DNA of 64,000 bases from Candidatus Paraprochloron terpiosi LD05. GTDB lineage: Bacteria; Cyanobacteriota; Cyanobacteriia; Cyanobacteriales; Prochloraceae. Every line of letters starts with the position of its first letter. The stretch's first letter is position 1. The stretch covers positions 558,001 to 622,000 of the forward strand of contig CP073341.1 of NCBI GenBank assembly GCA_018141785.1, in the 5' to 3' direction. The notes beneath the pieces were generated by a model. That model was not told where the DNA came from and made no database searches. It worked only from the letters and a program-made list of their open reading frames with translations. Of the stretch, positions 1 to 64,000 are shown in pieces. The translations under genes and the position numbers were made by a program.

Positions 1-505
1 CACCAGAAGCCGATTGATAGGTAGCAACTACGATTCGTTTTACTGACTGTACCCGATGCAGCGGCCACACTACCATTGCCATTAAAATAGTTGTGCAGTT
101 AGGATTAGCGATAATGCCCCGATGGTGTTTTGCTGCCGAGGGGTTAATTTCTGGCACAATTAAAGGCACTGACGGGTTCATGCGGAAAGCACTGGAGTTA
201 TCGATAATCACTGCCCCTGCTCCTATTGCCTTATCAGCCCAAGCTTTGGTGGTAGAGCTGCCAGCAGAAGCCAAAACTAGGTCTATATCTTGGAAAGAAT
301 CATCTCCCACAGCTTCTACCAGCAACTTTTCACCGACAAAGGGGATCGTAATACCAGCAGAACGGGGAGAAGCGAGAAGCTTCAAATCGGCAACTGGGAA
401 CTTACGATTGGCTAAAAGTTTGATTAATTCACGGCCTACAGCCCCAGTTGCTCCCAGAACAGCAACGCGAATCTTGGTGTGAAGTGTACCAACGGTTTCG
501 GACAA
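1..505 (-). CDS. asd: Aspartate-semialdehyde dehydrogenase, 5' part (cut by window edge)
   Basis: Reverse-strand frame open from a TTG at 505 to the window edge (168 codons). The TTG is preceded by GGAGG seven bases upstream, so I take it as the start. Visible motifs are the NADP-binding GATGAVG near residue 20, NPNCTT with the presumed catalytic cysteine, and YQSASG at the cut end; this is the diagnostic order of Asd. The enzyme reduces aspartyl phosphate to aspartate semialdehyde for lysine, threonine, methionine and isoleucine synthesis in the cytosol. It is divergent from tig. Confidence 0.95.
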   Translation of the reverse strand, partial: MSETVGTLHTKIRVAVLGATGAVGRELIKLLANRKFPVADLKLLASPRSAGITIPFVGEKLLVEAVGDDSFQDIDLVLASAGSSTTKAWADKAIGAGAVIIDNSSAFRMNPSVPLIVPEINPSAAKHHRGIIANPNCTTILMAMVVWPLHRVQSVKRIVVATYQSASG

Positions 506-871
506 ATTCTTTCCTCCCTAATGGAATCACTGTATTTTAACAGCCCGAGCTTTAATTGCCCATTCATTAGTTTAGCTTACCCTGTTGCTTGATGTCCACC
601 TCGTGCCTTGATTGTACTATCATATATATTGGTCTCTCAGATGAATGGACGGGGAAGATTCAAGAATCTTGAGTGAGCGTAATATTTCCTACTCATCTTC
701 TTAAGACTCTTATTGTAAAATCATTTTTGTGCTATACTGGAAAAAATTGCGAAAATATTTCATAAAATCTGAAAAAAATTACAAAACGGTAAAATTATCC
801 CCGATAACCTGACTTCTCGCAGAAGTCTAATCTACCGAACAGTTATCTAAAATAAGAAATAAGAAGAATCG
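506..871. promoter_or_regulatory. Divergent asd/tig intergenic region
   Basis: A 366-base gap between the divergent starts of asd and tig, with no coding frame I recognise. It is AT-rich near tig and must hold both promoters. The one structured site I see is a perfect 7-bp inverted repeat with a CGC loop at 811-827 (GACTTCT/AGAAGTC), about 45 bases before the tig start; it could be an operator or a leader hairpin. Confidence 0.45.
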
Positions 872-2269
872 ATGAAAGTTATCCAGGAAAAGCTTCCAGC
901 CAGCCAAATTGGTTTAGAAATTGAAATAGACGGCTCCTCTTCCCAAAAAACCTACGATAAGGTAGTGCAGGAACTCGCTCGATCTACTAATATTCCTGGG
1001 TTTCGCAAGGGGAAAGTACCGCATCACATCCTCTTACAGCGAATCGGACTCGGAAGGATTAAGGCAGCTGCTTTAGAAGAAATTGTCCAAAAGAGTCTGG
1101 AGGATGCAATCAAAGAAGAATCCATCGACAGTATAGGCAATTTGAAGTTGCTTTCTAACTTCTCCGAATTAATCGGGCAGTATAAACCAGGAGAACCCCT
1201 GACTTTTTCCGCTTCTGTAGACGTTGCCCCAGAAGTAGAATTGGGAGATTACCATTCAATGAAAGTCAAGGCCGAAGAAATTGTTGCCGATCCCAGTCAG
1301 GTAGATGATTTTTTAGCAGAACGTCAGCAAGAGCAAGCTACTTTAGTCCCGGTAGAAGATCGTCCTGCCCAGATGGGAGATGTGGCGACTATCGATTTCA
1401 AAGGTCGATTTGCAACAGCTGTTGGAGAAGAAGGGGAATTAATTCCGGGAGCTGAGGCGCAAGATTTTGAAGTTGAAGTAGCCAAAGGCAAGCTTATTGA
1501 GGGCTTGATTGAAGGCCTTGTTGGTATGAGGATAGAAGAGACGAAGGAGGTGGCGGTTACTTTTCCCGAAGATTATGCCCAAGAAGATTTAGCGGGTAAA
1601 GCTGCTGTTTTCACCATTGTGCTTAAAGAATTAAAAGAAAAAGAGCTGCCAGAGTTAGACGACGACTTGGCGGAGGAAGTGAGTGAGTTTGAAACCATGG
1701 TAGAGTTACGGCAGTCTTTGACAGAGAAATTCTCCCAAACAGCCGCTCGGGAAACAAAAAATAACATTCACGAAGCCATTATTGCTCAATTGAGGCAATG
1801 CTGTTCTGTCCAACTGCCAGAAACAATGATTGAAAAAGAAGTAGAAAATCTTCTGACTCGATCAGCAATTATGATGCAAAATTATGGATTAGACATACAA
1901 AAAATGTTTAATGCTGACACAATTCCGGTGATGAGAGAGCGATCGCGCCAGGACGCAATTGAAAATTTGCAAAAATCTCTTTTCCTCAAGAAAATTGCCC
2001 GGCAAGAATCTATTACAGTGGAACCAGAGAAAGTTGGGGCGAGAATTAAGAAAGTAACTCAGCAATTGTCCGAATCGAAACAGGAGTACAAAAGTGAGCA
2101 GTTGAGGAAGATGGTTGAAGACGAGTTGCTAGAGGAAAGTACTTTGGATTGGTTGCAAGAGAAAACCAAGGTAGAACTAGTACCTGTTGGTTCCCTCTCC
2201 TCATCTGAAACAGAAGAGAAACCCCCAGAGACAGACGCTGTTGATGCATCTGCCCTCATCGAGGGCTGA
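872..2269 (+). CDS. tig: Trigger factor (ribosome-associated chaperone)
   Basis: The 465-residue product has the three trigger factor parts in order. The N-terminal ribosome-binding domain carries the GFRKGKVP signature at residues 43-50. An FKBP-type peptidyl-prolyl isomerase domain follows, with GDVATIDFKGRF near residue 165. The C-terminal region is long, helical and substrate-binding, and ends in an acidic tail. It binds near the ribosome exit tunnel and shields nascent chains. It lies directly upstream of clpP and clpX, the classical bacterial order. ATG start. Confidence 0.97.
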   Translation: MKVIQEKLPASQIGLEIEIDGSSSQKTYDKVVQELARSTNIPGFRKGKVPHHILLQRIGLGRIKAAALEEIVQKSLEDAIKEESIDSIGNLKLLSNFSELIGQYKPGEPLTFSASVDVAPEVELGDYHSMKVKAEEIVADPSQVDDFLAERQQEQATLVPVEDRPAQMGDVATIDFKGRFATAVGEEGELIPGAEAQDFEVEVAKGKLIEGLIEGLVGMRIEETKEVAVTFPEDYAQEDLAGKAAVFTIVLKELKEKELPELDDDLAEEVSEFETMVELRQSLTEKFSQTAARETKNNIHEAIIAQLRQCCSVQLPETMIEKEVENLLTRSAIMMQNYGLDIQKMFNADTIPVMRERSRQDAIENLQKSLFLKKIARQESITVEPEKVGARIKKVTQQLSESKQEYKSEQLRKMVEDELLEESTLDWLQEKTKVELVPVGSLSSSETEEKPPETDAVDASALIEG

Positions 2270-2436
2270 AACCTAAAAGGGGTGCTTCTTTGGACGCCAA
2301 GGGCGGGACGCCAAAGGCGGTTGCTACGCAAAGCTTCGCAATTGTGATTTCCTGTCTCGTAATGACTTGCGTCATAATGTGGATAGTCAATTGAGTTAAT
2401 AGCATCTATATCCCATTTTTGCCTAAATCTAGGTCT

Positions 2437-3123
2437 ATGCTTGAATCGAGATCCACCGATTACCCAGTCCTGAGCTACCGTTCTCCCGAATTTTATTCTA
2501 TCTCTAGCAGGGTGACTAATAACGTCGTGCCGATGGTGGTAGAACAGTCCGGTGTAGGGGAACGGGCATTTGATATCTATTCCCGACTGCTGCGAGAGCG
2601 CATTATTTTTCTTGGCACTCCCGTTTCCGATGAAGTGGCCGACTCAATTGTGGCCCAGTTGCTTTTCCTGGAAGCTGAAGATCGCTCAAAAGACATTCAG
2701 CTTTATATTAATTCTCCAGGAGGAGCAGTCTACGCTGGGATGGCAATTTACGACACCATCGAGCAGATTAATCCCGATGTTGTTACCATCTGTTATGGTT
2801 TAGCTGCTAGCATGGGGGCATTTCTCCTCTCTGGGGGTACAAAAGGCAAGCGCATGGCTCTGCCTTCCTCTAGAATCATGATCCATCAGCCTTTAGGAGG
2901 CGCTCAAGGACAAGCTGTGGATATTGAGATTCAAGCGAAAGAAATTCTCTTCATCAAACAAAGGCTGAACGAATTACTGGCGAATCACACCGGTCAACCT
3001 TTGGAGAAAATTGCCGCAGATACGGAGCGAGACTTCTTCATGTCTTCTCTTGAGGCAAAAGAATATGGTCTGATTGACAGAGTGATTTCCCGTACTGATA
3101 CCTCTTCTGTAACAGCACTTTAG
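2437..3123 (+). CDS. clpP: ATP-dependent Clp protease proteolytic subunit ClpP
   Basis: Serine peptidase subunit of about 228 residues that stacks into the ClpP barrel and degrades substrates fed by ClpX. Numbered from the ATG at 2437, the catalytic triad is Ser125 (GLAASMG), His150 (MIHQP) and Asp199 (DTERD), with the same His-Asp spacing as E. coli ClpP. The frame also opens at a TTG at 2419; I prefer the ATG, which has AGG just upstream. clpX starts 12 bases after the stop, so they are co-transcribed. The partnership with clpX suggests the clpP2 paralogue of cyanobacteria. Confidence 0.96.
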
Positions 3124-3135
3124 TAAACGGCGAAT

Positions 3136-4482
3136 ATGGCTTCTAAATACGACTCCCACCTAAAATGTTCGTTTTGTGGCAAATCCCAGGAACAGGTGCG
3201 CAAATTGATTGCTGGTCCTGGGGTCTACATCTGCGATGAATGCATTGAGCTATGTAACGAAATTTTGGATGAGGAGCTAATGGATTCTGCAAGAGGCATG
3301 GCGGGCGCAGTATCCCCCGACCACAAATCCAAACCAAAGCAGCGCGCCCGGGCAGCGCGGCTCTCTTTGAGCAAAATTCCCAAGCCGCGAGAGCTGAAAA
3401 GGTATTTGGACGACCATGTTATTGGTCAACAGGAGGCAAAGAAAGTCCTCTCAGTGTCAGTATATAACCACTACAAGCGTCTTAGTTGCTCCCAGGTACA
3501 GAATGGGGAAGAAGAGGTAGATGATTCGGTCCAACTGCAAAAGTCCAATATCCTGCTCATCGGACCCACTGGCAGCGGCAAGACTTTATTAGCTCAAACC
3601 CTCGCCAAAATTCTCGAAGTTCCTTTTGCAGTAGCGGATGCAACAACTCTTACTGAAGCGGGTTACGTAGGAGAAGATGTAGAAAATATTCTCCTGCGAC
3701 TGCTACAGGTGGCGGATATGGATGTGGAGGAAGCTCAACGGGGCATCATCTACATTGATGAAATAGATAAGATTGCCCGCAAAAGCGAAAACCGCTCCAT
3801 TACAAGGGATGTAAGTGGTGAAGGGGTACAGCAAGCCTTGCTGAAAATGTTGGAGGGAACTATCGCCAATGTACCTCCTCAAGGAGGGAGAAAACATCCT
3901 TATCAAGACTGCATCCAAATCGATACGAGCAATATTATGTTTGTCTGCGGCGGCGCTTTTGTGGGTTTGGAAAAAGTGGTGGAGCAACGGTTGGGGAAAA
4001 AATCTATGGGTTTTGTCCGAGAGGGAGATTGGCGACTGTCGAAGGAAAGGCAGACGGCAGAATTGCTCAAGCAGGTGGAACCGGATGATCTGGTCAAGTT
4101 TGGCATGATTCCGGAATTTGTAGGGCGCATTCCGGTAATGGCATCTCTGGAACCTTTGGACTCAGAAGCACTGATGTCAATTCTGACGAAACCCCGCAAT
4201 GCTCTAGTGAAGCAGTATCAAAAACTGTTGAAGATGGATAACGTCCAACTGGAGTTTAAGAAAGATGCGGTGCGAGCCATCGCCCAGGAAGCCTATCGCC
4301 GCAAAACTGGCGCCAGAGCGCTGCGGGGGATTGTGGAAGAAATCATGCTGGATATCATGTATGATTATCCTTCCCGCAAAGATGTGCGCCGCTGCACGAT
4401 TACGCGAGAAATGGTAGAGAAGCGCTCTACTGCTGAGTTAATCCTCCATCCTTCTTCTCTACCCAAACGCGATACGGCTTGA
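3136..4482 (+). CDS. clpX: ATP-dependent Clp protease ATP-binding subunit ClpX
   Basis: AAA+ unfoldase of 448 residues. The N-terminal zinc-binding domain has Cys11, Cys14, Cys33 and Cys36. The Walker A motif GPTGSGKT is at 143-150, the substrate-gripping pore loop GYVG at 176-179 and Walker B IIYIDE at about 204-209. It recognises tagged proteins, unfolds them and threads them into ClpP. All key residues are present and length is normal. It is the third gene of tig-clpP-clpX. Confidence 0.97.
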
Positions 4483-4516
4483 TGGGTTATTTGTTATTCA
4501 TCGTTGGTTATTCGTC

Positions 4517-5383
4517 ATGGTTTATGACAGGGCAACAAAGAAACAATCACAAACCATCGAAGTTCGCGGCTGGACCCATTATTATGAGTGGATCAGGTCT
4601 GGAGAGCAAAATAATAAAAAACCAGTGATGGTTTTTCTTCACGGTTGGGGGGGTTCAGCCCGTTATTGGCGTCCCACTGCTGAAGCTCTGTCCCATGGCT
4701 TTGATTGCTTGCTTTATGACTTGCGGGGGTTCGGGCAATCCCGACTAAATAACACTGGTCAAAACTTGAGTTATGATTTATCTGAGTATGCTAAAGATTT
4801 AGAAGTTTTGTTGGCTACTTTGGAGTTGGATGTTGTTTATCTCAATGGTCATTCTATGGGAGCATCCATCGCAACTTTGTTTCTCAACCGCTATGGGGAA
4901 AGAGTAATCAAGGCGATTCTTACTTGCAGCGGCATTTTTCCCTATGATGCTAAAGCTTTTGCTGCTTTTCATAAGTTTGGTGGTTATGTAGTTAAGTTTC
5001 GTTACAATTGGTTCTTAAAAGTCCCTTTTGCAGACCAGTTATTTATGGCGAGATTTCTGAATCGTTCCATAGATAGAGATTTGCGTCGCGCTTTTTTAGA
5101 AGATTTTTTATTAGCAGACTATGAGGCTGCCTTGGGTACGATTTATACTTCAGTAAATAAGCAAGAAGTAACAAGAATGCCCCAAGAATTTTCTAAACTG
5201 AGAGTACCGACTCTATTAATTTCTGGGGAAAAAGATAAGATTATACCAGCAGCAATGGGAAAAGAGGCGGCGGCATTAAATGATAACATAGAATATGTTG
5301 AAATAGCTGGCACTGGACATTTTCCTATGTTGGAAGATGAGGAAACTTATTTGGTTCGAGTACGAGAATTCTTGGCTATGTAG
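4517..5383 (+). CDS. Alpha/beta fold hydrolase
   Basis: A 288-residue alpha/beta hydrolase. HGWGG (42-46) forms the oxyanion-hole region, the nucleophile elbow is GHSMG with Ser113, and the likely acid and base are Asp240 (GEKDKIIP) and His268 (GTGHFP), so a complete triad is visible. There is no signal peptide. It follows clpX by 34 bases on the same strand and may be in the same transcript. The substrate cannot be told from sequence. Confidence 0.85.
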   Translation: MVYDRATKKQSQTIEVRGWTHYYEWIRSGEQNNKKPVMVFLHGWGGSARYWRPTAEALSHGFDCLLYDLRGFGQSRLNNTGQNLSYDLSEYAKDLEVLLATLELDVVYLNGHSMGASIATLFLNRYGERVIKAILTCSGIFPYDAKAFAAFHKFGGYVVKFRYNWFLKVPFADQLFMARFLNRSIDRDLRRAFLEDFLLADYEAALGTIYTSVNKQEVTRMPQEFSKLRVPTLLISGEKDKIIPAAMGKEAAALNDNIEYVEIAGTGHFPMLEDEETYLVRVREFLAM

Positions 5384-5390
5384 TGTCAAA

Positions 5391-5406
5391 CAGTTACCAG
5401 TGTAGG
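5391..5406. repeat. Dispersed CAGTTACCAGTGTAGG repeat
   Basis: One of several short copies of a CAGTTACCAGT-type repeat in this window (others near 9040, 9921, 20131 and 27257). It lies just after the hydrolase stop. Confidence 0.5.
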
Positions 5407-5426
5407 ATAGTACGATGCGGCAAAGG

Positions 5427-5684
5427 TTAGACATTACCCTGTAATAACTCTTCCAGGAGAACGGGACGAAGAGCATTTTCGGTTAGTGGTTGCTCAGATA
5501 GATTTTTGAGATGAGCCTTCAAAGCCTCATTAATTAATGTCTGATAACCAAGACCAAAAGCTTCAGCACGTTCTCGGAAACTTGCTAAAATTTCATCGTC
5601 TAAATACAGGGTGATACGTGTTTTTCCCTTTGATGGAATTACAGCACCACGGGGATCTTGCGAAAAATCATATTCATCCCTCAT
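5427..5684 (-). CDS. BrnA/CopG-like ribbon-helix-helix antitoxin
   Basis: An 85-residue protein with the pattern of BrnA-type antitoxins: an N-terminal YDFSQDPRGA stretch, then a ribbon-helix-helix segment (KTRITLYLDDEILASF and a following helix pair). I start it at the ATG at 5684 because AGGAGG lies nine bases upstream; longer versions of the frame have no such site. It follows hicB by 19 bases and is probably the third gene of a hicA-hicB-RHH operon. The family binds operator DNA as a dimer and neutralises a toxin; its toxin partner here is uncertain because no BrnT gene is adjacent. Confidence 0.75.
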   Translation of the reverse strand: MRDEYDFSQDPRGAVIPSKGKTRITLYLDDEILASFRERAEAFGLGYQTLINEALKAHLKNLSEQPLTENALRPVLLEELLQGNV

Positions 5685-5703
5685 AAGCTTTAGCCTCCTG
5701 GCG

Positions 5704-5919
5704 TTAAGCTGCAACCTGGACATAGGCTGATGACGTTGTGGGTTGTGGAATCTCAAACCCCTCTAACTTCATCCCTTCGATATGAAACTCTATGGCTTCG
5801 CGCATATTCTGTTCAACTTCTTCATGGGTTACTCCGGTTGAAACACAACCTGGTAAGTCTGGAGAGTAAGCTGAATATCCAGTTTCCGTTTTCTCAATAA
5901 CAATGAGGTACTCTATCAT
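5704..5919 (-). CDS. hicB: HicB-family antitoxin
   Basis: A 71-residue protein with the HicB core: an N-terminal strand (MIEYLIVIEKTETGYSAYSP), DLPGCVSTG, and a helix EEVEQNMREAIEFHIEGM. It lacks the DNA-binding extension that many HicB proteins have at the C-terminus. Its ATG overlaps the hicA stop by four bases, so the two are translationally coupled. The predicted role is to bind and inhibit HicA. The missing DNA-binding domain may be supplied by the next gene. Confidence 0.88.
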   Translation of the reverse strand: MIEYLIVIEKTETGYSAYSPDLPGCVSTGVTHEEVEQNMREAIEFHIEGMKLEGFEIPQPTTSSAYVQVAA

Positions 5920-6101
5920 TTAATACCCGCCTGTTTTAGGATACTATTTAATGTTTTTGGTGCTAGATCACTACCTGGCTTTCCAGGTACAGTAACTAAA
6001 CCTGATTTGCTGGAATGTTTGTACTGCCGATGACTGCCCCGTATTCGAGCCAAATACCAGCCATCCTGCTCAATTATTTTAATTACATCCCCAACCTTCA
6101 T
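5916..6101 (-). CDS. hicA: HicA-family mRNA interferase toxin
   Basis: A 61-residue protein with the double-stranded-RNA-binding-like HicA fold: VIKIIEQDGW, then RGSHRQYKH containing the catalytic histidine, and VTVPGKPGSDLAPKTLNSILKQAG. HicA toxins cleave mRNA and stop growth until HicB is resupplied. It is the first gene of the cassette, in the toxin-first order usual for hicAB. Key residues appear intact. Confidence 0.9.
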   Translation of the reverse strand: MKVGDVIKIIEQDGWYLARIRGSHRQYKHSSKSGLVTVPGKPGSDLAPKTLNSILKQAGIK

Positions 6102-6236
6102 GTTCTAACCTTAGACCAAAATTGCCAAAACCTGCAACTGCATATAAAAAACTGGAAGCATTTTTGTCAGGTTCTCTCAAGTGAACTGACTTATAAGGTT
6201 AGGTAGTATAGAAATACTACCCCGGATACAGATTAA

Positions 6237-7256
6237 CTACCCAATACCTAATAATGCACCCACTGATCGCCCGACGTTTTCAGGCTCCATGGCGTCTATA
6301 GCTGCTGTAGGTTCGTAGCCGCAATGTACCATACAATCGGCACATTGGGGATTGCCACTAGCGTGACCATATTTACTCCAGTCGGTTTGTTCTAGTAATT
6401 CTTGGAAGCTGCTGTAGTAACCCTCATTGAGGAGGTAGCAAGGCTTTTGCCAGCCCAAAACGCTGTAGCTAGGGCTACCCCAAGGAGTACAGTCGTAATC
6501 TTTCTCCCCGATAAGAAAGTCTAAAAAGAGGGGATTATGATTGAAATTCCATTTCTTTTGCCCTCTTTTAAAGGGGCTGAGAATTTCCCGGAAGAGGGCT
6601 TTAGTTTGTTCCCGCTGGAGAAAATGGTCTTGATCTGGTGCCCATTGATAACTGTAGCCAGGGGAAATCATCATCCCGTCAATACCTAAGGTGTCCAGGA
6701 AATCGAAGAAGGACTGCATTTCTTGGGTATCAGTTCCTTCAAAGACAGTGGTGTTGGTGGTGACGCGAAATCCCTTAGCTTTAGCTGCCCGAATTGCTGA
6801 TACTGCCTTCTGGAATACTCCCGGGCGATCGACGCATTTATCGTGTTGTTCCTGCAAACCGTCCAAGTGAACGCTGAAGGTGAGATAAGGGGAAGGTTGG
6901 AACTTATCTAAGGTTTTTTCTAGTAATAAACCATTGGTACAGAGATAGATGAACTTTTTCCGTTCCACTAAACCCTTGACAATTTTATGGATTTGGGGGT
7001 GGAGGAGAGGTTCGCCTCCAGGAATAGAGACAACGGGGGCACCACACTCTTCTACTGCTGCAAAGCACTCTTCCGGGGTGAGGTGGCGCTTGAGTATTTC
7101 TGGCGGGTGCTGGATTTTGCCGCATCCTGAACAAGCCAGGTTGCAGCGGAATAGGGGTTCTAGCATTAAGACGAGGGGGAACTTTTTCCGTCCCAACAGA
7201 CGCTGGGTGACCAGATATTTGCCTACGGAGAGGGCTTGTTGTAGTTGTATTGCCAT
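6237..7256 (-). CDS. hpnH: Adenosyl-hopene transferase HpnH (radical SAM)
   Basis: A 339-residue radical SAM protein with the cluster motif CNLACSGC (Cys38, Cys42, Cys45) and the GGEP motif after it. The N-terminus ([20 protein letters not shown]) and the C-terminal cysteine-rich ending are typical of HpnH, which joins a deoxyadenosyl group to hopene as the first step to C35 hopanoids. Other hopanoid genes (squalene-synthase-like, HpnG-like, hpnB, shc) are scattered in the window, which supports the call. Confidence 0.93.
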
Positions 7257-7303
7257 TTTTGGGGTTGTTAGTTGTTAGGTTTTTATTACTGCATTTTTTA
7301 TAA

Positions 7304-7332
7304 ACCACAGAGGCGCAGAGAACGCAGAGAGA
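7304..7332. repeat. Dispersed CACAGAGGCRCAGAG repeat, copy 1
   Basis: ACCACAGAGGCGCAGAG followed by further CGCAGAG units, between hpnH and pepP. Related copies lie at 8811-8830, 21523-21548 and 29441-29468, always between genes. Confidence 0.6.
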
Positions 7333-7496
7333 AGAATTTGAGGAGAGCTTGTTAACGGGGGAGAAGATCGTTATACATTATTTAGGATGATATTATCTAT
7401 TATATAATATGTTTGACCATATTTATCAATATTAACACTGATTTATAACTCAAAACTTAGGCTGTTATAATTGTACAAACTCATTAGTTGAATTAG

Positions 7497-8792
7497 ATGA
7501 TAGATTCTAGAGAATACCGCGATCGCCGAGAAAAATTCATGGCCAAAATCGGCAATGGCACCGCAATTTTTCCCAGCGCTCCTCCTGCTATTATGCATCA
7601 CGATGTAGAATATGCCTATCGCCAGGACAGCGATTTTTTCTATCTCACTGGTTTCCAAGAACCGGAAGCAGTGGCAGTCTTAGCACCTCATCACGAAGAA
7701 CACCGCTTTGTCCTCTTCCTCCGACCTAAAGATCCGAAAAAAGAAACCTGGACCGGTTATCGTACTGGGGTAGAAGGGGCTAAGGAGCAATATGGGGTTG
7801 ATGAAGCTTATCCTATTGGGGAGTTGGACGAAAAGCTGCCCCAATACTTGGTGAAAGCAGATCGGATTTATTATCACTGCGGACGGGATAGTAGTTTCAA
7901 CGAGAAAATCATCTCCCACTGGCAGCGTTTAATGGCAGGATATCAAAAACGGGGCACGGGACCTATTGCTATTGAAGATCCAGGACCGATTCTCCACCCT
8001 ATGCGCCAGATGAAAAGTGCCGCAGAATTGGAAATGGTGCGCAAAGCTACCGCCCTTTCTGCTGCTGCTCATAACCATGTCAGAAGTTTTGCCAAACCAG
8101 GACTTTACGAATATGAGTTGGCAGCGGAAATAGAATATTTCTTTCGCCGCCAAGGGGCTATCGGTCCAGCTTATCCTTCTATTGTAGCCTCAGGAGCTAA
8201 TGCTTGCATTCTCCACTATATTGAGAATAGTCGCCAGATCCAAGATGGGGATTTACTCCTGATTGATGCTGGTTGTTGCTACGGGGATTACAATGGGGAT
8301 ATTACCAGGACTTTTCCTGTTAATGGGGAGTTTACTAAGGAACAAAAGATTATTTATGAGTTAGTTTTGACTGCTCAGTTAAAGGCGATCGCGGCGGTTA
8401 AACCTGGCAATACTTACAATCAATTTCATGATGCTGCTGTGGAGGTGATAGTAGATGGATTGATGGATTTAGGTCTTTTAGTGGGGGATAAGGAGGAGAT
8501 AATTAAGGAGAAGAAATATAAACCATTTTTCATGCATCGTAGCGGACATTGGTTGGGTTTAGATGTTCACGATGCAGGAGTATATAAGCATGGGGAAGAG
8601 GTTTGGGTTACTTTACAACCCGGTCATACCTTGACGGTGGAACCGGGTATTTATATTGATCCCAATATTCAGGTTGTAGAAGGTCAGCCGGAAGTACCTG
8701 AACGGTGGCGGGGCATAGGAGTTCGCATTGAAGACGATGTTTTGGTTACTTCCTCCGGTTATGAAGTTTTAACTGCTGCTGTGCCGAAATAA
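7497..8792 (+). CDS. pepP: Aminopeptidase P (Xaa-Pro aminopeptidase)
   Basis: A 431-residue M24-family metallopeptidase with an N-terminal AMP_N domain (VEYAYRQDSDFFYLTGF) and a pita-bread catalytic domain. The dimetal ligands can be read as Asp257, Asp268, His351, Glu382 and Glu412, matching the spacing of E. coli aminopeptidase P. It removes N-terminal residues that precede proline. Single gene, ATG start, full length. Confidence 0.95.
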   Translation: MIDSREYRDRREKFMAKIGNGTAIFPSAPPAIMHHDVEYAYRQDSDFFYLTGFQEPEAVAVLAPHHEEHRFVLFLRPKDPKKETWTGYRTGVEGAKEQYGVDEAYPIGELDEKLPQYLVKADRIYYHCGRDSSFNEKIISHWQRLMAGYQKRGTGPIAIEDPGPILHPMRQMKSAAELEMVRKATALSAAAHNHVRSFAKPGLYEYELAAEIEYFFRRQGAIGPAYPSIVASGANACILHYIENSRQIQDGDLLLIDAGCCYGDYNGDITRTFPVNGEFTKEQKIIYELVLTAQLKAIAAVKPGNTYNQFHDAAVEVIVDGLMDLGLLVGDKEEIIKEKKYKPFFMHRSGHWLGLDVHDAGVYKHGEEVWVTLQPGHTLTVEPGIYIDPNIQVVEGQPEVPERWRGIGVRIEDDVLVTSSGYEVLTAAVPK

Positions 8793-8810
8793 ACGCTAGC
8801 GGGCCTTAAT

Positions 8811-8830
8811 TTCACCCAGAGGCACGGAGT
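8811..8830. repeat. Dispersed CAGAGGCACRGAG repeat, copy 2
   Basis: A divergent copy of the CACAGAGGCACAGAG repeat just after pepP. The gap 8793-9072 otherwise holds only a copy of the CACTGGTAACTG repeat (9040-9051). Confidence 0.45.
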
Positions 8831-9072
8831 GGTAACACTCCCCTCGACTCTAATTTTAGGCGATCGCTGTATATTACTAAGCATCGCCCACCACCCATAT
8901 CATTACTTAAGTACTTTAGTAAAGTTACTTTAATCATACTTAATTTTTAAAATGTAGGGAATATTTGCTTGAGAAACTCCCAAAAACCTAAAGGGCGCGC
9001 TGCTACGCTCTATATTCCTGAATTGATCTAATAAATGGTCACTGGTAACTGTTCACTGTTGAGAGACCTGCC

Positions 9073-9918
9073 ATGATCCAAAGTCAGACAATTAAATCCG
9101 AATCAGTAACTCTACCACCTCCCTTCCCCGATCATACCCAACTACCGGAATCAGACGGCACCTTTGTGAAGAATTTTCAAGAACATCCCCAAAGCATTAT
9201 TCTCACTGATTCCATCGGTCCCATTCTCAAACAGATTCATCCCGACGGAGATTATGCTATCGGACAAGATTGTGGGATTTATTGGCGCCAAACAGAGCCT
9301 CCAGAACAAGGTGCAGAAGCGCCAGATTGGTTTTACGTCCCTGGGGTACCCCCCTTATTAGATGGCCAGATTCGCCGTTCCTATGTTCTCTGGCGGGAAT
9401 TTATCACCCCTTGGATTGTTTTAGAGTTTGCTAGCGGTTCCGGTAAGGAGGTGCGAGATATCACTTCTTTATCCTCCTCTTTCGGGAAAGAGAAAACCAA
9501 ACCGGGAAAATTTTGGGTCTACGAGCGCATTATGAGGGTGCCCTATTATGGGATCTATGAAATTCAACGAGGCAAGCTAGAAGTATATCATCTGGTTAAC
9601 GGCGTTTATCGTAAGCTGGAACCAAATCAACGAGGTCATTATCCCATTAACCAAATGCTAGTAGAATTGGGATTATGGCAGGGAAATTATCAGAATCAAA
9701 ACCAACTTTGGCTCCGTTGGTGGGATAGAGATGGTAATCTCTTATTAACTGGTAGTGAACGAGCAGAATTGGAAAAAGAACGAGCCGATCGCCTAGAACG
9801 AGAGCGAGATGATGCAGTGGTTCGTTTGCAGCAGCTAGGTTTAAGCGTCGAACAAATAGCAGGAGCTTTGAGTTTGTCCGTTGAAGATGTAAATCAACAT
9901 TCAAGTACCAGGACATGA
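9073..9918 (+). CDS. Uma2-family (DUF820) putative endonuclease
   Basis: A 281-residue member of the cyanobacterial Uma2 family, a restriction-endonuclease-like fold. The N-terminal DHTQLPESDGTFVKNFQEHP block leads to a strand containing IVLEFASG. The tail is a charged coiled coil rich in ELEKERADRLERERDD with a helix resembling a helix-turn-helix (LSVEQIAGALSLSVEDV). These proteins are often found in many copies; their role is unproven. A broken close relative lies at 22117. Confidence 0.85.
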   Translation: MIQSQTIKSESVTLPPPFPDHTQLPESDGTFVKNFQEHPQSIILTDSIGPILKQIHPDGDYAIGQDCGIYWRQTEPPEQGAEAPDWFYVPGVPPLLDGQIRRSYVLWREFITPWIVLEFASGSGKEVRDITSLSSSFGKEKTKPGKFWVYERIMRVPYYGIYEIQRGKLEVYHLVNGVYRKLEPNQRGHYPINQMLVELGLWQGNYQNQNQLWLRWWDRDGNLLLTGSERAELEKERADRLERERDDAVVRLQQLGLSVEQIAGALSLSVEDVNQHSSTRT

Positions 9919-10152
9919 AAGTAACCAGTTAACAGTGTAGGGGCGCACAGCCGTACTTTAATGAGGAAAGAGGTTTAATAATAAGGATTAGTTTATCCCA
10001 TTTGAATTTTCTCTCAAATTATATCTAAACTAAATAATAATTTTTTTTAATAGATTTTCAGAAAATATTAAGATAAAAAAATATAACACACATTTTGTAC
10101 ATGGAGTTGATATAATATAATAAATCGATAAAATCGAGAGGTAAAAACCACT

Positions 10153-10701
10153 ATGCCTACAGTACAAGGTCTTCTCCACTCCTTTGAGGAGATAGCCGAC
10201 AATCCCATTCTTTTGGACAAGAACGTCACCACACCAGTTTGCGAGGGATTGAATATTGCCCTAGCTAGCTTCCAAGCTCTCTACTTACAGTACCAAAAGC
10301 ACCATTTTGTCGTGGAGGGTTCTGAGTTTTACTCTCTCCACAAATTTTTCGAGGACAACTATGAAGCAGTACAGGAGCACGTTCACGACTTGGGAGAGCG
10401 GTTAAACGGACTGGGGGGAATACCCGCTGCTAGCTTCTCCAAATTGGCTGAGTTGTGCTGCTTTACACCGGAGGCTGACGGAGCCTATGATTGCCGGACG
10501 ATGGTGGAACACGATCTGGCTTCCGAGCAAGAAATAATCAAACTTCTGCGTCGTCAAGCAGCACAGGCGGAAAGTTTGGGCGATCGCGCCACTCGCTACC
10601 TCATAGAACAGATCCTGCTGAAAACGGAAGAGAGGGCTTACCACCTCAACCACTTCCTGGCACCAGACAGCTTAACTTTGGGTTTTAACTCCAACCAATA
10701 A
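10153..10701 (+). CDS. dps: Dps-family ferritin-like DNA/iron protein
   Basis: A 182-residue ferritin-like protein. The family's inter-subunit ferroxidase ligands are visible as a histidine in [10 protein letters not shown] and an acidic/His run in [20 protein letters not shown]. Dps proteins form 12-mers that oxidise and store iron and protect DNA from peroxide. It resembles the cyanobacterial DpsA type. Upstream DNA (9919-10152) is very AT-rich and likely carries its promoter. Confidence 0.9.
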
Positions 10702-10719
10702 ACCTAGGTTCAACTTGAA

Positions 10720-11286
10720 CTACTTCTGGAGCGCAAAATGCCGTTGTAACAAAGTAGGAACCTGCTTGAGGGTAACTCTATCGTAGAGTAACCCACCAGG
10801 CATAACCATCAAGTTGGGTCCTTTTTTACATCGCTTCAGACAACCACTGGGTTGAACAACCACTTCCGACCCTAAACTGTAACCCTGCAAACCTTCTTCT
10901 ATGGCTGCTGCCAAAATTTTGGCTCCTCGCTTACGACAAGTAGAGGAGTGACAAACAAGAATACTAGGGGACACTGCTTGGTTCGGGACAATTTCCAGTC
11001 CAGGTGAGATATTCTCAGCAGGACTCAAAATCTTGACTTTTTCAGCTTTCAGCTTCACAACTCCGGTTTTCTGACTCTGTTTTCTCGTACCGTTAATTTC
11101 CAGCCAACAACCAGAAGTCAAGTCAGGCGATATTTGCTTGAGTAACTCCTTGGGGAATTTGAGCCAGTATTCTAATTGGGAAACTGTTACCTTGAGATAC
11201 TTGAGCTTGCAACCGTCCTTGAGAACGAAACCGGACAGTTGTCCCACGAGATGGAATTGCGAGATTTTAGCTTTCAGTTTTGACAT
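10720..11286 (-). CDS. (2Fe-2S) ferredoxin-domain protein
   Basis: A 188-residue two-part protein. Residues 1-90 look like a beta-rich domain. The C-terminal half is a thioredoxin-like 2Fe-2S ferredoxin, with cysteines in LVCHSSTCRKRGA and PSGCLKRCKKGPN, the spacing of NuoE/Shethna-type clusters. Its redox partner is unknown. It converges on dps, with 18 bases between the stops. Confidence 0.85.
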   Translation of the reverse strand: MSKLKAKISQFHLVGQLSGFVLKDGCKLKYLKVTVSQLEYWLKFPKELLKQISPDLTSGCWLEINGTRKQSQKTGVVKLKAEKVKILSPAENISPGLEIVPNQAVSPSILVCHSSTCRKRGAKILAAAIEEGLQGYSLGSEVVVQPSGCLKRCKKGPNLMVMPGGLLYDRVTLKQVPTLLQRHFALQK

Positions 11287-11312
11287 TATTTATTAATTAC
11301 TGCTCTAGGTTA

Positions 11313-11573
11313 TTACTTATACTTATCCATCTTGCTTTCCCAGCATTGATTTAACCAACAGACCAACTCGTCGCGGTTCTTCGTCACGGATTGAACAACG
11401 CTCCACAGTTGAATGGCAGACAAGGGACTGCCGACTTCTACTCGTAAAGGCTGGCTAATAGCACAGGAGCAAGGAATCTGAAGCTCCCGCAGTCGGTGGT
11501 AGATTGACCACCGTTCCCCTAAGTTTACTTCCACTGGTTGGTAAGATGTTGAGTTTGAATTGAGTAAGTTCAT
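11313..11573 (-). CDS. Conserved cyanobacterial small protein, function unknown
   Basis: An 86-residue frame with ordinary codon use and a CSC motif near residue 36, ending WESKMDKYK. I do not recognise a named domain. It lies 26 bases upstream of the ferredoxin-domain gene on the same strand and is probably in its operon, so a redox-linked role is possible but only inferred. Confidence 0.6.
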   Translation of the reverse strand: MNLLNSNSTSYQPVEVNLGERWSIYHRLRELQIPCSCAISQPLRVEVGSPLSAIQLWSVVQSVTKNRDELVCWLNQCWESKMDKYK

Positions 11574-11744
11574 CTTGTAAATCGAATCCGATTATTTATC
11601 AGTATAGCTGATAAATGCAACTTATTAGCATTTATCATGAACAAATATTATCGATCCGCCTTTTCCATCTTTAAAAAGTGCCTTGTTAATTTATGTTAAA
11701 ATAAGTTCTAGTTTTAAATAGTATGTATACATACTAACTAGCTA

Positions 11745-12653
11745 CTACCCAACGAGTTCCCCCAAAGAATTCGTGAGGCCCTTTTTCGTGACCCGTTCGA
11801 TGAGAGCAATAACATCCCTGCGGCTGAGTTTTTCTTTTCCCAGACTGAGAACCTTGAGGGTACCGTGAGCTAAAGTCAAGGGAATTTGACAAAAGTCTTT
11901 GGCAGGACCAGGAGGAAGGGCATTAGTATAAAGATCCGCCAGTCTTAGATTGCGATGAGCATAGCGATCCATATCTTCCCTTGTCCAAGTATCTGGGTAA
12001 AAATCCACGCCACGGATTATATCTTCCTGCTGGTTACGGAGAATATTGACTGCTTGCAAACCTCGTCCGAAACCAATGGCATGAGTACGGTTTGTTTTCG
12101 TGCCATCGTACCAAGCCCATAGGTCTGAAAGCAACAATCCTACCGCACCAGCGACGCTAAAGGTATAGCTGTCTAAATCTGATTCGGTCTCGATTGGCCA
12201 ATTAATCTCAGCCCAGTAAGCCATTCTATCCGCCATTGCTGCCGTTGCATCCCAAATGCGAGGTGCGATCGCCTCCGGTGCCAACAACGCCCATTCTCCC
12301 AACCGCACGCTTACCTCAGGCAGTATCCTTGTTTCCTCGCCCTTCAACCAAAGAGAGAAGTCATCAACTGTAGTATTTTCCACCCCAGCTTGTAAATTGA
12401 GGCTAATTTTCCGTAATAGTTTGGCTTTAGTGGTATTATCTATTTCTGAACTATCTTCGATGTCGTCGATGGCCCGCATGCACAAATAGGCTGAGGCTAC
12501 CGCTGCTTTTAGTTCCCCAGGTAAACGATTGATGGGAATGTAAAAGGTGCGACTGGTTTCTTTGAGCATCGCCAATGCATTTTTACATAAATTCATATCT
12601 TTTGGCTCCTCACGCCGACTCATATCTAGGATACTGGGAATACGCAACGCCAC
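11745..12653 (-). CDS. Squalene/phytoene synthase-family protein (probable squalene synthase)
   Basis: A 302-residue head-to-head isoprenyl synthase. The two Mg-diphosphate motifs are DDIED at 63-67 and NILRNQQED at 203-211, with RGVDFYP after the second. SRTFYIPINRLP near residue 34 is also family-typical. Given shc, hpnH and hpnB nearby, the likely reaction is joining two farnesyl diphosphates to squalene; phytoene synthesis cannot be excluded. The frame starts with GTG at 12653, with GAGGA close upstream; an ATG ten codons later is the alternative. Confidence 0.82.
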   Translation of the reverse strand: MALRIPSILDMSRREEPKDMNLCKNALAMLKETSRTFYIPINRLPGELKAAVASAYLCMRAIDDIEDSSEIDNTTKAKLLRKISLNLQAGVENTTVDDFSLWLKGEETRILPEVSVRLGEWALLAPEAIAPRIWDATAAMADRMAYWAEINWPIETESDLDSYTFSVAGAVGLLLSDLWAWYDGTKTNRTHAIGFGRGLQAVNILRNQQEDIIRGVDFYPDTWTREDMDRYAHRNLRLADLYTNALPPGPAKDFCQIPLTLAHGTLKVLSLGKEKLSRRDVIALIERVTKKGLTNSLGELVG

Positions 12654-12948
12654 GGTTTCCTCTCTTATTTAGGTCTGTGATATAATACCTAATCATCCGC
12701 AGTATGGCCGCTACAGAATTAATTTTTTGCTAAAATTTCTTATTTAGAGCGAGAAATCAATGTTATATTTGGATCAGTTTGTTGAAAAAACTTCCTATCT
12801 AAATTTGGATCCAAGAGAAAAAAAGCTCGCCATCTTGGTGCGCTTTCCACCCGGAATCTGATTCCAGAAAACGCACCGCACCGCAAATGAACTCAAAACT
12901 TCCACAGCGGGCTTTTTTACAGCTCTTACTAAGTTTTCCTTTTACCTT

Positions 12949-14052
12949 ATGAAAAAACCAGCAATTCTTCATCTGCACGACCTTAGCAAAAAATTCTCAT
13001 CTAATCCTACTCCGGCAATTGCCAACGTCAGCTTAACCCTCAAACAGGGAGATTTGCTGGGATTACTCGGTCCTTCTGGCTGTGGTAAAACCACGCTCTT
13101 ACGGATTTTAGCAGGGTTCGAGCAACCTTGCAGCGGAACGGTCGAGTTAGGAGGAAAGCTCGTATCGGGACCGGGTTGTTGGGTTGCACCGGAACACCGC
13201 AATACAGGGATGGTCTTTCAAGACTATGCTTTATTCCCTCACCTGACCATTGCCGAGAATCTTGGTTTTGGCTTAAAAAGAGGTAAGCAGCGCAATGGTA
13301 GCAGACAAATCAAGGAGCGGATCTCGGAAGTCCTGGATTTAGTGGGACTCGCTGGACTGGAAAAACGCTATCCCCACGAACTGTCTGGAGGACAACAGCA
13401 GCGCATTGCCCTTGCTAGAGCTTTAGCCCCCCAACCAGAGATAATTCTCCTGGACGAACCTCTCAGTAACCTAGATCTGCAAGTGCGTCAACGACTGCGC
13501 CACGATATCCGCCGCATTCTCAAAGCTAGCGGCACTTCAGCAATTTTTGTCACTCACGATCAGGAAGAAGCTCTGGCAATTTCCGATACTATTGGGGTTA
13601 TGCGGGATGGGAAATTGGAGCAAATAGGTACTCCCGAGGAAATTTATACTCAACCAGCTTCCCGTTTTGTAGCTGAATTTGTTTCCCAGGCTAATTTTCT
13701 TCCTGCTCAACGGAAAGGAAACTGCTGGAAAACGGAAATAGGCGAATTTGAGTTCCCGAGTGGATCTACATGGGATATGGGGGAATTAATGCTCCGGGAA
13801 GAAGAGATTTTGCTCAAACCAGACCTAAGTGGACCAGTGGTGGTCAGGGATCGCCAATTCTTGGGTCGGGAGTATCGCTATTGCGTGCAAACCCCTTCCG
13901 GACAAAGACTCCATGCTCGCACCGCCGCCCATACCCAATTATCAGTAGGGACGCGGGTACAATTGTCAATAGCAGCACTAGCGCCACCCGTTTTCCCCTC
14001 TACTTCTATAGAGAGTAAAAAATCAGAGTTAGAACTGGCATTGGTGAGGTAG
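12949..14052 (+). CDS. ABC transporter ATP-binding protein (Fe3+/thiamine/polyamine type)
   Basis: A 367-residue ATPase. Walker A GPSGCGKTT is at 41-49, Q-loop near 91, signature LSGGQ at 145-149, Walker B IILLDE at 165-170 and the H-loop His203. A C-terminal TOBE-like region follows. This is the architecture of FbpC/PotA-type ATPases; iron is the likeliest substrate but is not proven. No permease or binding protein is adjacent, so its partners must be encoded elsewhere. Confidence 0.88.
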   Translation: MKKPAILHLHDLSKKFSSNPTPAIANVSLTLKQGDLLGLLGPSGCGKTTLLRILAGFEQPCSGTVELGGKLVSGPGCWVAPEHRNTGMVFQDYALFPHLTIAENLGFGLKRGKQRNGSRQIKERISEVLDLVGLAGLEKRYPHELSGGQQQRIALARALAPQPEIILLDEPLSNLDLQVRQRLRHDIRRILKASGTSAIFVTHDQEEALAISDTIGVMRDGKLEQIGTPEEIYTQPASRFVAEFVSQANFLPAQRKGNCWKTEIGEFEFPSGSTWDMGELMLREEEILLKPDLSGPVVVRDRQFLGREYRYCVQTPSGQRLHARTAAHTQLSVGTRVQLSIAALAPPVFPSTSIESKKSELELALVR

Positions 14053-14084
14053 TTACACTTAGACTGATGAGAGTTGGTTAGAGT

Positions 14085-14272
14085 ATGTCAAAAATTCCTA
14101 CACCAGAGCAGAGGAGCACCAGTGCTTTAATTTGTGCGTAAGGTTTAGCAAGTTGTACTTGCCTATCAATATAGTTCGTATAGATGATCGCACAGGGAAT
14201 GTGTTCTTTCTAGCAGGGGAGGAAAATATTATTGAGATATATCCCAACGGTAAATGGAGGTATGTAGAATGA
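14085..14272 (+). pseudogene. DUF6888-like gene, frameshifted
   Basis: Two frames together make a small protein of the type paired with DUF6887. It starts MSKIPTPEQ at 14085; the frame then stops, while another frame gives CFNLCVRFSKLYLPINIVR and RTGNVFFLAGEE...YPNGKWRYVE, ending in a TGA that overlaps the next ATG by four bases. A frameshift near 14110-14125 therefore separates the halves. The family assignment is from memory. Confidence 0.6.
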
Positions 14273-14481
14273 GTAAGCCTGACTTCAAAACAATGAGCCA
14301 AAAAGAATTGCATAGTTATGTATTAACTAATCGAGAAGATAATGAGGCTTTTTATGCTTATGTAGATAAATTACATGCGGAGGCTACTTGGATTGAGATG
14401 CCAGCATTGCAGTCAGTTGAGGATAAATCCAATTATCCAGAATTTATTGAGCATGTTAACAAAAGTAACAAAATAAAATAG
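14269..14481 (+). CDS. DUF6887-like small protein
   Basis: A 70-residue protein with the pattern MSQKELHSYVLTNREDNEAFYAYVDKL followed by ATWIEMP, the same plan as the product at 16155. GGAGG eight bases before the ATG at 14269 sets the start. It overlaps the preceding DUF6888-like frame by ATGA, so the pair is translationally coupled. Function unknown; the two-gene small cassette layout is reminiscent of toxin-antitoxin modules, which is inference only. Confidence 0.7.
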   Translation: MSKPDFKTMSQKELHSYVLTNREDNEAFYAYVDKLHAEATWIEMPALQSVEDKSNYPEFIEHVNKSNKIK

Positions 14482-14582
14482 AATCTAAAATAGAGAGGTA
14501 GTTGTGTAATGTGCTGAATGTCAGCTAAACCTCTCTCCCAAGATTTTCGTTAACAGACAGCAATAATATTATTGGGTGCAGT

Positions 14583-15365
14583 TTAGGTGTTGGTGTTTAA
14601 ACGTTGTAGTTCTGTACAGTCAAGTCCTGTCAGAGCAGTGATTTGTTTGAGGGGGGTTCCCTGACGGATCAGTTTCCGGGCAATCTCTTCCATTGCTTGC
14701 TTGTGTCCTTCTAATTTCGCTTCCTGATAGACTTTTGTTTGCTTCAATTCACTCAATCCTAACATAGCTTCGATCTCCTCTCTACTTTTGCTCGGTAACT
14801 TATAGACCAGAATCGTTTCTATCAATTCTACAAACTCTTGCTGAGAAAAGGAATTAACAATATTAGCTCGTGTTTGAGCAATGAGCTTTCTCGCTAAGTC
14901 CCCAGCCCCCTCTTGACTACCAACAATCAACTGTGCAGTTCCTATTCCCATGGTGGGTTCTGTCGTTGCCACTAATTCATCCAGGTAAACTCGTTGGACA
15001 CGCCCACTGACAAAGAATTCCCGGTACCAGTCTGGAGGGGAGGTTTCCATGGTGCGGTTGGGATAAAGTATTGTAGCTTGCCAATCATTGGGTGGTTGTT
15101 TCTGGCGGAGGTAAATAAAGATTTCCGTAAACAGACGGGAATAAAAATGGTCGTCTTCCTGGAACTGCACTTCGCAGAAACAGATGGGTAAGTCCTGTTG
15201 TGCTGTTTTCGGTAAGAACACCCCATCCAGACGAAAGGCTAATTGCTTGATTTCCACGGAGGTGAAGCTGTAAGAATCAGCTCAGGAAGGGGGTTGTCCC
15301 GCTAGCTCAAAGAAGATACTGGGGAAGTTTAGAAACAAGTGATACCAAATGCTATCCGTTTTCAC
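14583..15365 (-). pseudogene. DUF2887/Rpn-type nuclease-like gene with an in-frame TGA
   Basis: From a GTG at 15365 (AGGA ten bases upstream) the frame reads VKTDSIWYHLFLNFPSIFFELAGQPPS, hits TGA at 15282-15284, then continues in the same frame ADSYSFTSVEIKQLAFRLDG and on to residue 260. Both sides match the family, a PD-(D/E)xK-like group related to recombination-promoting nucleases (EIKQLAFRLDGVF, ICFCEVQFQ). A GTG at 15257 could restart translation, but the product would lose the N-terminal helix. One nonsense change explains everything seen. Confidence 0.8.
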
Positions 15366-15409
15366 AAGGTTGATTTCCTAGAATCTGACACAATTATACT
15401 TTGTCATAT

Positions 15410-15973
15410 TTACTCCAGTAACCAAGCCAATAAATCTTTGATTGTAAGGTGTAGTTCACTCGCAAATGATGGCACTGGAATCATGTCATATGGCTGGTCA
15501 AATACCTCAATTTCTTGCCCTGGACGATAGACAAACACTGTTTGCTCATTTGGATCTATCAACCAACCCATTTGAGTTCCATGTTTCAGACAGTGAAGAA
15601 TATTTTTCGTGATTTTTGTTTGACTTTGAGCAGGAGACAATATTTCAATTGTCCAATCTGGTGCTACAGTAAATGTATTTGCAATTTCCCCATTTTCATC
15701 ACGGGGAATGGGACTCCAAATGAAAACGGCAATGTCAGGAACAGTTGAATGACCACCAAAAGTACAACGTAGTTCAGGAAAAGCACGACCAATGCATTTA
15801 GGTTTTACTATACTGTTAATGGCAGGTACCAATTCTCCTTGAATTACACTATGTTTTCCTTGTGGCATGGGTTTCTGGATGATTTTTCCGTCAATGTATT
15901 CACCGGCAGGGTTCGTTTCTGGTAATTTCAGAAACTCCCCCAATGTAAGGGTTTTAGGTGGTGCTTGTACCAT
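15410..15973 (-). CDS. Uma2-family (DUF820) putative endonuclease
   Basis: A 187-residue, full-length Uma2 protein: PAGEYIDGKIIQKPMP near residue 22, TVPDIAVFIW with the family's acidic residue, and PDWTIEILSP followed by KITKNILHCLKHG. This is a restriction-endonuclease-like core with D...ExxxP-type active-site positions. Function unproven. Divergent in sequence from the one at 9073. Confidence 0.88.
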   Translation of the reverse strand: MVQAPPKTLTLGEFLKLPETNPAGEYIDGKIIQKPMPQGKHSVIQGELVPAINSIVKPKCIGRAFPELRCTFGGHSTVPDIAVFIWSPIPRDENGEIANTFTVAPDWTIEILSPAQSQTKITKNILHCLKHGTQMGWLIDPNEQTVFVYRPGQEIEVFDQPYDMIPVPSFASELHLTIKDLLAWLLE

Positions 15974-16087
15974 TTGGTAATCTACCTTTAAATCTGCTAG
16001 ATAAGATATTATTGCATTTTTTGAGGCTGGTGCGTTATACTGGTAATTGAAGCTAGAATCTTTATTATACTTAGAAACTAAATCTTT

Positions 16088-16171
16088 GATGCAAGTATTT
16101 CGTTTGAGGAATTACAAATCATTGTTAATTCTCAAGGAGAATGGAGGTTTTTAAATGCAGTCGAACTTTGA
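16088..16171 (+). pseudogene. DUF6888-like remnant
   Basis: A short frame reading FEELQIIVNSQGEWRFL resembles the C-terminal end of the DUF6888-like partner protein. No intact upstream part can be read. It overlaps the start of the next gene, as in the pair at 14085-14481. Confidence 0.5.
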
Positions 16172-16367
16172 GACTGTGTCTACTATGGAATTAAAGAAGT
16201 ACGCTCTTGCTCATCGTGGTGAGGTGGAGCCACTCCGCGAACTTTACCGCAGACGAACCCCTGATGAAGAAGCCACTTGGTTTAAGTTGCCAAAAAGCAA
16301 GGAGGAGGAGCAGCAACAGTTGGAGTTGTTCAAAAAGATGATTTCGGAGCAAGAGGCCAGCAGCTGA
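16155..16367 (+). CDS. DUF6887-like small protein
   Basis: A 70-residue protein (METKKYALAHRG-like helix, RELYRRRTPDEEATWFKLP, acidic C-terminus). It shares the EATW...P core with the product of 14269. The ATG follows GGAGG at a seven-base spacing. Function unknown. Confidence 0.68.
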   Translation: MQSNFETVSTMELKKYALAHRGEVEPLRELYRRRTPDEEATWFKLPKSKEEEQQQLELFKKMISEQEASS

Positions 16368-16515
16368 GGCAATCGCCCTTAGCCTGAATTGCGGGCTACC
16401 TGACAAAACCCCTTCAGGGTTTAAATATTACCCAGTTCTCCGGCTCCCAACCAACACTGATTAGATTTGTAGAGCTTTGCCCAATAAGAATAAGAAACAG
16501 ATTTGAAAGACAAAA

Positions 16516-17865
16516 TCACCATTTGTTTTCAAGCTCTTCTAAGATACGCTCACAGTAGTGAATAATTATATTGCTCCTGACACTCATCCAGTCAAGAGAG
16601 GTCGATAATCCAGTCAGATCTTTGATTTGCTGTTCAATCTCTTTCACCTCATCACCAGTTAGTTTTCGCTCACGTCCGTAACCGTTGATAGATAAGCCCC
16701 ATATTGTGGATAAACATTGAATAACTAGCTCCTCAATTGGTTTTGAAACCAAAGTAACAGTTATTGTATCATCATCATCGGCAAATACAGCTAAACTTCC
16801 CAAACCACCGCCAATTGCCGTTCCTATCTGAGCACCAAGTACAGCTCCTGGTCCCGCACCAAGCCCACCGCTAATAATGCCAGCCAATCAACCTCCAATA
16901 GCAGCTCCAATAGCAGCACCGCCGCTACCGAAGAGAGCTGCAACTCCAGCTCCAGAACTTAGACGCGCCCCTATATTGGCATTAGCTTGGAGGCTAAATT
17001 TCAGCTCTTCACGAGTTTTAGTAGGATACTCCGCAGCCACTATGTAAAGTGCATTTACATTTTGTGTAAACCCCATCATGAAGTCACGAATAATTTCGCC
17101 AATTTGCTTTATAACTTGCTCCTCAGAGTAAATACTTTTCCGCTCAGTAATCTTTACTTGTTGAAGTTTGGCTACACAATCAGCAAGCATACTACATGCT
17201 TCCTTGCGAATTTCTTTCTGTCTTTCCTTAAATGCAGTCAATCCCTGGTGGAATATATGCTTTTCTTCTTGGTCAAGTACTTGATGAATATTCTCATAAA
17301 TCTGATTTACCTTTGAGTACTTATCCCAATGGGCATCAAAAACAACTACATTGTCAATATTACAAGAGGATAAGGCTTGCTTCCACAGATCAATTCGATG
17401 CTCAACCTCACCTTGACTGCTTGCTTTTAGTTGTTTGTGGTATTGATTTAGTATTGCAATAACTTTGGGTTGTAACTTTTGTACCACATTCATTTCTTCT
17501 TCGTGGCTCTCGTCGGGAACAATACTCAGATTTCCCACATATATGGCTGCTGTACTTTCCTTGATAGCTTGGATTGCATCTAAATCTAAATCAATCTTCT
17601 TTTGCCACTTTCTCGGCATTTTATAAGTGGGATCTTTCTCTAACTCATCTAAGTACATGTTGTATATGGCAGCATAGCGAAATCCAGGAGTATCAATGAA
17701 GTGGGCTTGCAAACCATCATACTGATATGATTCACCCTTTTTAGTAACATTAGCACAATCACCAACTTCTCCAACAGATGTCTTCATGAATGTACGAATC
17801 AAAGTGGTCTTGCCTATATTTGTATGACCTGCTATGACAATGCTAATTTTTTTGCTCCTACTCAT
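16516..17865 (-). pseudogene. P-loop GTPase with glycine-zipper membrane tail, split by an in-frame TGA
   Basis: A 325-residue frame from 17865 has the G1 motif GHTNIGKT (13-20), G3 DTPG (58-61) and a helical middle, and ends in a glycine/alanine-rich hydrophobic run (GSGGAAIGAAIGG). TGA at 16888-16890 stops it, but the same frame resumes at once with LAGIISGGLGAGPGAVLGAQ, finishing the same glycine zipper plus a 90-residue helical domain. The stop is followed directly by TTG, so reinitiation at 16887 is possible. I call it one gene broken by a nonsense codon, or two coupled products; the first part could still be active. Confidence 0.7.
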
Positions 17866-17967
17866 TTTATTACCTATATAATCCTAGTTAGCATACTGAA
17901 ATAGTAGCACCCAAATATTCAAATGTCAAGATATGAGTAAAATACAGCAGGTTGTTAAGTTGGTTGG

Positions 17968-19038
17968 TCAAATCGCTAGGTGAATTGTCTGACGTACTAA
18001 AGTAGCTAAACGCTCCGCACTATCTTTAACAGCCAAATTAGCAGTTTTCAACCTCATTTCTTCCAGTCGTTCAGGTTGCTGCAACAAGTCTAATACTACA
18101 CCTTCTAACATGGAAGCTGTCAGTTCCGATTCGGAGTAAACTAAAGCAGCTCCAGCGTCTCCAAAGACTTTAGCATTGAAAGCTTGGTGATTTTCCGCTG
18201 CATAGGGATAAGGAATCAAAATTGCGGGTGTTTGGGTAAAGGCTAATTCTGTCAGGGTTGCAGCACCAGCACGACTAATAGCTAAATCAGCCCGTTGCAG
18301 TATACCTGCCATCTTGTCAGAGAAAGCCATAGGGAAATACGCCGTCGGGTGTGGTGGGTGCTGCTCAGAATCTCTATCTCCAGTTAAATGGATAACTGCT
18401 GCCCCCGCTGCTAACCAAGCTTTTAAGCACTGGCGGACTAATTTATTCACTGCAACAGCTCCCTGAGAACCCCCCACAACCACAATTACGGGAACGTCCG
18501 TAGGTATGGGCAAGTCTAGGGGTTGGCTTTGGTGAAACTGCTTTCTGACAGGTGTGCTAACATAGACTGTGGGAGTATTGGAAAAGTATTGAGCTGTACC
18601 ACTCATCCCTAGGGCGATTGCCTTACAGAAACCACCGAACCAGCGAGTTACTTTACCGGGGAGAAAGTTAGCTTCGTGAATAATGACTGGTATTCCTTGT
18701 AGTTTAGCAGCTATAATTGCCGGAGCTGCTATATAACCCCCAGTAGTAAAAATCAAATGGATATTTTTTTCTCTCAGGAGTCGGCGCACTTGAAAAATGG
18801 CAGCTATGAGACGGGAGAAAATGGTTACACTATTCCAACCGAACCTCGTTTGAAATCCTGTTACTGGGATAGTATGGAGGGGATAGCAGTCGGGAACTAA
18901 AGTTTGCTCTAGTCTGTCTGGAACCCCTAACCACTCTATTTCATACTCATTCAGTTGTTCTGCGAGAGCAAGGGCGGGAAATAAATGTCCTCCCGTACCA
19001 CTAGCAGCAATTAATAATCGAGTTGAGTGTTCAGACAT
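17968..19038 (-). CDS. murG: UDP-GlcNAc:undecaprenyl-pyrophosphoryl-MurNAc-pentapeptide transferase MurG
   Basis: A 356-residue GT28 glycosyltransferase. N-terminal GTGGH at 14-18 binds lipid I diphosphate; VVGGSQGA and SRAGAATLTELAF with PYPYAAENHQ bind UDP-GlcNAc. It makes lipid II on the cytoplasmic face for peptidoglycan. Length and motifs are complete. Single gene. Confidence 0.97.
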   Translation of the reverse strand: MSEHSTRLLIAASGTGGHLFPALALAEQLNEYEIEWLGVPDRLEQTLVPDCYPLHTIPVTGFQTRFGWNSVTIFSRLIAAIFQVRRLLREKNIHLIFTTGGYIAAPAIIAAKLQGIPVIIHEANFLPGKVTRWFGGFCKAIALGMSGTAQYFSNTPTVYVSTPVRKQFHQSQPLDLPIPTDVPVIVVVGGSQGAVAVNKLVRQCLKAWLAAGAAVIHLTGDRDSEQHPPHPTAYFPMAFSDKMAGILQRADLAISRAGAATLTELAFTQTPAILIPYPYAAENHQAFNAKVFGDAGAALVYSESELTASMLEGVVLDLLQQPERLEEMRLKTANLAVKDSAERLATLVRQTIHLAI

Positions 19039-19086
19039 CCCATTGAACCCTTTACAATATACAATAGATATTTAAACTCTTCCCCC

Positions 19087-19902
19087 ATGCGCAATTTTAA
19101 AACTTCAAGAAAACCCTTCTTTCCCTTGGCGAATACCCGCTGGTCAATGTCCCTTTTGCTCATGGGAGTACTTGTGGGCGGGGGACAGCTGGCTACCCGT
19201 GCTGAGAGTCCTCAAACTGCTCCCGTGGAACTGACCGAAGTTCTCAGGGAAATTGAATCTGCTGCAAATTCGGGAGATTTACCAGGGTTAATGGAGTTTT
19301 ACAGCCCCAATTTTAACCACTCAGATGGTTTGGAATATGATACTTTCTTTCAAGCTTTGAGTCAAATGTGGTCCGATTACCCTCGGATAAAGTATCGCAC
19401 CTCACTACTGTCTTGGTCTCGTGAAGGTAGGGAACTGGTAGCAGAAACAGAGACTGAGATACTCGCGAGCAAGCGGGAGAGTGGGAGGTTGATTTTGGTA
19501 ACTTCTACCGTGCGATCGCGCCAGTATTTTGAAGATAAAAAACTCCTGCGTCAGGAAATTTTATCAGAAAGAACGGAGGTAAATTCCGGAAGCAACCCCC
19601 CTGAAGTAAAAATTATTTTACCGGAAACAGTGCAGGTTGGGGAAGAATTTAACTTTGATGTTATTGTCCAAGAACCTTTAGGAGATGATTTGCTCTTAGG
19701 GAAAGCTATAGAAGAAGAAACTGGTGGTACTAAATACCTTAATCCTAGCAGCTTTGAATTAGAATTACTGCCAGCAGGAGGAATTTTTAAGCGGGTAACT
19801 GCCCCTCAAATTGCTGATAATCGCTGGTTTTCTGCTATTATAGTCCGGGGAGGTGGAATTACTATGATTACCCAACGAGTGCGAGTTGAACTCGTACCTT
19901 GA
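19087..19902 (+). CDS. Secreted NTF2-like protein, cyanobacterial
   Basis: A product of about 271 residues. It has a basic N-terminus and hydrophobic core (MSLLLMGVLVGGGQ) before LATRAES, so a signal peptide. A segment resembling the NTF2/SnoaL fold follows (EIESAANSGDLPGLMEFYSPNF). I start it at the ATG at 19087; an ATG/alternative start at 19027 would overlap murG. Function not known. Confidence 0.7.
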   Translation: MRNFKTSRKPFFPLANTRWSMSLLLMGVLVGGGQLATRAESPQTAPVELTEVLREIESAANSGDLPGLMEFYSPNFNHSDGLEYDTFFQALSQMWSDYPRIKYRTSLLSWSREGRELVAETETEILASKRESGRLILVTSTVRSRQYFEDKKLLRQEILSERTEVNSGSNPPEVKIILPETVQVGEEFNFDVIVQEPLGDDLLLGKAIEEETGGTKYLNPSSFELELLPAGGIFKRVTAPQIADNRWFSAIIVRGGGITMITQRVRVELVP

Positions 19903-20143
19903 CCAGTTTTTACATAATTTAGTTACGCTAAAGTTATTATAGCAGGTTCAATCCTCCCTTTGCGGCTTTGCGCGAGAACAGTCTAACAAGCTAAGGATAA
20001 TACAAAAGTAAGCTTACTTTTACTTACAAAAGTTACTAGGAACTAATCCTTGGTGAGCTGTGCTTGCCAATCTACATTTTGCTGCAGGTCGGGCGGGGGG
20101 AGTCGCAGGTCGGGCGGGAAGACCCCCCCTACACTGGTAACTG

Positions 20144-20410
20144 TTAAAGTTGGATCGGACCCAAACCAGCCCCCGGATCGCTGGGTAGCTCTAAGATGGG
20201 TTCCTCATGACTGTTAGCATTGCTGGGAGGGGACGGAGTGGGAGTAAGTGGGGCCTGTGCTCGAACACCCATCCAACTTTCTAACTCTCTACCGTACCTT
20301 CTTAAAAGCAAAGCCACCACATGACGAGGAGTTAAACCCGTCACTTCGCACAACCGATCCACAATTTCAACGCTTTCACCAGAAAGGGTGATTTGCTTCT
20401 TCTTCCTCAT
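20144..20410 (-). CDS. Ribbon-helix-helix-like partner of ParM
   Basis: An 88-residue protein: N-terminal KKKQITLSGESVEIVDRLCEV...HVVALLLRRYGRELE resembles a ribbon-helix-helix DNA-binding unit; the rest is proline-rich and probably disordered. Its ATG overlaps the stop of the actin-like gene by four bases. In plasmid ParMRC systems ParR is an RHH protein encoded right after parM, so this is a ParR candidate by position and fold. The assignment is inference. Confidence 0.6.
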   Translation of the reverse strand: MRKKKQITLSGESVEIVDRLCEVTGLTPRHVVALLLRRYGRELESWMGVRAQAPLTPTPSPPSNANSHEEPILELPSDPGAGLGPIQL

Positions 20411-21444
20411 AACAGCATTCCAGTCACACCACAAGTTTGGGGTTTGTCGGCAATTTTGAACCTTCCTTCAGTTTGCTCTACTAAAGGAGTGGCTAGAGGA
20501 GCAGAACCACCTACAATTAAGACTTCTGCTAACCCGGGTAACCATTGGGACCAACCAATTTTCAATTTATTACGAATATCAAAGAGCCATTTGTCAACGT
20601 AATTGGGAAATCTGTCGGCGAAACTAATTGCTGTGGTACCGTAACTCAAAGAACCGTCCGCGATCGCATCCATAATCAAACTTAGATCCGGGGTAGTATC
20701 CTGAGTCATTAAACTGGGATGCTTAGCTACGATTTGTGCCAGTCGATAGGTTCCCTCTACAATTACTCGGGACTCTCGTATTAGAGTCCCGTTTTTAGTG
20801 TAGAGCTGTCCGACACCAGTTTTGCCCCCCAGATCCAGAATGCCATTTATCCGGGCATATTTAAAGAGCTTATTACCTAATGCCCACTTGAAAGCCCCAA
20901 GAGTTTCCGGTTGCACTTCCATATTAGCAATACTGACGGTGATGTTTTTGCCGTTGCGGAGAATATGGTGGGTTCCCTTGAGTCCCTCAATCATAGCTTG
21001 GACTTTGTCTGTCTGCAAATCGTTAGGCAAAGAGCAGACGAGACGGTTCACCGTGACATTACTAACCCCAGGCAAGTTTTCAATCATAGCTAAAAACAGC
21101 TTGGGAGCTAAAAATGCTTTATCTAACTCGAAGGTGGGGGTTCCCCCTAAATCTTGTGCTACTGTTCCCACAGCCCAAGACTCCCCGATCAAGTTGGGGT
21201 TGTCTCCCCGCAAGTATTTAACGACAATGGAATTACTATCTTGTTCAGGATTGTCCCATTCTTCTAAATCTTTGTGCCAGGACGGGACTGTTTTCACATC
21301 GCCCCCGGTACAGTAGTATTTTATCATTCTGTTGCCCACATCAACCGCCACCTCTAAGCCTTTTTTGTGATTGACAGATCCGGTGGGGCGGGGTCCGCTT
21401 TGTTGGCCCGCGTATACATTTGCCTGGGTTTGAGTGTTAGACAT
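20407..21444 (-). CDS. ParM/StbA-family actin-like ATPase
   Basis: A 345-residue actin-fold protein. Phosphate-1 motif VDVGNR is near residue 34, phosphate-2 LDLGGKTGVG near 224 and adenosine motif VLIVGGSAPL near 312. Such proteins polymerise and push plasmid centromeres apart; chromosomal copies in cyanobacteria may have other jobs. The four-base overlap with a small RHH gene makes a parM-parR-like operon. I see no clear iteron array in the 350 bases upstream. Confidence 0.85.
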   Translation of the reverse strand: MSNTQTQANVYAGQQSGPRPTGSVNHKKGLEVAVDVGNRMIKYYCTGGDVKTVPSWHKDLEEWDNPEQDSNSIVVKYLRGDNPNLIGESWAVGTVAQDLGGTPTFELDKAFLAPKLFLAMIENLPGVSNVTVNRLVCSLPNDLQTDKVQAMIEGLKGTHHILRNGKNITVSIANMEVQPETLGAFKWALGNKLFKYARINGILDLGGKTGVGQLYTKNGTLIRESRVIVEGTYRLAQIVAKHPSLMTQDTTPDLSLIMDAIADGSLSYGTTAISFADRFPNYVDKWLFDIRNKLKIGWSQWLPGLAEVLIVGGSAPLATPLVEQTEGRFKIADKPQTCGVTGMLL

Positions 21445-21791
21445 TTAATTAGCTCGGTTACACTAGCCTCTCGTACTGTCAGATATTCTATATTACGAGG
21501 GTTCCATCATGGGATATTGTTTCACGCAGAGGCACAGAGGCACAGAGATTTAAAATCGTAGCATTGCCTACTATCATTATTTTTGGATACAAAAGTTTTG
21601 CCTAAAATATATACTTTATAATCACCTGCCATTAGCTGGTTTGACTATTCTTGCGCAAAGGGATAATTTAAAAGTTACTGCACAACATAATAAAAATTTT
21701 TTTTTAATTAGGTTTATTCGTAAGCCACTAAATTAATAACTAAGGGATAATCGTGTTTCTCATTTTTATTTTGGGGGGTGTTTCCAGCCCC
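21445..21791. other. Gap upstream of the parM-like gene
   Basis: A region of about 347 bases, AT-rich, with no coding frame I trust. It contains one CACAGAGGCACAGAG repeat at 21523-21548. I looked for tandem iterons of a parC-type centromere and did not see them. Confidence 0.4.
21523..21548. repeat. Dispersed CACAGAGGCACAGAG repeat, copy 3
   Basis: CACGCAGAGGCACAGAG followed by GCACAGAGA: a direct duplication of GGCACAGA within the copy. Same family as 7304 and 29441. Confidence 0.6.
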
Positions 21792-22012
21792 TCAACTGCC
21801 TGCACTACCCCCCAAAAGTTGCCAATATTCCTCATCAAAAGAACGTATCGACTCCCGCAGGTCCTCAATTTGCTGCTTTATACGTACCTGCTCCTCTTGG
21901 GGAGCGGTAACCAGTGCATTTTCCTTCCCCCCAACTGCTCCCGCAGTCGCCGTAGATTTTTCTCCACCTGTGCCAGACGCGCTGCTCTTTTGTATACTAA
22001 CCCAACTGTCAT
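21792..22012 (-). pseudogene. Small coiled-coil protein gene with a frameshift in a G run
   Basis: From ATG at 22012: MTVGLVYKRAARLAQVEK and NLRRLREQLGG. At the run of six C's on the plus strand (21927-21932) the frame must shift by one to continue ENALVTAPQEEQVRIKQQ...LRESIRSFDEEYWQLLGG and stop at 21792. Adding one base to the run gives a continuous 73-residue coiled-coil protein. No family recognised. Confidence 0.5.
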
Positions 22013-22116
22013 GGTAAGTGTTTAACCCTCTCTCTTCCTTTTCTGTTGTTTATTTTGAGGAGTTAGAATAAAAGATGGATCGGGCAAAGGCGCAAAGATT
22101 TTTTTGACTAATAAGG

Positions 22117-22540
22117 TTGATTACCCCTATGACTCAGACAGCAACCAAGAATATTCTACCACTACTTCTTTTACCGGACCACACCCAACTACCCGACTCT
22201 GATGGCACCTTTGTAAAAAACTTCCAAGAACATCCCCAAACCATCCTTTTAACTGATTCTCTTGGTTCCGTCCTCAAGGAAATCCATCCCGACGGAGATT
22301 ATGTTATTGGTCAAGATTGCAGTATTTATTGGCGAAGAACTATTCGACCACAAGAAGCATCTATAGAAGCACCCTCTTGGTGCTACATACCCAAACTCCC
22401 CCCCTGCTAAACGGAAAACCTCGGGATTTATATGATTTGTGGGAAGAATTTAAATACCCTTTTATTGCCATCGAATTCGCTCGTGGGGATGGAGAAGAAG
22501 AAAGAGATACAAATCCTTTACCCCTCTTAAAAAATGTTAC
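22117..22540 (+). pseudogene. Uma2-family pseudogene
   Basis: The N-terminal 95 residues closely follow the intact Uma2 protein at 9073 (DHTQLPDSDGTFVKNFQEHP). At a run of seven C's (22398-22404) the frame breaks; the next frame continues PPLLNGKPRDLYDLWEEF and FIAIEFARGDGEEERD, then similarity ends. The C-terminal half of the protein is missing. A recent duplicate lost by frameshift and truncation. Confidence 0.8.
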
Positions 22541-22671
22541 CATTATAAATAAGCTTACTATCAAAGTAACACAAAAATATCTTTTTGTCAATAAAAATTG
22601 TGTTATAAGGTATAAGATACGGATACAATAATTTTCACAAGTCGTTAAAGAACATCAAGAGAACAGCAGGT

Positions 22672-24849
22672 ATGGGTAGAGTAGTCGGCATTGACTTAGG
22701 GACAACCAACTCCGTAGTCGCCGTCATCGAAGGCGGTAAGCCAGTGGTAATTGCCAATTCGGAAGGGATGCGGACAACCCCATCTGTGGTAGGCTTTAAT
22801 AAAGAGGGGGAATTGGTGGTGGGGCAAATGGCACGGCGACAAGCCATAAGCAATCCCCAGAATACCTTCTATACCATCAAGCGGTTCATGGGTCGTAGAT
22901 ATGCCGAACTCCAACCAGGATTTCTAAGCGTCGCCTATACTGTTCGCGGTGACGAAGAGGAAAATATCAAAATTCGCTGTCCTCGCCTCAAAAAAGAATT
23001 TGCCCCGGAAGAGGTCTCCGCTATGATTTTACGGAAGCTGGCAGAGGAGGCAGAACGGTACTTAGGAGAAGAGGTAACGGGGGCTGTAATAACAGTACCT
23101 GCTTATTTTAACGATTCCCAGCGCCAAGCTACTCGAAATGCAGGGCGGATTGCGGGTTTGGAGGTCAAGCGTATTCTCAACGAACCCACGGCAGCATCTT
23201 TAGCTTATGGTTTGGATAGGCAGGACAATCAGACCATCTTAGTATTTGACCTCGGTGGCGGCACTTTTGACGTTTCGGTTCTGGACGTAGGAGATGGGGT
23301 ATTTGAAGTGAGAGCCACTAGCGGCGATACTCAGTTAGGGGGCAATGACTTCGATCGCCGCATTGTGGACTGGTTAGCAGAGAGCTTTCAGGAACAGGAG
23401 GGAGTGGATCTGCGTACCAAAGACCGCCAAGCTTTACAACGGTTGATGGAAGCAGCAGAAAAAGCCAAAATAGAACTGTCTGGAGTGAGTGTCACAGATA
23501 TTAATTTGCCCTTCATCACTGCCACAGATGATGGTCCGAAACACATCGAAACCAGACTGGATCGGGCTGAGTTTGAAAATTTGTGCGGCGACTTGGTGAG
23601 TCGCATGCGCCGTCCCCTGAAAAGGGTTCTTTCAGATGCAGGTATTAGTCCGGTACAAATCGATGAAGTAGTTTTGGTGGGTGGGGGAACGCGAATGCCC
23701 ATCGTTCAACAGCTAGTGCGCAGTTTAATAGATAGAGAACCAAATCAAAATGTTAACCCCGATGAAGTAGTAGCGGTAGGAGCGGCAATTCAGGCAGGGA
23801 TTGTTACTCGGGAAGTAAAAGATATCCTCCTCTTAGATGTCACTCCCCTATCTTTGGGTTTGGAAACCATTGGGGGCGTCATGAAAAAGTTGCTGCCTCG
23901 CAATACCACTATTCCCGTGCGCCGATCGGATATTTTCTCCACCTCAGAGAATAATCAAACCATGGTGGAAGTCCACGTATTGCAAGGGGAAAGGGAAATG
24001 GCAGCAGATAATAATTCCTTGGGACGGTTTAAACTAAGTGGCATTCCCCCAGCTCCTAGAGGAGTGGCCCAAATACAGGTTTCTTTCGATATTGATGCCA
24101 ATGGTATTCTCCAAGTTACTGCTAGGGATAAAACCACTGGTCGAGAACAAAGTATCACTGTAGCAGGTTCCTCCACCCTATCAGAAAGGGAAGTGAGCAA
24201 AATGATTGCTGACGCTGACAAGTTTGCCCAGGGGGATCGGGAAAGACGAGAACGGGTGGAAACACGCAACCGGGCAGCAGCTCTGACAGATCGGGCAGCC
24301 AGACGGCTCAGAGAAGTATCTCTGGATTTTGGTAGCCAGTTTACCAGCCCTTATCGCCGTCGCATCGAAAGTTTGAGTAGAGAAATCCTGGACAGTCTGG
24401 AACGGGATGATGAGCTGCGTCTCGACAGAGCCCAAGCCGATTTACAAGACGCTCTCTATGAAATGAATCGGGAAGTACGTCTTCAATATGAAGATGAAGA
24501 AGAGGGCTTTTGGGACTCCCTCAAACGTACCTTCGTTAGAGACGACTATGAAGATGAGTACTCCTATAATAGGAGGGAACCCTATGGCGAAGAAAGAAGA
24601 ACAAGACGGCGTCCCCGTTATGAGGATGAGGATGAATATGGCTCCTCTGAGGGTTATTACGACGACAGGGAAAGATCCCGTTGGAGCAGATATGGCAATA
24701 ATGACGACTTACAAGATAGTCCCTATGAAAATCGTAGAAGACGTAAGGAAAGTTCACGCAGATACCCCCAAACCTCTGTTAACAAGGGTAGACTAAGAGG
24801 AGAGCTTGAAAATGATTGGGATGAAGATGATGACGATGATTGGTATTAA
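22672..24849 (+). CDS. dnaK: Hsp70 chaperone DnaK with long charged C-terminal tail
   Basis: A 725-residue Hsp70. Nucleotide-binding domain with [13 protein letters not shown] at the N-terminus, [13 protein letters not shown] near 198 and LVGGGTRMP near 337; the substrate-binding domain follows. From about residue 612 the usual lid end is replaced by about 110 residues dominated by Arg, Glu, Asp and Tyr, ending DDDDDWY. Cyanobacteria have several DnaK paralogues; this tail resembles the DnaK1/DnaK3 type rather than the housekeeping DnaK2. dnaJ follows 46 bases later. Confidence 0.93.
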
Positions 24850-24895
24850 TTCTAAAAAAGAAGAGAATACTGCAATTGATTGATAAATAATCCAT

Positions 24896-25831
24896 ATGGA
24901 AAACCAGCGGAATTATTATGAAATTTTAGGGGTTCGACCGAATGCAAATGAGGAGCAAATCAAAAAGGCATATCGGCGACTGGCTCGACTTTACCATCCC
25001 GACGTTAATCCCGGCGATCAAGCAGCAGAGGAGAAATTTAAGGATATCGGTGAAGCCTATGATATCCTCTCCGATGAAAACAAGCGCTCCCAGTACGATC
25101 GCGGGGACTTAAATGGGAAGCAAAGGAAAAGCAGGAAATCTGATCCTTACAAAACTGACTTTGTGGAAAACATCAACGGCTTTGTGGAGAAAATGCGCAA
25201 CGTCCGTGGGGATGGAAATACTGTTACTAAGAAACGTATCAGCAGGGCAAATGGGGCTGCTTACCGCCCAGGAACAAAGAAAACTACCAAAGTGGTATCC
25301 CGTCCTGCCAGAGGTACCAGGGACGTGGAAGCAAGGTTGACCCTACCTTTGGAAAAAGCCTATCAAGGGGGAAGGGAACGGATCCGTTTGGAAGACGGAC
25401 GCTCTCTAGAGATAGATTTACCCCAAGGAATGGCCAACGATCGCCTCATCCGTCTCAAAGGTCAAGGTATCCAAGGCGGCGACCTCTACTTAAAAATTGT
25501 CATCGCTCTCCATCCTTTTTTCGATGTGGTAGGGTCGGATCTTTACTGTCAGCTACCCATTACCCCAGCAGAAGCAGCCCTAGGGGATTCAGTGGAAGTG
25601 CCGACTCTGGACGGTTTGGTAAAGATGACCGTTCCCCCAGGTATTACTCCCGGTCAGCGACTACGTCTTACCAATAAAGGTTATCCCGACGAGAGAGGCG
25701 ATCGGGGCGATCAGTTCGTGGAAATTCAGATTGCGGTGCCCCAAAATCTCAGTGAGGTAGAACGGGAACTTTACGAAAAACTGCGGCAAATAGAAAGTTT
25801 TAATCCCCGCGAGAATTTGCTAAATTTGTAG
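24896..25831 (+). CDS. dnaJ: DnaJ-family co-chaperone (type II, no zinc finger)
   Basis: A 311-residue J-domain protein. The J domain has [20 protein letters not shown] and the essential HPD in [10 protein letters not shown] basic linker (residues about 75-145) replaces the Gly/Phe and zinc-finger regions, then comes the C-terminal substrate-binding domain ([23 protein letters not shown]). It stimulates the ATPase of a DnaK, most likely the adjacent one. Confidence 0.92.
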
Positions 25832-25848
25832 GGTGGGCATTGCCCACC
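25832..25848. repeat. GGTGGGCA/TGCCCACC palindrome after dnaJ
   Basis: A perfect palindrome, GGTGGGCATTGCCCACC, starting one base after the dnaJ stop codon. It can form a hairpin and may end the transcript. It matches inverted repeats at 25925-25984 and 29488-29552. Confidence 0.6.
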
Positions 25849-26536
25849 TTCATGAGTCTGATAGAAATATAGGGCGATGTTATAATACCTTATACAATTA
25901 AATTATTTATGTTTAAATCCCTGTGATGGGCAATACTCTGTCCTCTTGTTGGTAAAGTTTGATTGAATTGGCTATTGCCTACCCTACTATTTTCATTTAG
26001 AGTCGCTACTAGTAGAGAAAAACCTCAGCAAACCTTAGTAATTTTTAACAAACCTGGGGTTGACAAAACCTGCCAATGTGGATCTAGTAGTATTGGTGAG
26101 TAACTGAACGATAAGTAGTTTGGCGAAAGCCCATCCCCGGCGATGTACAGAATAAACTTTCCCTTTGGGAATGATAGTTTCGGCAGCTAGGATAAATAAA
26201 CGTCGTTGTGAAGCCACAGTGGATGCAAGAGTAGCCAGAAAAGGCTCCAAATTCATATAACGCTTAACTTTTGGGTTAAGCTTTGCGGGCAGCCGCCTTC
26301 GTTCCGAGGAACGATGCTATACCTAGCTACGGTCGAACTCCGGTTTGATCGGGGGATTCTGTCTCCAGATTTGTGCAGTTTTGCATAGATTTTAGAAGGT
26401 TAAATGCTGCACAAGTGCCTAGTTAATTGCTATAATAGGAGATTGTGTGTCTAAATCCTGCTCGGACCAGGTTAAAAAAGACATCCGAAAAGCTGAAAAG
26501 CTACCTGTACGGCATCATTAGAGGACAATCAATCCC
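25849..26536. other. Long gap before rplU
   Basis: Nearly 700 bases. It holds an inverted-repeat element at 25925-25984 (GATGGGCAATA ... TATTGCCTACCC), a dubious 73-codon frame on the reverse strand (26035-26256, starting MNLEPFLATLAST) and a short hairpin CGTTCCGAGGAACG near 26302. The rplU promoter should be in the last 150 bases. I recognise no gene. Confidence 0.4.
26035..26256 (-). CDS. Possible small protein, unsupported family
   Basis: A 73-residue frame with a hydrophobic-basic composition (RRLFILAAETIIPKGKVYS, GFVNPRFVKNY). No Shine-Dalgarno sequence precedes the ATG and I know no relative. It is listed only because it fills an otherwise empty stretch and is not a shadow of another gene. 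Confidence 0.25.
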   Translation of the reverse strand: MNLEPFLATLASTVASQRRLFILAAETIIPKGKVYSVHRRGWAFAKLLIVQLLTNTTRSTLAGFVNPRFVKNY

Positions 26537-26941
26537 ATGACTTACGCAATCATTGAAATTGGTGGCACCCAACTGCGGGTGGAACCGGGTCGCTTCTACG
26601 ATATCAACCGACTGGAGGGGGAGAAAGACGGTACCTACACCATAGACAAGGTACTGTTAGTTCATCACGAAGACGATGTTACTATCGGTCAACCCTGCAT
26701 TGAAGGGGCTAAAGTAGAAGGTAACATTATGACTCATCGGCGAGGACGGAAAATTATCGTCTATAAAATGAGACCGAAGAAGAAAACCCGGAAGAAACGG
26801 GGACACCGTCAAGAATTGACTCGCTTGATGATTAATTCTATCAGTATTAATGGTTCGGTGCTGGCACAAGCTACGGAAACAGAAGCAGTTCAAGCAACTC
26901 CTGTCTTAGAACCAGCAGGAAGTGGGGCTGAAGTCGTATAA
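26537..26941 (+). CDS. rplU: 50S ribosomal protein L21
   Basis: A 134-residue L21 with the family start MTYAIIEIGGTQLRVEPG and the basic core MRPKKKTRKKRGHRQ at about 77-91. A C-terminal extension rich in Ala, Glu and Thr is typical of cyanobacteria. It binds 23S rRNA in the large subunit. rpmA follows 34 bases later. Confidence 0.97.
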   Translation: MTYAIIEIGGTQLRVEPGRFYDINRLEGEKDGTYTIDKVLLVHHEDDVTIGQPCIEGAKVEGNIMTHRRGRKIIVYKMRPKKKTRKKRGHRQELTRLMINSISINGSVLAQATETEAVQATPVLEPAGSGAEVV

Positions 26942-26975
26942 ATAGAAGATCTAATACAATTGAGGAGGTGCCATT

Positions 26976-27254
26976 ATGGCTCACAAGAAAGGAACAGGCA
27001 GTACTCGCAACGGTCGGGATTCCAATTCTAAGCGACTGGGAGTGAAACGCTATGGCTCTGAAGTGGTGAGGGCCGGGAATATCTTAGTCCGTCAGCGAGG
27101 GACTAAATTCCACCCTGGGAAAAATGTGGGTCGCGGTGGGGACGATACCTTATTCGCCTTGATTGACGGGGTGGTCAAGTTCGAGTATAAAAATAAAAGC
27201 CGCCAGAAAGTGAGCGTTTATCCCGTTTCTGAAACCACCAGTACAGCAGCTTGA
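26976..27254 (+). CDS. rpmA: 50S ribosomal protein L27
   Basis: A 92-residue L27: [20 protein letters not shown], then [20 protein letters not shown] and [17 protein letters not shown]. The N-terminus reaches toward the peptidyl-transferase centre. GAGGAGG eight bases before the ATG. Second gene of the rplU-rpmA pair. Confidence 0.97.
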
Positions 27255-27256
27255 AA

Positions 27257-27289
27257 CAGTTACCAGTTGTAATTCACAAGTGGTAACTG
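27257..27289 (+). terminator. Hairpin after rpmA built from the GTTACCAGT repeat
   Basis: CAGTTACCA at 27257-27265 and TGGTAACTG at 27281-27289 can pair, directly after the rpmA stop. It lacks a T run, as is common in cyanobacteria. The arms are the same short repeat found elsewhere in the window. Confidence 0.5.
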
Positions 27290-27336
27290 CTCCAATGTTA
27301 CAATGGCTCCCTGGTTAAAATAGCTCAGACAGGGAA

Positions 27337-28014
27337 ATGATATTGAAAATGCCGATCAAGCAATTGTTACAGCAAAAGATCCGACTGGGTGTGGCTTTCA
27401 CCTTGAGCCTTGGGGTACTTTTAGCCATTGCCCCCCAAGCAATGGCTCACCACCCTTTTGGTGGGGAAACTCCAGGAAATTTGTTGGAAGGCATGGTGTC
27501 TGGTATGGGGCACCCCATTATCGGCGTAGATCATCTGGCTTTTGTGGTTGCTAGCGGCTTGCTGGCAACTGGATTAACTTTCGGCATTTTTATCCCGGTA
27601 GGGTTTGTCTTGGGAACCATAGCGGGGACTGTGATTCATCTGCTGGCAGTGGATTTGCCTGCTGTGGAGGTGGTTATAGCTACCTCAGTGGTGGCATTTG
27701 GCGCACTGCTGGCGATGGGTTACAAACAAGACAATGGTTTTAAAACCCATACCCTAGGGCTGGCTGCCTTGGGAGCGATCGCCGGGGTATTTCACGGTTA
27801 TGCCTATGGAGAGACAGTTGTAGGTGCTGAAATGACCCCTATTGTGGCTTACTTAACAGGTTTTGCCACCACTCAATTAATGATTGCCCTAGGAGCATTG
27901 CTCTTCGGGAAGATTATCCAAAAGAAAGGTCCGACTTTACCTATCATGCGCTTTCTCGGTTTGGCGATCGCCGCTATTGGTATGGTGTTTCTCTCTTCTT
28001 CTTTTGGGGCATAA
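27337..28014 (+). CDS. hupE: HupE/UreJ-family membrane protein (probable nickel/cobalt transporter)
   Basis: A 225-residue membrane protein with a cleavable-looking N-terminus ending AMA-HHPFGG, then the family motif GHPIIGVDHLAFVVASG near residue 55 and about six hydrophobic segments. The His-rich motif suggests Ni or Co passage. The family serves hydrogenase or urease metallation or general uptake. No hydrogenase genes are adjacent. Confidence 0.88.
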   Translation: MILKMPIKQLLQQKIRLGVAFTLSLGVLLAIAPQAMAHHPFGGETPGNLLEGMVSGMGHPIIGVDHLAFVVASGLLATGLTFGIFIPVGFVLGTIAGTVIHLLAVDLPAVEVVIATSVVAFGALLAMGYKQDNGFKTHTLGLAALGAIAGVFHGYAYGETVVGAEMTPIVAYLTGFATTQLMIALGALLFGKIIQKKGPTLPIMRFLGLAIAAIGMVFLSSSFGA

Positions 28015-28096
28015 ATAAAACACTACCTCACACCTCACACCCTTTTGTGCGTCATTATGGTTCGGAGAATCCAATGAATGCAAGTAGATTTTAGAT

Positions 28097-29391
28097 ATGA
28101 CCATTAAAACCAAAATATTTTATATATGGTTGGTCATCGCTAGTGTTTTTGTTTTATTGCGTATATTGACTAACCCAATCACTTTGGGGTTCTTGGGAAA
28201 ACTAAAGCGCAGGGAAGTGTTGGTCAGGGAACAGGATGAGGTTTTGGTTCTACCTGAGGAGGAAAATAATGCTCCTAGATTTAGTAGTCAACCTTTACTC
28301 ACTGCGGTAGTGGATCAGACTTATATCTATGAGGTTAAAGCAGTGGATCCCGATGGGGATATGCTCACCTATCAGCTAGAAGAAAGTCCTAGGGGTATGG
28401 AAATCTCTCCCTCTTCGGGAAAAATTTCCTGGACACCACCAGTAGTTGGTCCTACGTCCGTGAAAGTTGTGGTGGAAGATGATGGGGGTGAGACAGATAC
28501 TCAGAGTTGGACCATAGATGTGAAGGCTGAAGCTACCGGATTTGTGACTGGGAGAGTCTATTCTGACGAATACTTGCCCGAAGGTGAGACCCTGTCAGTT
28601 AAAGCAGTAGTAACAGCGGATAATCATTACGGTCTTTACTATGGATCTCCAGGGAGGCTGCATTTTGTGGGCAGGAATGAAATTGGCTCTTCTGGTAATC
28701 CAGGTACATATAATTGGTCGGAGGCGGAAACTTTTCTCTTTGACCTCAAACCCGATGATTATTTATATGTTGTAGCCTGGAACAATGGGTATGCTAAGAT
28801 GTGGTTGGGAGAATTTCAGCTTTTCAATGATATCTACCTGAGGTCTAACAATAGAGATTGGGTCTCAACTATGGCTAGGGGAGATAAACTTGTAGATGAG
28901 GTTGGTATACCTTCCCAAAAAGTACTAGAATCAAAAATTAGCAACCCTAATTGGTCTAGTAAGCAAGAGTCAATACCCAATAAAAATCCTTCCCGGTGGG
29001 GGCAAGTTCCCCAGATTTCAGATTTAGCTGAATTTATCTGGCACGATTCCTTCCTTAGTAACAATAACGACTATGTCATCTTTAGAAGTAAAATCACCGT
29101 AGGCTCACATGTTGCTAGTTTCTACCCAATGGGTTTGGTAGGTCTTGTTGTTTATCTAGATGAAAATGAAAATGGGAGACGGGATAGCAATGAACTTTAT
29201 ACTCTTACAAATGCTGATGGTTACTATTCCTTATCCATACCATACCAAAAGGCACTTATACTTTAGGGCTAGAAACTCCACCTGGTTGGGTACAACTTTC
29301 TAGGGCAAATAGCACTTATGAAGTAATTGTTACTAATAATGAGGCAGTGTATCTAGATTTCCCCCTGACGAAAGATTCAACTGAGAATTGA
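28097..29391 (+). pseudogene. Surface/secreted multidomain protein, frameshifted near the C-terminus
   Basis: The first frame (to 29266) has an N-terminal membrane anchor and a cadherin/putative-Ig repeat (APRFSSQPLLTAVVDQTYIY, DPDGDMLTYQL, GKISWTPP). A middle domain I do not recognise follows, and then an SdrD B-like domain (VVYLDENENGRRDSNE, NADGYYSLSIP). It stops after a 5-base tandem duplication, CATACCATAC at 29236-29245. Removing one copy restores the SdrD B ending KGTYTLGLETPPGWVQLSRA and continues to a TGA at 29389. Without it the last strand of the domain is lost. Confidence 0.75.
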
Positions 29392-29440
29392 GAGAATAAT
29401 CAATACTGCCGTCGCAGCTGATCATTGGTATAAGAATTAA

Positions 29441-29468
29441 ACCACAGAGGCACAGAGGACACAGAGAA
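29441..29468. repeat. Dispersed CACAGAGGCACAGAG repeat, copy 4
   Basis: ACCACAGAGGCACAGAG then GACACAGAGAAAG; the best-preserved copy. It is followed by the inverted repeat at 29488. Confidence 0.6.
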
Positions 29469-29487
29469 AGATAAGAGAGGAAGTTCG

Positions 29488-29552
29488 TAGGGTGGGCAAT
29501 TGAGACAACGTTTGCTATCCTATAATGAGAGTAAATTTCTTATTGCCCACCC
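29488..29552. repeat. MITE-like inverted repeat with TAGGGTGGGCAAT ends
   Basis: GGGTGGGCAAT at the left end and ATTGCCCACCC at the right are perfect 11-bp inverted repeats about 40 bases apart, between the surface protein gene and lgt. It may also terminate lgt transcripts. Confidence 0.6.
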
Positions 29553-29563
29553 AGTTTCTTATT

Positions 29564-30388
29564 TTATTTATAGACGTCTGGTAGAGGACGCTTGAACCAG
29601 TAAAGCCATGCTAGACCGAAAAGTCCCAAGGCGATCGCTCCTAAACTGACTATTTGAGCGATGCGCAAGGGTCCGACCATCAAACTATCGGTTCGCAATC
29701 CCTCAATCCAGACTCGACCGCTGCTATAAGCTATCATGTAGACAAAAGCTAAAGTTCCCAACCGCAAACGTTCTCGATGTTTTAATCCCCAAAAGAAGAG
29801 GGACAGCAGCAAAGCAAAGACTAGTAAATTCCAGAGGGATTCGTAGAGAAAAGTGGGATGAAAATATTGGTCATTGATATATTCTAGGGGACGGCTATTT
29901 TCAGGAATAAACAGTTTCCAGGGTAAATCCGTGGGGACACCAAAAGCTTCAGAATTGAAGAAATTGCCCCAACGTCCAATTCCTTGTCCTAAAATTAAAG
30001 CAGGGGCTACCAAATCCGCTAATTGCCAGAAGGAAGTTTTCTTAAAGTGAGCAAAAATAATCGCAGCAATGGTTCCCCCTATAATTGCACCGTGAATGGC
30101 TATTCCCCCTTTCCACACAGCGATGATATCTTGGGGGTGATTTGCGTATGCTTGCCATTGAAAGAGGACATAGTAAATTCTGGCACCGGGAATAGCACCC
30201 AATACCATAGCAATAGCTAAGTCTGGCAACAATTCTGGGTTTACATTCCTCTTCGCTGCTAGATATTGAGCTATACTAACCCCAATTAATAGTGCAGAGG
30301 CAATTAAAAAGCCGTACCAGCGAATAGCTACTGGACCAAGCTGGACAATTATGGGACCGGGAGACTGAAATTGAAAGGCTAAGAGCAT
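29564..30388 (-). CDS. lgt: Prolipoprotein diacylglyceryl transferase
   Basis: A 274-residue inner-membrane enzyme with about seven hydrophobic segments. The Lgt signature [17 protein letters not shown] is at 134-150 and the conserved His99 is in AIHGAI. It moves diacylglycerol from phosphatidylglycerol to the lipobox cysteine of lipoproteins; a likely client is the lipoprotein at 59203. Confidence 0.96.
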
Positions 30389-30443
30389 TGAGAATGAATG
30401 ATGATTAATTGCACTAGCAAAGTTTCTGTTTTATCATTATATC

Positions 30444-30716
30444 ATGTTTGACGGTTTTCTTATTAATTTATATGTTGATTAACAAGGTAATTGGCTGGCA
30501 CATTTTCAGGAAATGTCAAATATTTCTGCCTTTGGGGATACTCCTGCTCATGCTTTAGAAGAATTAAAAATTGCTTGAGAATTAGTCAAAGAAGACTATC
30601 AACAAAAACATCAGGAAATTCCCCTGCCTCATAATAGGCAGAAGATTCTTACCCAAATGTTACTTTATGTTTCACAAATTATTAGTGCCTATAGGTTTGT
30701 TGCCATTATCCTTTGA
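30444..30716 (+). pseudogene. HicB-like antitoxin remnant with two in-frame stops
   Basis: One 90-codon frame from ATG reads MFDGFLINLYVD-stop-QGNWLAHFQEMSNISAFGDT and ALEELKIA-stop-ELVKEDYQQKH. The DTP..ALEELKIA.ELVKE pattern is a HicB-type antitoxin. The stops are TAA at 30480 and TGA at 30576. No HicA partner is visible. Confidence 0.7.
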
Positions 30717-31870
30717 AACTCGGGAAGCTCCCTAATACTTTCAAAATCAGCATCTGTTTTTGCCGTTTCTAAATAGGCTATATCTAAGGCAATAGCTTGT
30801 TGTAAACTGGCGATCGCCTTTTCTGTCTCTCCCTGTAAAGTATAGCAGCAACCTAGATTATAAAAAAGCCAAGCACGCCCAGTATCAGATTCTCTGCTTA
30901 AAGCTTCTTCAAAACTCACAATTGCCTCTTCATACTGTTGGAGATAGTAAAATGCTGTCCCCCTGTTTCGCCAAGCCTCCTGTTGGTAAGAGTCTACTAA
31001 CTTTTTCTCTTCTTAGGAAACCTCTAAGTCTTTCAAGTCCTTCTCCAGTACTCGCTCGAAATCGGTAATTGCCTTTTCATACTGTTTGAGACTTAATAAG
31101 GCAAAACCTCGACCCGATATTGACTCAATGCAATCTGGTTTTCTGCTTAAAGCTTCATTGTAACTAACAATCGCCTCTTCATACCGTTGTAGATAGTATA
31201 ATGCGTGACCCCTTCTGGTCCAAACTTCTAAATAATTTGAGTCTTGCTGTAATACTCGGTCAAAATGAGCAATTGCTTCTTGATATTTTTGCACATGGTA
31301 TACAATTATACCTTGATTTAACCAGGCGTCAAGGTCGTTTTTGTTAATTTTAAAAGCTTTATTAAAATTGACAATTGCCTCTTCATATCGTTCCAGTTTG
31401 GTTAATAATTCACCCTGTCTATTCCACCAAATATGAATGTTTTCCGGCTCCATGTTAAGAATTTTTGCCACAGTCGAGAGTGCTTCTTCATACCGTTATA
31501 GCTGCAAAAATGCATTGTATTTATATACAAGTCCTGCCCAGGAATTGGTTTTGATAACCAAGACTTGTTCAAAATTAGCTGCTGCTTCTTCTTTCCGCTC
31601 CAAGTCCAAGTATAAACAACTTCGCAAATGCCAAGCTTCAATAGAACCGGGTTTGATAGTCAAAGCCCGATCAATATTGACGAGGGCTTTTTCATATCTT
31701 TTTAAGTGGAATAATGCCTCAGCGATGTGAAACCAGATGCCATAGTGATTTGACTTGAGTTTTCCCCCAGCCTCAAAACTGACAACTGCCTCTTCAAACC
31801 GTTCCTGTGCTAATAGATTTTTACCCTGATGAAACCAATCATACCAAGTTTTCGATTGATGATATTTCAT
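30689..31870 (-). pseudogene. Tetratricopeptide-repeat protein broken by two in-frame TAA codons
   Basis: A single frame of 394 codons from ATG at 31870 to 30689 encodes about nine TPR units (for example RYEEAIVNFNKAFKINKNDL and YQEAIAHFDRVLQQDSNYLE). TAA codons interrupt it at 31496-31498 (after AFLQL) and 31013-31015 (after DLEVS). TPR similarity runs straight through both, so these are point nonsense mutations in one gene. TPR proteins mediate protein contacts; no enzymatic domain is seen. Confidence 0.85.
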
Positions 31871-31879
31871 TTTACTATC

Positions 31880-32390
31880 TCAATAAGGAGGAAATAAACG
31901 ACGGAAGCCGTGAAAAAGAACTACTACTAAGAAAAGAAGATTGCCAGCAATGATAGCATGAACTGGCAAGGATAAAGCAGATTTGACCACACCATTAATC
32001 TTTGACCCAAAGCTTCTATCCAGTTTACACTTCTGGGACATGGCCACAAATCCTTTAACCACTGCTGGGGAATGCCAGTTTTGCCTACTGCGGCCCCCAT
32101 AATACCCCCAAGAATAGCAGCGATGGTGTCTGTATCTTCTCCCAGTTGAATAATAGCGGCGATCCGGGGTGAAACACCGGATCCGCGCGTAGCGCGGGTC
32201 GCCCCCGTCTCTTCTCTCATAGCACTGTCGCAAGCTTGGCGAATTAATGCTAATAGTTCCCCTGCTGCTGTTGGTAGGAATGAGACGAGAGTTTGATAAT
32301 ATGTTCCTGGGGAAACTAATTGCTGGGTGCTAGCGAGATAGGCAGCGATGGCGCCGATGATAGATTCGGTTTGAGGTATATTATAGAGAG
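31880..32390 (-). pseudogene. ADP-ribosylglycohydrolase fragment (C-terminal part)
   Basis: The readable part includes IIGAIAAYLAST, a stretch with LIRQACDSAMREE, and QLGEDTDTIAAILGGIMGAA, the metal-binding C-terminal motif of DraG-type ADP-ribosylglycohydrolases, then IPQQWLKDLW. The N-terminal half is absent and the C-terminus shifts frame near 31985 into a hydrophobic ending. A GC-rich CGCGTAGCGCGG palindrome is inserted near 32185. Not functional as it stands. Confidence 0.7.
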
Positions 32391-32404
32391 TGCAAACAAC
32401 AAAC

Positions 32405-32719
32405 CTATTCTTTGGGTTCGTAGTGGGGGCAATTTTCGCAAGGACCACAGGGGTTGACTGCACAGCGGATATAAGGGGAATGAGCATTATAACGACAGCT
32501 AGTATCACCGACGCAGTAGCTACGCATTTCTTGCATTTCTTCTTCGGACTCCTGGAAATAATTCTGATTCGGGGGGGGTGTTGACTGGCGTCCCTGACTA
32601 TCTGTAGTATGTAAGTGACCCCCCCGATACCTAGACTGTAATTGTTGCCATGTTTTTTGGAGGGACAACTGCAATGATTGGATCCAATGGAGGATTAATT
32701 TGAATAGTTTCTTGAACAC
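32405..32719 (-). CDS. DUF6464-like cysteine-rich small protein
   Basis: A 104-residue frame ending in CVGDTSCRYNAHSPYIRCAV, NPCGPCENCPHYEP: six or more cysteines as in the cyanobacterial DUF6464 family, probably binding a metal or cluster. The N-terminal 30 residues are amphipathic. A second short frame from ATG at 32738 (MATSWERVQETIQINPP) overlaps the N-terminal part and stops at 32631, so the true N-terminus is uncertain and the gene may be frameshifted. Confidence 0.55.
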   Translation of the reverse strand: MFKKLFKLILHWIQSLQLSLQKTWQQLQSRYRGGHLHTTDSQGRQSTPPPNQNYFQESEEEMQEMRSYCVGDTSCRYNAHSPYIRCAVNPCGPCENCPHYEPKE

Positions 32720-33093
32720 GTTCCCAACTGGTAGCCATTGTGAGCTAACTTTATAACTATCAGAGAATAAAATTAAGCAACATTGTTTTCTAGTATAAGA
32801 TCGGCGAAATAAACCAATCCTTCAACCAGTTCTTTAATTGTAGTCTGTTTTGCTTGAAGTGACAACTCCAACAAATTTGAAAGTCACCTTTCAGTAACTA
32901 CCTAGACTCCACTCCTACACCGGGGACTGTTTGACTGCCACGATTGTAGCAGTTCCATTAAGTTTTGTCAAGAAATTCAGCATTTCTGACCTAGATATGC
33001 TGACATGAGTAGGATTAAGTTCTCACTCCAGCCATTTCTCTCTTATTCTAAGATATAATATCGGACATATCTTATCAAAATACTTTCATTAAC
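32720..33093. other. Gap without recognised gene
   Basis: 374 bases between divergent genes. It must hold promoters for the HpnG-like gene and the DUF6464-like gene. No frame, repeat or RNA recognised apart from the 35-codon frame starting at 32738 on the reverse strand. Confidence 0.35.
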
Positions 33094-33768
33094 TTGACTG
33101 AACCAATTCAGACCATCTTAGTGCCTCAAGGTGCAGAATATCAAGCCGTTATTCGAGCACTCAGCCAGACTCATGGTGTCAAACCAGTAGTATTACCTAT
33201 TCCAGTAGGGATGAAGGCTGTTACTAATTATTTAGAAAAATGGCACAAGACAAAGGAAGTAGTCCCACAGAGAGCTATAGTAATGGGGTTATGCGGCAGT
33301 TTATCTTCTCAATATACCATTGGGGACATCGTGGTTTACCGAGATTGCGTTTACGGTGAATTCAATTACTCTCCAGACCCGTTTCTGACTAATTTAGTCT
33401 CTGATAAACTGAAAGCAAGAGTTAGGGAAGTTAGAGCATTGACCAGCGATCGCCTCATTTGGTCTAGTACAGAAAAAGTCAGGCTGGATAATATCTACAA
33501 TTGTTCCGTTGTGGATATGGAAGGATATGCTGTATTAGAAGCACTGGGTAAAACAGGAGTCTCTGTAGCCATGATACGAGTAATTAGCGATAACTGCTAT
33601 GGAAATATTCCCGATCTTAACTCAGTAATTAGTACCTCAGGCCAACTTGAAACACTACCCTTAGTTTACGCTATGGTGCGACAACCTGTAGCTGCCGTTA
33701 GACTAATCAGAGGCGCTCTAAAAGGATTAAAAGTCTTAGAAGAAGTCACTATTGACCTCTTTTCCTAG
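33094..33768 (+). CDS. HpnG-like nucleoside phosphorylase
   Basis: A 224-residue member of the nucleoside phosphorylase/MTAN fold: GLCGSL at 65-70, GDIVVYRD near 78, and the substrate-binding VVDMEGYAVLEA with Glu143. Hopanoid-associated HpnG enzymes, which remove adenine from adenosylhopane, have this form, and hpnH is in the window. An MTA/SAH nucleosidase role is the alternative. No ATG is near the N-terminus; TTG at 33094 is used. Confidence 0.72.
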   Translation: MTEPIQTILVPQGAEYQAVIRALSQTHGVKPVVLPIPVGMKAVTNYLEKWHKTKEVVPQRAIVMGLCGSLSSQYTIGDIVVYRDCVYGEFNYSPDPFLTNLVSDKLKARVREVRALTSDRLIWSSTEKVRLDNIYNCSVVDMEGYAVLEALGKTGVSVAMIRVISDNCYGNIPDLNSVISTSGQLETLPLVYAMVRQPVAAVRLIRGALKGLKVLEEVTIDLFS

Positions 33769-33830
33769 GGCGATCGCTTATCCTTGATAAGAAATAGCCC
33801 CGCCCCGCTCCTTTACCAATTATACTATGT

Positions 33831-34530
33831 TCATTTAACCTGATTTGATATTAGTTGTTTGATTTTAAATTTCAGCTTTTTGGGTACAGAAGTAAAAATG
33901 TCTATTTTTTCATCAAGATTAAATTTAATCCTCAATTTTGTCCAAACATCTTCTTCTATCCGTTCAAATTCATATCCTAGATATTCCAGCTTTTTTCGTC
34001 ATCATAATATGCACTATAGTGTCTTGTAGATTTTGAATCATTAATTTTTTGTAGTTTAGTTTTCCTGATATTGAAAATTCTACAAACTTCAGGAAAATCA
34101 TTGTCTAAATTCTCAAACCTTCCTATATAATCACAATTCGCATTCGTTTTTCTAGGAACTCCAAAAAAACTATTGGGATGATAATCTAGAATAAATTGGG
34201 TTTGCTTGATTGAATGATATCTATCAAATTTACTTAAAATATTTTTTTAATTTTTAAGCATACGCATAAATGTTAACTTTTTTATTTTTAAGGGATTTGC
34301 CATCTTTCACTATGTTCCCACATAGATGCAAATTTATCAAATGGATTTCTCACAAATGTAAAGGTGAAATAATGAAAATATAAATTAATTATAGCAAGCG
34401 CCACATGGGTTAGGACGCCAAGCTGATGCGCCATCCGCGCATGTCGTGCGCCTTCCCTCAAAAATCCTGTCCTAACAATAATGGCGACTGCTATACTTGA
34501 TCGGGTCCACTTTTTCGCATTGTGTACTCT
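33831..34530 (-). pseudogene. Sulfotransferase pseudogene interrupted by a MITE
   Basis: Pieces in reverse-strand order: HNAKKWTRS at 34496-34529, a MITE at 34390-34495, then FTFTFVRNPFDKFASMWEHS, then DYIGRFENLDNDFPEVCRIF and KINDSKSTRHYSAYYDDE. After a shift at a run of six T's (33991-33996) comes KKLEYLGYEFERIEEDVWTK, ending in TGA at 33831. FVRNP and YIGRFENL are typical of the Sulfotransfer_2 family. The N-terminal PAPS-binding part is missing. Confidence 0.75.
34390..34495. mobile_element. MITE with 27-bp terminal inverted repeats
   Basis: A 106-bp element. The left end TATAGCAAGCGCCACATGGG continues TTAGGAC; the right end read in reverse is TATAGCAGTCGCCATTATTG then TTAGGAC. About 21 of 27 bases match. 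It has no coding capacity and lies inside the sulfotransferase remnant. Confidence 0.75.
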
Positions 34531-34636
34531 ATAGCGTTTCTCAAATTGGTGAGGTACATAAGGGGTGGTAAAACATATCCCAAAACCCTTATATAGCAGG
34601 GTTTTAACCCACCCGACTACCCTGGGAAGCGCTATA
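34530..34636. mobile_element. TATAGCG MITE, copy A (inverted relative to copy B)
   Basis: A 107-bp element starting TATAGCGTTTC and ending GAAGCGCTATA. Its interior is a near-exact reverse complement of the element at 37618-37745 over about 88 bases (shared TGCTATATAAGGGTTTTGGG). It lies 65 bases before the saccharopine-dehydrogenase-like gene. Confidence 0.8.
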
Positions 34637-34701
34637 TGTCCCAATGATTTTTAACTCACTTACCATCTTATCACAAGCAAAAAATCTAAAGAGAAACAAC
34701 C

Positions 34702-35838
34702 ATGTATAACGTCACCATCTTGGGAATTGGAAAAATCGGGTCGGCGATCGCTAAACTACTACATCGCAGCGGTGATTACACAGTAATGGTTGGCGATATG
34801 GACGCTCAAGCCTTGGAACGCCTAAGCGCATCAATACCAATCAAGACTTTCGTCATAGATGTCACTGATGAAGCAGCGATAGCGGAAAAACTACAGGGTC
34901 AGGACTGCGTCGTCTCTGCCTGTCCCTATAAAGTCAATGCAGGTATCGCCAGTGCAGCTCTAAAAGCTGGAGTCAGCTATTTCGACCTGACCGAAGACAT
35001 CGCAACCACCTCCGCTGTTCGCTCCATTGCTCAAATGGCACCTAAGGGTTTAGTCTTCGCTCCCCAATGCGGTCTAGCTCCCGGCTTTATTAGCATTCTC
35101 GCTCATCATCTTTGTCGCCGTTTTGACAAGCTGGACGAGGTTAAAATGCGCGTCGGTGCTTTGCCGCAATATCCTTCTAATATGATGATGTACAATCTCA
35201 CTTGGTCTACTAAAGGTTTGATTAACGAATACTGCAATCCTTGTGAGGCAATTCACAATGGCGGTAAAATTGAGGCAATCCCCTTAGAAGAAGTGGAGCA
35301 TTTCTCCCTAGATGGAGTAAATTACGAAGCATTTAATACTTCTGGTGGCTTGGGAACACTGTGCGAAACTCTCAAAGGTCAGGTGCGTACCCTAAACTAC
35401 AAGACCGTGCGCTATCCAGGACATCACTATCTCATGGCATTTTTAATCAAAGAATTGTGCCTGAGCAATCGCCGCGATCTGCTTAAAGAAATTTTTGAAA
35501 GTTCCATTCCCACCGCGCAACAAGACGTGGTAGTTATCTTTTGCACCGTTACTGGCTGGAGAAACGGACATTTAGAACAAATTAGTGATGCTCGCAAGAT
35601 TTATCCTCTCAATTGGGATGGAGAAACCTGGAGTTCTATCCAAATCACAACTTCTGCCTCCCTTTGTGCTGTCTTAGACATGTATCTCAAGGGAAAAATT
35701 GCCCACAGTGGTTTCCTAAAACAAGAGCAAATCAATCTAGATACTTTCCTCGCCAATCGTTTTGGTCGTTACTATCTTGAGAAAAGTGAGTTGATAAACA
35801 CAAAAGAAAAAACTGCAATTCCTTTCTCTAAATCCTAA
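34702..35838 (+). CDS. Saccharopine dehydrogenase-family oxidoreductase
   Basis: A 378-residue protein with an N-terminal Rossmann fold (VTILGIGKIGSAIAKLL, GxGxxG at 8-13) and SACPYKVNAGIASAALKAGV. FDLTEDIATT and APQCGLAPGFISILAHHL follow; this is the lysine-dehydrogenase/carboxynorspermidine-synthase branch. It probably acts on an amino acid or imine with NAD(P). It heads a three-gene run with a methyltransferase and a hydrolase between two inverted MITEs, which suggests a small pathway. Confidence 0.85.
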   Translation: MYNVTILGIGKIGSAIAKLLHRSGDYTVMVGDMDAQALERLSASIPIKTFVIDVTDEAAIAEKLQGQDCVVSACPYKVNAGIASAALKAGVSYFDLTEDIATTSAVRSIAQMAPKGLVFAPQCGLAPGFISILAHHLCRRFDKLDEVKMRVGALPQYPSNMMMYNLTWSTKGLINEYCNPCEAIHNGGKIEAIPLEEVEHFSLDGVNYEAFNTSGGLGTLCETLKGQVRTLNYKTVRYPGHHYLMAFLIKELCLSNRRDLLKEIFESSIPTAQQDVVVIFCTVTGWRNGHLEQISDARKIYPLNWDGETWSSIQITTSASLCAVLDMYLKGKIAHSGFLKQEQINLDTFLANRFGRYYLEKSELINTKEKTAIPFSKS

Positions 35839-35923
35839 TCCTTTAAGTTTTAGAAAAGTAAAAATTTTCAACAATATGTCCAATTTTCTCTATAATAAAT
35901 ATTCCACTACTGAGGAGAGAAAA

Positions 35924-36535
35924 ATGTCTGAGATCCAACCAAAAAAGTGGTTAGAGTGGATCTGTTCAAGTCAAAATTTTGATGCGTTACGTGAGAACTA
36001 CGATCGATGGGCAGATACGTATGAAGCAGATGTTGGGGGAGTTTGGGAGCCAGTCCCTTTGGCGGCAGCAGTCATGCTCGCAGAGTATATGGGCAACAAA
36101 CAGGGCGCGATCCTTGATATTGGGGCTGGAACAGGTCTTGTTGGGATTGCATTGGCTGCCTTGGGATTTGAACGCACGATCGGTATTGACATATCCCCTA
36201 GTATGTTAACCCAAGCGGCGGCTAAAGGCGTATATAGTTCCTTGGTTTGCTGCTCCATAGGAGATGAAACATTCAGAAACTTAGGTAGGGCCAGTGGCAT
36301 CATCGCCACAGGAGTATTTGCGGAAAGCCATGCTGGGTCAGCAGAATTGAACGCACTTCAAGAAAAAATTGAGCCTAATGGTATCCTCGTATTCACAGCA
36401 CGCCAAAGTTTCTTGCCTAAACTTCAAGAAGTCCTGAACCAACCAGGATGGACTCTTATAGATTCTAAGGTGATGCGGATTTATGAGGACCCCACACATC
36501 TTCTCGCCTGCAAAATCCATAATACAACCAAATAA
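35924..36535 (+). CDS. Class I SAM-dependent methyltransferase
   Basis: About 203 residues. The SAM-binding motif ILDIGAGTGLVG is at about 63-74 and motif II GIDISPSMLTQAA follows, with an N-terminal NYDRWADTYEADV helix as in the WBSCR27-like group. GAGGAG before the ATG at 35924 makes it the better start than 35876. The second gene of the cluster. The methyl acceptor is unknown. Confidence 0.88.
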   Translation: MSEIQPKKWLEWICSSQNFDALRENYDRWADTYEADVGGVWEPVPLAAAVMLAEYMGNKQGAILDIGAGTGLVGIALAALGFERTIGIDISPSMLTQAAAKGVYSSLVCCSIGDETFRNLGRASGIIATGVFAESHAGSAELNALQEKIEPNGILVFTARQSFLPKLQEVLNQPGWTLIDSKVMRIYEDPTHLLACKIHNTTK

Positions 36536-36560
36536 TAAAGCAAAACAAATTGTGTCAAAT

Positions 36561-37577
36561 ATGAGTTCAGAATTGAAAAAACTAGAACAAGTTAACCAAG
36601 AACTGGAGAAGGTTCCCAATCTAAGTCGCTATGAATTGCTTGAGATGAAAGTAATTCAAGAAAGCCAAGATTTGGTTCATCGAGTCGGTGCAACAAGCGA
36701 ACCAAAACAAAGGCTTCCATTCACGAAGTTATATCTACCGATGGCCTTCACAGGCATTTTGGAGCCAAACAAGCTCGTAAATGAGACTCATCGTGCGATT
36801 CAGATCTTATTACCTGGCACGGGAACCACCTTTTCTGTTGCTGAGACACTATGTGATATTGCAGGAACTTTTCATGGCCGAAAAAGCAAGAACCGTGGAC
36901 GCGGGCGAAAAAGCAGCCAAAGTTTGCTGACCCAATTACTACCCGATGGCGAGATATTCCGTGTAGCTTCTTTTCCCACCGATCTCCCGCTCAACGGCAT
37001 GGGAGCGGATGCCACCTTTGAGTTTGCCAGCGAACAGGGTCTTATGGCAGTGATTCGCCACGTCCATCTTGTATTATCACGACTCTATCCCCATCGCCCA
37101 GTTTTTATTACTGGACGCAGCCAAGGAGGTGTAGCCGCCATACTGTACGCACAGCATTATGACGATCTAGCTGGGGCAATTGCAGTCAATCCGCCCCATC
37201 CCGATCCAGAACTATTTCAGTTTACCGTTCAATACTTGGAGAATAAAGCTGAAATTTTGGCCGATCTGCTCCATGCTCCTGGTGTTACTTTACACGATCG
37301 TAGCTGGCAAGCTTATAAGACCTTCACACCTTTTTTTGACTATCCATCTAAGCTGTCCCTGTCTCCAATTCTAATTTTGGTTAGCTTGGGCGATCCCTTC
37401 AACTTATTTCCCCAGTATGCTCATGCACTCAAGAGATTTGCAGAAAATGACAAAAAATGTCAGTTGCATATACTTGATGCGGGGCACAATCTTTGGGATA
37501 GGAAATCGGCAGATACTTATCGAGAAGTAATTCATTTGCAGACCCAATTCATGTTAAATCATCTGAAATGCAATTGA
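36561..37577 (+). CDS. Alpha/beta hydrolase-like protein
   Basis: About 338 residues. The nucleophile elbow is GRSQGG (185-190, Ser187), the likely acid lies in VSLGDPFNLFP and the base in DAGHNLWD, so a triad can be drawn. LLPGTGTTFS near 84 may form the oxyanion hole. A strongly basic insert (residues 106-119) is unusual. I start at the ATG at 36561, 25 bases after the methyltransferase stop; the frame opens earlier but would overlap. Third gene of the cluster. Confidence 0.75.
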   Translation: MSSELKKLEQVNQELEKVPNLSRYELLEMKVIQESQDLVHRVGATSEPKQRLPFTKLYLPMAFTGILEPNKLVNETHRAIQILLPGTGTTFSVAETLCDIAGTFHGRKSKNRGRGRKSSQSLLTQLLPDGEIFRVASFPTDLPLNGMGADATFEFASEQGLMAVIRHVHLVLSRLYPHRPVFITGRSQGGVAAILYAQHYDDLAGAIAVNPPHPDPELFQFTVQYLENKAEILADLLHAPGVTLHDRSWQAYKTFTPFFDYPSKLSLSPILILVSLGDPFNLFPQYAHALKRFAENDKKCQLHILDAGHNLWDRKSADTYREVIHLQTQFMLNHLKCN

Positions 37578-37617
37578 ATATATACATGGTTGTTTGGTTC
37601 ATATTCATATTCATATA

Positions 37618-37745
37618 TATAGCGTTTCGCGGGGGAGTCGGGAGTCGGGAGTCGGGAGTCGGGTGGGTTAAAACCCTGCTATATAAGGGTTTTGGGATAT
37701 GTTTGACCACCCCTTCTGTACCTCACCAATTTGAGAAACGCTATA
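37618..37745. mobile_element. TATAGCG MITE, copy B
   Basis: A 128-bp element starting TATAGCGTTTC and ending GAAACGCTATA: perfect 11-bp terminal inverted repeats except one position. It carries a tandem array of four GGGAGTC units (37633-37660) that copy A lacks. With copy A it brackets the three-gene cluster in inverted orientation. Confidence 0.8.
37633..37660. repeat. GGGAGTC tandem heptamer, four copies
   Basis: Four perfect 7-bp units in a row inside MITE copy B. Such heptamer arrays are common in filamentous cyanobacteria. Confidence 0.85.
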
Positions 37746-37913
37746 ATCCTTCCTCTTTTGCCCATCCCAAAGCTTGGGCGTTTTGTTTCAGAAATACTTC
37801 CATAGAAGTGCCTGCACATTTTGGAATGTAGATAAAAATACATTTGTATTTATGTGAAATCATCTCTCTCTTCCTTTTACGAACCTACTACAATAAACCA
37901 GGTTTGACACCCT

Positions 37914-39083
37914 CTATTTGCCATAAACCCGTCCTTTCCAAGCACCTCCTTTTCCTTGCCAATGACGCAAAGCAGAGTCTAGAGTCATGAGAGTATAGAG
38001 GAAGGCAATCCCTGGTAAGGAAAAACTCCACAAAGGCGATCTACCATATAACTTAAGGGTAGGCACAAAAGCCACAGCCATCAACAACCAACCAAAAATA
38101 CCAGCACCTACCACCAACTTCCAATGGAATAGGATACCTAAAACCAAAGCCACCGGGGGAACGAGATATGTGATTATCATGGCGATCGTGGTGCCAATTA
38201 AAAGTAGAGGAGAATAATTAAGCTGGGTAAAAGCCGTGCGAGCTACCATATCCCAGATGGTATCCAGAGAGGGATAAGAGCGCAAACTGCGAGTCATCTC
38301 AGTGAGTCCCAACCAAATTGAGCCATCCGGTTTGCTAGACTTAACAGCTTGTGCTAAAGCACAATCGTCAATTAAAGCATCTCGTACCACCTCAATACCC
38401 CCAATACCCTCATAAGCTTGGCGGCGAATTAAAATACATCCTCCAGCAGCCGCAGCAGTTTGTCTCGAAGGATCATTCACCCAGCTAAAAGGATAAAGCT
38501 TTTGAAAGAAAAAGACAAAAGCGGGGATGAGCAGCTTTTCCCAAAAATTTTCGCACCGCAGCAATACCATTAAAGAAACTAAATCTAAATTTTCCTCTTC
38601 CCCTTTGAGAACTAATTCCCTAATATTAGTATCGTGATGCTGAATATCCGCATCGGTAAATAAAAAGTAATCTGGGTTGTATTGCTTTCCATGACGAATA
38701 CCTTCAGCTAGAGCATGAAGTTTTCCTGTCCAACCGGAAGGTAAAGGTTTGGTGGTAATAACTTCTAGCAATTTATCTCTCTTGGTATGAGCAGCAACTT
38801 CTCTGGCTATATTTGCTGTACCATCTTTACTACCATCATCTACTAAAATGACCCTCATGGAACCGGGATAGTCTTGAGTCAGAAGGGATGGTAATGTAGT
38901 AGGAATTAAATCCGCTTCATTACGAGCGGGTATCACTACACAAACTGACGGCCACTTCTCCAGTTTAGTTGTTTTTATCATCAAGCGCTGGTTAGAGAGC
39001 CAAAACCCACCTCGCAGAGTGAGCAAACCGAGCCAAATTAAGCAAGAGATAACCGTTAAGGAAAAATAAACTGTCTCGTTCAT
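37914..39083 (-). CDS. hpnB: Hopene-associated glycosyltransferase HpnB
   Basis: A 389-residue family 2 glycosyltransferase anchored by an N-terminal and several C-terminal hydrophobic segments. GT2 motifs: VVIPARNEADLIPTTLPSLL, VDDGSKDGT, FTDADIQH and the DCALAQAVK region. The order and length match HpnB proteins of hopanoid clusters. It is divergent from shc with only 50 bases between the starts, which fits shared regulation. The exact sugar product is not established. Confidence 0.9.
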   Translation of the reverse strand: MNETVYFSLTVISCLIWLGLLTLRGGFWLSNQRLMIKTTKLEKWPSVCVVIPARNEADLIPTTLPSLLTQDYPGSMRVILVDDGSKDGTANIAREVAAHTKRDKLLEVITTKPLPSGWTGKLHALAEGIRHGKQYNPDYFLFTDADIQHHDTNIRELVLKGEEENLDLVSLMVLLRCENFWEKLLIPAFVFFFQKLYPFSWVNDPSRQTAAAAGGCILIRRQAYEGIGGIEVVRDALIDDCALAQAVKSSKPDGSIWLGLTEMTRSLRSYPSLDTIWDMVARTAFTQLNYSPLLLIGTTIAMIITYLVPPVALVLGILFHWKLVVGAGIFGWLLMAVAFVPTLKLYGRSPLWSFSLPGIAFLYTLMTLDSALRHWQGKGGAWKGRVYGK

Positions 39084-39133
39084 TTTGATTGAGAATAAGT
39101 TATAGTGCAGTACCCAAGAGTAAAAGAACCAAA

Positions 39134-41044
39134 ATGCAACTACAAGATAGATTAACGATTACGGAAGTGAAACAGGCGATCGCCCAATCTCAAAACTATC
39201 TCCTCAGGCAACAATATGAGGATGGCTACTGGTGGGCGGAACTAGAATCCAATGTTACCATTACCGCAGAAGTTGTGCTCCTTCATAAGATTTGGGGAAC
39301 AGACACCACCCGCCCCCTAGAGAAAGTAGAAACCTACCTGCGGCGAGAACAAAGAGAACATGGCGGTTGGGAACTATATTACGGTGATGGGGGGGATTTA
39401 AGTACCTCTGTGGAAGCTTATATGGCTCTTAGGTTGCTGGGAGTACCCCCCACAGATAACGACTTAATCAGGGCGCGTAACTTTATTCTTAAAAGGGGTG
39501 GCATTAGCAAAACCAGAATATTTACCAAGTTCCATTTAGCCCTAATTGGTTGCTATAACTGGCAGGGCATTCCTTCCATTCCGAGCTCAATCATGTTACT
39601 CCCCGAGTGGTTCCCTTTTACCATCTACGAAATGTCCAGTTGGGCGAGATCCAGTACCGTCCCCCTGCTCATTGTCTTTGATAAAAAGCCAGTGTTCCCC
39701 ATCAATTCCACCATTACTTTAGAGGAACTATATGCAGAAGGAATCAATAACGTTCGCTACGAATTGCCCAGCAATGGGGATTGGACAGATATCTTCAATT
39801 GGCTAGATCATGGCTTTAAACTAGCAGAAAACCTCAATTTAGACCCCTTTCGGGAAGCAGGATTGAAAGCAGCAGAAAGATGGGTTTTGCAACGACAGGA
39901 AACCACAGGAGACTGGGGAGGGATTATTCCAGCCATGCTCAATTCCCTCCTAGCACTCCGCACTCTAGACTACAATGTGGCAGATCCAGCTGTAGTGCGG
40001 GGACTGAAAGCAGTAGATAATTTTGCCATCGTTACCACCGATAGCTATCGCATTCAACCCTGCATCTCCCCAGTGTGGGATACAGCTTGGGTATTGCGCA
40101 GTCTGGTAGAGTCCGGTATGGCACCAGATAGTCCAGAGTTGGTGCGGGGAGGAGAATGGTTGTTAAAACAGCAAATCCTTGAATATGGGGATTGGGCGGT
40201 AAAGAATAAAGAAGGAAGACCCGGGGGCTGGGCTTTTGAGTTTGCCAATGGCTTCTATCCCGATTTAGACGATTCTGCTGTAGTAGTAATGGCTCTGGAT
40301 AAATTAAAACTACCAGATGAAGAAGCAAAAAAGGGTGCCATCGCCCGTTGCGTTGATTGGATGGCTACCATGCAATGCCGATTAGGAGGTTGGGGAGCCT
40401 TTGACAAGGATAATAACCAAGACTGGCTCAACCAGTTGCCCTATGGAGACTTGAAAGCCATGATCGACCCCAATACCGCCGACGTAACAGCCCGGGTGCT
40501 GGAAATGCTGGGGCAGTGCGGTTTAGAGATGGAACCGGAAAGAGTGTCCAGGGCCATCGCCTATTTAACCAGAGAACAAGAGGCAGACGGCAGTTGGTTG
40601 GGTCGCTGGGGAGTCAATTATATCTATGGTACCAGTGGCGTCTTGTCAGCCCTAGCTTTAGTAGCTCCCCAGACTCATAAGGATATCATTGCACGGGGCG
40701 GGGCTTGGTTAGTAGACTGTCAAAACCAGGATGGAGGTTGGGGAGAAACCTGCCGCAGCTATAACGATCCTACCCTCAAAGGACAGGGAGTCAGTACCCC
40801 TTCCCAAACTGCTTGGGCTTTAATTGGCTTAATAGCGTCAGGAGCAGCAACAGGGAAATGGGAAAAGAAAGCCATTGAAGGTGGAATTAATTATCTTATA
40901 ACAACTCAAAGAGAGGATGGTAGTTGGAACGAATCTGAATTTACAGGAACTGGATTTCCCGGTCATTTTTATCTCAAATACCACTTATATCAGCAATATT
41001 TTCCTTTAATTGCCTTAGCTGGCGCTCAAGAATTGATTTTGTGA
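39134..41044 (+). CDS. shc: Squalene-hopene cyclase
   Basis: About 636 residues. The protonating acid motif of hopene cyclases, DLDD (normally DxDD), is at about residue 377, and QW repeats are frequent (for example QDGGWGETCRSY, QREDGSWNE). It cyclises squalene to hopene at the membrane. I use the ATG at 39134; a TTG at 39089 opens the frame but lies only five bases from hpnB. Full length. Confidence 0.96.
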   Translation: MQLQDRLTITEVKQAIAQSQNYLLRQQYEDGYWWAELESNVTITAEVVLLHKIWGTDTTRPLEKVETYLRREQREHGGWELYYGDGGDLSTSVEAYMALRLLGVPPTDNDLIRARNFILKRGGISKTRIFTKFHLALIGCYNWQGIPSIPSSIMLLPEWFPFTIYEMSSWARSSTVPLLIVFDKKPVFPINSTITLEELYAEGINNVRYELPSNGDWTDIFNWLDHGFKLAENLNLDPFREAGLKAAERWVLQRQETTGDWGGIIPAMLNSLLALRTLDYNVADPAVVRGLKAVDNFAIVTTDSYRIQPCISPVWDTAWVLRSLVESGMAPDSPELVRGGEWLLKQQILEYGDWAVKNKEGRPGGWAFEFANGFYPDLDDSAVVVMALDKLKLPDEEAKKGAIARCVDWMATMQCRLGGWGAFDKDNNQDWLNQLPYGDLKAMIDPNTADVTARVLEMLGQCGLEMEPERVSRAIAYLTREQEADGSWLGRWGVNYIYGTSGVLSALALVAPQTHKDIIARGGAWLVDCQNQDGGWGETCRSYNDPTLKGQGVSTPSQTAWALIGLIASGAATGKWEKKAIEGGINYLITTQREDGSWNESEFTGTGFPGHFYLKYHLYQQYFPLIALAGAQELIL

Positions 41045-41248
41045 GTTTGATTCTTTTTTCCCAAGGTAACCATTGACCATATTTACCAGTTCTTGAGGGT
41101 TACAGGGTTTAGAAATATAGCCTACTGCACCCACCAACTTAGCGCGAATCTTAGTTTGAATTTCGTCTCGCACCCCGAAGATTAATTTATTCAAAGGGAG
41201 GGATAGCAATAAAGGGTCTAACCCGATTGTCTTTTCAAATTTAATCAA
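41045..41248 (-). pseudogene. Response-regulator receiver domain fragment
   Basis: The frame reads DEIQTKIRAKLVGAVGYISKPCNPQELVNMVN: the last helices of a CheY-like receiver, including the conserved Lys of SKP. The phosphoacceptor half is missing, and the fragment abuts an IS-type hairpin at 41249. It overlaps shc tail to tail. Confidence 0.5.
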
Positions 41249-41272
41249 CCCACCACCCTTGAAAGAGGTGGG
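41249..41272. repeat. CCCACC/GGTGGG hairpin, possible IS200/IS605-type end
   Basis: CCCACC and GGTGGG are separated by 12 bases including CCTTGAAAGA. It resembles subterminal palindromes of cyanobacterial IS200/IS605 elements. No transposase is adjacent. This may be a solo end or the left-over of an excised element. Confidence 0.4.
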
Positions 41273-41421
41273 CTTTGCGCGGGAACCTGTAAAATTTCGA
41301 GCAAGTTTAAATAAAGTAAAGTAATATTTTTTTTTATAGCAGTAAAATTACAGAGATTCGATATATAGACCGAACTGTCCCCCACACCTGCGGGTCGCGC
41401 TACAACTGTTTGACTGATATA

Positions 41422-41503
41422 TGGGCAGAGAGAGACTCGAACTCTCATGACCTAAGCCGCCACATTTTGAGTGTGGTGCGTCTACCAATTTCGCCATCCG
41501 CCC
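41422..41503 (-). tRNA. tRNA-Leu (CAA)
   Basis: An 82-base reverse-strand cloverleaf: acceptor GGGCGGA/TCTGCCC with one G-T pair, D arm with TTGGTAGACGC, anticodon stem CCACA/TGTGG with loop CTCAAAA (anticodon CAA), a long variable arm as in class II tRNAs, and T arm GAGTTCGAGTCTC. Discriminator base A. CCA is not encoded. Its first 22 bases lie inside the M48 protease frame. Confidence 0.93.
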
Positions 41504-42357
41504 TTAGTTGTTACATTCCCATTATACACTTTTTTGCGATTTTGCAACAAGTGCTGATATTCTTGGGAACTCGCCCATCTGTCAATCTCCCTGACCCGCA
41601 GAACGGGAACCGGATGACTCAACTGAGCAGTTTGAGTTGATTTTAGCATTTCGCCCAACTCAGTTTCACTTATTGTATCATAAGCTTGAGCTTGCTCAAC
41701 AAAAGCATCCAAATTTAATTGAGGAGCGAGAGTAGGAGAACCCCCAGCCAGTTTCATTAACACTGACATCACCACCTTGGGGTTTTGGGTAGCTAATAAA
41801 GCAGCGCGATCGCAGCTAAATTCCGCACAGCGCAGCCACTCTAGCATTTGGGTTTGCAGGGATTGAGCAATCAAGGTTCCCCACATGGGCAGTAAATTAG
41901 CAGCCAAAACTATTAAATTGGCCAAAGTCAAGTATACCCCATGTTCGCACTTAAGATGACCCAATTCGTGAGCCATGACCGCCTGAATTTCCTCTGGTGT
42001 CAGCATTTCAATCAAAGAGGTGTGCAGCACCATAAAAGGCTGTTTTCCCCGCATGGCAAAAGTATAGGCATTGGGAGTGGGATTTTGCTGGACGTACAAC
42101 TGAGGTGGTTCTAAATCCAAGGTTTGGCTGGCAGATACCAGAAGCTGATGCAAGTGGGGCAGTTGTTTTGGCCCCACTTGAACGCTAGAGGCAATATTGT
42201 TGAGGTAGAAAAATTGTTCCCCTACCGAACCCAGTAAACTGCGAACAGCCAGATCTAGTCCCGGCAATTGTTTCAAAGCTTGAGTTGCATGCAAATCAAG
42301 GGGATGACGAAACTCGTCTGCTTTCAGACCAATTAATCTAGAGTCGGTAAATTCCAT
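41482..42357 (-). CDS. M48-family zinc metallopeptidase
   Basis: A 291-residue protein with the zinc motif HELGH at 130-134 and a third-ligand region after it (CAEFSCDRAALL). One or two hydrophobic segments near 145 suggest membrane association, as in HtpX relatives. The reading frame runs 22 bases into tRNA-Leu and stops on the TAG of its D loop. Role probably protein quality control. Confidence 0.88.
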   Translation of the reverse strand: MEFTDSRLIGLKADEFRHPLDLHATQALKQLPGLDLAVRSLLGSVGEQFFYLNNIASSVQVGPKQLPHLHQLLVSASQTLDLEPPQLYVQQNPTPNAYTFAMRGKQPFMVLHTSLIEMLTPEEIQAVMAHELGHLKCEHGVYLTLANLIVLAANLLPMWGTLIAQSLQTQMLEWLRCAEFSCDRAALLATQNPKVVMSVLMKLAGGSPTLAPQLNLDAFVEQAQAYDTISETELGEMLKSTQTAQLSHPVPVLRVREIDRWASSQEYQHLLQNRKKVYNGNVTTKGGWRNW

Positions 42358-42407
42358 ATGTCACGTTTACTGGGTGCTAGTGAATTATTCTACCATATTA
42401 ACTCCGG

Positions 42408-42758
42408 CTAAACAGCGAAGGACTTGCCGCAGCCACAAGTTTGGCTAGCATTGGGATTAGTGAATTGAAAGCCTCCCCCAATCATGGCATTACTGTAATC
42501 CAGGACTAAACCATAAAGATAGAGAAGGCTCTTCGGATCGCAGACTATTTTAAAGCCATCGTATTCAAATACTTCATCATTGTCTCTAATCTTGCTGGGG
42601 TCTTCAAAATCCATCAGATAGGACATCCCCGAACAACCACCCTGGCGAATACCTACCCGCAGACACAGGTCTTGTCTTTGTTGTTTTCGCAGCATGATAA
42701 TGTGCTTCCGGGCAGTGGGAGTGAGTTGGATTCCTCTTTGCTGAGTTGCTTGTGCCAT
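42408..42758 (-). CDS. A-type iron-sulfur carrier (IscA/SufA family)
   Basis: A 116-residue protein with the three conserved cysteines of the family: one in [10 protein letters not shown] near residue 42 and two in TCGCGKSF near the end. It receives and delivers Fe-S clusters. Single gene; close to iscA of cyanobacteria. Confidence 0.93.
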
Positions 42759-42924
42759 CTTTAACAGGTGACTCCTTAACTGTTTGGCGATGCTATTGTC
42801 TCGTTCTTCTTTATCTTAGCGATAAGCGAGAAGTTTTCAACCGGGGGATAAGGGGAATCTTTGTCGGGAGCGCTAGATCGCGATCGCTCTGGATCCCCTC
42901 TATATCACCCATCCCCCCATCACC

Positions 42925-43263
42925 CTAATGTACCCAACTCTGCCAACTCAAAGGTACTAAGTCCCCGTATATAGTTAATCCTAATAACATAGGTTCATTT
43001 TCTGGAATCAATTTGCCTGTCAGGACGCAGCTTTCATCCTTTTGCGCCGTCGCTTCAATCGTAGCCCGAATATCAGAAGGCGAAAATTGCGGTCGATAAT
43101 CTCCAGACTTCTGTTGGACGTAGTTCCAGAGGATATCCCTGATTAGCGCTTGATAGCTTTGGTTACCGGAAAGCTTCTTTAGCTTATCTTTCAGCGCTCT
43201 TTCCAATCGGATGCTGGTCACTTCCATTTTCGTCGTTGAGGTACTAGGTAAGGTTCTAATCAT
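42925..43263 (-). CDS. Ribbon-helix-helix-like small protein
   Basis: About 112 residues from the ATG at 43263, which has GGAG eight bases upstream. The N-terminal MEVTSIRLERALKDKLKKLS and YQALIRDILWNYVQ resemble an RHH strand-helix-helix. The C-terminal part (VLTGKLIPENEPMLLGLTIY) is not recognised. It may be a DNA-binding regulator or an orphan antitoxin. Confidence 0.65.
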   Translation of the reverse strand: MIRTLPSTSTTKMEVTSIRLERALKDKLKKLSGNQSYQALIRDILWNYVQQKSGDYRPQFSPSDIRATIEATAQKDESCVLTGKLIPENEPMLLGLTIYGDLVPLSWQSWVH

Positions 43264-43709
43264 TTTTTTTCTCCAAATACTAGATATCTCGGTAATATAA
43301 GTGTAGTATGAAAAAGTCGGACTATTGGAAAATTCAGCAATGCTCAATTACACAATTTCAACTCGCCTCAGTGCCCCTCGCCCCCAAGACCATTCGACTT
43401 TGACCACAATAGGTAGTTCATGGCTATGTAGAAGGAAGGAGAGAAGTTCTTCGACAAATAAGGGGTTTGGACCAGACCGGCAGAGCGAATACTCAGCAGC
43501 AGTTATGAAAAAACAACTAAATAGAAGCAGCGGGAGGTGCAAGCTAAATATTTTTTCATACACCGTTGTATTAGGCAAAAACAATATTGTGTAATATAAT
43601 CAAGTACGTAGCGTCAGCGGCTAAGGGCGCAATAATTGGATCAAATTGTAGAAGCACTCAAACGCCAAATGTAGTTCTCTCGGAGGTCACACTATTATAT
43701 ACACTCCGG
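43264..43709. other. Gap without recognised gene
   Basis: About 446 bases with no confident gene. A reverse frame at 43348-43584 (ending HELPIVVKVEWSWGRG) looks partly coding but has no relative I know. A short frame near 43637 (LDQIVEALKRQM then stop) may be the tail of a lost gene. Promoter of the RHH gene is included. Confidence 0.3.
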
Positions 43710-44171
43710 CTAATCGGGTCTGAGATACCTAACTAAAGCTTGCAGTCCGAGACGATAACTTTCAGCTCCGAAACCACTGATTTGACCTAGGGCAACTGGT
43801 GCAATATAGGAATGATGGCGGAAAGTCTCCCGCCCATAAATATTGCTCAAATGTACCTCAACTGTAGGTACCTTTACTGCTGCGATGGCGTCTCTAATCG
43901 CTATACTGGTGTGAGTATAAGCACCAGGATTAATCAAAATCCCTTGATAATCAGCCACTGCTTGATGAATGGCATCGACGAGGACTCCTTCGTGGTTGGA
44001 CTGCAAGGTGGAGACTTTGGTCTGGAGTTTGCCCGCTTCCGACTTTAAGAGAGAATTAATATCCTCCAGGGTTAGAGCACCGTAAATATCCGGTTCTCGC
44101 CCCCCGAGAAGATTTAAATTAGGACCGTGCAAGACTAGAACACTTAAATAGGGCAAAACTTCATCAGCCAT
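43710..44171 (-). CDS. aroQ: Type II 3-dehydroquinate dehydratase
   Basis: A 153-residue enzyme: [17 protein letters not shown] with the active-site loop, QSNHEG near 58, [17 protein letters not shown] and [12 protein letters not shown]. It dehydrates 3-dehydroquinate in the shikimate pathway and forms dodecamers. A 44-codon gene precedes it by 18 bases. Confidence 0.95.
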
Positions 44172-44189
44172 GACAGCATTTCCTTAAAA

Positions 44190-44324
44190 TTAGCGGCGTT
44201 GACGATGGTCAACAGGAATGGGTATTAGCTCTGGTTCTGGTTCAGCTTCCGGTCCTAAAAGAGATTCCACGAGCTTCTCAACCCATTCTTTAACCTTTTC
44301 CCACACTTTTTCTAAATAATCCAT
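44190..44324 (-). CDS. Small protein upstream of aroQ
   Basis: A 44-residue frame: MDYLEKVWEKVKEWVEKLVE, then a proline/glutamate stretch PEAEPEPELIPIP and a basic end. The amphipathic helix and the tight link to aroQ suggest a real, co-transcribed peptide. I recall similar short proteins beside aroQ in other cyanobacteria, but cannot confirm this here. Confidence 0.65.
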   Translation of the reverse strand: MDYLEKVWEKVKEWVEKLVESLLGPEAEPEPELIPIPVDHRQRR

Positions 44325-44366
44325 TGAATAGACCGCTCCCGCGAGACAGTATATTTTTTATGTCAA

Positions 44367-45688
44367 CTACTCCGACCCGCTATCGCTGAGGTCGGAGCTT
44401 GCATCTAGACTCCACCGCAACTCTGAGAATCTTTGCAGAATCTCAGCTTTGGTTTCATCGTCTGACATATTAGGGGATGCTGACAAAATCCCCGTACTCA
44501 TCCAGTCCTGCCGAACAAGTAACGCTCTTAAGGCAATATTTCGACTTCCCAACAAATCAGCGTGCAACTGATAGCCACAGCATTCACATACGGAATAATA
44601 GTCCTTTGTTGGGTCGATTGGCTCTAGATGTATGTCCACACTTTACGCAACTTTGCGAAGTGTAATGAGCCGACACTTTAGTGACTAGAGAGCCATTTAG
44701 ACTGGCTTTGTAGTCAATATAGCTGTGCAATTCAGCGAATGACCATTTAGCTTTATTCCTATTAGCTTGGCGCTGTTTCTTACTTGCCTTTTTGCCAGTC
44801 TTAGACTTGATTCTTTCCCGTATTCGAGTCAAGTCTTCTAGTCCAATTAGGCTATTAGGTTTAGCAATCTGCTTACTGATTTGGTGGTTGACATCAGCGA
44901 TAAACCGTCTCTCTCTCCCAGACAAAGCAATCAATCTACGCTTTGCTGAACGAGTGCCTTGACGCTGCAATGATTGTCTAGCCTTGTGATAACAATTAGC
45001 CTTGTGTCTAACAGCTTTTCCTGAGTAGAATTTACACTCGTTAGTGAGGTCTGTTTCCACACTCAGGTATCTTTGTCCAACATCAACGCCAGACACTCTT
45101 GTTATTCGGTTTGGGTCAATGTCAGGTAGTTCTACTTCTAGACTTACCATCAAGTAGTAAATTTTAGACGAACGCTGGTAAACAATCTTGCCAGCTCCAA
45201 TCTTGACACCGTTTTTGATCAAGTCTATATGTTTGTTATAACCATCGTAAGGTACAACAATCCGACCATCGAAAGGTATTAAGGCTAACGGCACGATTAG
45301 TCTTAAAAGAGTAATCACGCTGATAGTTTAACGTAGTCGTACGAGAGATAAATTTAGGGGCTTGGTCTAAGCCCTTATATCGCTTTTTGGTATAACCTTT
45401 CTTTATGTTATTAACGTTTTGTTTTACCTTAGTCCATAGACTTTTGTAGGTAGCTGCCACTTGACGAGGGACATTGCACGACATCTGAGCAGGAAGGTTA
45501 AATTTTTCTCTGATATCGTAATAGACCAACTTTTGTAGTTTGACTGCACTACTCAACTTGTTATTCACAAAAGCTACTTGTGAAGCATAATTCATTGCGT
45601 CACGATAAGCTAAGGTTGTTTGTCTCACAGATTGCTTTTGCTCACTCGTTAACTTTAACTTTAACTTGGCCGTGATGACTTGCTTCAT
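44367..45688 (-). pseudogene. tnpB: IS200/IS605-type TnpB (OrfB) with two frameshifts
   Basis: Three frames join into one RNA-guided-nuclease-type TnpB. The N-terminal MKQVITAKLKLKLTSEQKQS helix domain runs to VSLNTF. A shift near 45255 leads to DGRIVVPYDGYNKHID, the RuvC-I aspartate in SGVDVGQRYLSVETD, and RuvC-II GLEDLTRIRE. The zinc finger starts CVKCGHTSRANRP. A second shift near 44600 leads to CECCGYQLHADLLGSRNIAL with RuvC-III. Each break is explained by one extra base. No tnpA is present. The protein cannot be made as it stands. Confidence 0.88.
44371..44398. repeat. TCCGACC/GGTCGGA hairpin at the tnpB 3' end
   Basis: CTCCGACC and GGTCGGAG flank a 10-base loop, within the last codons of the tnpB frame. 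In IS605-type elements this is where the guide (omega) RNA and the terminal palindrome lie, so it is a candidate element end. Confidence 0.45.
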
Positions 45689-45711
45689 GATGAATTTATA
45701 AGGACAATCGT

Positions 45712-45741
45712 ATTTTAATTCCTGTGAAGATACAATGTCAA
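45712..45741 (-). promoter_or_regulatory. Promoter candidate for tnpB
   Basis: Read on the reverse strand: TTGACA, an 18-base spacer, then TAAAAT, about 30 bases before the tnpB ATG. It fits a sigma-70-type consensus well. Confidence 0.5.
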
Positions 45742-45744
45742 GCT

Positions 45745-45815
45745 GGCAATTATCGGGGCATCGAACCCCTCAATTGCCGCGCTCTACCTCCCCACCCCGC
45801 AAGCTGAGGGTGGGG
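45745..45815 (-). repeat. tRNA-like and palindromic structures at the 5' side of tnpB
   Basis: On the reverse strand: CCCCACCC...GGGTGGGG hairpin (45790-45815), then GGTAGAGCGCGGCAATT like a D arm, then GGGGTTCGATGCCCC like a T arm inside GGCAATT/AATTGCC (45745-45778). There is no anticodon arm, so it is not a working tRNA. It is probably the other IS end or a tRNA remnant at the insertion site. Confidence 0.5.
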
Positions 45816-45891
45816 ACTCCCGCGCGTATCGTTGAACCTTATCTTTATATTAACCCTCGCTGCACTAGTTTTGGATGCAGAATGGGAATCA

Positions 45892-47160
45892 TTAGATATT
45901 TTTATAGGCTACTTGCTTGCGCCGCAGTCGATCTAAAGCATTACAGGCACTCTCAAAACGAATAGATCTACGACCCCTTTCTTGACCAAAACGATACTCA
46001 AAAGTCTCTGCGGTTCCATCTGGGGCGGCTAAACCAATATAGACTAAGCCTACTGGTTTTGACGACCTACCATCGTCTGGACCGGCAATGCCAGTAATGC
46101 TCAATCCCCAATCGCTGAGGGTCTGCTTTTGCACTCCCAAAGCCATTTGGCGGGCAACTGGGGCACTGACGGCTCCGAATTGCTCTAAATCTTCTGCCCT
46201 GACTCCTAAAAGAGCAATTTTCAATTGGTTGGAGTAAGCAATAACCCCTCCCAGGAAATAGTCGGAACTGCCGGGAATAGCCGTGAGCATTTCCCCCAAG
46301 CCTCCTCCAGTACAAGACTCTGCCACGCTCAAAGTTTCCCCCTTCTGCCGCAATAATTCCCCCACTACCTTTGGGAGAGTATCCTCGTCAGCGCCAAAAT
46401 AATCCAGTCCGGCTATTTCAATAAGCTGTTGGGCTACAGGTTCAATTAAGGCGATGGCATCAGTTTCAGAAGCTGCTTTGGCAGACAAGCGCAACCTCAC
46501 TTCTCCTTTAGAAGCATAGGGAGCAACAGTGGGATTAGTTGAAGTGAAAAACTTACCAACTTTCGCCGCTAAGGCTGATTCCCCAATGCCACGAAATCGT
46601 AACATGCGGCTGTAAATAATTTCTTGACCCCAACCTTGACTCTTTAAATAGGGAACGGCTGTTTTTCGCCACATAGGCTTCATTTCCCCAGGTACGCCGG
46701 GAAAGGTAAGAATAGTTAAATCCGGGGTAACTTGCCAAATGATACCGGGTGCCGTTCCGGTTGGGTTGGGCAACACTTCTGCTCCCTGGGGAATATAGCT
46801 CTGTTTGCGGTTATTGGCGGTCATTTTTCGCCCCCGTTGGGCAAATTTAGCGATGATATCTTGGAGAATTTCCGGTCTTTCCACCAAAGGTACGCCAAAA
46901 AAGTCGGCGATCGCATCATGAGTAAGGTCGTCGGGAGTCGGTCCCAAACCCCCAGTAAAAATTAAAATGGAAGCACGTTTACTAGCAATGGCGATGGCAT
47001 CTTGCAGTCGCGACTTATTATCCCCGACAACAGTTTGAAAATAGTGAGGAATGCCTAAAGCAGCCAACTGCTGCCCTAAAAACTGGCTATTGCTATTGAG
47101 AATATCCCCCAACAGCAACTCTGTTCCCACGCAAATGACTTCTGCTTGTCCTTTCATCAT
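45892..47160 (-). CDS. cinA: CinA-family protein (nicotinamide-nucleotide amidase)
   Basis: A 422-residue two-domain protein. The N-terminal MoCF-like domain has VGTELLLGDILNSNSQFL and TGGLGPTPDDLTHD; the C-terminal amidase domain has SVAESCTGGGLGEMLT and SITGIAGPDDG. CinA hydrolyses NMN to nicotinate nucleotide and recycles pyridine nucleotides. Normal length. It follows the wecA-like gene on the same strand with 10 bases between. Confidence 0.95.
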   Translation of the reverse strand: MMKGQAEVICVGTELLLGDILNSNSQFLGQQLAALGIPHYFQTVVGDNKSRLQDAIAIASKRASILIFTGGLGPTPDDLTHDAIADFFGVPLVERPEILQDIIAKFAQRGRKMTANNRKQSYIPQGAEVLPNPTGTAPGIIWQVTPDLTILTFPGVPGEMKPMWRKTAVPYLKSQGWGQEIIYSRMLRFRGIGESALAAKVGKFFTSTNPTVAPYASKGEVRLRLSAKAASETDAIALIEPVAQQLIEIAGLDYFGADEDTLPKVVGELLRQKGETLSVAESCTGGGLGEMLTAIPGSSDYFLGGVIAYSNQLKIALLGVRAEDLEQFGAVSAPVARQMALGVQKQTLSDWGLSITGIAGPDDGRSSKPVGLVYIGLAAPDGTAETFEYRFGQERGRRSIRFESACNALDRLRRKQVAYKNI

Positions 47161-47170
47161 TACCGTGCTC

Positions 47171-48211
47171 CTACTTTTGATTGCGCCGTACTTCCCAGCT
47201 AATGTAACCTAAGAGCAAGGTGGCTCCTAGAGCGTAACCCCAACCGCTGGGAATGCCAGAAAAACCTAGTGCCAAACTCCCCAACCAGAGAGTAAGAGCG
47301 TAGATAAAAACCACAGTCAGCCGTTGGGGAATACCTGCTTTTAACAAGCGGTGATGGAGGTGTCTTTTATCGGCCACGAAAGGAGATTTGCCGTGCTTAA
47401 TGCGGGATAAAATCACTGTGGACATATCCAAAATTGGTACTGCCAGAATGAGGTAAGGCAGGATAACCCCAGTTGCTGCGGTGGTTTTCACCAAGCCTAT
47501 CGCCCCCACTGCTGCTAAGGTGAAGCCCATAAAATAAGCTCCCCCATCTCCCATAAAAATTTCTGCTGGGTTGAAGTTGTAGCGCAAAAATCCCAAAGCG
47601 CCTCCAGCCAAAGCAGCAGCGATGATTGCTGCTGCTGGTTGCTTCATAAAAAGGGCAACAAAGAGCATTACCAATGCTGAAATACCAGAAACCCCAGCCG
47701 CCAAACCATCTAAGCCATCAATCCAGTTTATAGCATTGGCCATGCCCACCAGCCAAACTATGGTTATGGGTAGGCTCAACCAGCTCAGTTGTACCATCCC
47801 TTCAAAGGGAAGGGATAGAAAATCAATCCGCACTCCGGCGAACCAGGAGGCAGTAGCCACTATACCCTGCATTGCCAGGCGGGAAATGGCAGTCAGATGG
47901 AAAATATCGTCGGCAAGACCGATTAAAAAGAAGCCCAAACCCCCTAAAGTGACCCCCAATATTTCCCATTTGGTGGTAGGGTCAATTGTGGCAAATCCGC
48001 CCAAGAGCCAGACGATAGCCAGAGCGATGACCGTTCCCCCAAATATAGAAACCCCTCCGAGCCTCACCATGGGGAGATTGTGGACTTTCCGTTCGTTGGG
48101 TCGATCTACTTGCCCGCTAGCCAGACCAATATTCTTAACCACTGGAGTACTCCAAAGGACCACATTCATAGAGACGAAAAAGGCGATAGGATGGTATAGC
48201 TGGGCTGACAT
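47171..48211 (-). CDS. WecA/TagO-family undecaprenyl-phosphate sugar-1-P transferase
   Basis: About 346 residues, with some ten membrane segments. Cytoplasmic motifs are GLADDI, NAINWIDGLDGLAAG and HLHHRLL, those of GlcNAc-1-P transferases that start lipid-linked polysaccharide synthesis. I use the ATG at 48211; the frame opens at 48316, but that would overlap glyA. MraY is excluded by the motif set. glyA-wecA-cinA form a likely operon. Confidence 0.9.
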   Translation of the reverse strand: MSAQLYHPIAFFVSMNVVLWSTPVVKNIGLASGQVDRPNERKVHNLPMVRLGGVSIFGGTVIALAIVWLLGGFATIDPTTKWEILGVTLGGLGFFLIGLADDIFHLTAISRLAMQGIVATASWFAGVRIDFLSLPFEGMVQLSWLSLPITIVWLVGMANAINWIDGLDGLAAGVSGISALVMLFVALFMKQPAAAIIAAALAGGALGFLRYNFNPAEIFMGDGGAYFMGFTLAAVGAIGLVKTTAATGVILPYLILAVPILDMSTVILSRIKHGKSPFVADKRHLHHRLLKAGIPQRLTVVFIYALTLWLGSLALGFSGIPSGWGYALGATLLLGYISWEVRRNQK

Positions 48212-48234
48212 CTTAATTATAGGTTGCAATATGG

Positions 48235-49515
48235 CTAAACCATTGCAGGCACTGGAATACGTAAATGAGGATAGAGAGGGAAACGAGCACACAATTCCCT
48301 GACTCGACTCAGACAATCTTTCTTGACTGCGTCATCTTCTGGCTTCAGGAGGCGATCGGCAATAATATTGGCAATTTCGATAAATTCAGACGAACCCATA
48401 CCTCTGGTAGTCATAGCTGGGGAACCAAGACGCAACCCGCTGGTAACAAAGGGGGAGGAGGTGTCGAAGGGTACGGTATTTTTATTGGCAGTCACGTTTA
48501 CTTCTCCGAGCAATTGTTCTGCTAGTTTTCCTGTCATACCAATGGAACGGAGATCCACCAGCAGTAGGTGATTGTCCGTCCCCCCTGAAACCAACTTGAA
48601 GCCCCGATCTGCAAAGTCTTGGGCCATTGCCTGAGCATTGGCGATAACTTGTTGGGAGTAAACTTTAAACTCTGGTTTCATAGCTTCTGCGAAAGCTACT
48701 GCCTTAGCTGCGATCACATGTTCTAAGGGACCACCTTGAGAACCGGGGAAAACTGCCTTATTTAACTTTTTGCCCAATTCTGGGTCGCAGCTGAGAATCA
48801 AACCCCCTCGTGGTCCCCGGAGGGTTTTGTGGGTAGTGGTGGTGACCACATCGCAGTAGGGGACTGGGTTTGGATGATGGTTTGTGGCAACTAAACCGGC
48901 AATGTGAGCTATATCTGCCATTAAATATGCTCCCACTTCATCGGCGATTTCTCGGAACTTGGCAAATTCGATGATGCGAGAATAGGCGGAATAGCCGCAA
49001 ATGATTAATTTTGGCCGTTCCTTCAGTGCTAGAGACCGAATATGATCGTAGTCGAGCCGTTCTGTTTCCTTGTTGACACCATAATGAACTACTTCAAACC
49101 ACTTCCCCGATACGTTGACGGGGGAACCGTGGGTCAGATGTCCACCGTGGGATAGTTCCATCCCCATGATTTTATCCCCTGGTTGAAGCAGAGCCAGGAA
49201 AACGGCAAAATTAGCTTGGGCTCCTGAGTGAGGCTGAACGTTAGCGTGAGCTGCTCCGAAGAGCTGTTTTGCCCGATCTATTGCCAGTTGTTCTGCCCGA
49301 TCACAGAACTCGCAGCCGCCGTAATAGCGCTTTCCTGGCAAGCCTTCAGCGTATTTATTGGTTAATACTGACCCTTGGGCTGCTAAAACGGCAGGTGTGG
49401 TAAAGTTTTCGCTTGCAATCAACTCTAGATGCTCTCTTTGGCGCTGGAGTTCCAGTTCGATTATTTCTGCTATTGCTCCATCTGTCTGGGCGAGAAAATC
49501 TAAATTTGTTTCCAT
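48235..49515 (-). CDS. glyA: Serine hydroxymethyltransferase
   Basis: A 426-residue PLP enzyme. [33 protein letters not shown] and the PLP-lysine motif [14 protein letters not shown] are all present. It interconverts serine and glycine with tetrahydrofolate, supplying one-carbon units. First gene of the run toward cinA; the wecA-like start lies 23 bases past its stop. Confidence 0.97.
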
Positions 49516-49624
49516 TACTGACCGATCCTACTCCCGATAATATTCTCTACTTTCCCAAGTCTCTTATGTTAACACCTTGCCACCAATCTAAGTTATAATT
49601 ATCAGTAAATTGGAGGGGCGTAAA

Positions 49625-49837
49625 ATGCTAGTCATTCTTACTGACCAACAAGTCCTGCGGGCGCAGCAAGTTTGTCTAGATTGTCTGCTAGCGGATCGCA
49701 CTGGCTTACCTCGCTGGCATCAAGGTAAACTGGGCTGTGGTCATTGTATATCAAAAAAAGGCGGGAAGGAGCGACCTGCTCTTTATGAATGTCAGATGGG
49801 GTTCCGCATCGCTAGTATTGATAGCAGGACACAATAA
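49625..49837 (+). CDS. Conserved small cyanobacterial protein with Cys pairs
   Basis: A 70-residue frame from the ATG at 49625, with GGAGGGG seven bases upstream. MLVILTDQQVLRAQQVCLDC then LGCGHCISKKGGKERPALYE: the CLDC and CGHC pairs may bind zinc. Function unknown. Confidence 0.65.
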   Translation: MLVILTDQQVLRAQQVCLDCLLADRTGLPRWHQGKLGCGHCISKKGGKERPALYECQMGFRIASIDSRTQ

Positions 49838-49949
49838 GACGAAGGGTAAATATCTATATGAGCACGAAATAACAATATATCATATATATAATAGATGGAT
49901 ACCCAGGAATTAATCAAGTTTCATTGACAATATTTAAAAGGAAAAAACA

Positions 49950-50435
49950 ATGAATTGGCGCGGTTATACAGATGCTAAAGACAAAATTTTTAGTACACTT
50001 GTCTATTTATTTGCCATTTACGATGTTTTGCCTTTTGGAGATTTTTTACTCCGAAAGTTCCCTCCTCTAAGACAACTTCTTTACCTTCTGATATCACCTG
50101 TATTGTGGATTTACGACAGTTTGCCCTTGTCAAGTTTTATCGTTTTCTTAATCTTGTACTTTGCAGTAGTGAGAAATCCAAGAATCAGCGATTTTATCCG
50201 GTTTAACACTATTCAGACCATTTTGATTGGGATTCTTTTGTACTTGTTGCAATTAGTGGCTTTCCAATTTATCTTCCCTGGTTTGGGAGGAGGTTTATTG
50301 GTGGAAACCCTGAGCAATACAATCTTTTTGGGAGGACTTGCTGTCTGTTTCTATTCTATGGTTCAGTCAGCTTTGGGACAATACGCAAAAATTCCCACTA
50401 TTTCCGATGCTGCTTATTCTCAAATCCGGTACTAA
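49950..50435 (+). CDS. Tic20-family membrane protein
   Basis: A 161-residue protein with four hydrophobic segments. WRGYTDAKDKIFSTLVYLFA at the start and AVVRNPRISDFIRFNTIQTI in the middle are the Tic20 pattern. Chloroplast Tic20 is an inner-envelope import channel component; the cyanobacterial role is not known. AGGA precedes the ATG. Confidence 0.9.
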   Translation: MNWRGYTDAKDKIFSTLVYLFAIYDVLPFGDFLLRKFPPLRQLLYLLISPVLWIYDSLPLSSFIVFLILYFAVVRNPRISDFIRFNTIQTILIGILLYLLQLVAFQFIFPGLGGGLLVETLSNTIFLGGLAVCFYSMVQSALGQYAKIPTISDAAYSQIRY

Positions 50436-50460
50436 ATTGCAAGTGAGGGGTATCCTTGCA

Positions 50461-51237
50461 TTACATACTGACTAGAACGTGATTTTCTAAATGACCAATG
50501 CCTTCGATTTCGATTCTAACGCGATCGCCTTCTTGCATTGGTCCTACTCCTTCTGGGGTTCCCGTGAGGATAACATCTCCTGGGGACAAGGTCATGACTT
50601 GAGAAATGTAAGAGACGATAAATTCTGGGGTGAAGACCATTTCTTCAAGATCGGTAGATTGACGCGGAACCTCTTCTTCATTCATAAAAGTTTGCAATTT
50701 GGCTCCAGCACTCAATTCCCGGACGATCCATGGACCCAGAGGACAAAAGCTATCAAATCCTTTCGCTCTAGTCCATTGACCATCTTTCTTTTGCAAATCT
50801 CTAGCAGTAACATCATTGGCGATAGTGTAGCCCCAAATTTGACGGACTGCCTCCTCTGGGGTGGAGTTTTTTGCCCGCTCTCCTATCACTAGGGCTAATT
50901 CTCCCTCATAATCTACTCGATGGGACTGTTCTGGATAATAGATCGGCATGCCATGAGCAGTGACTGCGGTAGGAGGTTTCAGGAATAAAATCGGCTCAGT
51001 TGGTATTTCCCCTCCCATTTCGGCGGCGTGAGCGGCATAATTTTTCCCCACAGCCACAATTTTGGAAGGAGCGCAGGGAGCTAGCAGTTGATAACTCTTG
51101 GGTTCCAATTCCAGATCGGTGGTTTGTCCCCCTAACCAGGGAGGTGCATCCAGAACTTGTACGCTCCGGTCAAGTCGAAGTAACCCGTAGTAGGTTTGTC
51201 CTTGGGTGGTTTTTACTCGGACGTAGCGTTGCGCCAT
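50461..51237 (-). CDS. Fumarylacetoacetate hydrolase-family protein
   Basis: A 258-residue FAH-fold protein. KIVAVGKNYAAHAAEMG, DYEGELALVIGERAKN with metal-binding Glu residues and GTPEGVGPMQEGD are intact. Family members hydrolyse or decarboxylate 2-keto acids (for example acylpyruvates). The substrate cannot be stated. Confidence 0.9.
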   Translation of the reverse strand: MAQRYVRVKTTQGQTYYGLLRLDRSVQVLDAPPWLGGQTTDLELEPKSYQLLAPCAPSKIVAVGKNYAAHAAEMGGEIPTEPILFLKPPTAVTAHGMPIYYPEQSHRVDYEGELALVIGERAKNSTPEEAVRQIWGYTIANDVTARDLQKKDGQWTRAKGFDSFCPLGPWIVRELSAGAKLQTFMNEEEVPRQSTDLEEMVFTPEFIVSYISQVMTLSPGDVILTGTPEGVGPMQEGDRVRIEIEGIGHLENHVLVSM

Positions 51238-51768
51238 AACGTTGCAGAATGGTGATTGAATAGATTGGGAGATTTTTTAGCGGTGTAGGGGCGCAGGTTG
51301 TGCGCCCAGCGCCCAAGTTACTGGCAATTCTCCGTCTGTTAGTAGTAAGATTTGAAATCCTTGCTTCTTTACTTATTGCTGGATATCACATTGTACCAGG
51401 TTGTGTAGAGCAGGGGTAAAAGAAGCCATTTTGTCCGTAAGGAGCAGAACTAAATCGCTCTATAACGACACTTAACGATATAAAGAGTGATTTTGTCATC
51501 TCCCGAGACCGAAAAAATATCCTTGACAATTAAACTCAGGGGCATTTATAATTGAATTGATCGGTATTGCACCGTGCTTGACCATTAAACTTACTAGGTG
51601 GGAGTGCTTTTGGCACCTTACCGAGCGTAAAAAGTTGGTCAACGTTTAGTCAACGTTAAAGCGATAAAAGCGAGGGATACCTCCTTTTAAGTATTAATAC
51701 TTAAAAGCTATTGTTACACATTACGTTTTTATATCGTTTTGTGACGCATAAATGTATCAGTTGAATTG
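51238..51768. promoter_or_regulatory. Upstream region of rpsF
   Basis: About 530 bases without a gene. It includes a repeat palindrome GGGCGCA-GGTTG-TGCGCCC at 51289-51307 and a hairpin near 51596-51618 (AGGTG...CACCT), which may belong to the rpsF leader. The last 100 bases are AT-rich and likely carry the rpsF promoter. Confidence 0.4.
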
Positions 51769-52119
51769 ATGAGTGTAAGTTACGAAATGATGTATATCCT
51801 CCGTCCCGATCTGTCAGAAGAGCGGGTAGAGCAGGAAATCCAAAAATATCGCGATTTTATTACCGAATATGGAGCCGAGGAAATTGAGATTCAAAATCGT
51901 GGTAAGCGACGGTTGGCTTATCCCATTCAGAAATATCAGAATGGCATCTATATCCAGATGAATTATAATGCCTCGGGAAAGCAAGTAGCACCTCTGGAAA
52001 AAGCTATGGGTCTGAGCGATGAAGTAATTCGCTATTTAACAATGAAAGTCAAAAATCGGCCTACTACACCGGAGGAAACTTCCACCGCTGAAGAGGAAAG
52101 CCAGCAAAACCCTAATTGA
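51769..52119 (+). CDS. rpsF: 30S ribosomal protein S6
   Basis: A 116-residue S6. [20 protein letters not shown], then [20 protein letters not shown] and [15 protein letters not shown]-type ending are diagnostic. The C-terminal tail is acidic. I use the ATG at 51769 rather than the preceding TTG. It binds 16S rRNA with S18. Confidence 0.96.
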
Positions 52120-52136
52120 CAACCAAAATTGACCAT

Positions 52137-52165
52137 AAGAAACGCCCCATGAGGGACGTTTCCTC
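52137..52165 (+). terminator. Hairpin between rpsF and the Bax inhibitor gene
   Basis: GAAACGCCCC and GGGACGTTTC pair around ATGA with one mismatch. It lies 18 bases after the rpsF stop, between converging genes. No strong T run. Confidence 0.55.
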
Positions 52166-52184
52166 AGGTATTTAAAGATTAGCT

Positions 52185-52913
52185 TTAGTCCCGTCTATTG
52201 AGGGCAATCAACAGACGGAGAATAAAGACAAATAAGTTGATGTAGGTCAAGTACATGGACAGGGCAGCGGATAAATACTGGTCGTCCCGATAGACTCGGG
52301 GTAAGATGTAAAAATCTACCACTGCTGCACCGGCAAAGAGGAAGACTCCTAAGCCGGAAATGGCAATTTCCAGCCAGCTTGGAGTGTAGACTCCAAATAG
52401 AGAGAAAACGAGCTGACCGATGAGAACCACTACCAGGGCAATTAAACCTAGCTGTACTGTTTTCGTCAGGGCCATGCCATCTTCATCGGAGAGATTGGAT
52501 CCCATGTTGCGGGCAACCACAAAGGTAACGCCGCAGCCAAGAGCGGCAATACCAATGCCTTGAATACCTACCCCAGAAGTTCTAAGGGCTGTAAAAATAA
52601 GGGCTGTGAGGGTGTACCCCGACAGGAGACTGTACATTGCTCCCATAGGGAGTGCGAGGCTGTTGTTCCCTTTTTCAGCAACGTTACGGACCACGAAGAA
52701 AAGAATAATCTCGGCAATTAATGCCACCCAGAAGGTAGGAAAGAATAGTTCTGGGTTAGATTGAATTACGCCTAAACCGCCATAGATACCCACAGCAGTC
52801 AATACTAGCCCACCACCGAGATAAGGGAGGGCGTTGGCGATGACATTGGGTCCTACTAAGGCTTGACCTTTGACTTCCCGCATTGCTTGGCGGAAGTTAC
52901 TGGTGCTGCTCAT
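52185..52913 (-). CDS. Bax inhibitor-1/YccA-family membrane protein
   Basis: A 242-residue protein with seven hydrophobic segments and the family ending YLTYINLFVFILRLLIALNR. MGAMYSLLSGYTLTALIF lies in the middle. Related bacterial proteins modulate FtsH or act as pH-gated channels; the role here is unknown. Confidence 0.92.
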   Translation of the reverse strand: MSSTSNFRQAMREVKGQALVGPNVIANALPYLGGGLVLTAVGIYGGLGVIQSNPELFFPTFWVALIAEIILFFVVRNVAEKGNNSLALPMGAMYSLLSGYTLTALIFTALRTSGVGIQGIGIAALGCGVTFVVARNMGSNLSDEDGMALTKTVQLGLIALVVVLIGQLVFSLFGVYTPSWLEIAISGLGVFLFAGAAVVDFYILPRVYRDDQYLSAALSMYLTYINLFVFILRLLIALNRRD

Positions 52914-53134
52914 GATACTTTTCTTTTTTCGACTTTATCAAAGAAATTTACTTTCTAATTCTATTGTGACGGAAATGAACCTTTTGGGTGTATGTGCGGA
53001 TACCCGCGCCGCGTAGCGGATCCCGGCAAAGCCGGGGTCACCCCATGGGAATATTTCCGTGAAATAACCATGGTAAGACGGATTTGGAAAAGCCTGCGAA
53101 TAATTACAAACCCACTATTATCATTGTAACGACT

Positions 53135-53890
53135 ATGTCTGCTAGTTTTCCCGGTATTGAACTGCTGATTGCTTACTAGGGCAATCCTTCTGTCAAACTG
53201 CGCAATCAATTAGTCTCTTTGCATTCCGGGCTGGTGCGGAAGGTGGCTCATCAATTTCGGAAGCAATGTGGGGAACCTTATGAAGATTTGGAGCAAATCG
53301 GCTATTTGGGTTTGATCCGGGCAATTGAACGGTTCGATCCTCATCAAGGCTCTGCTTTTAGTTCTTTTGCTATAACTTACATTCGCGGCGAAATGCTCCA
53401 TTACCTGAGAGATCGGGCTACTATGATGAAAATCCCCCGTCGATGGCAGGATCTGGATCAAAAGGGTAAAAAGCTACGGAAGGAACTAACGGTTACACTC
53501 GGACGCTTACCTAAGGATCAGGAAATTGCCGGCGCTCTCGGGGTATCTTCTCAAGAGTGGAGCGAATGTCAGTTTGCGATCCAAAATCGCCTGCTTATGA
53601 GTTTAGATGGGAAGGTACACGGATCGGATAGTTCCCTGACTTTTGGGGATATTCTCTCGGATCCTCACTCCGATACTCAACAGAAATTACAGGAAGATCG
53701 CCTTCAGCTAGAAGAAGCCATGAGTCAGCTGGAAGAGAAAACCAAAGCGGCGATCAAATTCGTTTTTCTACGGGAGTTGTCCCGCAAGGAAGCAGCTCGA
53801 CGGATTGGTATTAGCCCGGTTACGGTAACTCGATATCTCCGCAAGGGGATTAAGCAGTTGGCTGTGCTAATGCAACCACAAATAGCTTAG
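53135..53890 (+). pseudogene. sigF: SigF-like group 3 sigma factor with an in-frame TAG
   Basis: From ATG at 53135 the frame reads MSASFPGIELLIAY, TAG at 53177-53179, then GNPSVKLRNQLVSLHSGLVR and the complete region 2 (YEDLEQIGYLGLIRAIERFD), regions 3 and 4 with the HTH RKEAARRIGISPVTVTRYLR. The LLIAY(Q)NPS pattern is how SigF N-termini normally read, so a CAG-to-TAG change at codon 15 is likely. A TTG at 53219 could start a 223-residue form lacking 28 residues, but it has no Shine-Dalgarno sequence. SigF controls motility/pilus genes in cyanobacteria. Confidence 0.78.
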
Positions 53891-54029
53891 TACAGCCTCG
53901 CGAGATGAAAGTAAGTTTTTCATCGAATGGACGGCAGACGATACGGAAGTGGAAACGGCGGCGCTCGTTGGTGAAACTTCAAGTTCAACTCGCCTGTTGG
54001 CAGCTAAATTGGGTGACGGTTTGGGGTGA
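53886..54029 (+). pseudogene. Coding remnant after sigF
   Basis: A frame without a start reads DESKFFIEWTADDTEVETAA then LVGETSSSTRLLAAKLGDGL and stops at 54029. Its composition is clearly protein-like but I do not recognise the family. It overlaps the end of sigF and is probably the tail of a gene lost by deletion. Confidence 0.45.
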
Positions 54030-54192
54030 TCCAGTCCAACGTAATCAAATTGCCGAGCGATCACGCATATGGTCTGATAGAATATTGGAGTTATAATAGA
54101 CATATGAAAAATCCAATTCTTGATGAACTATCCCTTTTTTGTCACTCTCCGCAAACATTTGCCATTTCTTAATAAAAATATGTAATGATAAC

Positions 54193-55419
54193 ATGGAAGA
54201 TAAATATTTGAAAAAGCCTTACACGGTACTTGATACATTTGCAGGAGCAGGTGGTTTTAGCTTGGGCTTTGAGCTTGCTGGGGCTAATGTTGTTGGTGCC
54301 ATTGAGATAGATAGCTGGGCTTCAGAAACCTTCAAGTTCAATCATCCTGACGCCACTGTCTTGCAAGGTGACATCAGTAAAATCACTGATGATTCAATTC
54401 TCGAAGCATTCAGAAGATATAAACCAGACCTTATTCTTGGTGGTCCACCTTGCCAAGGTTTCTCAATCTGCAATAAAAACAATGGTGACCCAAAAGACCC
54501 AAGAAATTCACTATTCGAAGAGTTTATTCGAATTGGCCGCTTGTTAAAGCCCAGTGTAATGATCATGGAAAATGTCCCGAACTTAATAAAGGCAAAAACA
54601 AAAAGCAAAGAGCTAGTCATTGATATTATTAAAATCGAGCTTGAAAAGATTGGATATTTTGTTAACAGTCATATTTTAGAAGCCACTGATTATGGTGTCC
54701 CACAAATCAGAAAGCGGCTTTTCGTTGTTGCATCAAAAACAAAGCTTCAAAGTCCATTTCCACAAAGAACACATTCTTTAACGAATGCCCAAAGTTTATT
54801 TGAACCCCAGCTTAAAAAATGCCCAACATTGTGGGATGCCATTTCCGACCTTCCTGAGATTGAGGCACGAGAGGGTGCGGAGGAGTCTGAGTATACAAAA
54901 TCTCCACAAAATGAATATCAGCTACTTTTGCGGCAAAATGCAACCAAGCTTTTTAATCATAAGGCTATGAGCCATTCAAAGCGTCTTGTTGAACGCTTTG
55001 CGGCCATGGGCTGGGGTGATTCAACTTCTAATGTACCAGATCACTTGCGCCCCCTCAGAAGAAATAGCACAGAGTATTCTGAGAAAACTTACGATCAAAA
55101 TAACAGAAGAATGCATCCTGATCGCCCCTGTCATACTGTTCCGGCATCCTTTTATGCAAATTTTGTACATCCATATAAAAATAGGAACTTTACGGCACGA
55201 GAAGGGGCAAGAATCCAGTCATTCCCTGACTGGTATGTGTTTAAAGGCAAACCAACAGTCGTAAGCCATAAGTTATTAGAGCGTGAGGGACGACTTGAGG
55301 AGAAACATCTTTGTCAATATAACCAGATAGGGAATGCAACTCCTCCTTTGATGGCAAAAGCAATAGCCGAAAATCTTATTAATCAGCTTGGAGCAAAATA
55401 TGTACATTCACGGCAATAA
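54193..55419 (+). CDS. DNA (cytosine-5) methyltransferase of a type II R-M system
   Basis: About 408 residues from the ATG at 54193. Motif I is FAGAGGFSLGFELAG (16-30), motif IV PPCQGFS (85-91) carries the catalytic Cys87, motif VI ENVPN follows, and motif X is QIGNATPPLMAKAIAENL. It protects DNA from the endonuclease encoded next, which overlaps it by 20 bases. Both genes look more AT-rich than their neighbours, which suggests transfer. Confidence 0.95.
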   Translation: MEDKYLKKPYTVLDTFAGAGGFSLGFELAGANVVGAIEIDSWASETFKFNHPDATVLQGDISKITDDSILEAFRRYKPDLILGGPPCQGFSICNKNNGDPKDPRNSLFEEFIRIGRLLKPSVMIMENVPNLIKAKTKSKELVIDIIKIELEKIGYFVNSHILEATDYGVPQIRKRLFVVASKTKLQSPFPQRTHSLTNAQSLFEPQLKKCPTLWDAISDLPEIEAREGAEESEYTKSPQNEYQLLLRQNATKLFNHKAMSHSKRLVERFAAMGWGDSTSNVPDHLRPLRRNSTEYSEKTYDQNNRRMHPDRPCHTVPASFYANFVHPYKNRNFTAREGARIQSFPDWYVFKGKPTVVSHKLLEREGRLEEKHLCQYNQIGNATPPLMAKAIAENLINQLGAKYVHSRQ

Positions 55420-56245
55420 TTTAGAACAAAAAGAAAACCACAAAACAAAATACATGGATGCTGATTCTCGGCGTTATTTAGTTGAGATTCGAGAATGTTA
55501 CAATGAGTGGAAAATTGCAAATGAGACACTTGTCGGGCCTACAACTGAAAAAACAGACGGTGACTCAGGAATTATTTCCAAACGTGTCCAATTGCTAAAC
55601 GAATACAAAGATTTTTTGGATCTACAGCATTATGCTGAGAAATTTGATAGCCGTTCTAACCTCCATTCTTCTGTATTAGAGGAGTTTATGTATTATTTAT
55701 TTCGTGATCTACTTCATGGTATATCTGAGTCTGCATTAATTGGCAAATCACATTCTTTCAAAGATATTTTTTTCAGGGCTTCCTCTTACGGGGAAATGCT
55801 GAAAAAACCTCATGATTTTGCCATTGGAGCAAGGGTAAATGCGGTAATCAAGTGCAGTGGATCCGATATAGAAGAACAACACAAATGGGGTATTCCAGCC
55901 GTTGCCATTGAATGCAAGACATATCTTGATAAGACTATGCTTCAGGATGTTTCAACTGCGGCAGAACAGTTAAAGCAGAAAAACCCCAACGCAATGTATA
56001 TTGTAGTCGCAGAATGGCTTAAACTTACTGATTCCGTAAATCTCAAAAAATACAAAGTAGATCAAATCTACATATTACGAAAACAAAAAAATACAGATCG
56101 TGAATTTAGGTTTGGTGATGTATACCAAAAGAATCCTATTTATGCCGATGTTGTTGAGCACTTCTTTAACACTGTGAGGGAATTTCTTACAACAGAATGG
56201 GAAGGTGGAATAACTTTTGGTCTCAATCGGGGTTTCTTAATATAG
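55400..56245 (+). CDS. Bpu10I-like type II restriction endonuclease
   Basis: About 281 residues. HDFAIGARVNAVIK (Asp139) and VAIECKTYLDKTM (Glu171, Lys173) form a PD-(D/E)xK centre typical of the Bpu10I-type restriction family; relatives recognise CTNAG-core sites, which is only suggestive here. Its start overlaps the methyltransferase end, so the two are coupled. The frame opens at 55388, but the ATG at 55400 is the likely start. Appears intact. Confidence 0.82.
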   Translation: MYIHGNNLEQKENHKTKYMDADSRRYLVEIRECYNEWKIANETLVGPTTEKTDGDSGIISKRVQLLNEYKDFLDLQHYAEKFDSRSNLHSSVLEEFMYYLFRDLLHGISESALIGKSHSFKDIFFRASSYGEMLKKPHDFAIGARVNAVIKCSGSDIEEQHKWGIPAVAIECKTYLDKTMLQDVSTAAEQLKQKNPNAMYIVVAEWLKLTDSVNLKKYKVDQIYILRKQKNTDREFRFGDVYQKNPIYADVVEHFFNTVREFLTTEWEGGITFGLNRGFLI

Positions 56246-56283
56246 GGCTAACAAGGCGCTGCACTTAGATAAGAATTAAAATT

Positions 56284-56495
56284 ATGATTGCGACTATTGC
56301 AAAATGAGCGAATAGTCAAGAGTTTCGTATTCCGCAAAGTTTAGCCAAAGAAATTCATGTAGCCTCAGGGGCTGAGATAGATCTTGGTGTAGTGGATGGA
56401 ACTCTGGTAATTAAGCACTGATGCCGAAAGCGTTACCGGAGAATCTTCATGGTGAGATTGAGAGTGGAATCGCAGTAGGAAAAGAAATTTGGTAG
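56284..56495 (+). pseudogene. MazE-like antitoxin remnant
   Basis: MIATIAK, TGA (56305-56307, probably from the family's tryptophan codon), then ANSQEFRIPQSLAKEIHVAS and GAEIDLGVVDGTLVIK. The frame stops at 56419 and another frame continues LPENLHGEIESGIAVGKEIW to TAG at 56493. This is the full MazE/AbrB-type plan with one stop and one frameshift. Confidence 0.78.
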
Positions 56496-56500
56496 CGCAA

Positions 56501-56560
56501 GTGAGTCCATATGTTCCAAGCCGGGGAGAAATCGTCCTCAAGATTAAAGAAGCGAATGTG
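56501..56560 (+). pseudogene. MazF-like toxin, 5' remnant
   Basis: GTG at 56501 opens VSPYVPSRGEIVLK, the N-terminal pattern of MazF mRNA interferases (PxRGEIV). Similarity ends within about 20 codons, where the cbiO gene tail begins. The toxin has been deleted. Confidence 0.7.
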
Positions 56561-57302
56561 GTACTTCTAAATTATTGGCTTCCATTAACTCTCTATCCCC
56601 CATCACTTCTCGGGGTTTACCGTCTGCAATTATTTGACCCCGGTTCAGCAACAAGACGCGATCGCATACCTCCAGGATCGATTCTAAGTCATGGGAAGAT
56701 AAGATAATTGTCTCTATAGAGGATTGCAAAAATTGAATCAAACGACGACGTGCTCGTAAGTCTAGGTTAGCAGTGGGTTCGTCATAGAGAATTAACTGGG
56801 GTCTCATGGCTAAGATTGAGGCGATGGCCACCATGCATTTTTCCCCCCCAGATAGGTGGTGGGGTATTCTATCCCCTAGTTGCAATGTTCCGGTGAGAGC
56901 TAAAGCTTCTTCCACTCGCTTTGCTACTTCCTCCTGTGTCAACCCCATATTTTCTGGTCCAAAGGCAACATCATCCCTGACTGTGCTGCAAAATAGCTGG
57001 TCTTCTGGGTTCTGAAATACTAAACCGATTTCGGGACGGAATTCTCCTGTTTGGACCTTCTTCCCTAATAAGCGAATTTCTCCTGACTCTGGGGCTAAAA
57101 TACCGCTCATTAAGAAAAATAATGTGGTTTTTCCTGCACCGTTGGCACCGATTAAACCTATTTTCTCTCCCTGTAAAATCTGGCAATTAAGCTTTTGCAA
57201 AATTCTCTCTCCAACCGCATATCTAAAGGATAAGTTGGCAATTTCCAGGACTTCTCTTTCTTGTACTGGTTTAAAAGTTGGTCTCGCTTCTAATACTGTC
57301 AT
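56544..57302 (-). CDS. cbiO: ECF transporter ATPase (CbiO/NikO type)
   Basis: A 252-residue ABC ATPase: Walker A IGANGAGKTTLFFLM near residue 52, LSGGEKCMVAIASILAMRP signature, Walker B LILYDEPTANLD and H-loop SSHDLE. The signature and length fit CbiO/NikO of cobalt or nickel ECF transporters. Last gene of the operon, 38 bases after cbiQ. Confidence 0.92.
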   Translation of the reverse strand: MTVLEARPTFKPVQEREVLEIANLSFRYAVGERILQKLNCQILQGEKIGLIGANGAGKTTLFFLMSGILAPESGEIRLLGKKVQTGEFRPEIGLVFQNPEDQLFCSTVRDDVAFGPENMGLTQEEVAKRVEEALALTGTLQLGDRIPHHLSGGEKCMVAIASILAMRPQLILYDEPTANLDLRARRRLIQFLQSSIETIILSSHDLESILEVCDRVLLLNRGQIIADGKPREVMGDRELMEANNLEVPHSLL

Positions 57303-57340
57303 CGCTAATTTGCCAATAATTCTCCAGATAGACGCTATTT

Positions 57341-58111
57341 TTAGCTCAGAGATGCTACGATAAAAAATATTGCTACAAGCAGAGTTGTGGCGGAAAGAAT
57401 GCCACTACTACAATCTAGCTTAATCTGTATTTTTTTGCTATAATTAGGGGAGGTGGCGTAACCGTAGCCCCGCAAAATCATGGCTTGATAAATACGCTGG
57501 GAGCGCTCGTAACTGCGGACAAATAAAGTACCTGATAAATGAGCTATTTTCCTCAGATAGTCTGGGGTTAACTTGCGTGAATTGAAACCCCGCAACTTCA
57601 TGGCTTGTTCCATAGTTGTCAGCATGGCTCCCAATTCTTCTAAGTAACGGTAAGTCAGCAGAGTCATATCGATAATTATATCAGGAATATGGAGGGAGCG
57701 CATGGCTTTAATACTGCTGAGAATGGGGGCTGTTCCAAATAAGACTAAACTGACTGTGAGAATGCAGCAGGCCCGGGTTACAATGAGTAAAGCCGCTTGA
57801 CATCCTTCCTCTTTAATGGTAAATATTCCCCAACTGATAATTGCAGTTTCTCCTGCCACAAAAGGTAAAAAGATGACAGCGGCGGTGAGAAATAAACCGG
57901 GATAGCGCAATCGAGAGAGGAGGAAAGATAGGGGCAGTTTTGCTAGAGTATAAAGGAGGATAGTTACCAGCACCATTAGGAGCAATAAGGTCAATTTTTG
58001 GACAAACGCAAAGGCAAAAATCAACGCCAATAGTGCTGTAAACTTAGAAGTTTGTTTCCAGCGATGAATGGGGGAATTTAAACGAGCATAGCGCTCTAAG
58101 GCAAGTTTCAT
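57341..58111 (-). CDS. cbiQ: ECF transporter transmembrane subunit (CbiQ/NikQ type)
   Basis: A 256-residue membrane protein with four to six hydrophobic segments. The EAA-like coupling helices TTMEQAMKLRGF and YERSQRIYQAMILRGYG carry the two Ala-Arg-Gly motifs that dock on the ATPase. It overlaps the cbiM stop by four bases. Confidence 0.93.
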   Translation of the reverse strand: MKLALERYARLNSPIHRWKQTSKFTALLALIFAFAFVQKLTLLLLMVLVTILLYTLAKLPLSFLLSRLRYPGLFLTAAVIFLPFVAGETAIISWGIFTIKEEGCQAALLIVTRACCILTVSLVLFGTAPILSSIKAMRSLHIPDIIIDMTLLTYRYLEELGAMLTTMEQAMKLRGFNSRKLTPDYLRKIAHLSGTLFVRSYERSQRIYQAMILRGYGYATSPNYSKKIQIKLDCSSGILSATTLLVAIFFIVASLS

Positions 58112-58737
58112 GGTAACAGTTCCGGTTTCACTCGCTGGAGAAAAGAAACTAACATGGTGGTAAAGATTCCTTCTATACCCATTTGGATTGAGTAACCCAC
58201 CATTGATGCGTAAATTGCTTTTTGTTCCATTTGGGCGTCAATATCGGCGGAAATGGTGGTAATAACGAGTAAGGTAAAGGCGATCGCTGTTATCCCAAAA
58301 CCTCCTGCACCAGCTAAGAATGCCCAAACTTGCTTCCAGATCGGTTGTCTTAGCCTATAGGATATTTGGAAAATGTAATAAGCAAGGAGTGCGGGAATGC
58401 CCAGGAGCGCTCCATTTACCCCTAAAGTAGATAAACCCCCATGGTTCCACATGACTGCTTGCAAGAAGAGTCCGATGAGAATGGCACAGAAAGCGTAATA
58501 ACCCAACAACACTCCCATTAACCCATTTAGTACTAAATGAATGCTGCTGGGGGGCAGGGGAATGTGAATGGAAGAAATGACAAAAAAAGCTGCTGCCAGG
58601 AGGGATGCTTTGATCATATGCTCTCGGGGATTTTTTTGCTTATTTATCTGGCGTAAGGAATACCAAGTCATACCTCCTGTGATTCCATAACCTGCTATAC
58701 AGATGTTTGGGGGCAGTAAACCGTCCGCAATGTGCAT
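58108..58737 (-). CDS. cbiM: ECF transporter substrate-specific subunit (CbiM/NikM)
   Basis: About 209 residues from the ATG at 58737. The N-terminal MHIADG is the metal-binding start of CbiM/NikM: the free N-terminal Met and His2 co-ordinate Ni or Co. Several membrane segments follow. A longer start at 58791 would bury that motif, so it is rejected. The ATG overlaps the preceding stop codon by one base. Confidence 0.95.
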   Translation of the reverse strand: MHIADGLLPPNICIAGYGITGGMTWYSLRQINKQKNPREHMIKASLLAAAFFVISSIHIPLPPSSIHLVLNGLMGVLLGYYAFCAILIGLFLQAVMWNHGGLSTLGVNGALLGIPALLAYYIFQISYRLRQPIWKQVWAFLAGAGGFGITAIAFTLLVITTISADIDAQMEQKAIYASMVGYSIQMGIEGIFTTMLVSFLQRVKPELLP

Positions 58738-59189
58738 TATTTCCCCTTTTTTTTCCGTGCAAAGAACAAACCAGTGCCCACAAATCCCCACACCACGGAA
58801 CCTGCCATCACTAGCTTCTGTAGGGGTTCCCCTCCTGTCCTGGGTGAGGAGAAGGGAGTCTCAGTTTCTGCTCCTAAGGGGATAGAGATGATGGTACCGT
58901 GACCAGAAGAGCGTACTTTAACGTCCCAGTTTCCTGTTTGGTCGAAGTCTGGGGTAAAAGTAAAGTAGCCTTTTTCATCGGTGATTCCTCTAACCCAAGG
59001 AGTAGAAGGGTTGTTGGGTTCATAGACCACCACTTGAGCATTAGCCATGGGTTCCCCACCATCATAGGTAGCTTGAATCTGGATAGCAGTAGTTTTGCGG
59101 TACTGGATTTTGCTGCCATGAGCAAAAGATTGCCCTGTCCAACTCATCATGGATATAGTAACAAGGGAGATAAGAGATTGCCATTTCAT
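58737..59189 (-). CDS. NikL-like accessory subunit of the nickel transporter
   Basis: About 150 residues. A signal peptide (LISLVTISMMSW...SFA), then a beta-rich carboxypeptidase-regulatory-like domain (IQIQATYDGGEPMANAQVVV, DEKGYFTFTPD) and a C-terminal anchor (VVWGFVGTGLFFARKKK). This is the NikL plan of Ni-type ECF transporters, which favours nickel as the substrate. Start at the ATG at 59189. Confidence 0.82.
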   Translation of the reverse strand: MKWQSLISLVTISMMSWTGQSFAHGSKIQYRKTTAIQIQATYDGGEPMANAQVVVYEPNNPSTPWVRGITDEKGYFTFTPDFDQTGNWDVKVRSSGHGTIISIPLGAETETPFSSPRTGGEPLQKLVMAGSVVWGFVGTGLFFARKKKGK

Positions 59190-59202
59190 TAGTTCTTGGT
59201 GG

Positions 59203-59964
59203 TTATTGTACTTGACAATGGCCTTCACCGACATGACCTAAAGCTTCTATGGCTGAAGAGAGAGTTTGATAATGGGATTGTCGGAGTTTTTGCTTTAAGG
59301 TGAACATGTCTACTTTCAAGGTACCATTGCTCCCTAGATCTGCTATTGGTTGAAAACCTAGAGATTCGGTATTAATACTCTCTTGGGCTGCCATATTACC
59401 GTCCCCAAAGATGTGGTCGAAGTGAAGGGTTATTTCAACTTCAGCTTCCCCGTTGGCTTTCAGTATACCTTTCCTTTCTTCTCCCACATATTCGCCGCAG
59501 ATGTATTTAAGTTCAGGGTTTAATTCTAGCATAAAATCAATGGTTTTTCCGTCTTTTTCCGCCCTGCCATCTAATATTAGAGGGTTACTTAGTTGCCAGG
59601 ATAAGGCATTGTAAATCCCTGCTGGTGCGGGCAACCGCTGTACTACTATAACTTTTGCTGCGGCTAAATCCACAGTTTTGGAGGCATCTAAAAGGACTAC
59701 AGTATCTGTTGCATTGATTGCCTCGTCTTGATTGGGGGAAAAAGGGGCATTTGTTTGGTAAGCTTTTACATTGGCTAGGGTAACATGAACATGGTTGAAG
59801 TCAATCTTCCAGCCGTCTTTAGAGAGTAAACCCTGACGAACAAAATCTTCCCCATTAGCTACGAGTACAAGGGTTCCTTCTTCGTTGGATGTCTTATTTA
59901 TTGTGCAGCCAAAGGAGAAGTTTAACATTAATACAGTCAAGGTGGCTAACCAAAGTTTGAGCAT
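59203..59964 (-). CDS. MbnP-like lipoprotein at the head of the metal operon
   Basis: A 253-residue protein with a lipobox (LNFSFGC, Cys20). The rest resembles MbnP-type periplasmic metal-handling proteins (DFNHVHVTLANVKAYQT, LELNPELKYICGEYVG, TLHFDHIFGDGN) with several His and acidic residues. The next gene begins 14 bases later, so it heads lipoprotein-NikL-CbiM-CbiQ-CbiO. It may bind nickel before transport; inferred from context. Confidence 0.72.
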   Translation of the reverse strand: MLKLWLATLTVLMLNFSFGCTINKTSNEEGTLVLVANGEDFVRQGLLSKDGWKIDFNHVHVTLANVKAYQTNAPFSPNQDEAINATDTVVLLDASKTVDLAAAKVIVVQRLPAPAGIYNALSWQLSNPLILDGRAEKDGKTIDFMLELNPELKYICGEYVGEERKGILKANGEAEVEITLHFDHIFGDGNMAAQESINTESLGFQPIADLGSNGTLKVDMFTLKQKLRQSHYQTLSSAIEALGHVGEGHCQVQ

Positions 59965-60191
59965 CCGCTATAGGTGAAATAGTTATTCAATATATTCTTA
60001 CTCTTTTTGTTGAGTTTTGGCAATAGCCTTAGGGGCATTTGGGAACATTTTTAGATTTATTTAAACTTTTGTTCAATCAACAATACAAGGTCAGCAGGTT
60101 TTGCGCGGAAGGACTGATTGTTAAGTTATATTAATTTTTCCGCTGCATTTTAAACTTTTGTGTTAACATGCATGTTGAAAGGGGGTGGAAA

Positions 60192-60482
60192 ATGGTGACC
60201 TATGGGGCGATCGCTGGTTTGACTCTAGCAGCTGTTGTTGCCCCGCCCGCGAATAAATTGCGGGCCAATAGGGAGGGGTACCCAGGAAATTTGTTACACA
60301 TGCCGAAGGCGGACGCCGGATCGCCTTACTATCTCAAAGCTGTGTTTAGTACATATGAACGTACTATAGTGCCAGATGAGGATAAGTCCGTAGCTTGCTC
60401 ATCAAACTGCTCTCTTGCCTCCTCTATCGTTTTTTGTTTCTTCTTTTTCCGTGAATCTTCATCGTCCCATTGCTCACAATAA
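60192..60482 (+). CDS. Uncertain small protein opposite the NACHT gene
   Basis: The frame from the ATG at 60192 begins VTYGAIAGLTLAAVVAPPAN, a hydrophobic N-terminus, then passes through a GCCGAAGGCGGACGCCGG repeat and 150 bases antisense to the large gene. The first 30 codons may be a truncated membrane or signal segment. Weak support. Confidence 0.25.
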   Translation: MVTYGAIAGLTLAAVVAPPANKLRANREGYPGNLLHMPKADAGSPYYLKAVFSTYERTIVPDEDKSVACSSNCSLASSIVFCFFFFRESSSSHCSQ

Positions 60483-63400
60483 AACCAGCCTACTAAGTAC
60501 AACCCATAGGGACAAGTATTATCTGCCAGATACCGCTCAACAAGCTGGGTCTTCATTGCTGTTTGAACTTCCCCATGCCAACAACCTTTCACTTCAATAA
60601 TCACGGTTACCGAATCATAGGTTCCACTATTTGGATGTTTTAGGATAGCATCAACCTGAATATCTGTTCGTTCTCCAGGATTACCTCCACAGTTACGCCT
60701 TAGTTCTACTTCGCGATTAACAATAATGCCTCGGGATTTCAAGTCTCTATCAAGGAAGCGCTTTACATAGTCTGAAAAATCATTTTCATCTACAGGTTTG
60801 AAAGATTTATCCCCTACCTTATCCCATAAATCCCTAGCAGCAGGAGTTTCCCCTTGAAGCTCTTGTTGGAGGCGATTAAGGGCCTCAATCAATACCTCAA
60901 GAAGTTGATCGCCATTCTGAACCAGCCGTAGATTTGAATTAAGGATAAGCCGAAGAACCTCTTCAGGTTTCGGAGGTTGCCAGGTTTGACGACGTGCTAA
61001 AATCTCAGCTTCCAGCAGCCTCGGTTGTAATAGCTCTTTCTGCTCTGTAGAGCTCTTAGAAATGATTTTTCTCAGTGCATCACAGGCTTCTGGAGTTCCA
61101 CGCTCTTGAAGACTTTTTAGAAGATGCTGTTTCCACATCTTGATACTATCACTTTTCTCCATTACTGATATTGTTATACCTGCTAATTTTTTATTTTTCC
61201 TATCACTGATTTCCTTGATAGCAGCAGGTTTTTCAGTCTCTGGGTATTGCTGAGAAAGAAGAATATAAAAATCAGCTACATAGTCTTCTTTAAGTTGCCG
61301 TTCAATTTTCCCTTGAAGGGGCTGTTGGAATGGAATAGATTCTAATACTTCCCGACAAAATTTATCATCTTGCTGTATTGCAGACCATAGAGTTGACCAG
61401 CTCGAATTATCAGAGTGACTCGCCAGCATACGAGCCGCGACAATTGCTTTATGCCTGGCTTCTCCAGCTTCAGGTACTGGTGTCACGAGAAAAGACATGG
61501 CGATGGACTTAGCTTGATCAACTTCTTTCTCGAAGAGATCCGTTAGCAAAATCTCCAATATGCCAGCATTCAAGTCCTTACCTTGAACTTTGTGGAAAAT
61601 TGAACTGGCTAGGCACTGCTCCAATAAATCACTGATTAGTCTATAGATATTATGAGTATAATAAGTACGAGGCCGGTAGTTTTTTTGAAGCATCAAAACA
61701 ATTAGTGTTTCCAGGAATTCCTCTGAGGCCTTTTGATATGCTGCTCTCACTATCTTTTGACAAAATTTATCTTGGCTCTCTGTAGATTTATGAATCAAAC
61801 TTATAGATCTAAGAAGAGCGGGGAGCCACTTCTTCCATGTATCAAGAGAAATCGTTGAGATAAACTCGGGCTCTTGTTTTGATAGGAGATACAGTGCTTG
61901 GTAGCCTGCAAACGGAATTTGAGAGAAATCATTTGTTCTAATCCATGTCAGAGTTTTAGGGTCTCCGGCATCAAGGTAATCCTTTGCGGTTTTGATAATC
62001 CTCGCTCTTGTACCTGCTTCCGCTTCTGTCCATCCAGGAAATTCTGTTATATTTGGTTTAAAGCTGGTTGGTCCTAATGTCATTGCGCAGCATATCCCCC
62101 ACCATAGTTCAGGGTGTCCTGCTTCGATTGTCTTTAAAGTTGCGAGGACTCTTTGCTGGAGTGGTGGGTCGGGGCGAGGTTTTGGTTCGGGCAGCGTCCA
62201 ATATTTTAGACATTTTAGATAGTCGGTTTTTGCTTGCTTTGCTCTCTCTGAATTGAGCTCAATTGGGGTGATGTCAGATTCAAACTCCGCTCTTATTACT
62301 GAATTGTGTTGGCAGGCTTTTAAAATAGCATCAATATGCCCTGTATCTTGCCAACCCAGGTGGTTGTAGGATAGGCGTAGAAGCTTGACCCAGATATGAG
62401 CAGCTTCCTCAGATTTTGCTGATATCACATGGTCAATGATCCAAGGTATGTTTTTTAATCTAACAGCGTAGACAAAACATTTTGATTTTGAAATTAAAAT
62501 TAACGAAACTATTTTTTCTATTAGTTTCTGACACTTCCCATCAAAATCATTGAAATAAAGTTCAATTTCTTCGTCATCGCTAAGAATATAACCCTTATTG
62601 AGCCTGATTATTACTACTTTGGCGAAAGCTTCAAGCACATCGGGCCGATCGCAGTTCTGCCAGGCTTTCGACATTACTAAATCAAAAAGCTCCCTAAATG
62701 GGTAGCTCAAACTGTATGTGAGAGCCGGATCTTCCCCTAACCATCCGAGCACTCTTGGGATATCCTCAATCGGCAATACCTCGGCCAGGCTCTTCGCAAT
62801 GAACTCTGAATAAACTAAACCTCTACATTGGGATTTCGGCTCTGTGATGTTGTTCAGTAATTCTTCCACGGTCATATGGTGGGGAAAAATTGCTTGCAGT
62901 GCATAGCCTTTGAGGACATCTTCTGGATCTTCCTGGTGGTGGGTGATTGCCAAAGGTTTCAATTTTCCTTTATGTTCTTCATCTCCAATTTGAACTAGGG
63001 TTTGGGCGGCGTTGTACCGAATCCAGTAGGGCTGGGATGAGTCCAGGGTTACATTTACAAGATCAGGTTGAATGGCTTTGATACTGCAAGCTCTGGCAAT
63101 ATCAATCGCCACCAATCTCGATGACTCATGTTTAGTGGAGTTAGCAATGTAATCCTGAAGTTGAGCCTCTAAACCTGAGTGATTTAAGTGCTGATATTCA
63201 GACAATCTGTAACAGTAGGGCAACCTGGCTTGGTCATATGCCTTCAGTAGAGATTTAGTAATAACCGCTTTGTCAGCATCAGTAGCTGTTGAGATATCAC
63301 CCCGAAGCAAAACATCTGGATCTGTTTTTGCAATCTCCTGAAACACATCAGGAATCATGCTGGCGAGCCAAGCAGCGGTTTCATGCAATTGAGGAACAAC

Positions 63401-64000
63401 CCTGTTATCAGGATGAATAATTAGATTCTTAATCTGCTCCAACTTCAAGTTGTGCTGTTTCAAATACCAAGAGGCTAAAAATTCAGCATATGTTCGGTGA
63501 GCAAACCCTATTCGATGGTTACTTCCTGATGCAGAGAACAACCCGGTTATGGCAAAAACCTCTCTGATACAAGCTTCATTCACATCAAAATCTTGCTCAT
63601 CAGCCTTTTCCTTGTCTATATATAGATCGGAAAGTGGGATGTCAGAACTAGGCATCTGCCCGTAATCTGGACTTTTCCAGACAGCAGATCGATTGGAAAA
63701 CAACATTACAGCGGCAATTCGACCCGCCACAATCATTCTTTTCTTTGGAGATAGTTGCCCTGTAAAGCCTGCATCCCGTCGATCATCGTTGAATTCTTCA
63801 CAAAGTTGTAGACAGCCTTGCTGGTATAGTTCGACTTGAGAGGAAGGCAACTGTTTTTGTTGACGATAAAGACCTAGGAGTAACTTAAGGGTAATTGGCT
63901 TGCTGGCGAGAGGAATGGCATTTTTCTTGACAATCTCATTGAAAAAAGCGTCAGAATCAATATGATTTTGCTGCGCTGCTTCAATCACATCAGCTTTACC
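60329..64000 (-). CDS. NACHT/STAND-type protein with C-terminal PD-(D/E)xK-like domain (partial)
   Basis: An open frame of more than 1,220 codons running off the window end, so the P-loop part is not visible. The visible N-terminal part has ASKPITLKLLLGLY and FAHRTYAEFLASWYL, the helical/winged-helix end of NACHT ATPases. Then come about 850 residues of helical HEAT-like repeats (LVAIDIARACSIKAIQ, ARYNAAQTLVQIGDEE-type). The last 120 residues have ERTDIQVDAI (near visible residue 1110) and VIIEVKG (near 1133), the D and ExK of a restriction-like nuclease, then QLVERYLADN. By domain plan it is a candidate antiphage NLR-like effector. Confidence 0.8.
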   Translation of the reverse strand, partial: GKADVIEAAQQNHIDSDAFFNEIVKKNAIPLASKPITLKLLLGLYRQQKQLPSSQVELYQQGCLQLCEEFNDDRRDAGFTGQLSPKKRMIVAGRIAAVMLFSNRSAVWKSPDYGQMPSSDIPLSDLYIDKEKADEQDFDVNEACIREVFAITGLFSASGSNHRIGFAHRTYAEFLASWYLKQHNLKLEQIKNLIIHPDNRVVPQLHETAAWLASMIPDVFQEIAKTDPDVLLRGDISTATDADKAVITKSLLKAYDQARLPYCYRLSEYQHLNHSGLEAQLQDYIANSTKHESSRLVAIDIARACSIKAIQPDLVNVTLDSSQPYWIRYNAAQTLVQIGDEEHKGKLKPLAITHHQEDPEDVLKGYALQAIFPHHMTVEELLNNITEPKSQCRGLVYSEFIAKSLAEVLPIEDIPRVLGWLGEDPALTYSLSYPFRELFDLVMSKAWQNCDRPDVLEAFAKVVIIRLNKGYILSDDEEIELYFNDFDGKCQKLIEKIVSLILISKSKCFVYAVRLKNIPWIIDHVISAKSEEAAHIWVKLLRLSYNHLGWQDTGHIDAILKACQHNSVIRAEFESDITPIELNSERAKQAKTDYLKCLKYWTLPEPKPRPDPPLQQRVLATLKTIEAGHPELWWGICCAMTLGPTSFKPNITEFPGWTEAEAGTRARIIKTAKDYLDAGDPKTLTWIRTNDFSQIPFAGYQALYLLSKQEPEFISTISLDTWKKWLPALLRSISLIHKSTESQDKFCQKIVRAAYQKASEEFLETLIVLMLQKNYRPRTYYTHNIYRLISDLLEQCLASSIFHKVQGKDLNAGILEILLTDLFEKEVDQAKSIAMSFLVTPVPEAGEARHKAIVAARMLASHSDNSSWSTLWSAIQQDDKFCREVLESIPFQQPLQGKIERQLKEDYVADFYILLSQQYPETEKPAAIKEISDRKNKKLAGITISVMEKSDSIKMWKQHLLKSLQERGTPEACDALRKIISKSSTEQKELLQPRLLEAEILARRQTWQPPKPEEVLRLILNSNLRLVQNGDQLLEVLIEALNRLQQELQGETPAARDLWDKVGDKSFKPVDENDFSDYVKRFLDRDLKSRGIIVNREVELRRNCGGNPGERTDIQVDAILKHPNSGTYDSVTVIIEVKGCWHGEVQTAMKTQLVERYLADNTCPYGLYLVGWFYCEQWDDEDSRKKKKQKTIEEAREQFDEQATDLSSSGTIVRSYVLNTALR

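Follow-up and report, generated by a model that had tools for sequence, protein, structure and literature searches.

Two copies of one MITE stand in opposite orientation on either side of a three-gene run in the chromosome of Candidatus Paraprochloron terpiosi LD05 (contig CP073341.1), within a stretch of 64,000 nucleotides (positions 558,001 to 622,000 of the contig) that was analysed as a whole and is referred to here as the window. The locus raises the question of how the genes and the repeats came to be together: the pair may have carried the genes to this site, may allow them to be flipped, or may have formed around genes that had arrived by another route. The description in the original prediction of a near-identical inverted pair around a three-gene run was borne out, with arms at 34530-34621 and 37654-37745 that are 97% complementary over 92 nt at a spacing of 3032 nt and with all ORFs of the run lying inside. 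The bracket and its contents are as follows.

34530 to 34636 (+): left MITE, 107 bp, TA-bounded, with a 29-bp TIR facing outward (34530-34558) and an imperfect 11-bp end facing inward (34626-34636)
34702 to 35838 (+): SDH, a saccharopine-dehydrogenase-like oxidoreductase (PF03435 and PF16653) of 378 aa
35876 to 36535 (+): MT, a class I SAM-dependent methyltransferase of 219 aa, whose start may be at 35925 by comparison with homologues
36561 to 37577 (+): ABH, an alpha/beta hydrolase of 338 aa, with the start placed from homologues; a longer ORF begins at 36483
37618 to 37745 (-): right MITE, 128 bp, inverted, with a 29-bp TIR facing outward (37717-37745) and an 11-bp end facing inward (37618-37628)

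The enclosure is tight, with 66 nt between the left MITE and the start of SDH and 41 nt between the stop codon of ABH and the right MITE. The 29-bp TIR, TATAGCGTTTCTCAAATTGGTGAGGTACA, is identical in the two copies and complete at both outward ends (34530 and 37745), whereas the inner ends are reduced to 11 bp; in the right MITE, the inward end is followed by GGGAGTC tandem repeats. Aligned end to end, the two elements differ by six substitutions in 107 columns and by 21 bp in the number of GGGAGTC repeats. As a single strand, the left MITE folds better than 200 shuffled sequences (z -4.2). The terminal motif TATAGCGTTTC is found in the window at 34530(+), 37618(+), and 37735(-) as exact matches and, with one mismatch, at 34626(-), which reads GAAGCGCTATA on the plus strand, and at 27044(-); the five matches compare with 0.78 expected, and none of 100 shuffles reached five.

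Elsewhere in the genome, close copies are not seen. When the 107-bp left MITE was used as the query in a sequence search, only these two places matched in the 3.84-Mb genome; the 92-bp match occurs nowhere else, and three of the four exact genome-wide occurrences of the TIR are at the bracket. For a lone second copy inserted at random, the probability of falling within 3.1 kb of the first would be approximately 0.0016, an arithmetic value that ignores insertion preferences. We infer that the two insertions were not independent. The competing view is that a once commoner MITE inserted here twice in unrelated events while its other copies were lost or decayed, so that the bracket is a coincidence. 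In favour of this view, diverged relatives of the MITE persist in this genome at 843517, 1729202, and 3434612, and other genomes have related MITEs as scattered single elements. However, the 97% match of the two bracket copies over 92 nt contrasts with a far greater divergence of all other copies, and this, together with the low probability of such close spacing, makes coincidence improbable. The GCGGGGGAGTCGGGAGTC end is found at further sites in this genome and in a sister genome, and the MITE therefore looks like a native of the genus and not like an import. As a separate observation, elements with a TATAGYG...CGCGGGGGAGTCGGGAGTCGGG end and GGGAGTC tandem repeats were seen at G000:C1:1729202-1729240 and 3434612-3434651 and in L129 and L130, and the copies at 3434612 and in L130 apparently occupy the same site in both genomes.

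The origin of the repeats could be traced through their ends. Each bracket element is short and has a TIR at both ends, one of them imperfect, with no transposase gene, as is typical of a MITE. The MITE end was matched in 21 of the 100 relatives searched, and in many of these 21 genomes it forms elements of approximately 70-150 bp with two full TIRs, that is, dispersed MITEs. Inverted TIR pairs approximately 990-1005 bp apart surround IS630/DDE_3 genes in L004, L008, and L022, and the same TIR spacing is present in L010; on examination, the first three all had a DDE_3 domain (PF13358) between the ends, and the gene in L022 also matched the NCBIfam model transpos_IS630 with 108 bits against a cut-off of 100. 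Because these elements of approximately 1.02 kb from other cyanobacteria enclose IS630/DDE_3 genes between the same 29-bp TIRs, the bracket elements are MITEs of the IS630 (Tc1/mariner) family, and the repeats themselves thus belong to an already known kind of element. They resemble IS630/Tc1-mariner insertion sequences and cyanobacterial MITEs (e.g. ISY100, PMC2170065) in their TA-bounded ends and TIRs of 24-29 bp. Unlike ISY100-type elements, the copies here are 107 and 128 bp long, each has one full and one 11-bp end, and no cognate transposase was found for them.

A search for that cognate IS630 transposase gave no match in this genome or in two genomes of the same genus (G001 and G002), although an empty search is not proof of absence. 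The sole intact DDE_3 ORF of this genome (C1:2728447-2728839) has different terminal repeats. Given this negative search, the MITE pair is most likely immobile at present. In plasmid collections neither ABH nor the MITE was matched, only parental IS630 relatives, which were on cyanobacterial plasmids, and viral contigs gave no match to the TIR.

The site in which the bracket lies belongs to a hopanoid locus, the relevant features of which are listed here.

33094 to 33768 (+): PNP_UDP_1 phosphorylase, HpnG-like (62 bits, below the HpnG curated cut-off of 187), the left neighbour
34288 to 34362 (-): sulfotransferase gene remnant (FTFVRNPFDKFASMWEHS; Pfam PF03567, E 6e-4, below the cut-off)
34390 to 34495 (no strand): second palindromic element, unrelated to the MITE and TA-bounded, TATAGCAAGCGCCA...TGGCGACTGCTATA, 34 bp left of the left MITE (fold z -3.5)
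37914 to 39083 (-): hpnB, hopene-associated glycosyltransferase (TIGR03469, 569.8 bits, cut-off 379), the right neighbour
39089 to 41044 (+): shc, squalene-hopene cyclase (TIGR01507, 929 bits)

In one relative (G004), the phosphorylase gene and hpnB converge and share a few bases, so the 4.1 kb between them here, which includes the operon, is an insertion relative to that genome. The two genes are also convergent in five other relatives, in which gaps of approximately 0.8 to 3.9 kb hold other genes. The left 760 bp of the 4.1-kb insert is AT-rich (32% GC), and because this part contains the sulfotransferase remnant and, beside or within it, the second palindromic element, the insert does not form a single clean unit. 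Rfam models matched only one tRNA in the window, away from this locus. A genome of the same genus that is 98% complete (G001) was considered as a possible empty site and rejected, since hpnB is not strongly matched there (best E 6.7e-9) and ABH gave no hit; this suggests that it has lost at least part of the hopanoid locus.

We then asked where the enclosed genes came from. SDH is 72-81% identical at the amino acid level to most of the cyanobacterial relatives listed. The three genes are also adjacent in Okeania, Symploca, Hormoscilla, Leptolyngbya PCC 7375, Adonisia, a Prochloraceae bin, and a Spirulina bin, in the order MT-ABH-SDH in Okeania and Symploca and SDH-MT-ABH in most other genomes, and a search of 389 genomes of the order found ABH in 14, spread over six families. 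Synonymous divergence (pS) between the cluster and its counterparts in Okeania, Symploca, Hormoscilla, Leptolyngbya, and Prochloraceae is 0.38-0.66, with the exception of MT against the Prochloraceae bin (0.77). In contrast, genes of the window outside the operon that have clear orthologues in Okeania, Trichodesmium, and Prochloraceae genomes show pS of 0.72-0.95, and one of them has a pS of 0.87 despite 80% amino acid identity. Native genes are saturated at synonymous sites against the Okeania and Prochloraceae genomes, whereas the operon is still short of saturation against Okeania, Symploca, and Hormoscilla. Because the operon and the native genes differ so strongly in synonymous divergence at equal protein identity, the operon was probably acquired horizontally from another cyanobacterium. 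In the two non-cyanobacterial bacterial relatives examined, an aldehyde dehydrogenase gene follows the SDH homologue, an arrangement that corresponds to saccharopine-type lysine breakdown; the cyanobacterial partner genes differ. In Trichodesmium erythraeum GBRTRLIN201 (L087:4785-7078), the operon looks decayed, with a frameshift in SDH and only a fragment of MT.

The operon relatives that we checked (L032-L040 and L087) have no MITE bracket around the operon. In Hormoscilla (L040), one MITE of the same family lies 3.7 kb beyond ABH, past another gene.

A sister genome, that of Ca. Paraprochloron terpiosi (L031, the same as G002:C37), was compared at this locus. The operon, its orientation, and hpnB and shc are collinear in the two genomes at 94-98% identity; from this shared place and orientation, the operon is judged to predate the split of the two genomes and to have stayed in place since. 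At the orthologous site (L031:3339-3395), the right MITE of the sister is 57 bp long and lacks 71 bp of interior. As this interior is common to both copies here, the full-length form is likely ancestral and the sister form shortened. On the left, the end of an IS200/IS605 TnpB element abuts 18 bp beyond the position at which the left MITE ends here; this element (L031:1-371), identified by its TnpB C-terminal (TNB) domain, is directly upstream of the operon, and the contig starts inside it. The sister contig that carries the phosphorylase ends 79 bp past the phosphorylase stop codon, in unrelated sequence. With the left side hidden by the insertion sequence and the contig ends, the sister gives no reading on the age of the left MITE. 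The original prediction had held that a relative with the cluster in place and the repeats missing would speak against it; the sister is not such a case, as it keeps the shortened right copy and its left side is covered. The divergence between the two copies (3/92 or 6/107) is about equal to that between the species (3-4% at third positions; 11/168 in the right flank), and the order of events therefore cannot be read from it. The two MITE copies may thus date back to the split of the species and could have come with the operon.

Three further observations were made in this comparison. The IS200/IS605 element in the sister is a second, independent mobile element at the same spot. The 5' half of MT (window 35850-36200 against L031) accounts for about half of all differences between the two operons, with up to 20 differences per 100 bp as against 0-6 in the rest of the operon, as if it had been replaced by recombination with a diverged donor. 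Near the locus, the homologue of window 31927-32508(-) in the sister (L132:1331-2364) is split by approximately 450 bp and is sharply divergent after residue 54.

The same collinearity bears on the idea that the bracket is an invertible segment, in which recombination between the 92-nt inverted copies would flip the operon and so switch its expression. Near-identical inverted repeats of 92 nt at a distance of 3 kb are in principle a possible substrate for homologous recombination, which counts for this idea. However, the two genomes present one orientation only: the operon of the sister runs in the same direction next to the same gene. A scan for promoters and terminators stayed at background level, and no promoter-like site rose above it near the left copy. 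The suggestion that the cluster may invert is thus not supported; a switch is ruled out by collinearity for the two genomes compared, and we regard it as extremely improbable altogether.

Alternatively, the right MITE could have been retained between ABH and hpnB, which are convergent, as a transcription terminator or a spacer. Its strong folding and a terminator-like stem at 37668-37695 speak for such a role. Against this, terminator-like matches are at background frequency (4 against 3.4 expected), and the sister has no such stem, which was removed by the 71-bp deletion. Such a role is distinctly improbable.

The remaining alternative is that the pair itself brought the operon to this site. 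In that case, a trans-acting IS630 transposase would have paired the two outward ends, and the resulting unit of 3,216 bp would have been inserted at a TA between the hpnG-like gene and hpnB. Several features speak for it: the outward ends are intact and identical over 29 bp while the inner ends have only 11 bp, the cargo is laterally acquired and leaves just 66 and 41 nt to spare inside the bracket, and the only two genomic copies are both at the bracket. ISY100, an IS630-family element of Synechocystis, targets TA and moves by cut-and-paste, and 30 bp from each of its ends is sufficient (PMC2170065). Composites bounded by Tn3-derived miniature elements, termed TIME-COMPs (PMC4133298, PMC13367494), have been shown to move in Pseudomonas (PMC4133298), experimental precedent that counts in its favour. 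As in these, two miniature copies, which may be direct or inverted, surround a cargo without a transposase, and the bracket with its outward ends of putative competence has a TIME-COMP-like composite anatomy, that of a putative unit. It differs from TIME-COMPs in being of IS630 rather than Tn3 type, in enclosing a chromosomal metabolic operon, and in that a 2-bp TA leaves no diagnostic duplication. A second parallel is found in Acinetobacter, where class 1 integrons lie between 439-bp MITE copies and movement of the unit was inferred from 5-bp target repeats (PMC3934969); there too laterally acquired genes are enclosed by two copies of one MITE, but target repeats of this kind are not readable here.

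Several results weigh against such an import. No second copy of the unit was seen in the genome and no empty site in the relatives compared. The related operons checked have no bracket, further occurrences of the GCGGGGGAGTCGGGAGTC end in this genome and the sister give the MITE a native look, and both full ends would face outward by chance in one case out of four. The target-site duplications proposed as a check are not diagnostic: TA stands at every end of the MITE family, and the consensus end itself begins with TATA, so TA carries no information on whether the unit moved. Of the composite mobile unit put forward in the original prediction, the layout and the lateral cargo therefore hold up, whereas its movement finds no support in a second copy, a near-relative empty site, or a cognate transposase. 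We consider this import unlikely, though well short of negligible.

The account that we favour, at about even confidence, is that of a laterally acquired operon in a hopanoid locus, flanked by sibling IS630-family MITEs of which the left arose by local re-insertion, with no switch in the two genomes compared. The SDH-MT-ABH operon would have been inserted between the hpnG-like gene and hpnB in the common ancestor with the sister. The right MITE copy, being present in the sister, would be the older one, and the left would have followed later. Most likely, the left copy came from a short-range re-insertion of the same MITE at a TA upstream of the operon, presumably while a cognate transposase was still available. 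Since the intact 29-bp ends face outward, the outcome would be a potential composite unit of 3,216 bp, immobile here without its cognate transposase. Between local duplication of the MITE and import of the composite, we lean slightly toward the former, because the MITE looks native and the related operons that were checked have no bracket.

Most descriptions of composites bounded by MITEs concern plasmids and the surroundings of resistance genes. If the composite reading were true, the locus would be a chromosomal counterpart of TIME-COMPs, and a symbiosis-associated cyanobacterium would have received a metabolic operon in its hopanoid locus through the MITE pair. As a chromosomal case with a lateral metabolic operon and an identified parental IS630 family, it offers a concrete, testable unit of 3.2 kb. 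If only local duplication of the MITE took place, the event would be ordinary, and the locus would still record the movement of a patchily distributed SDH-MT-ABH operon between cyanobacteria that are marine or associated with hosts.
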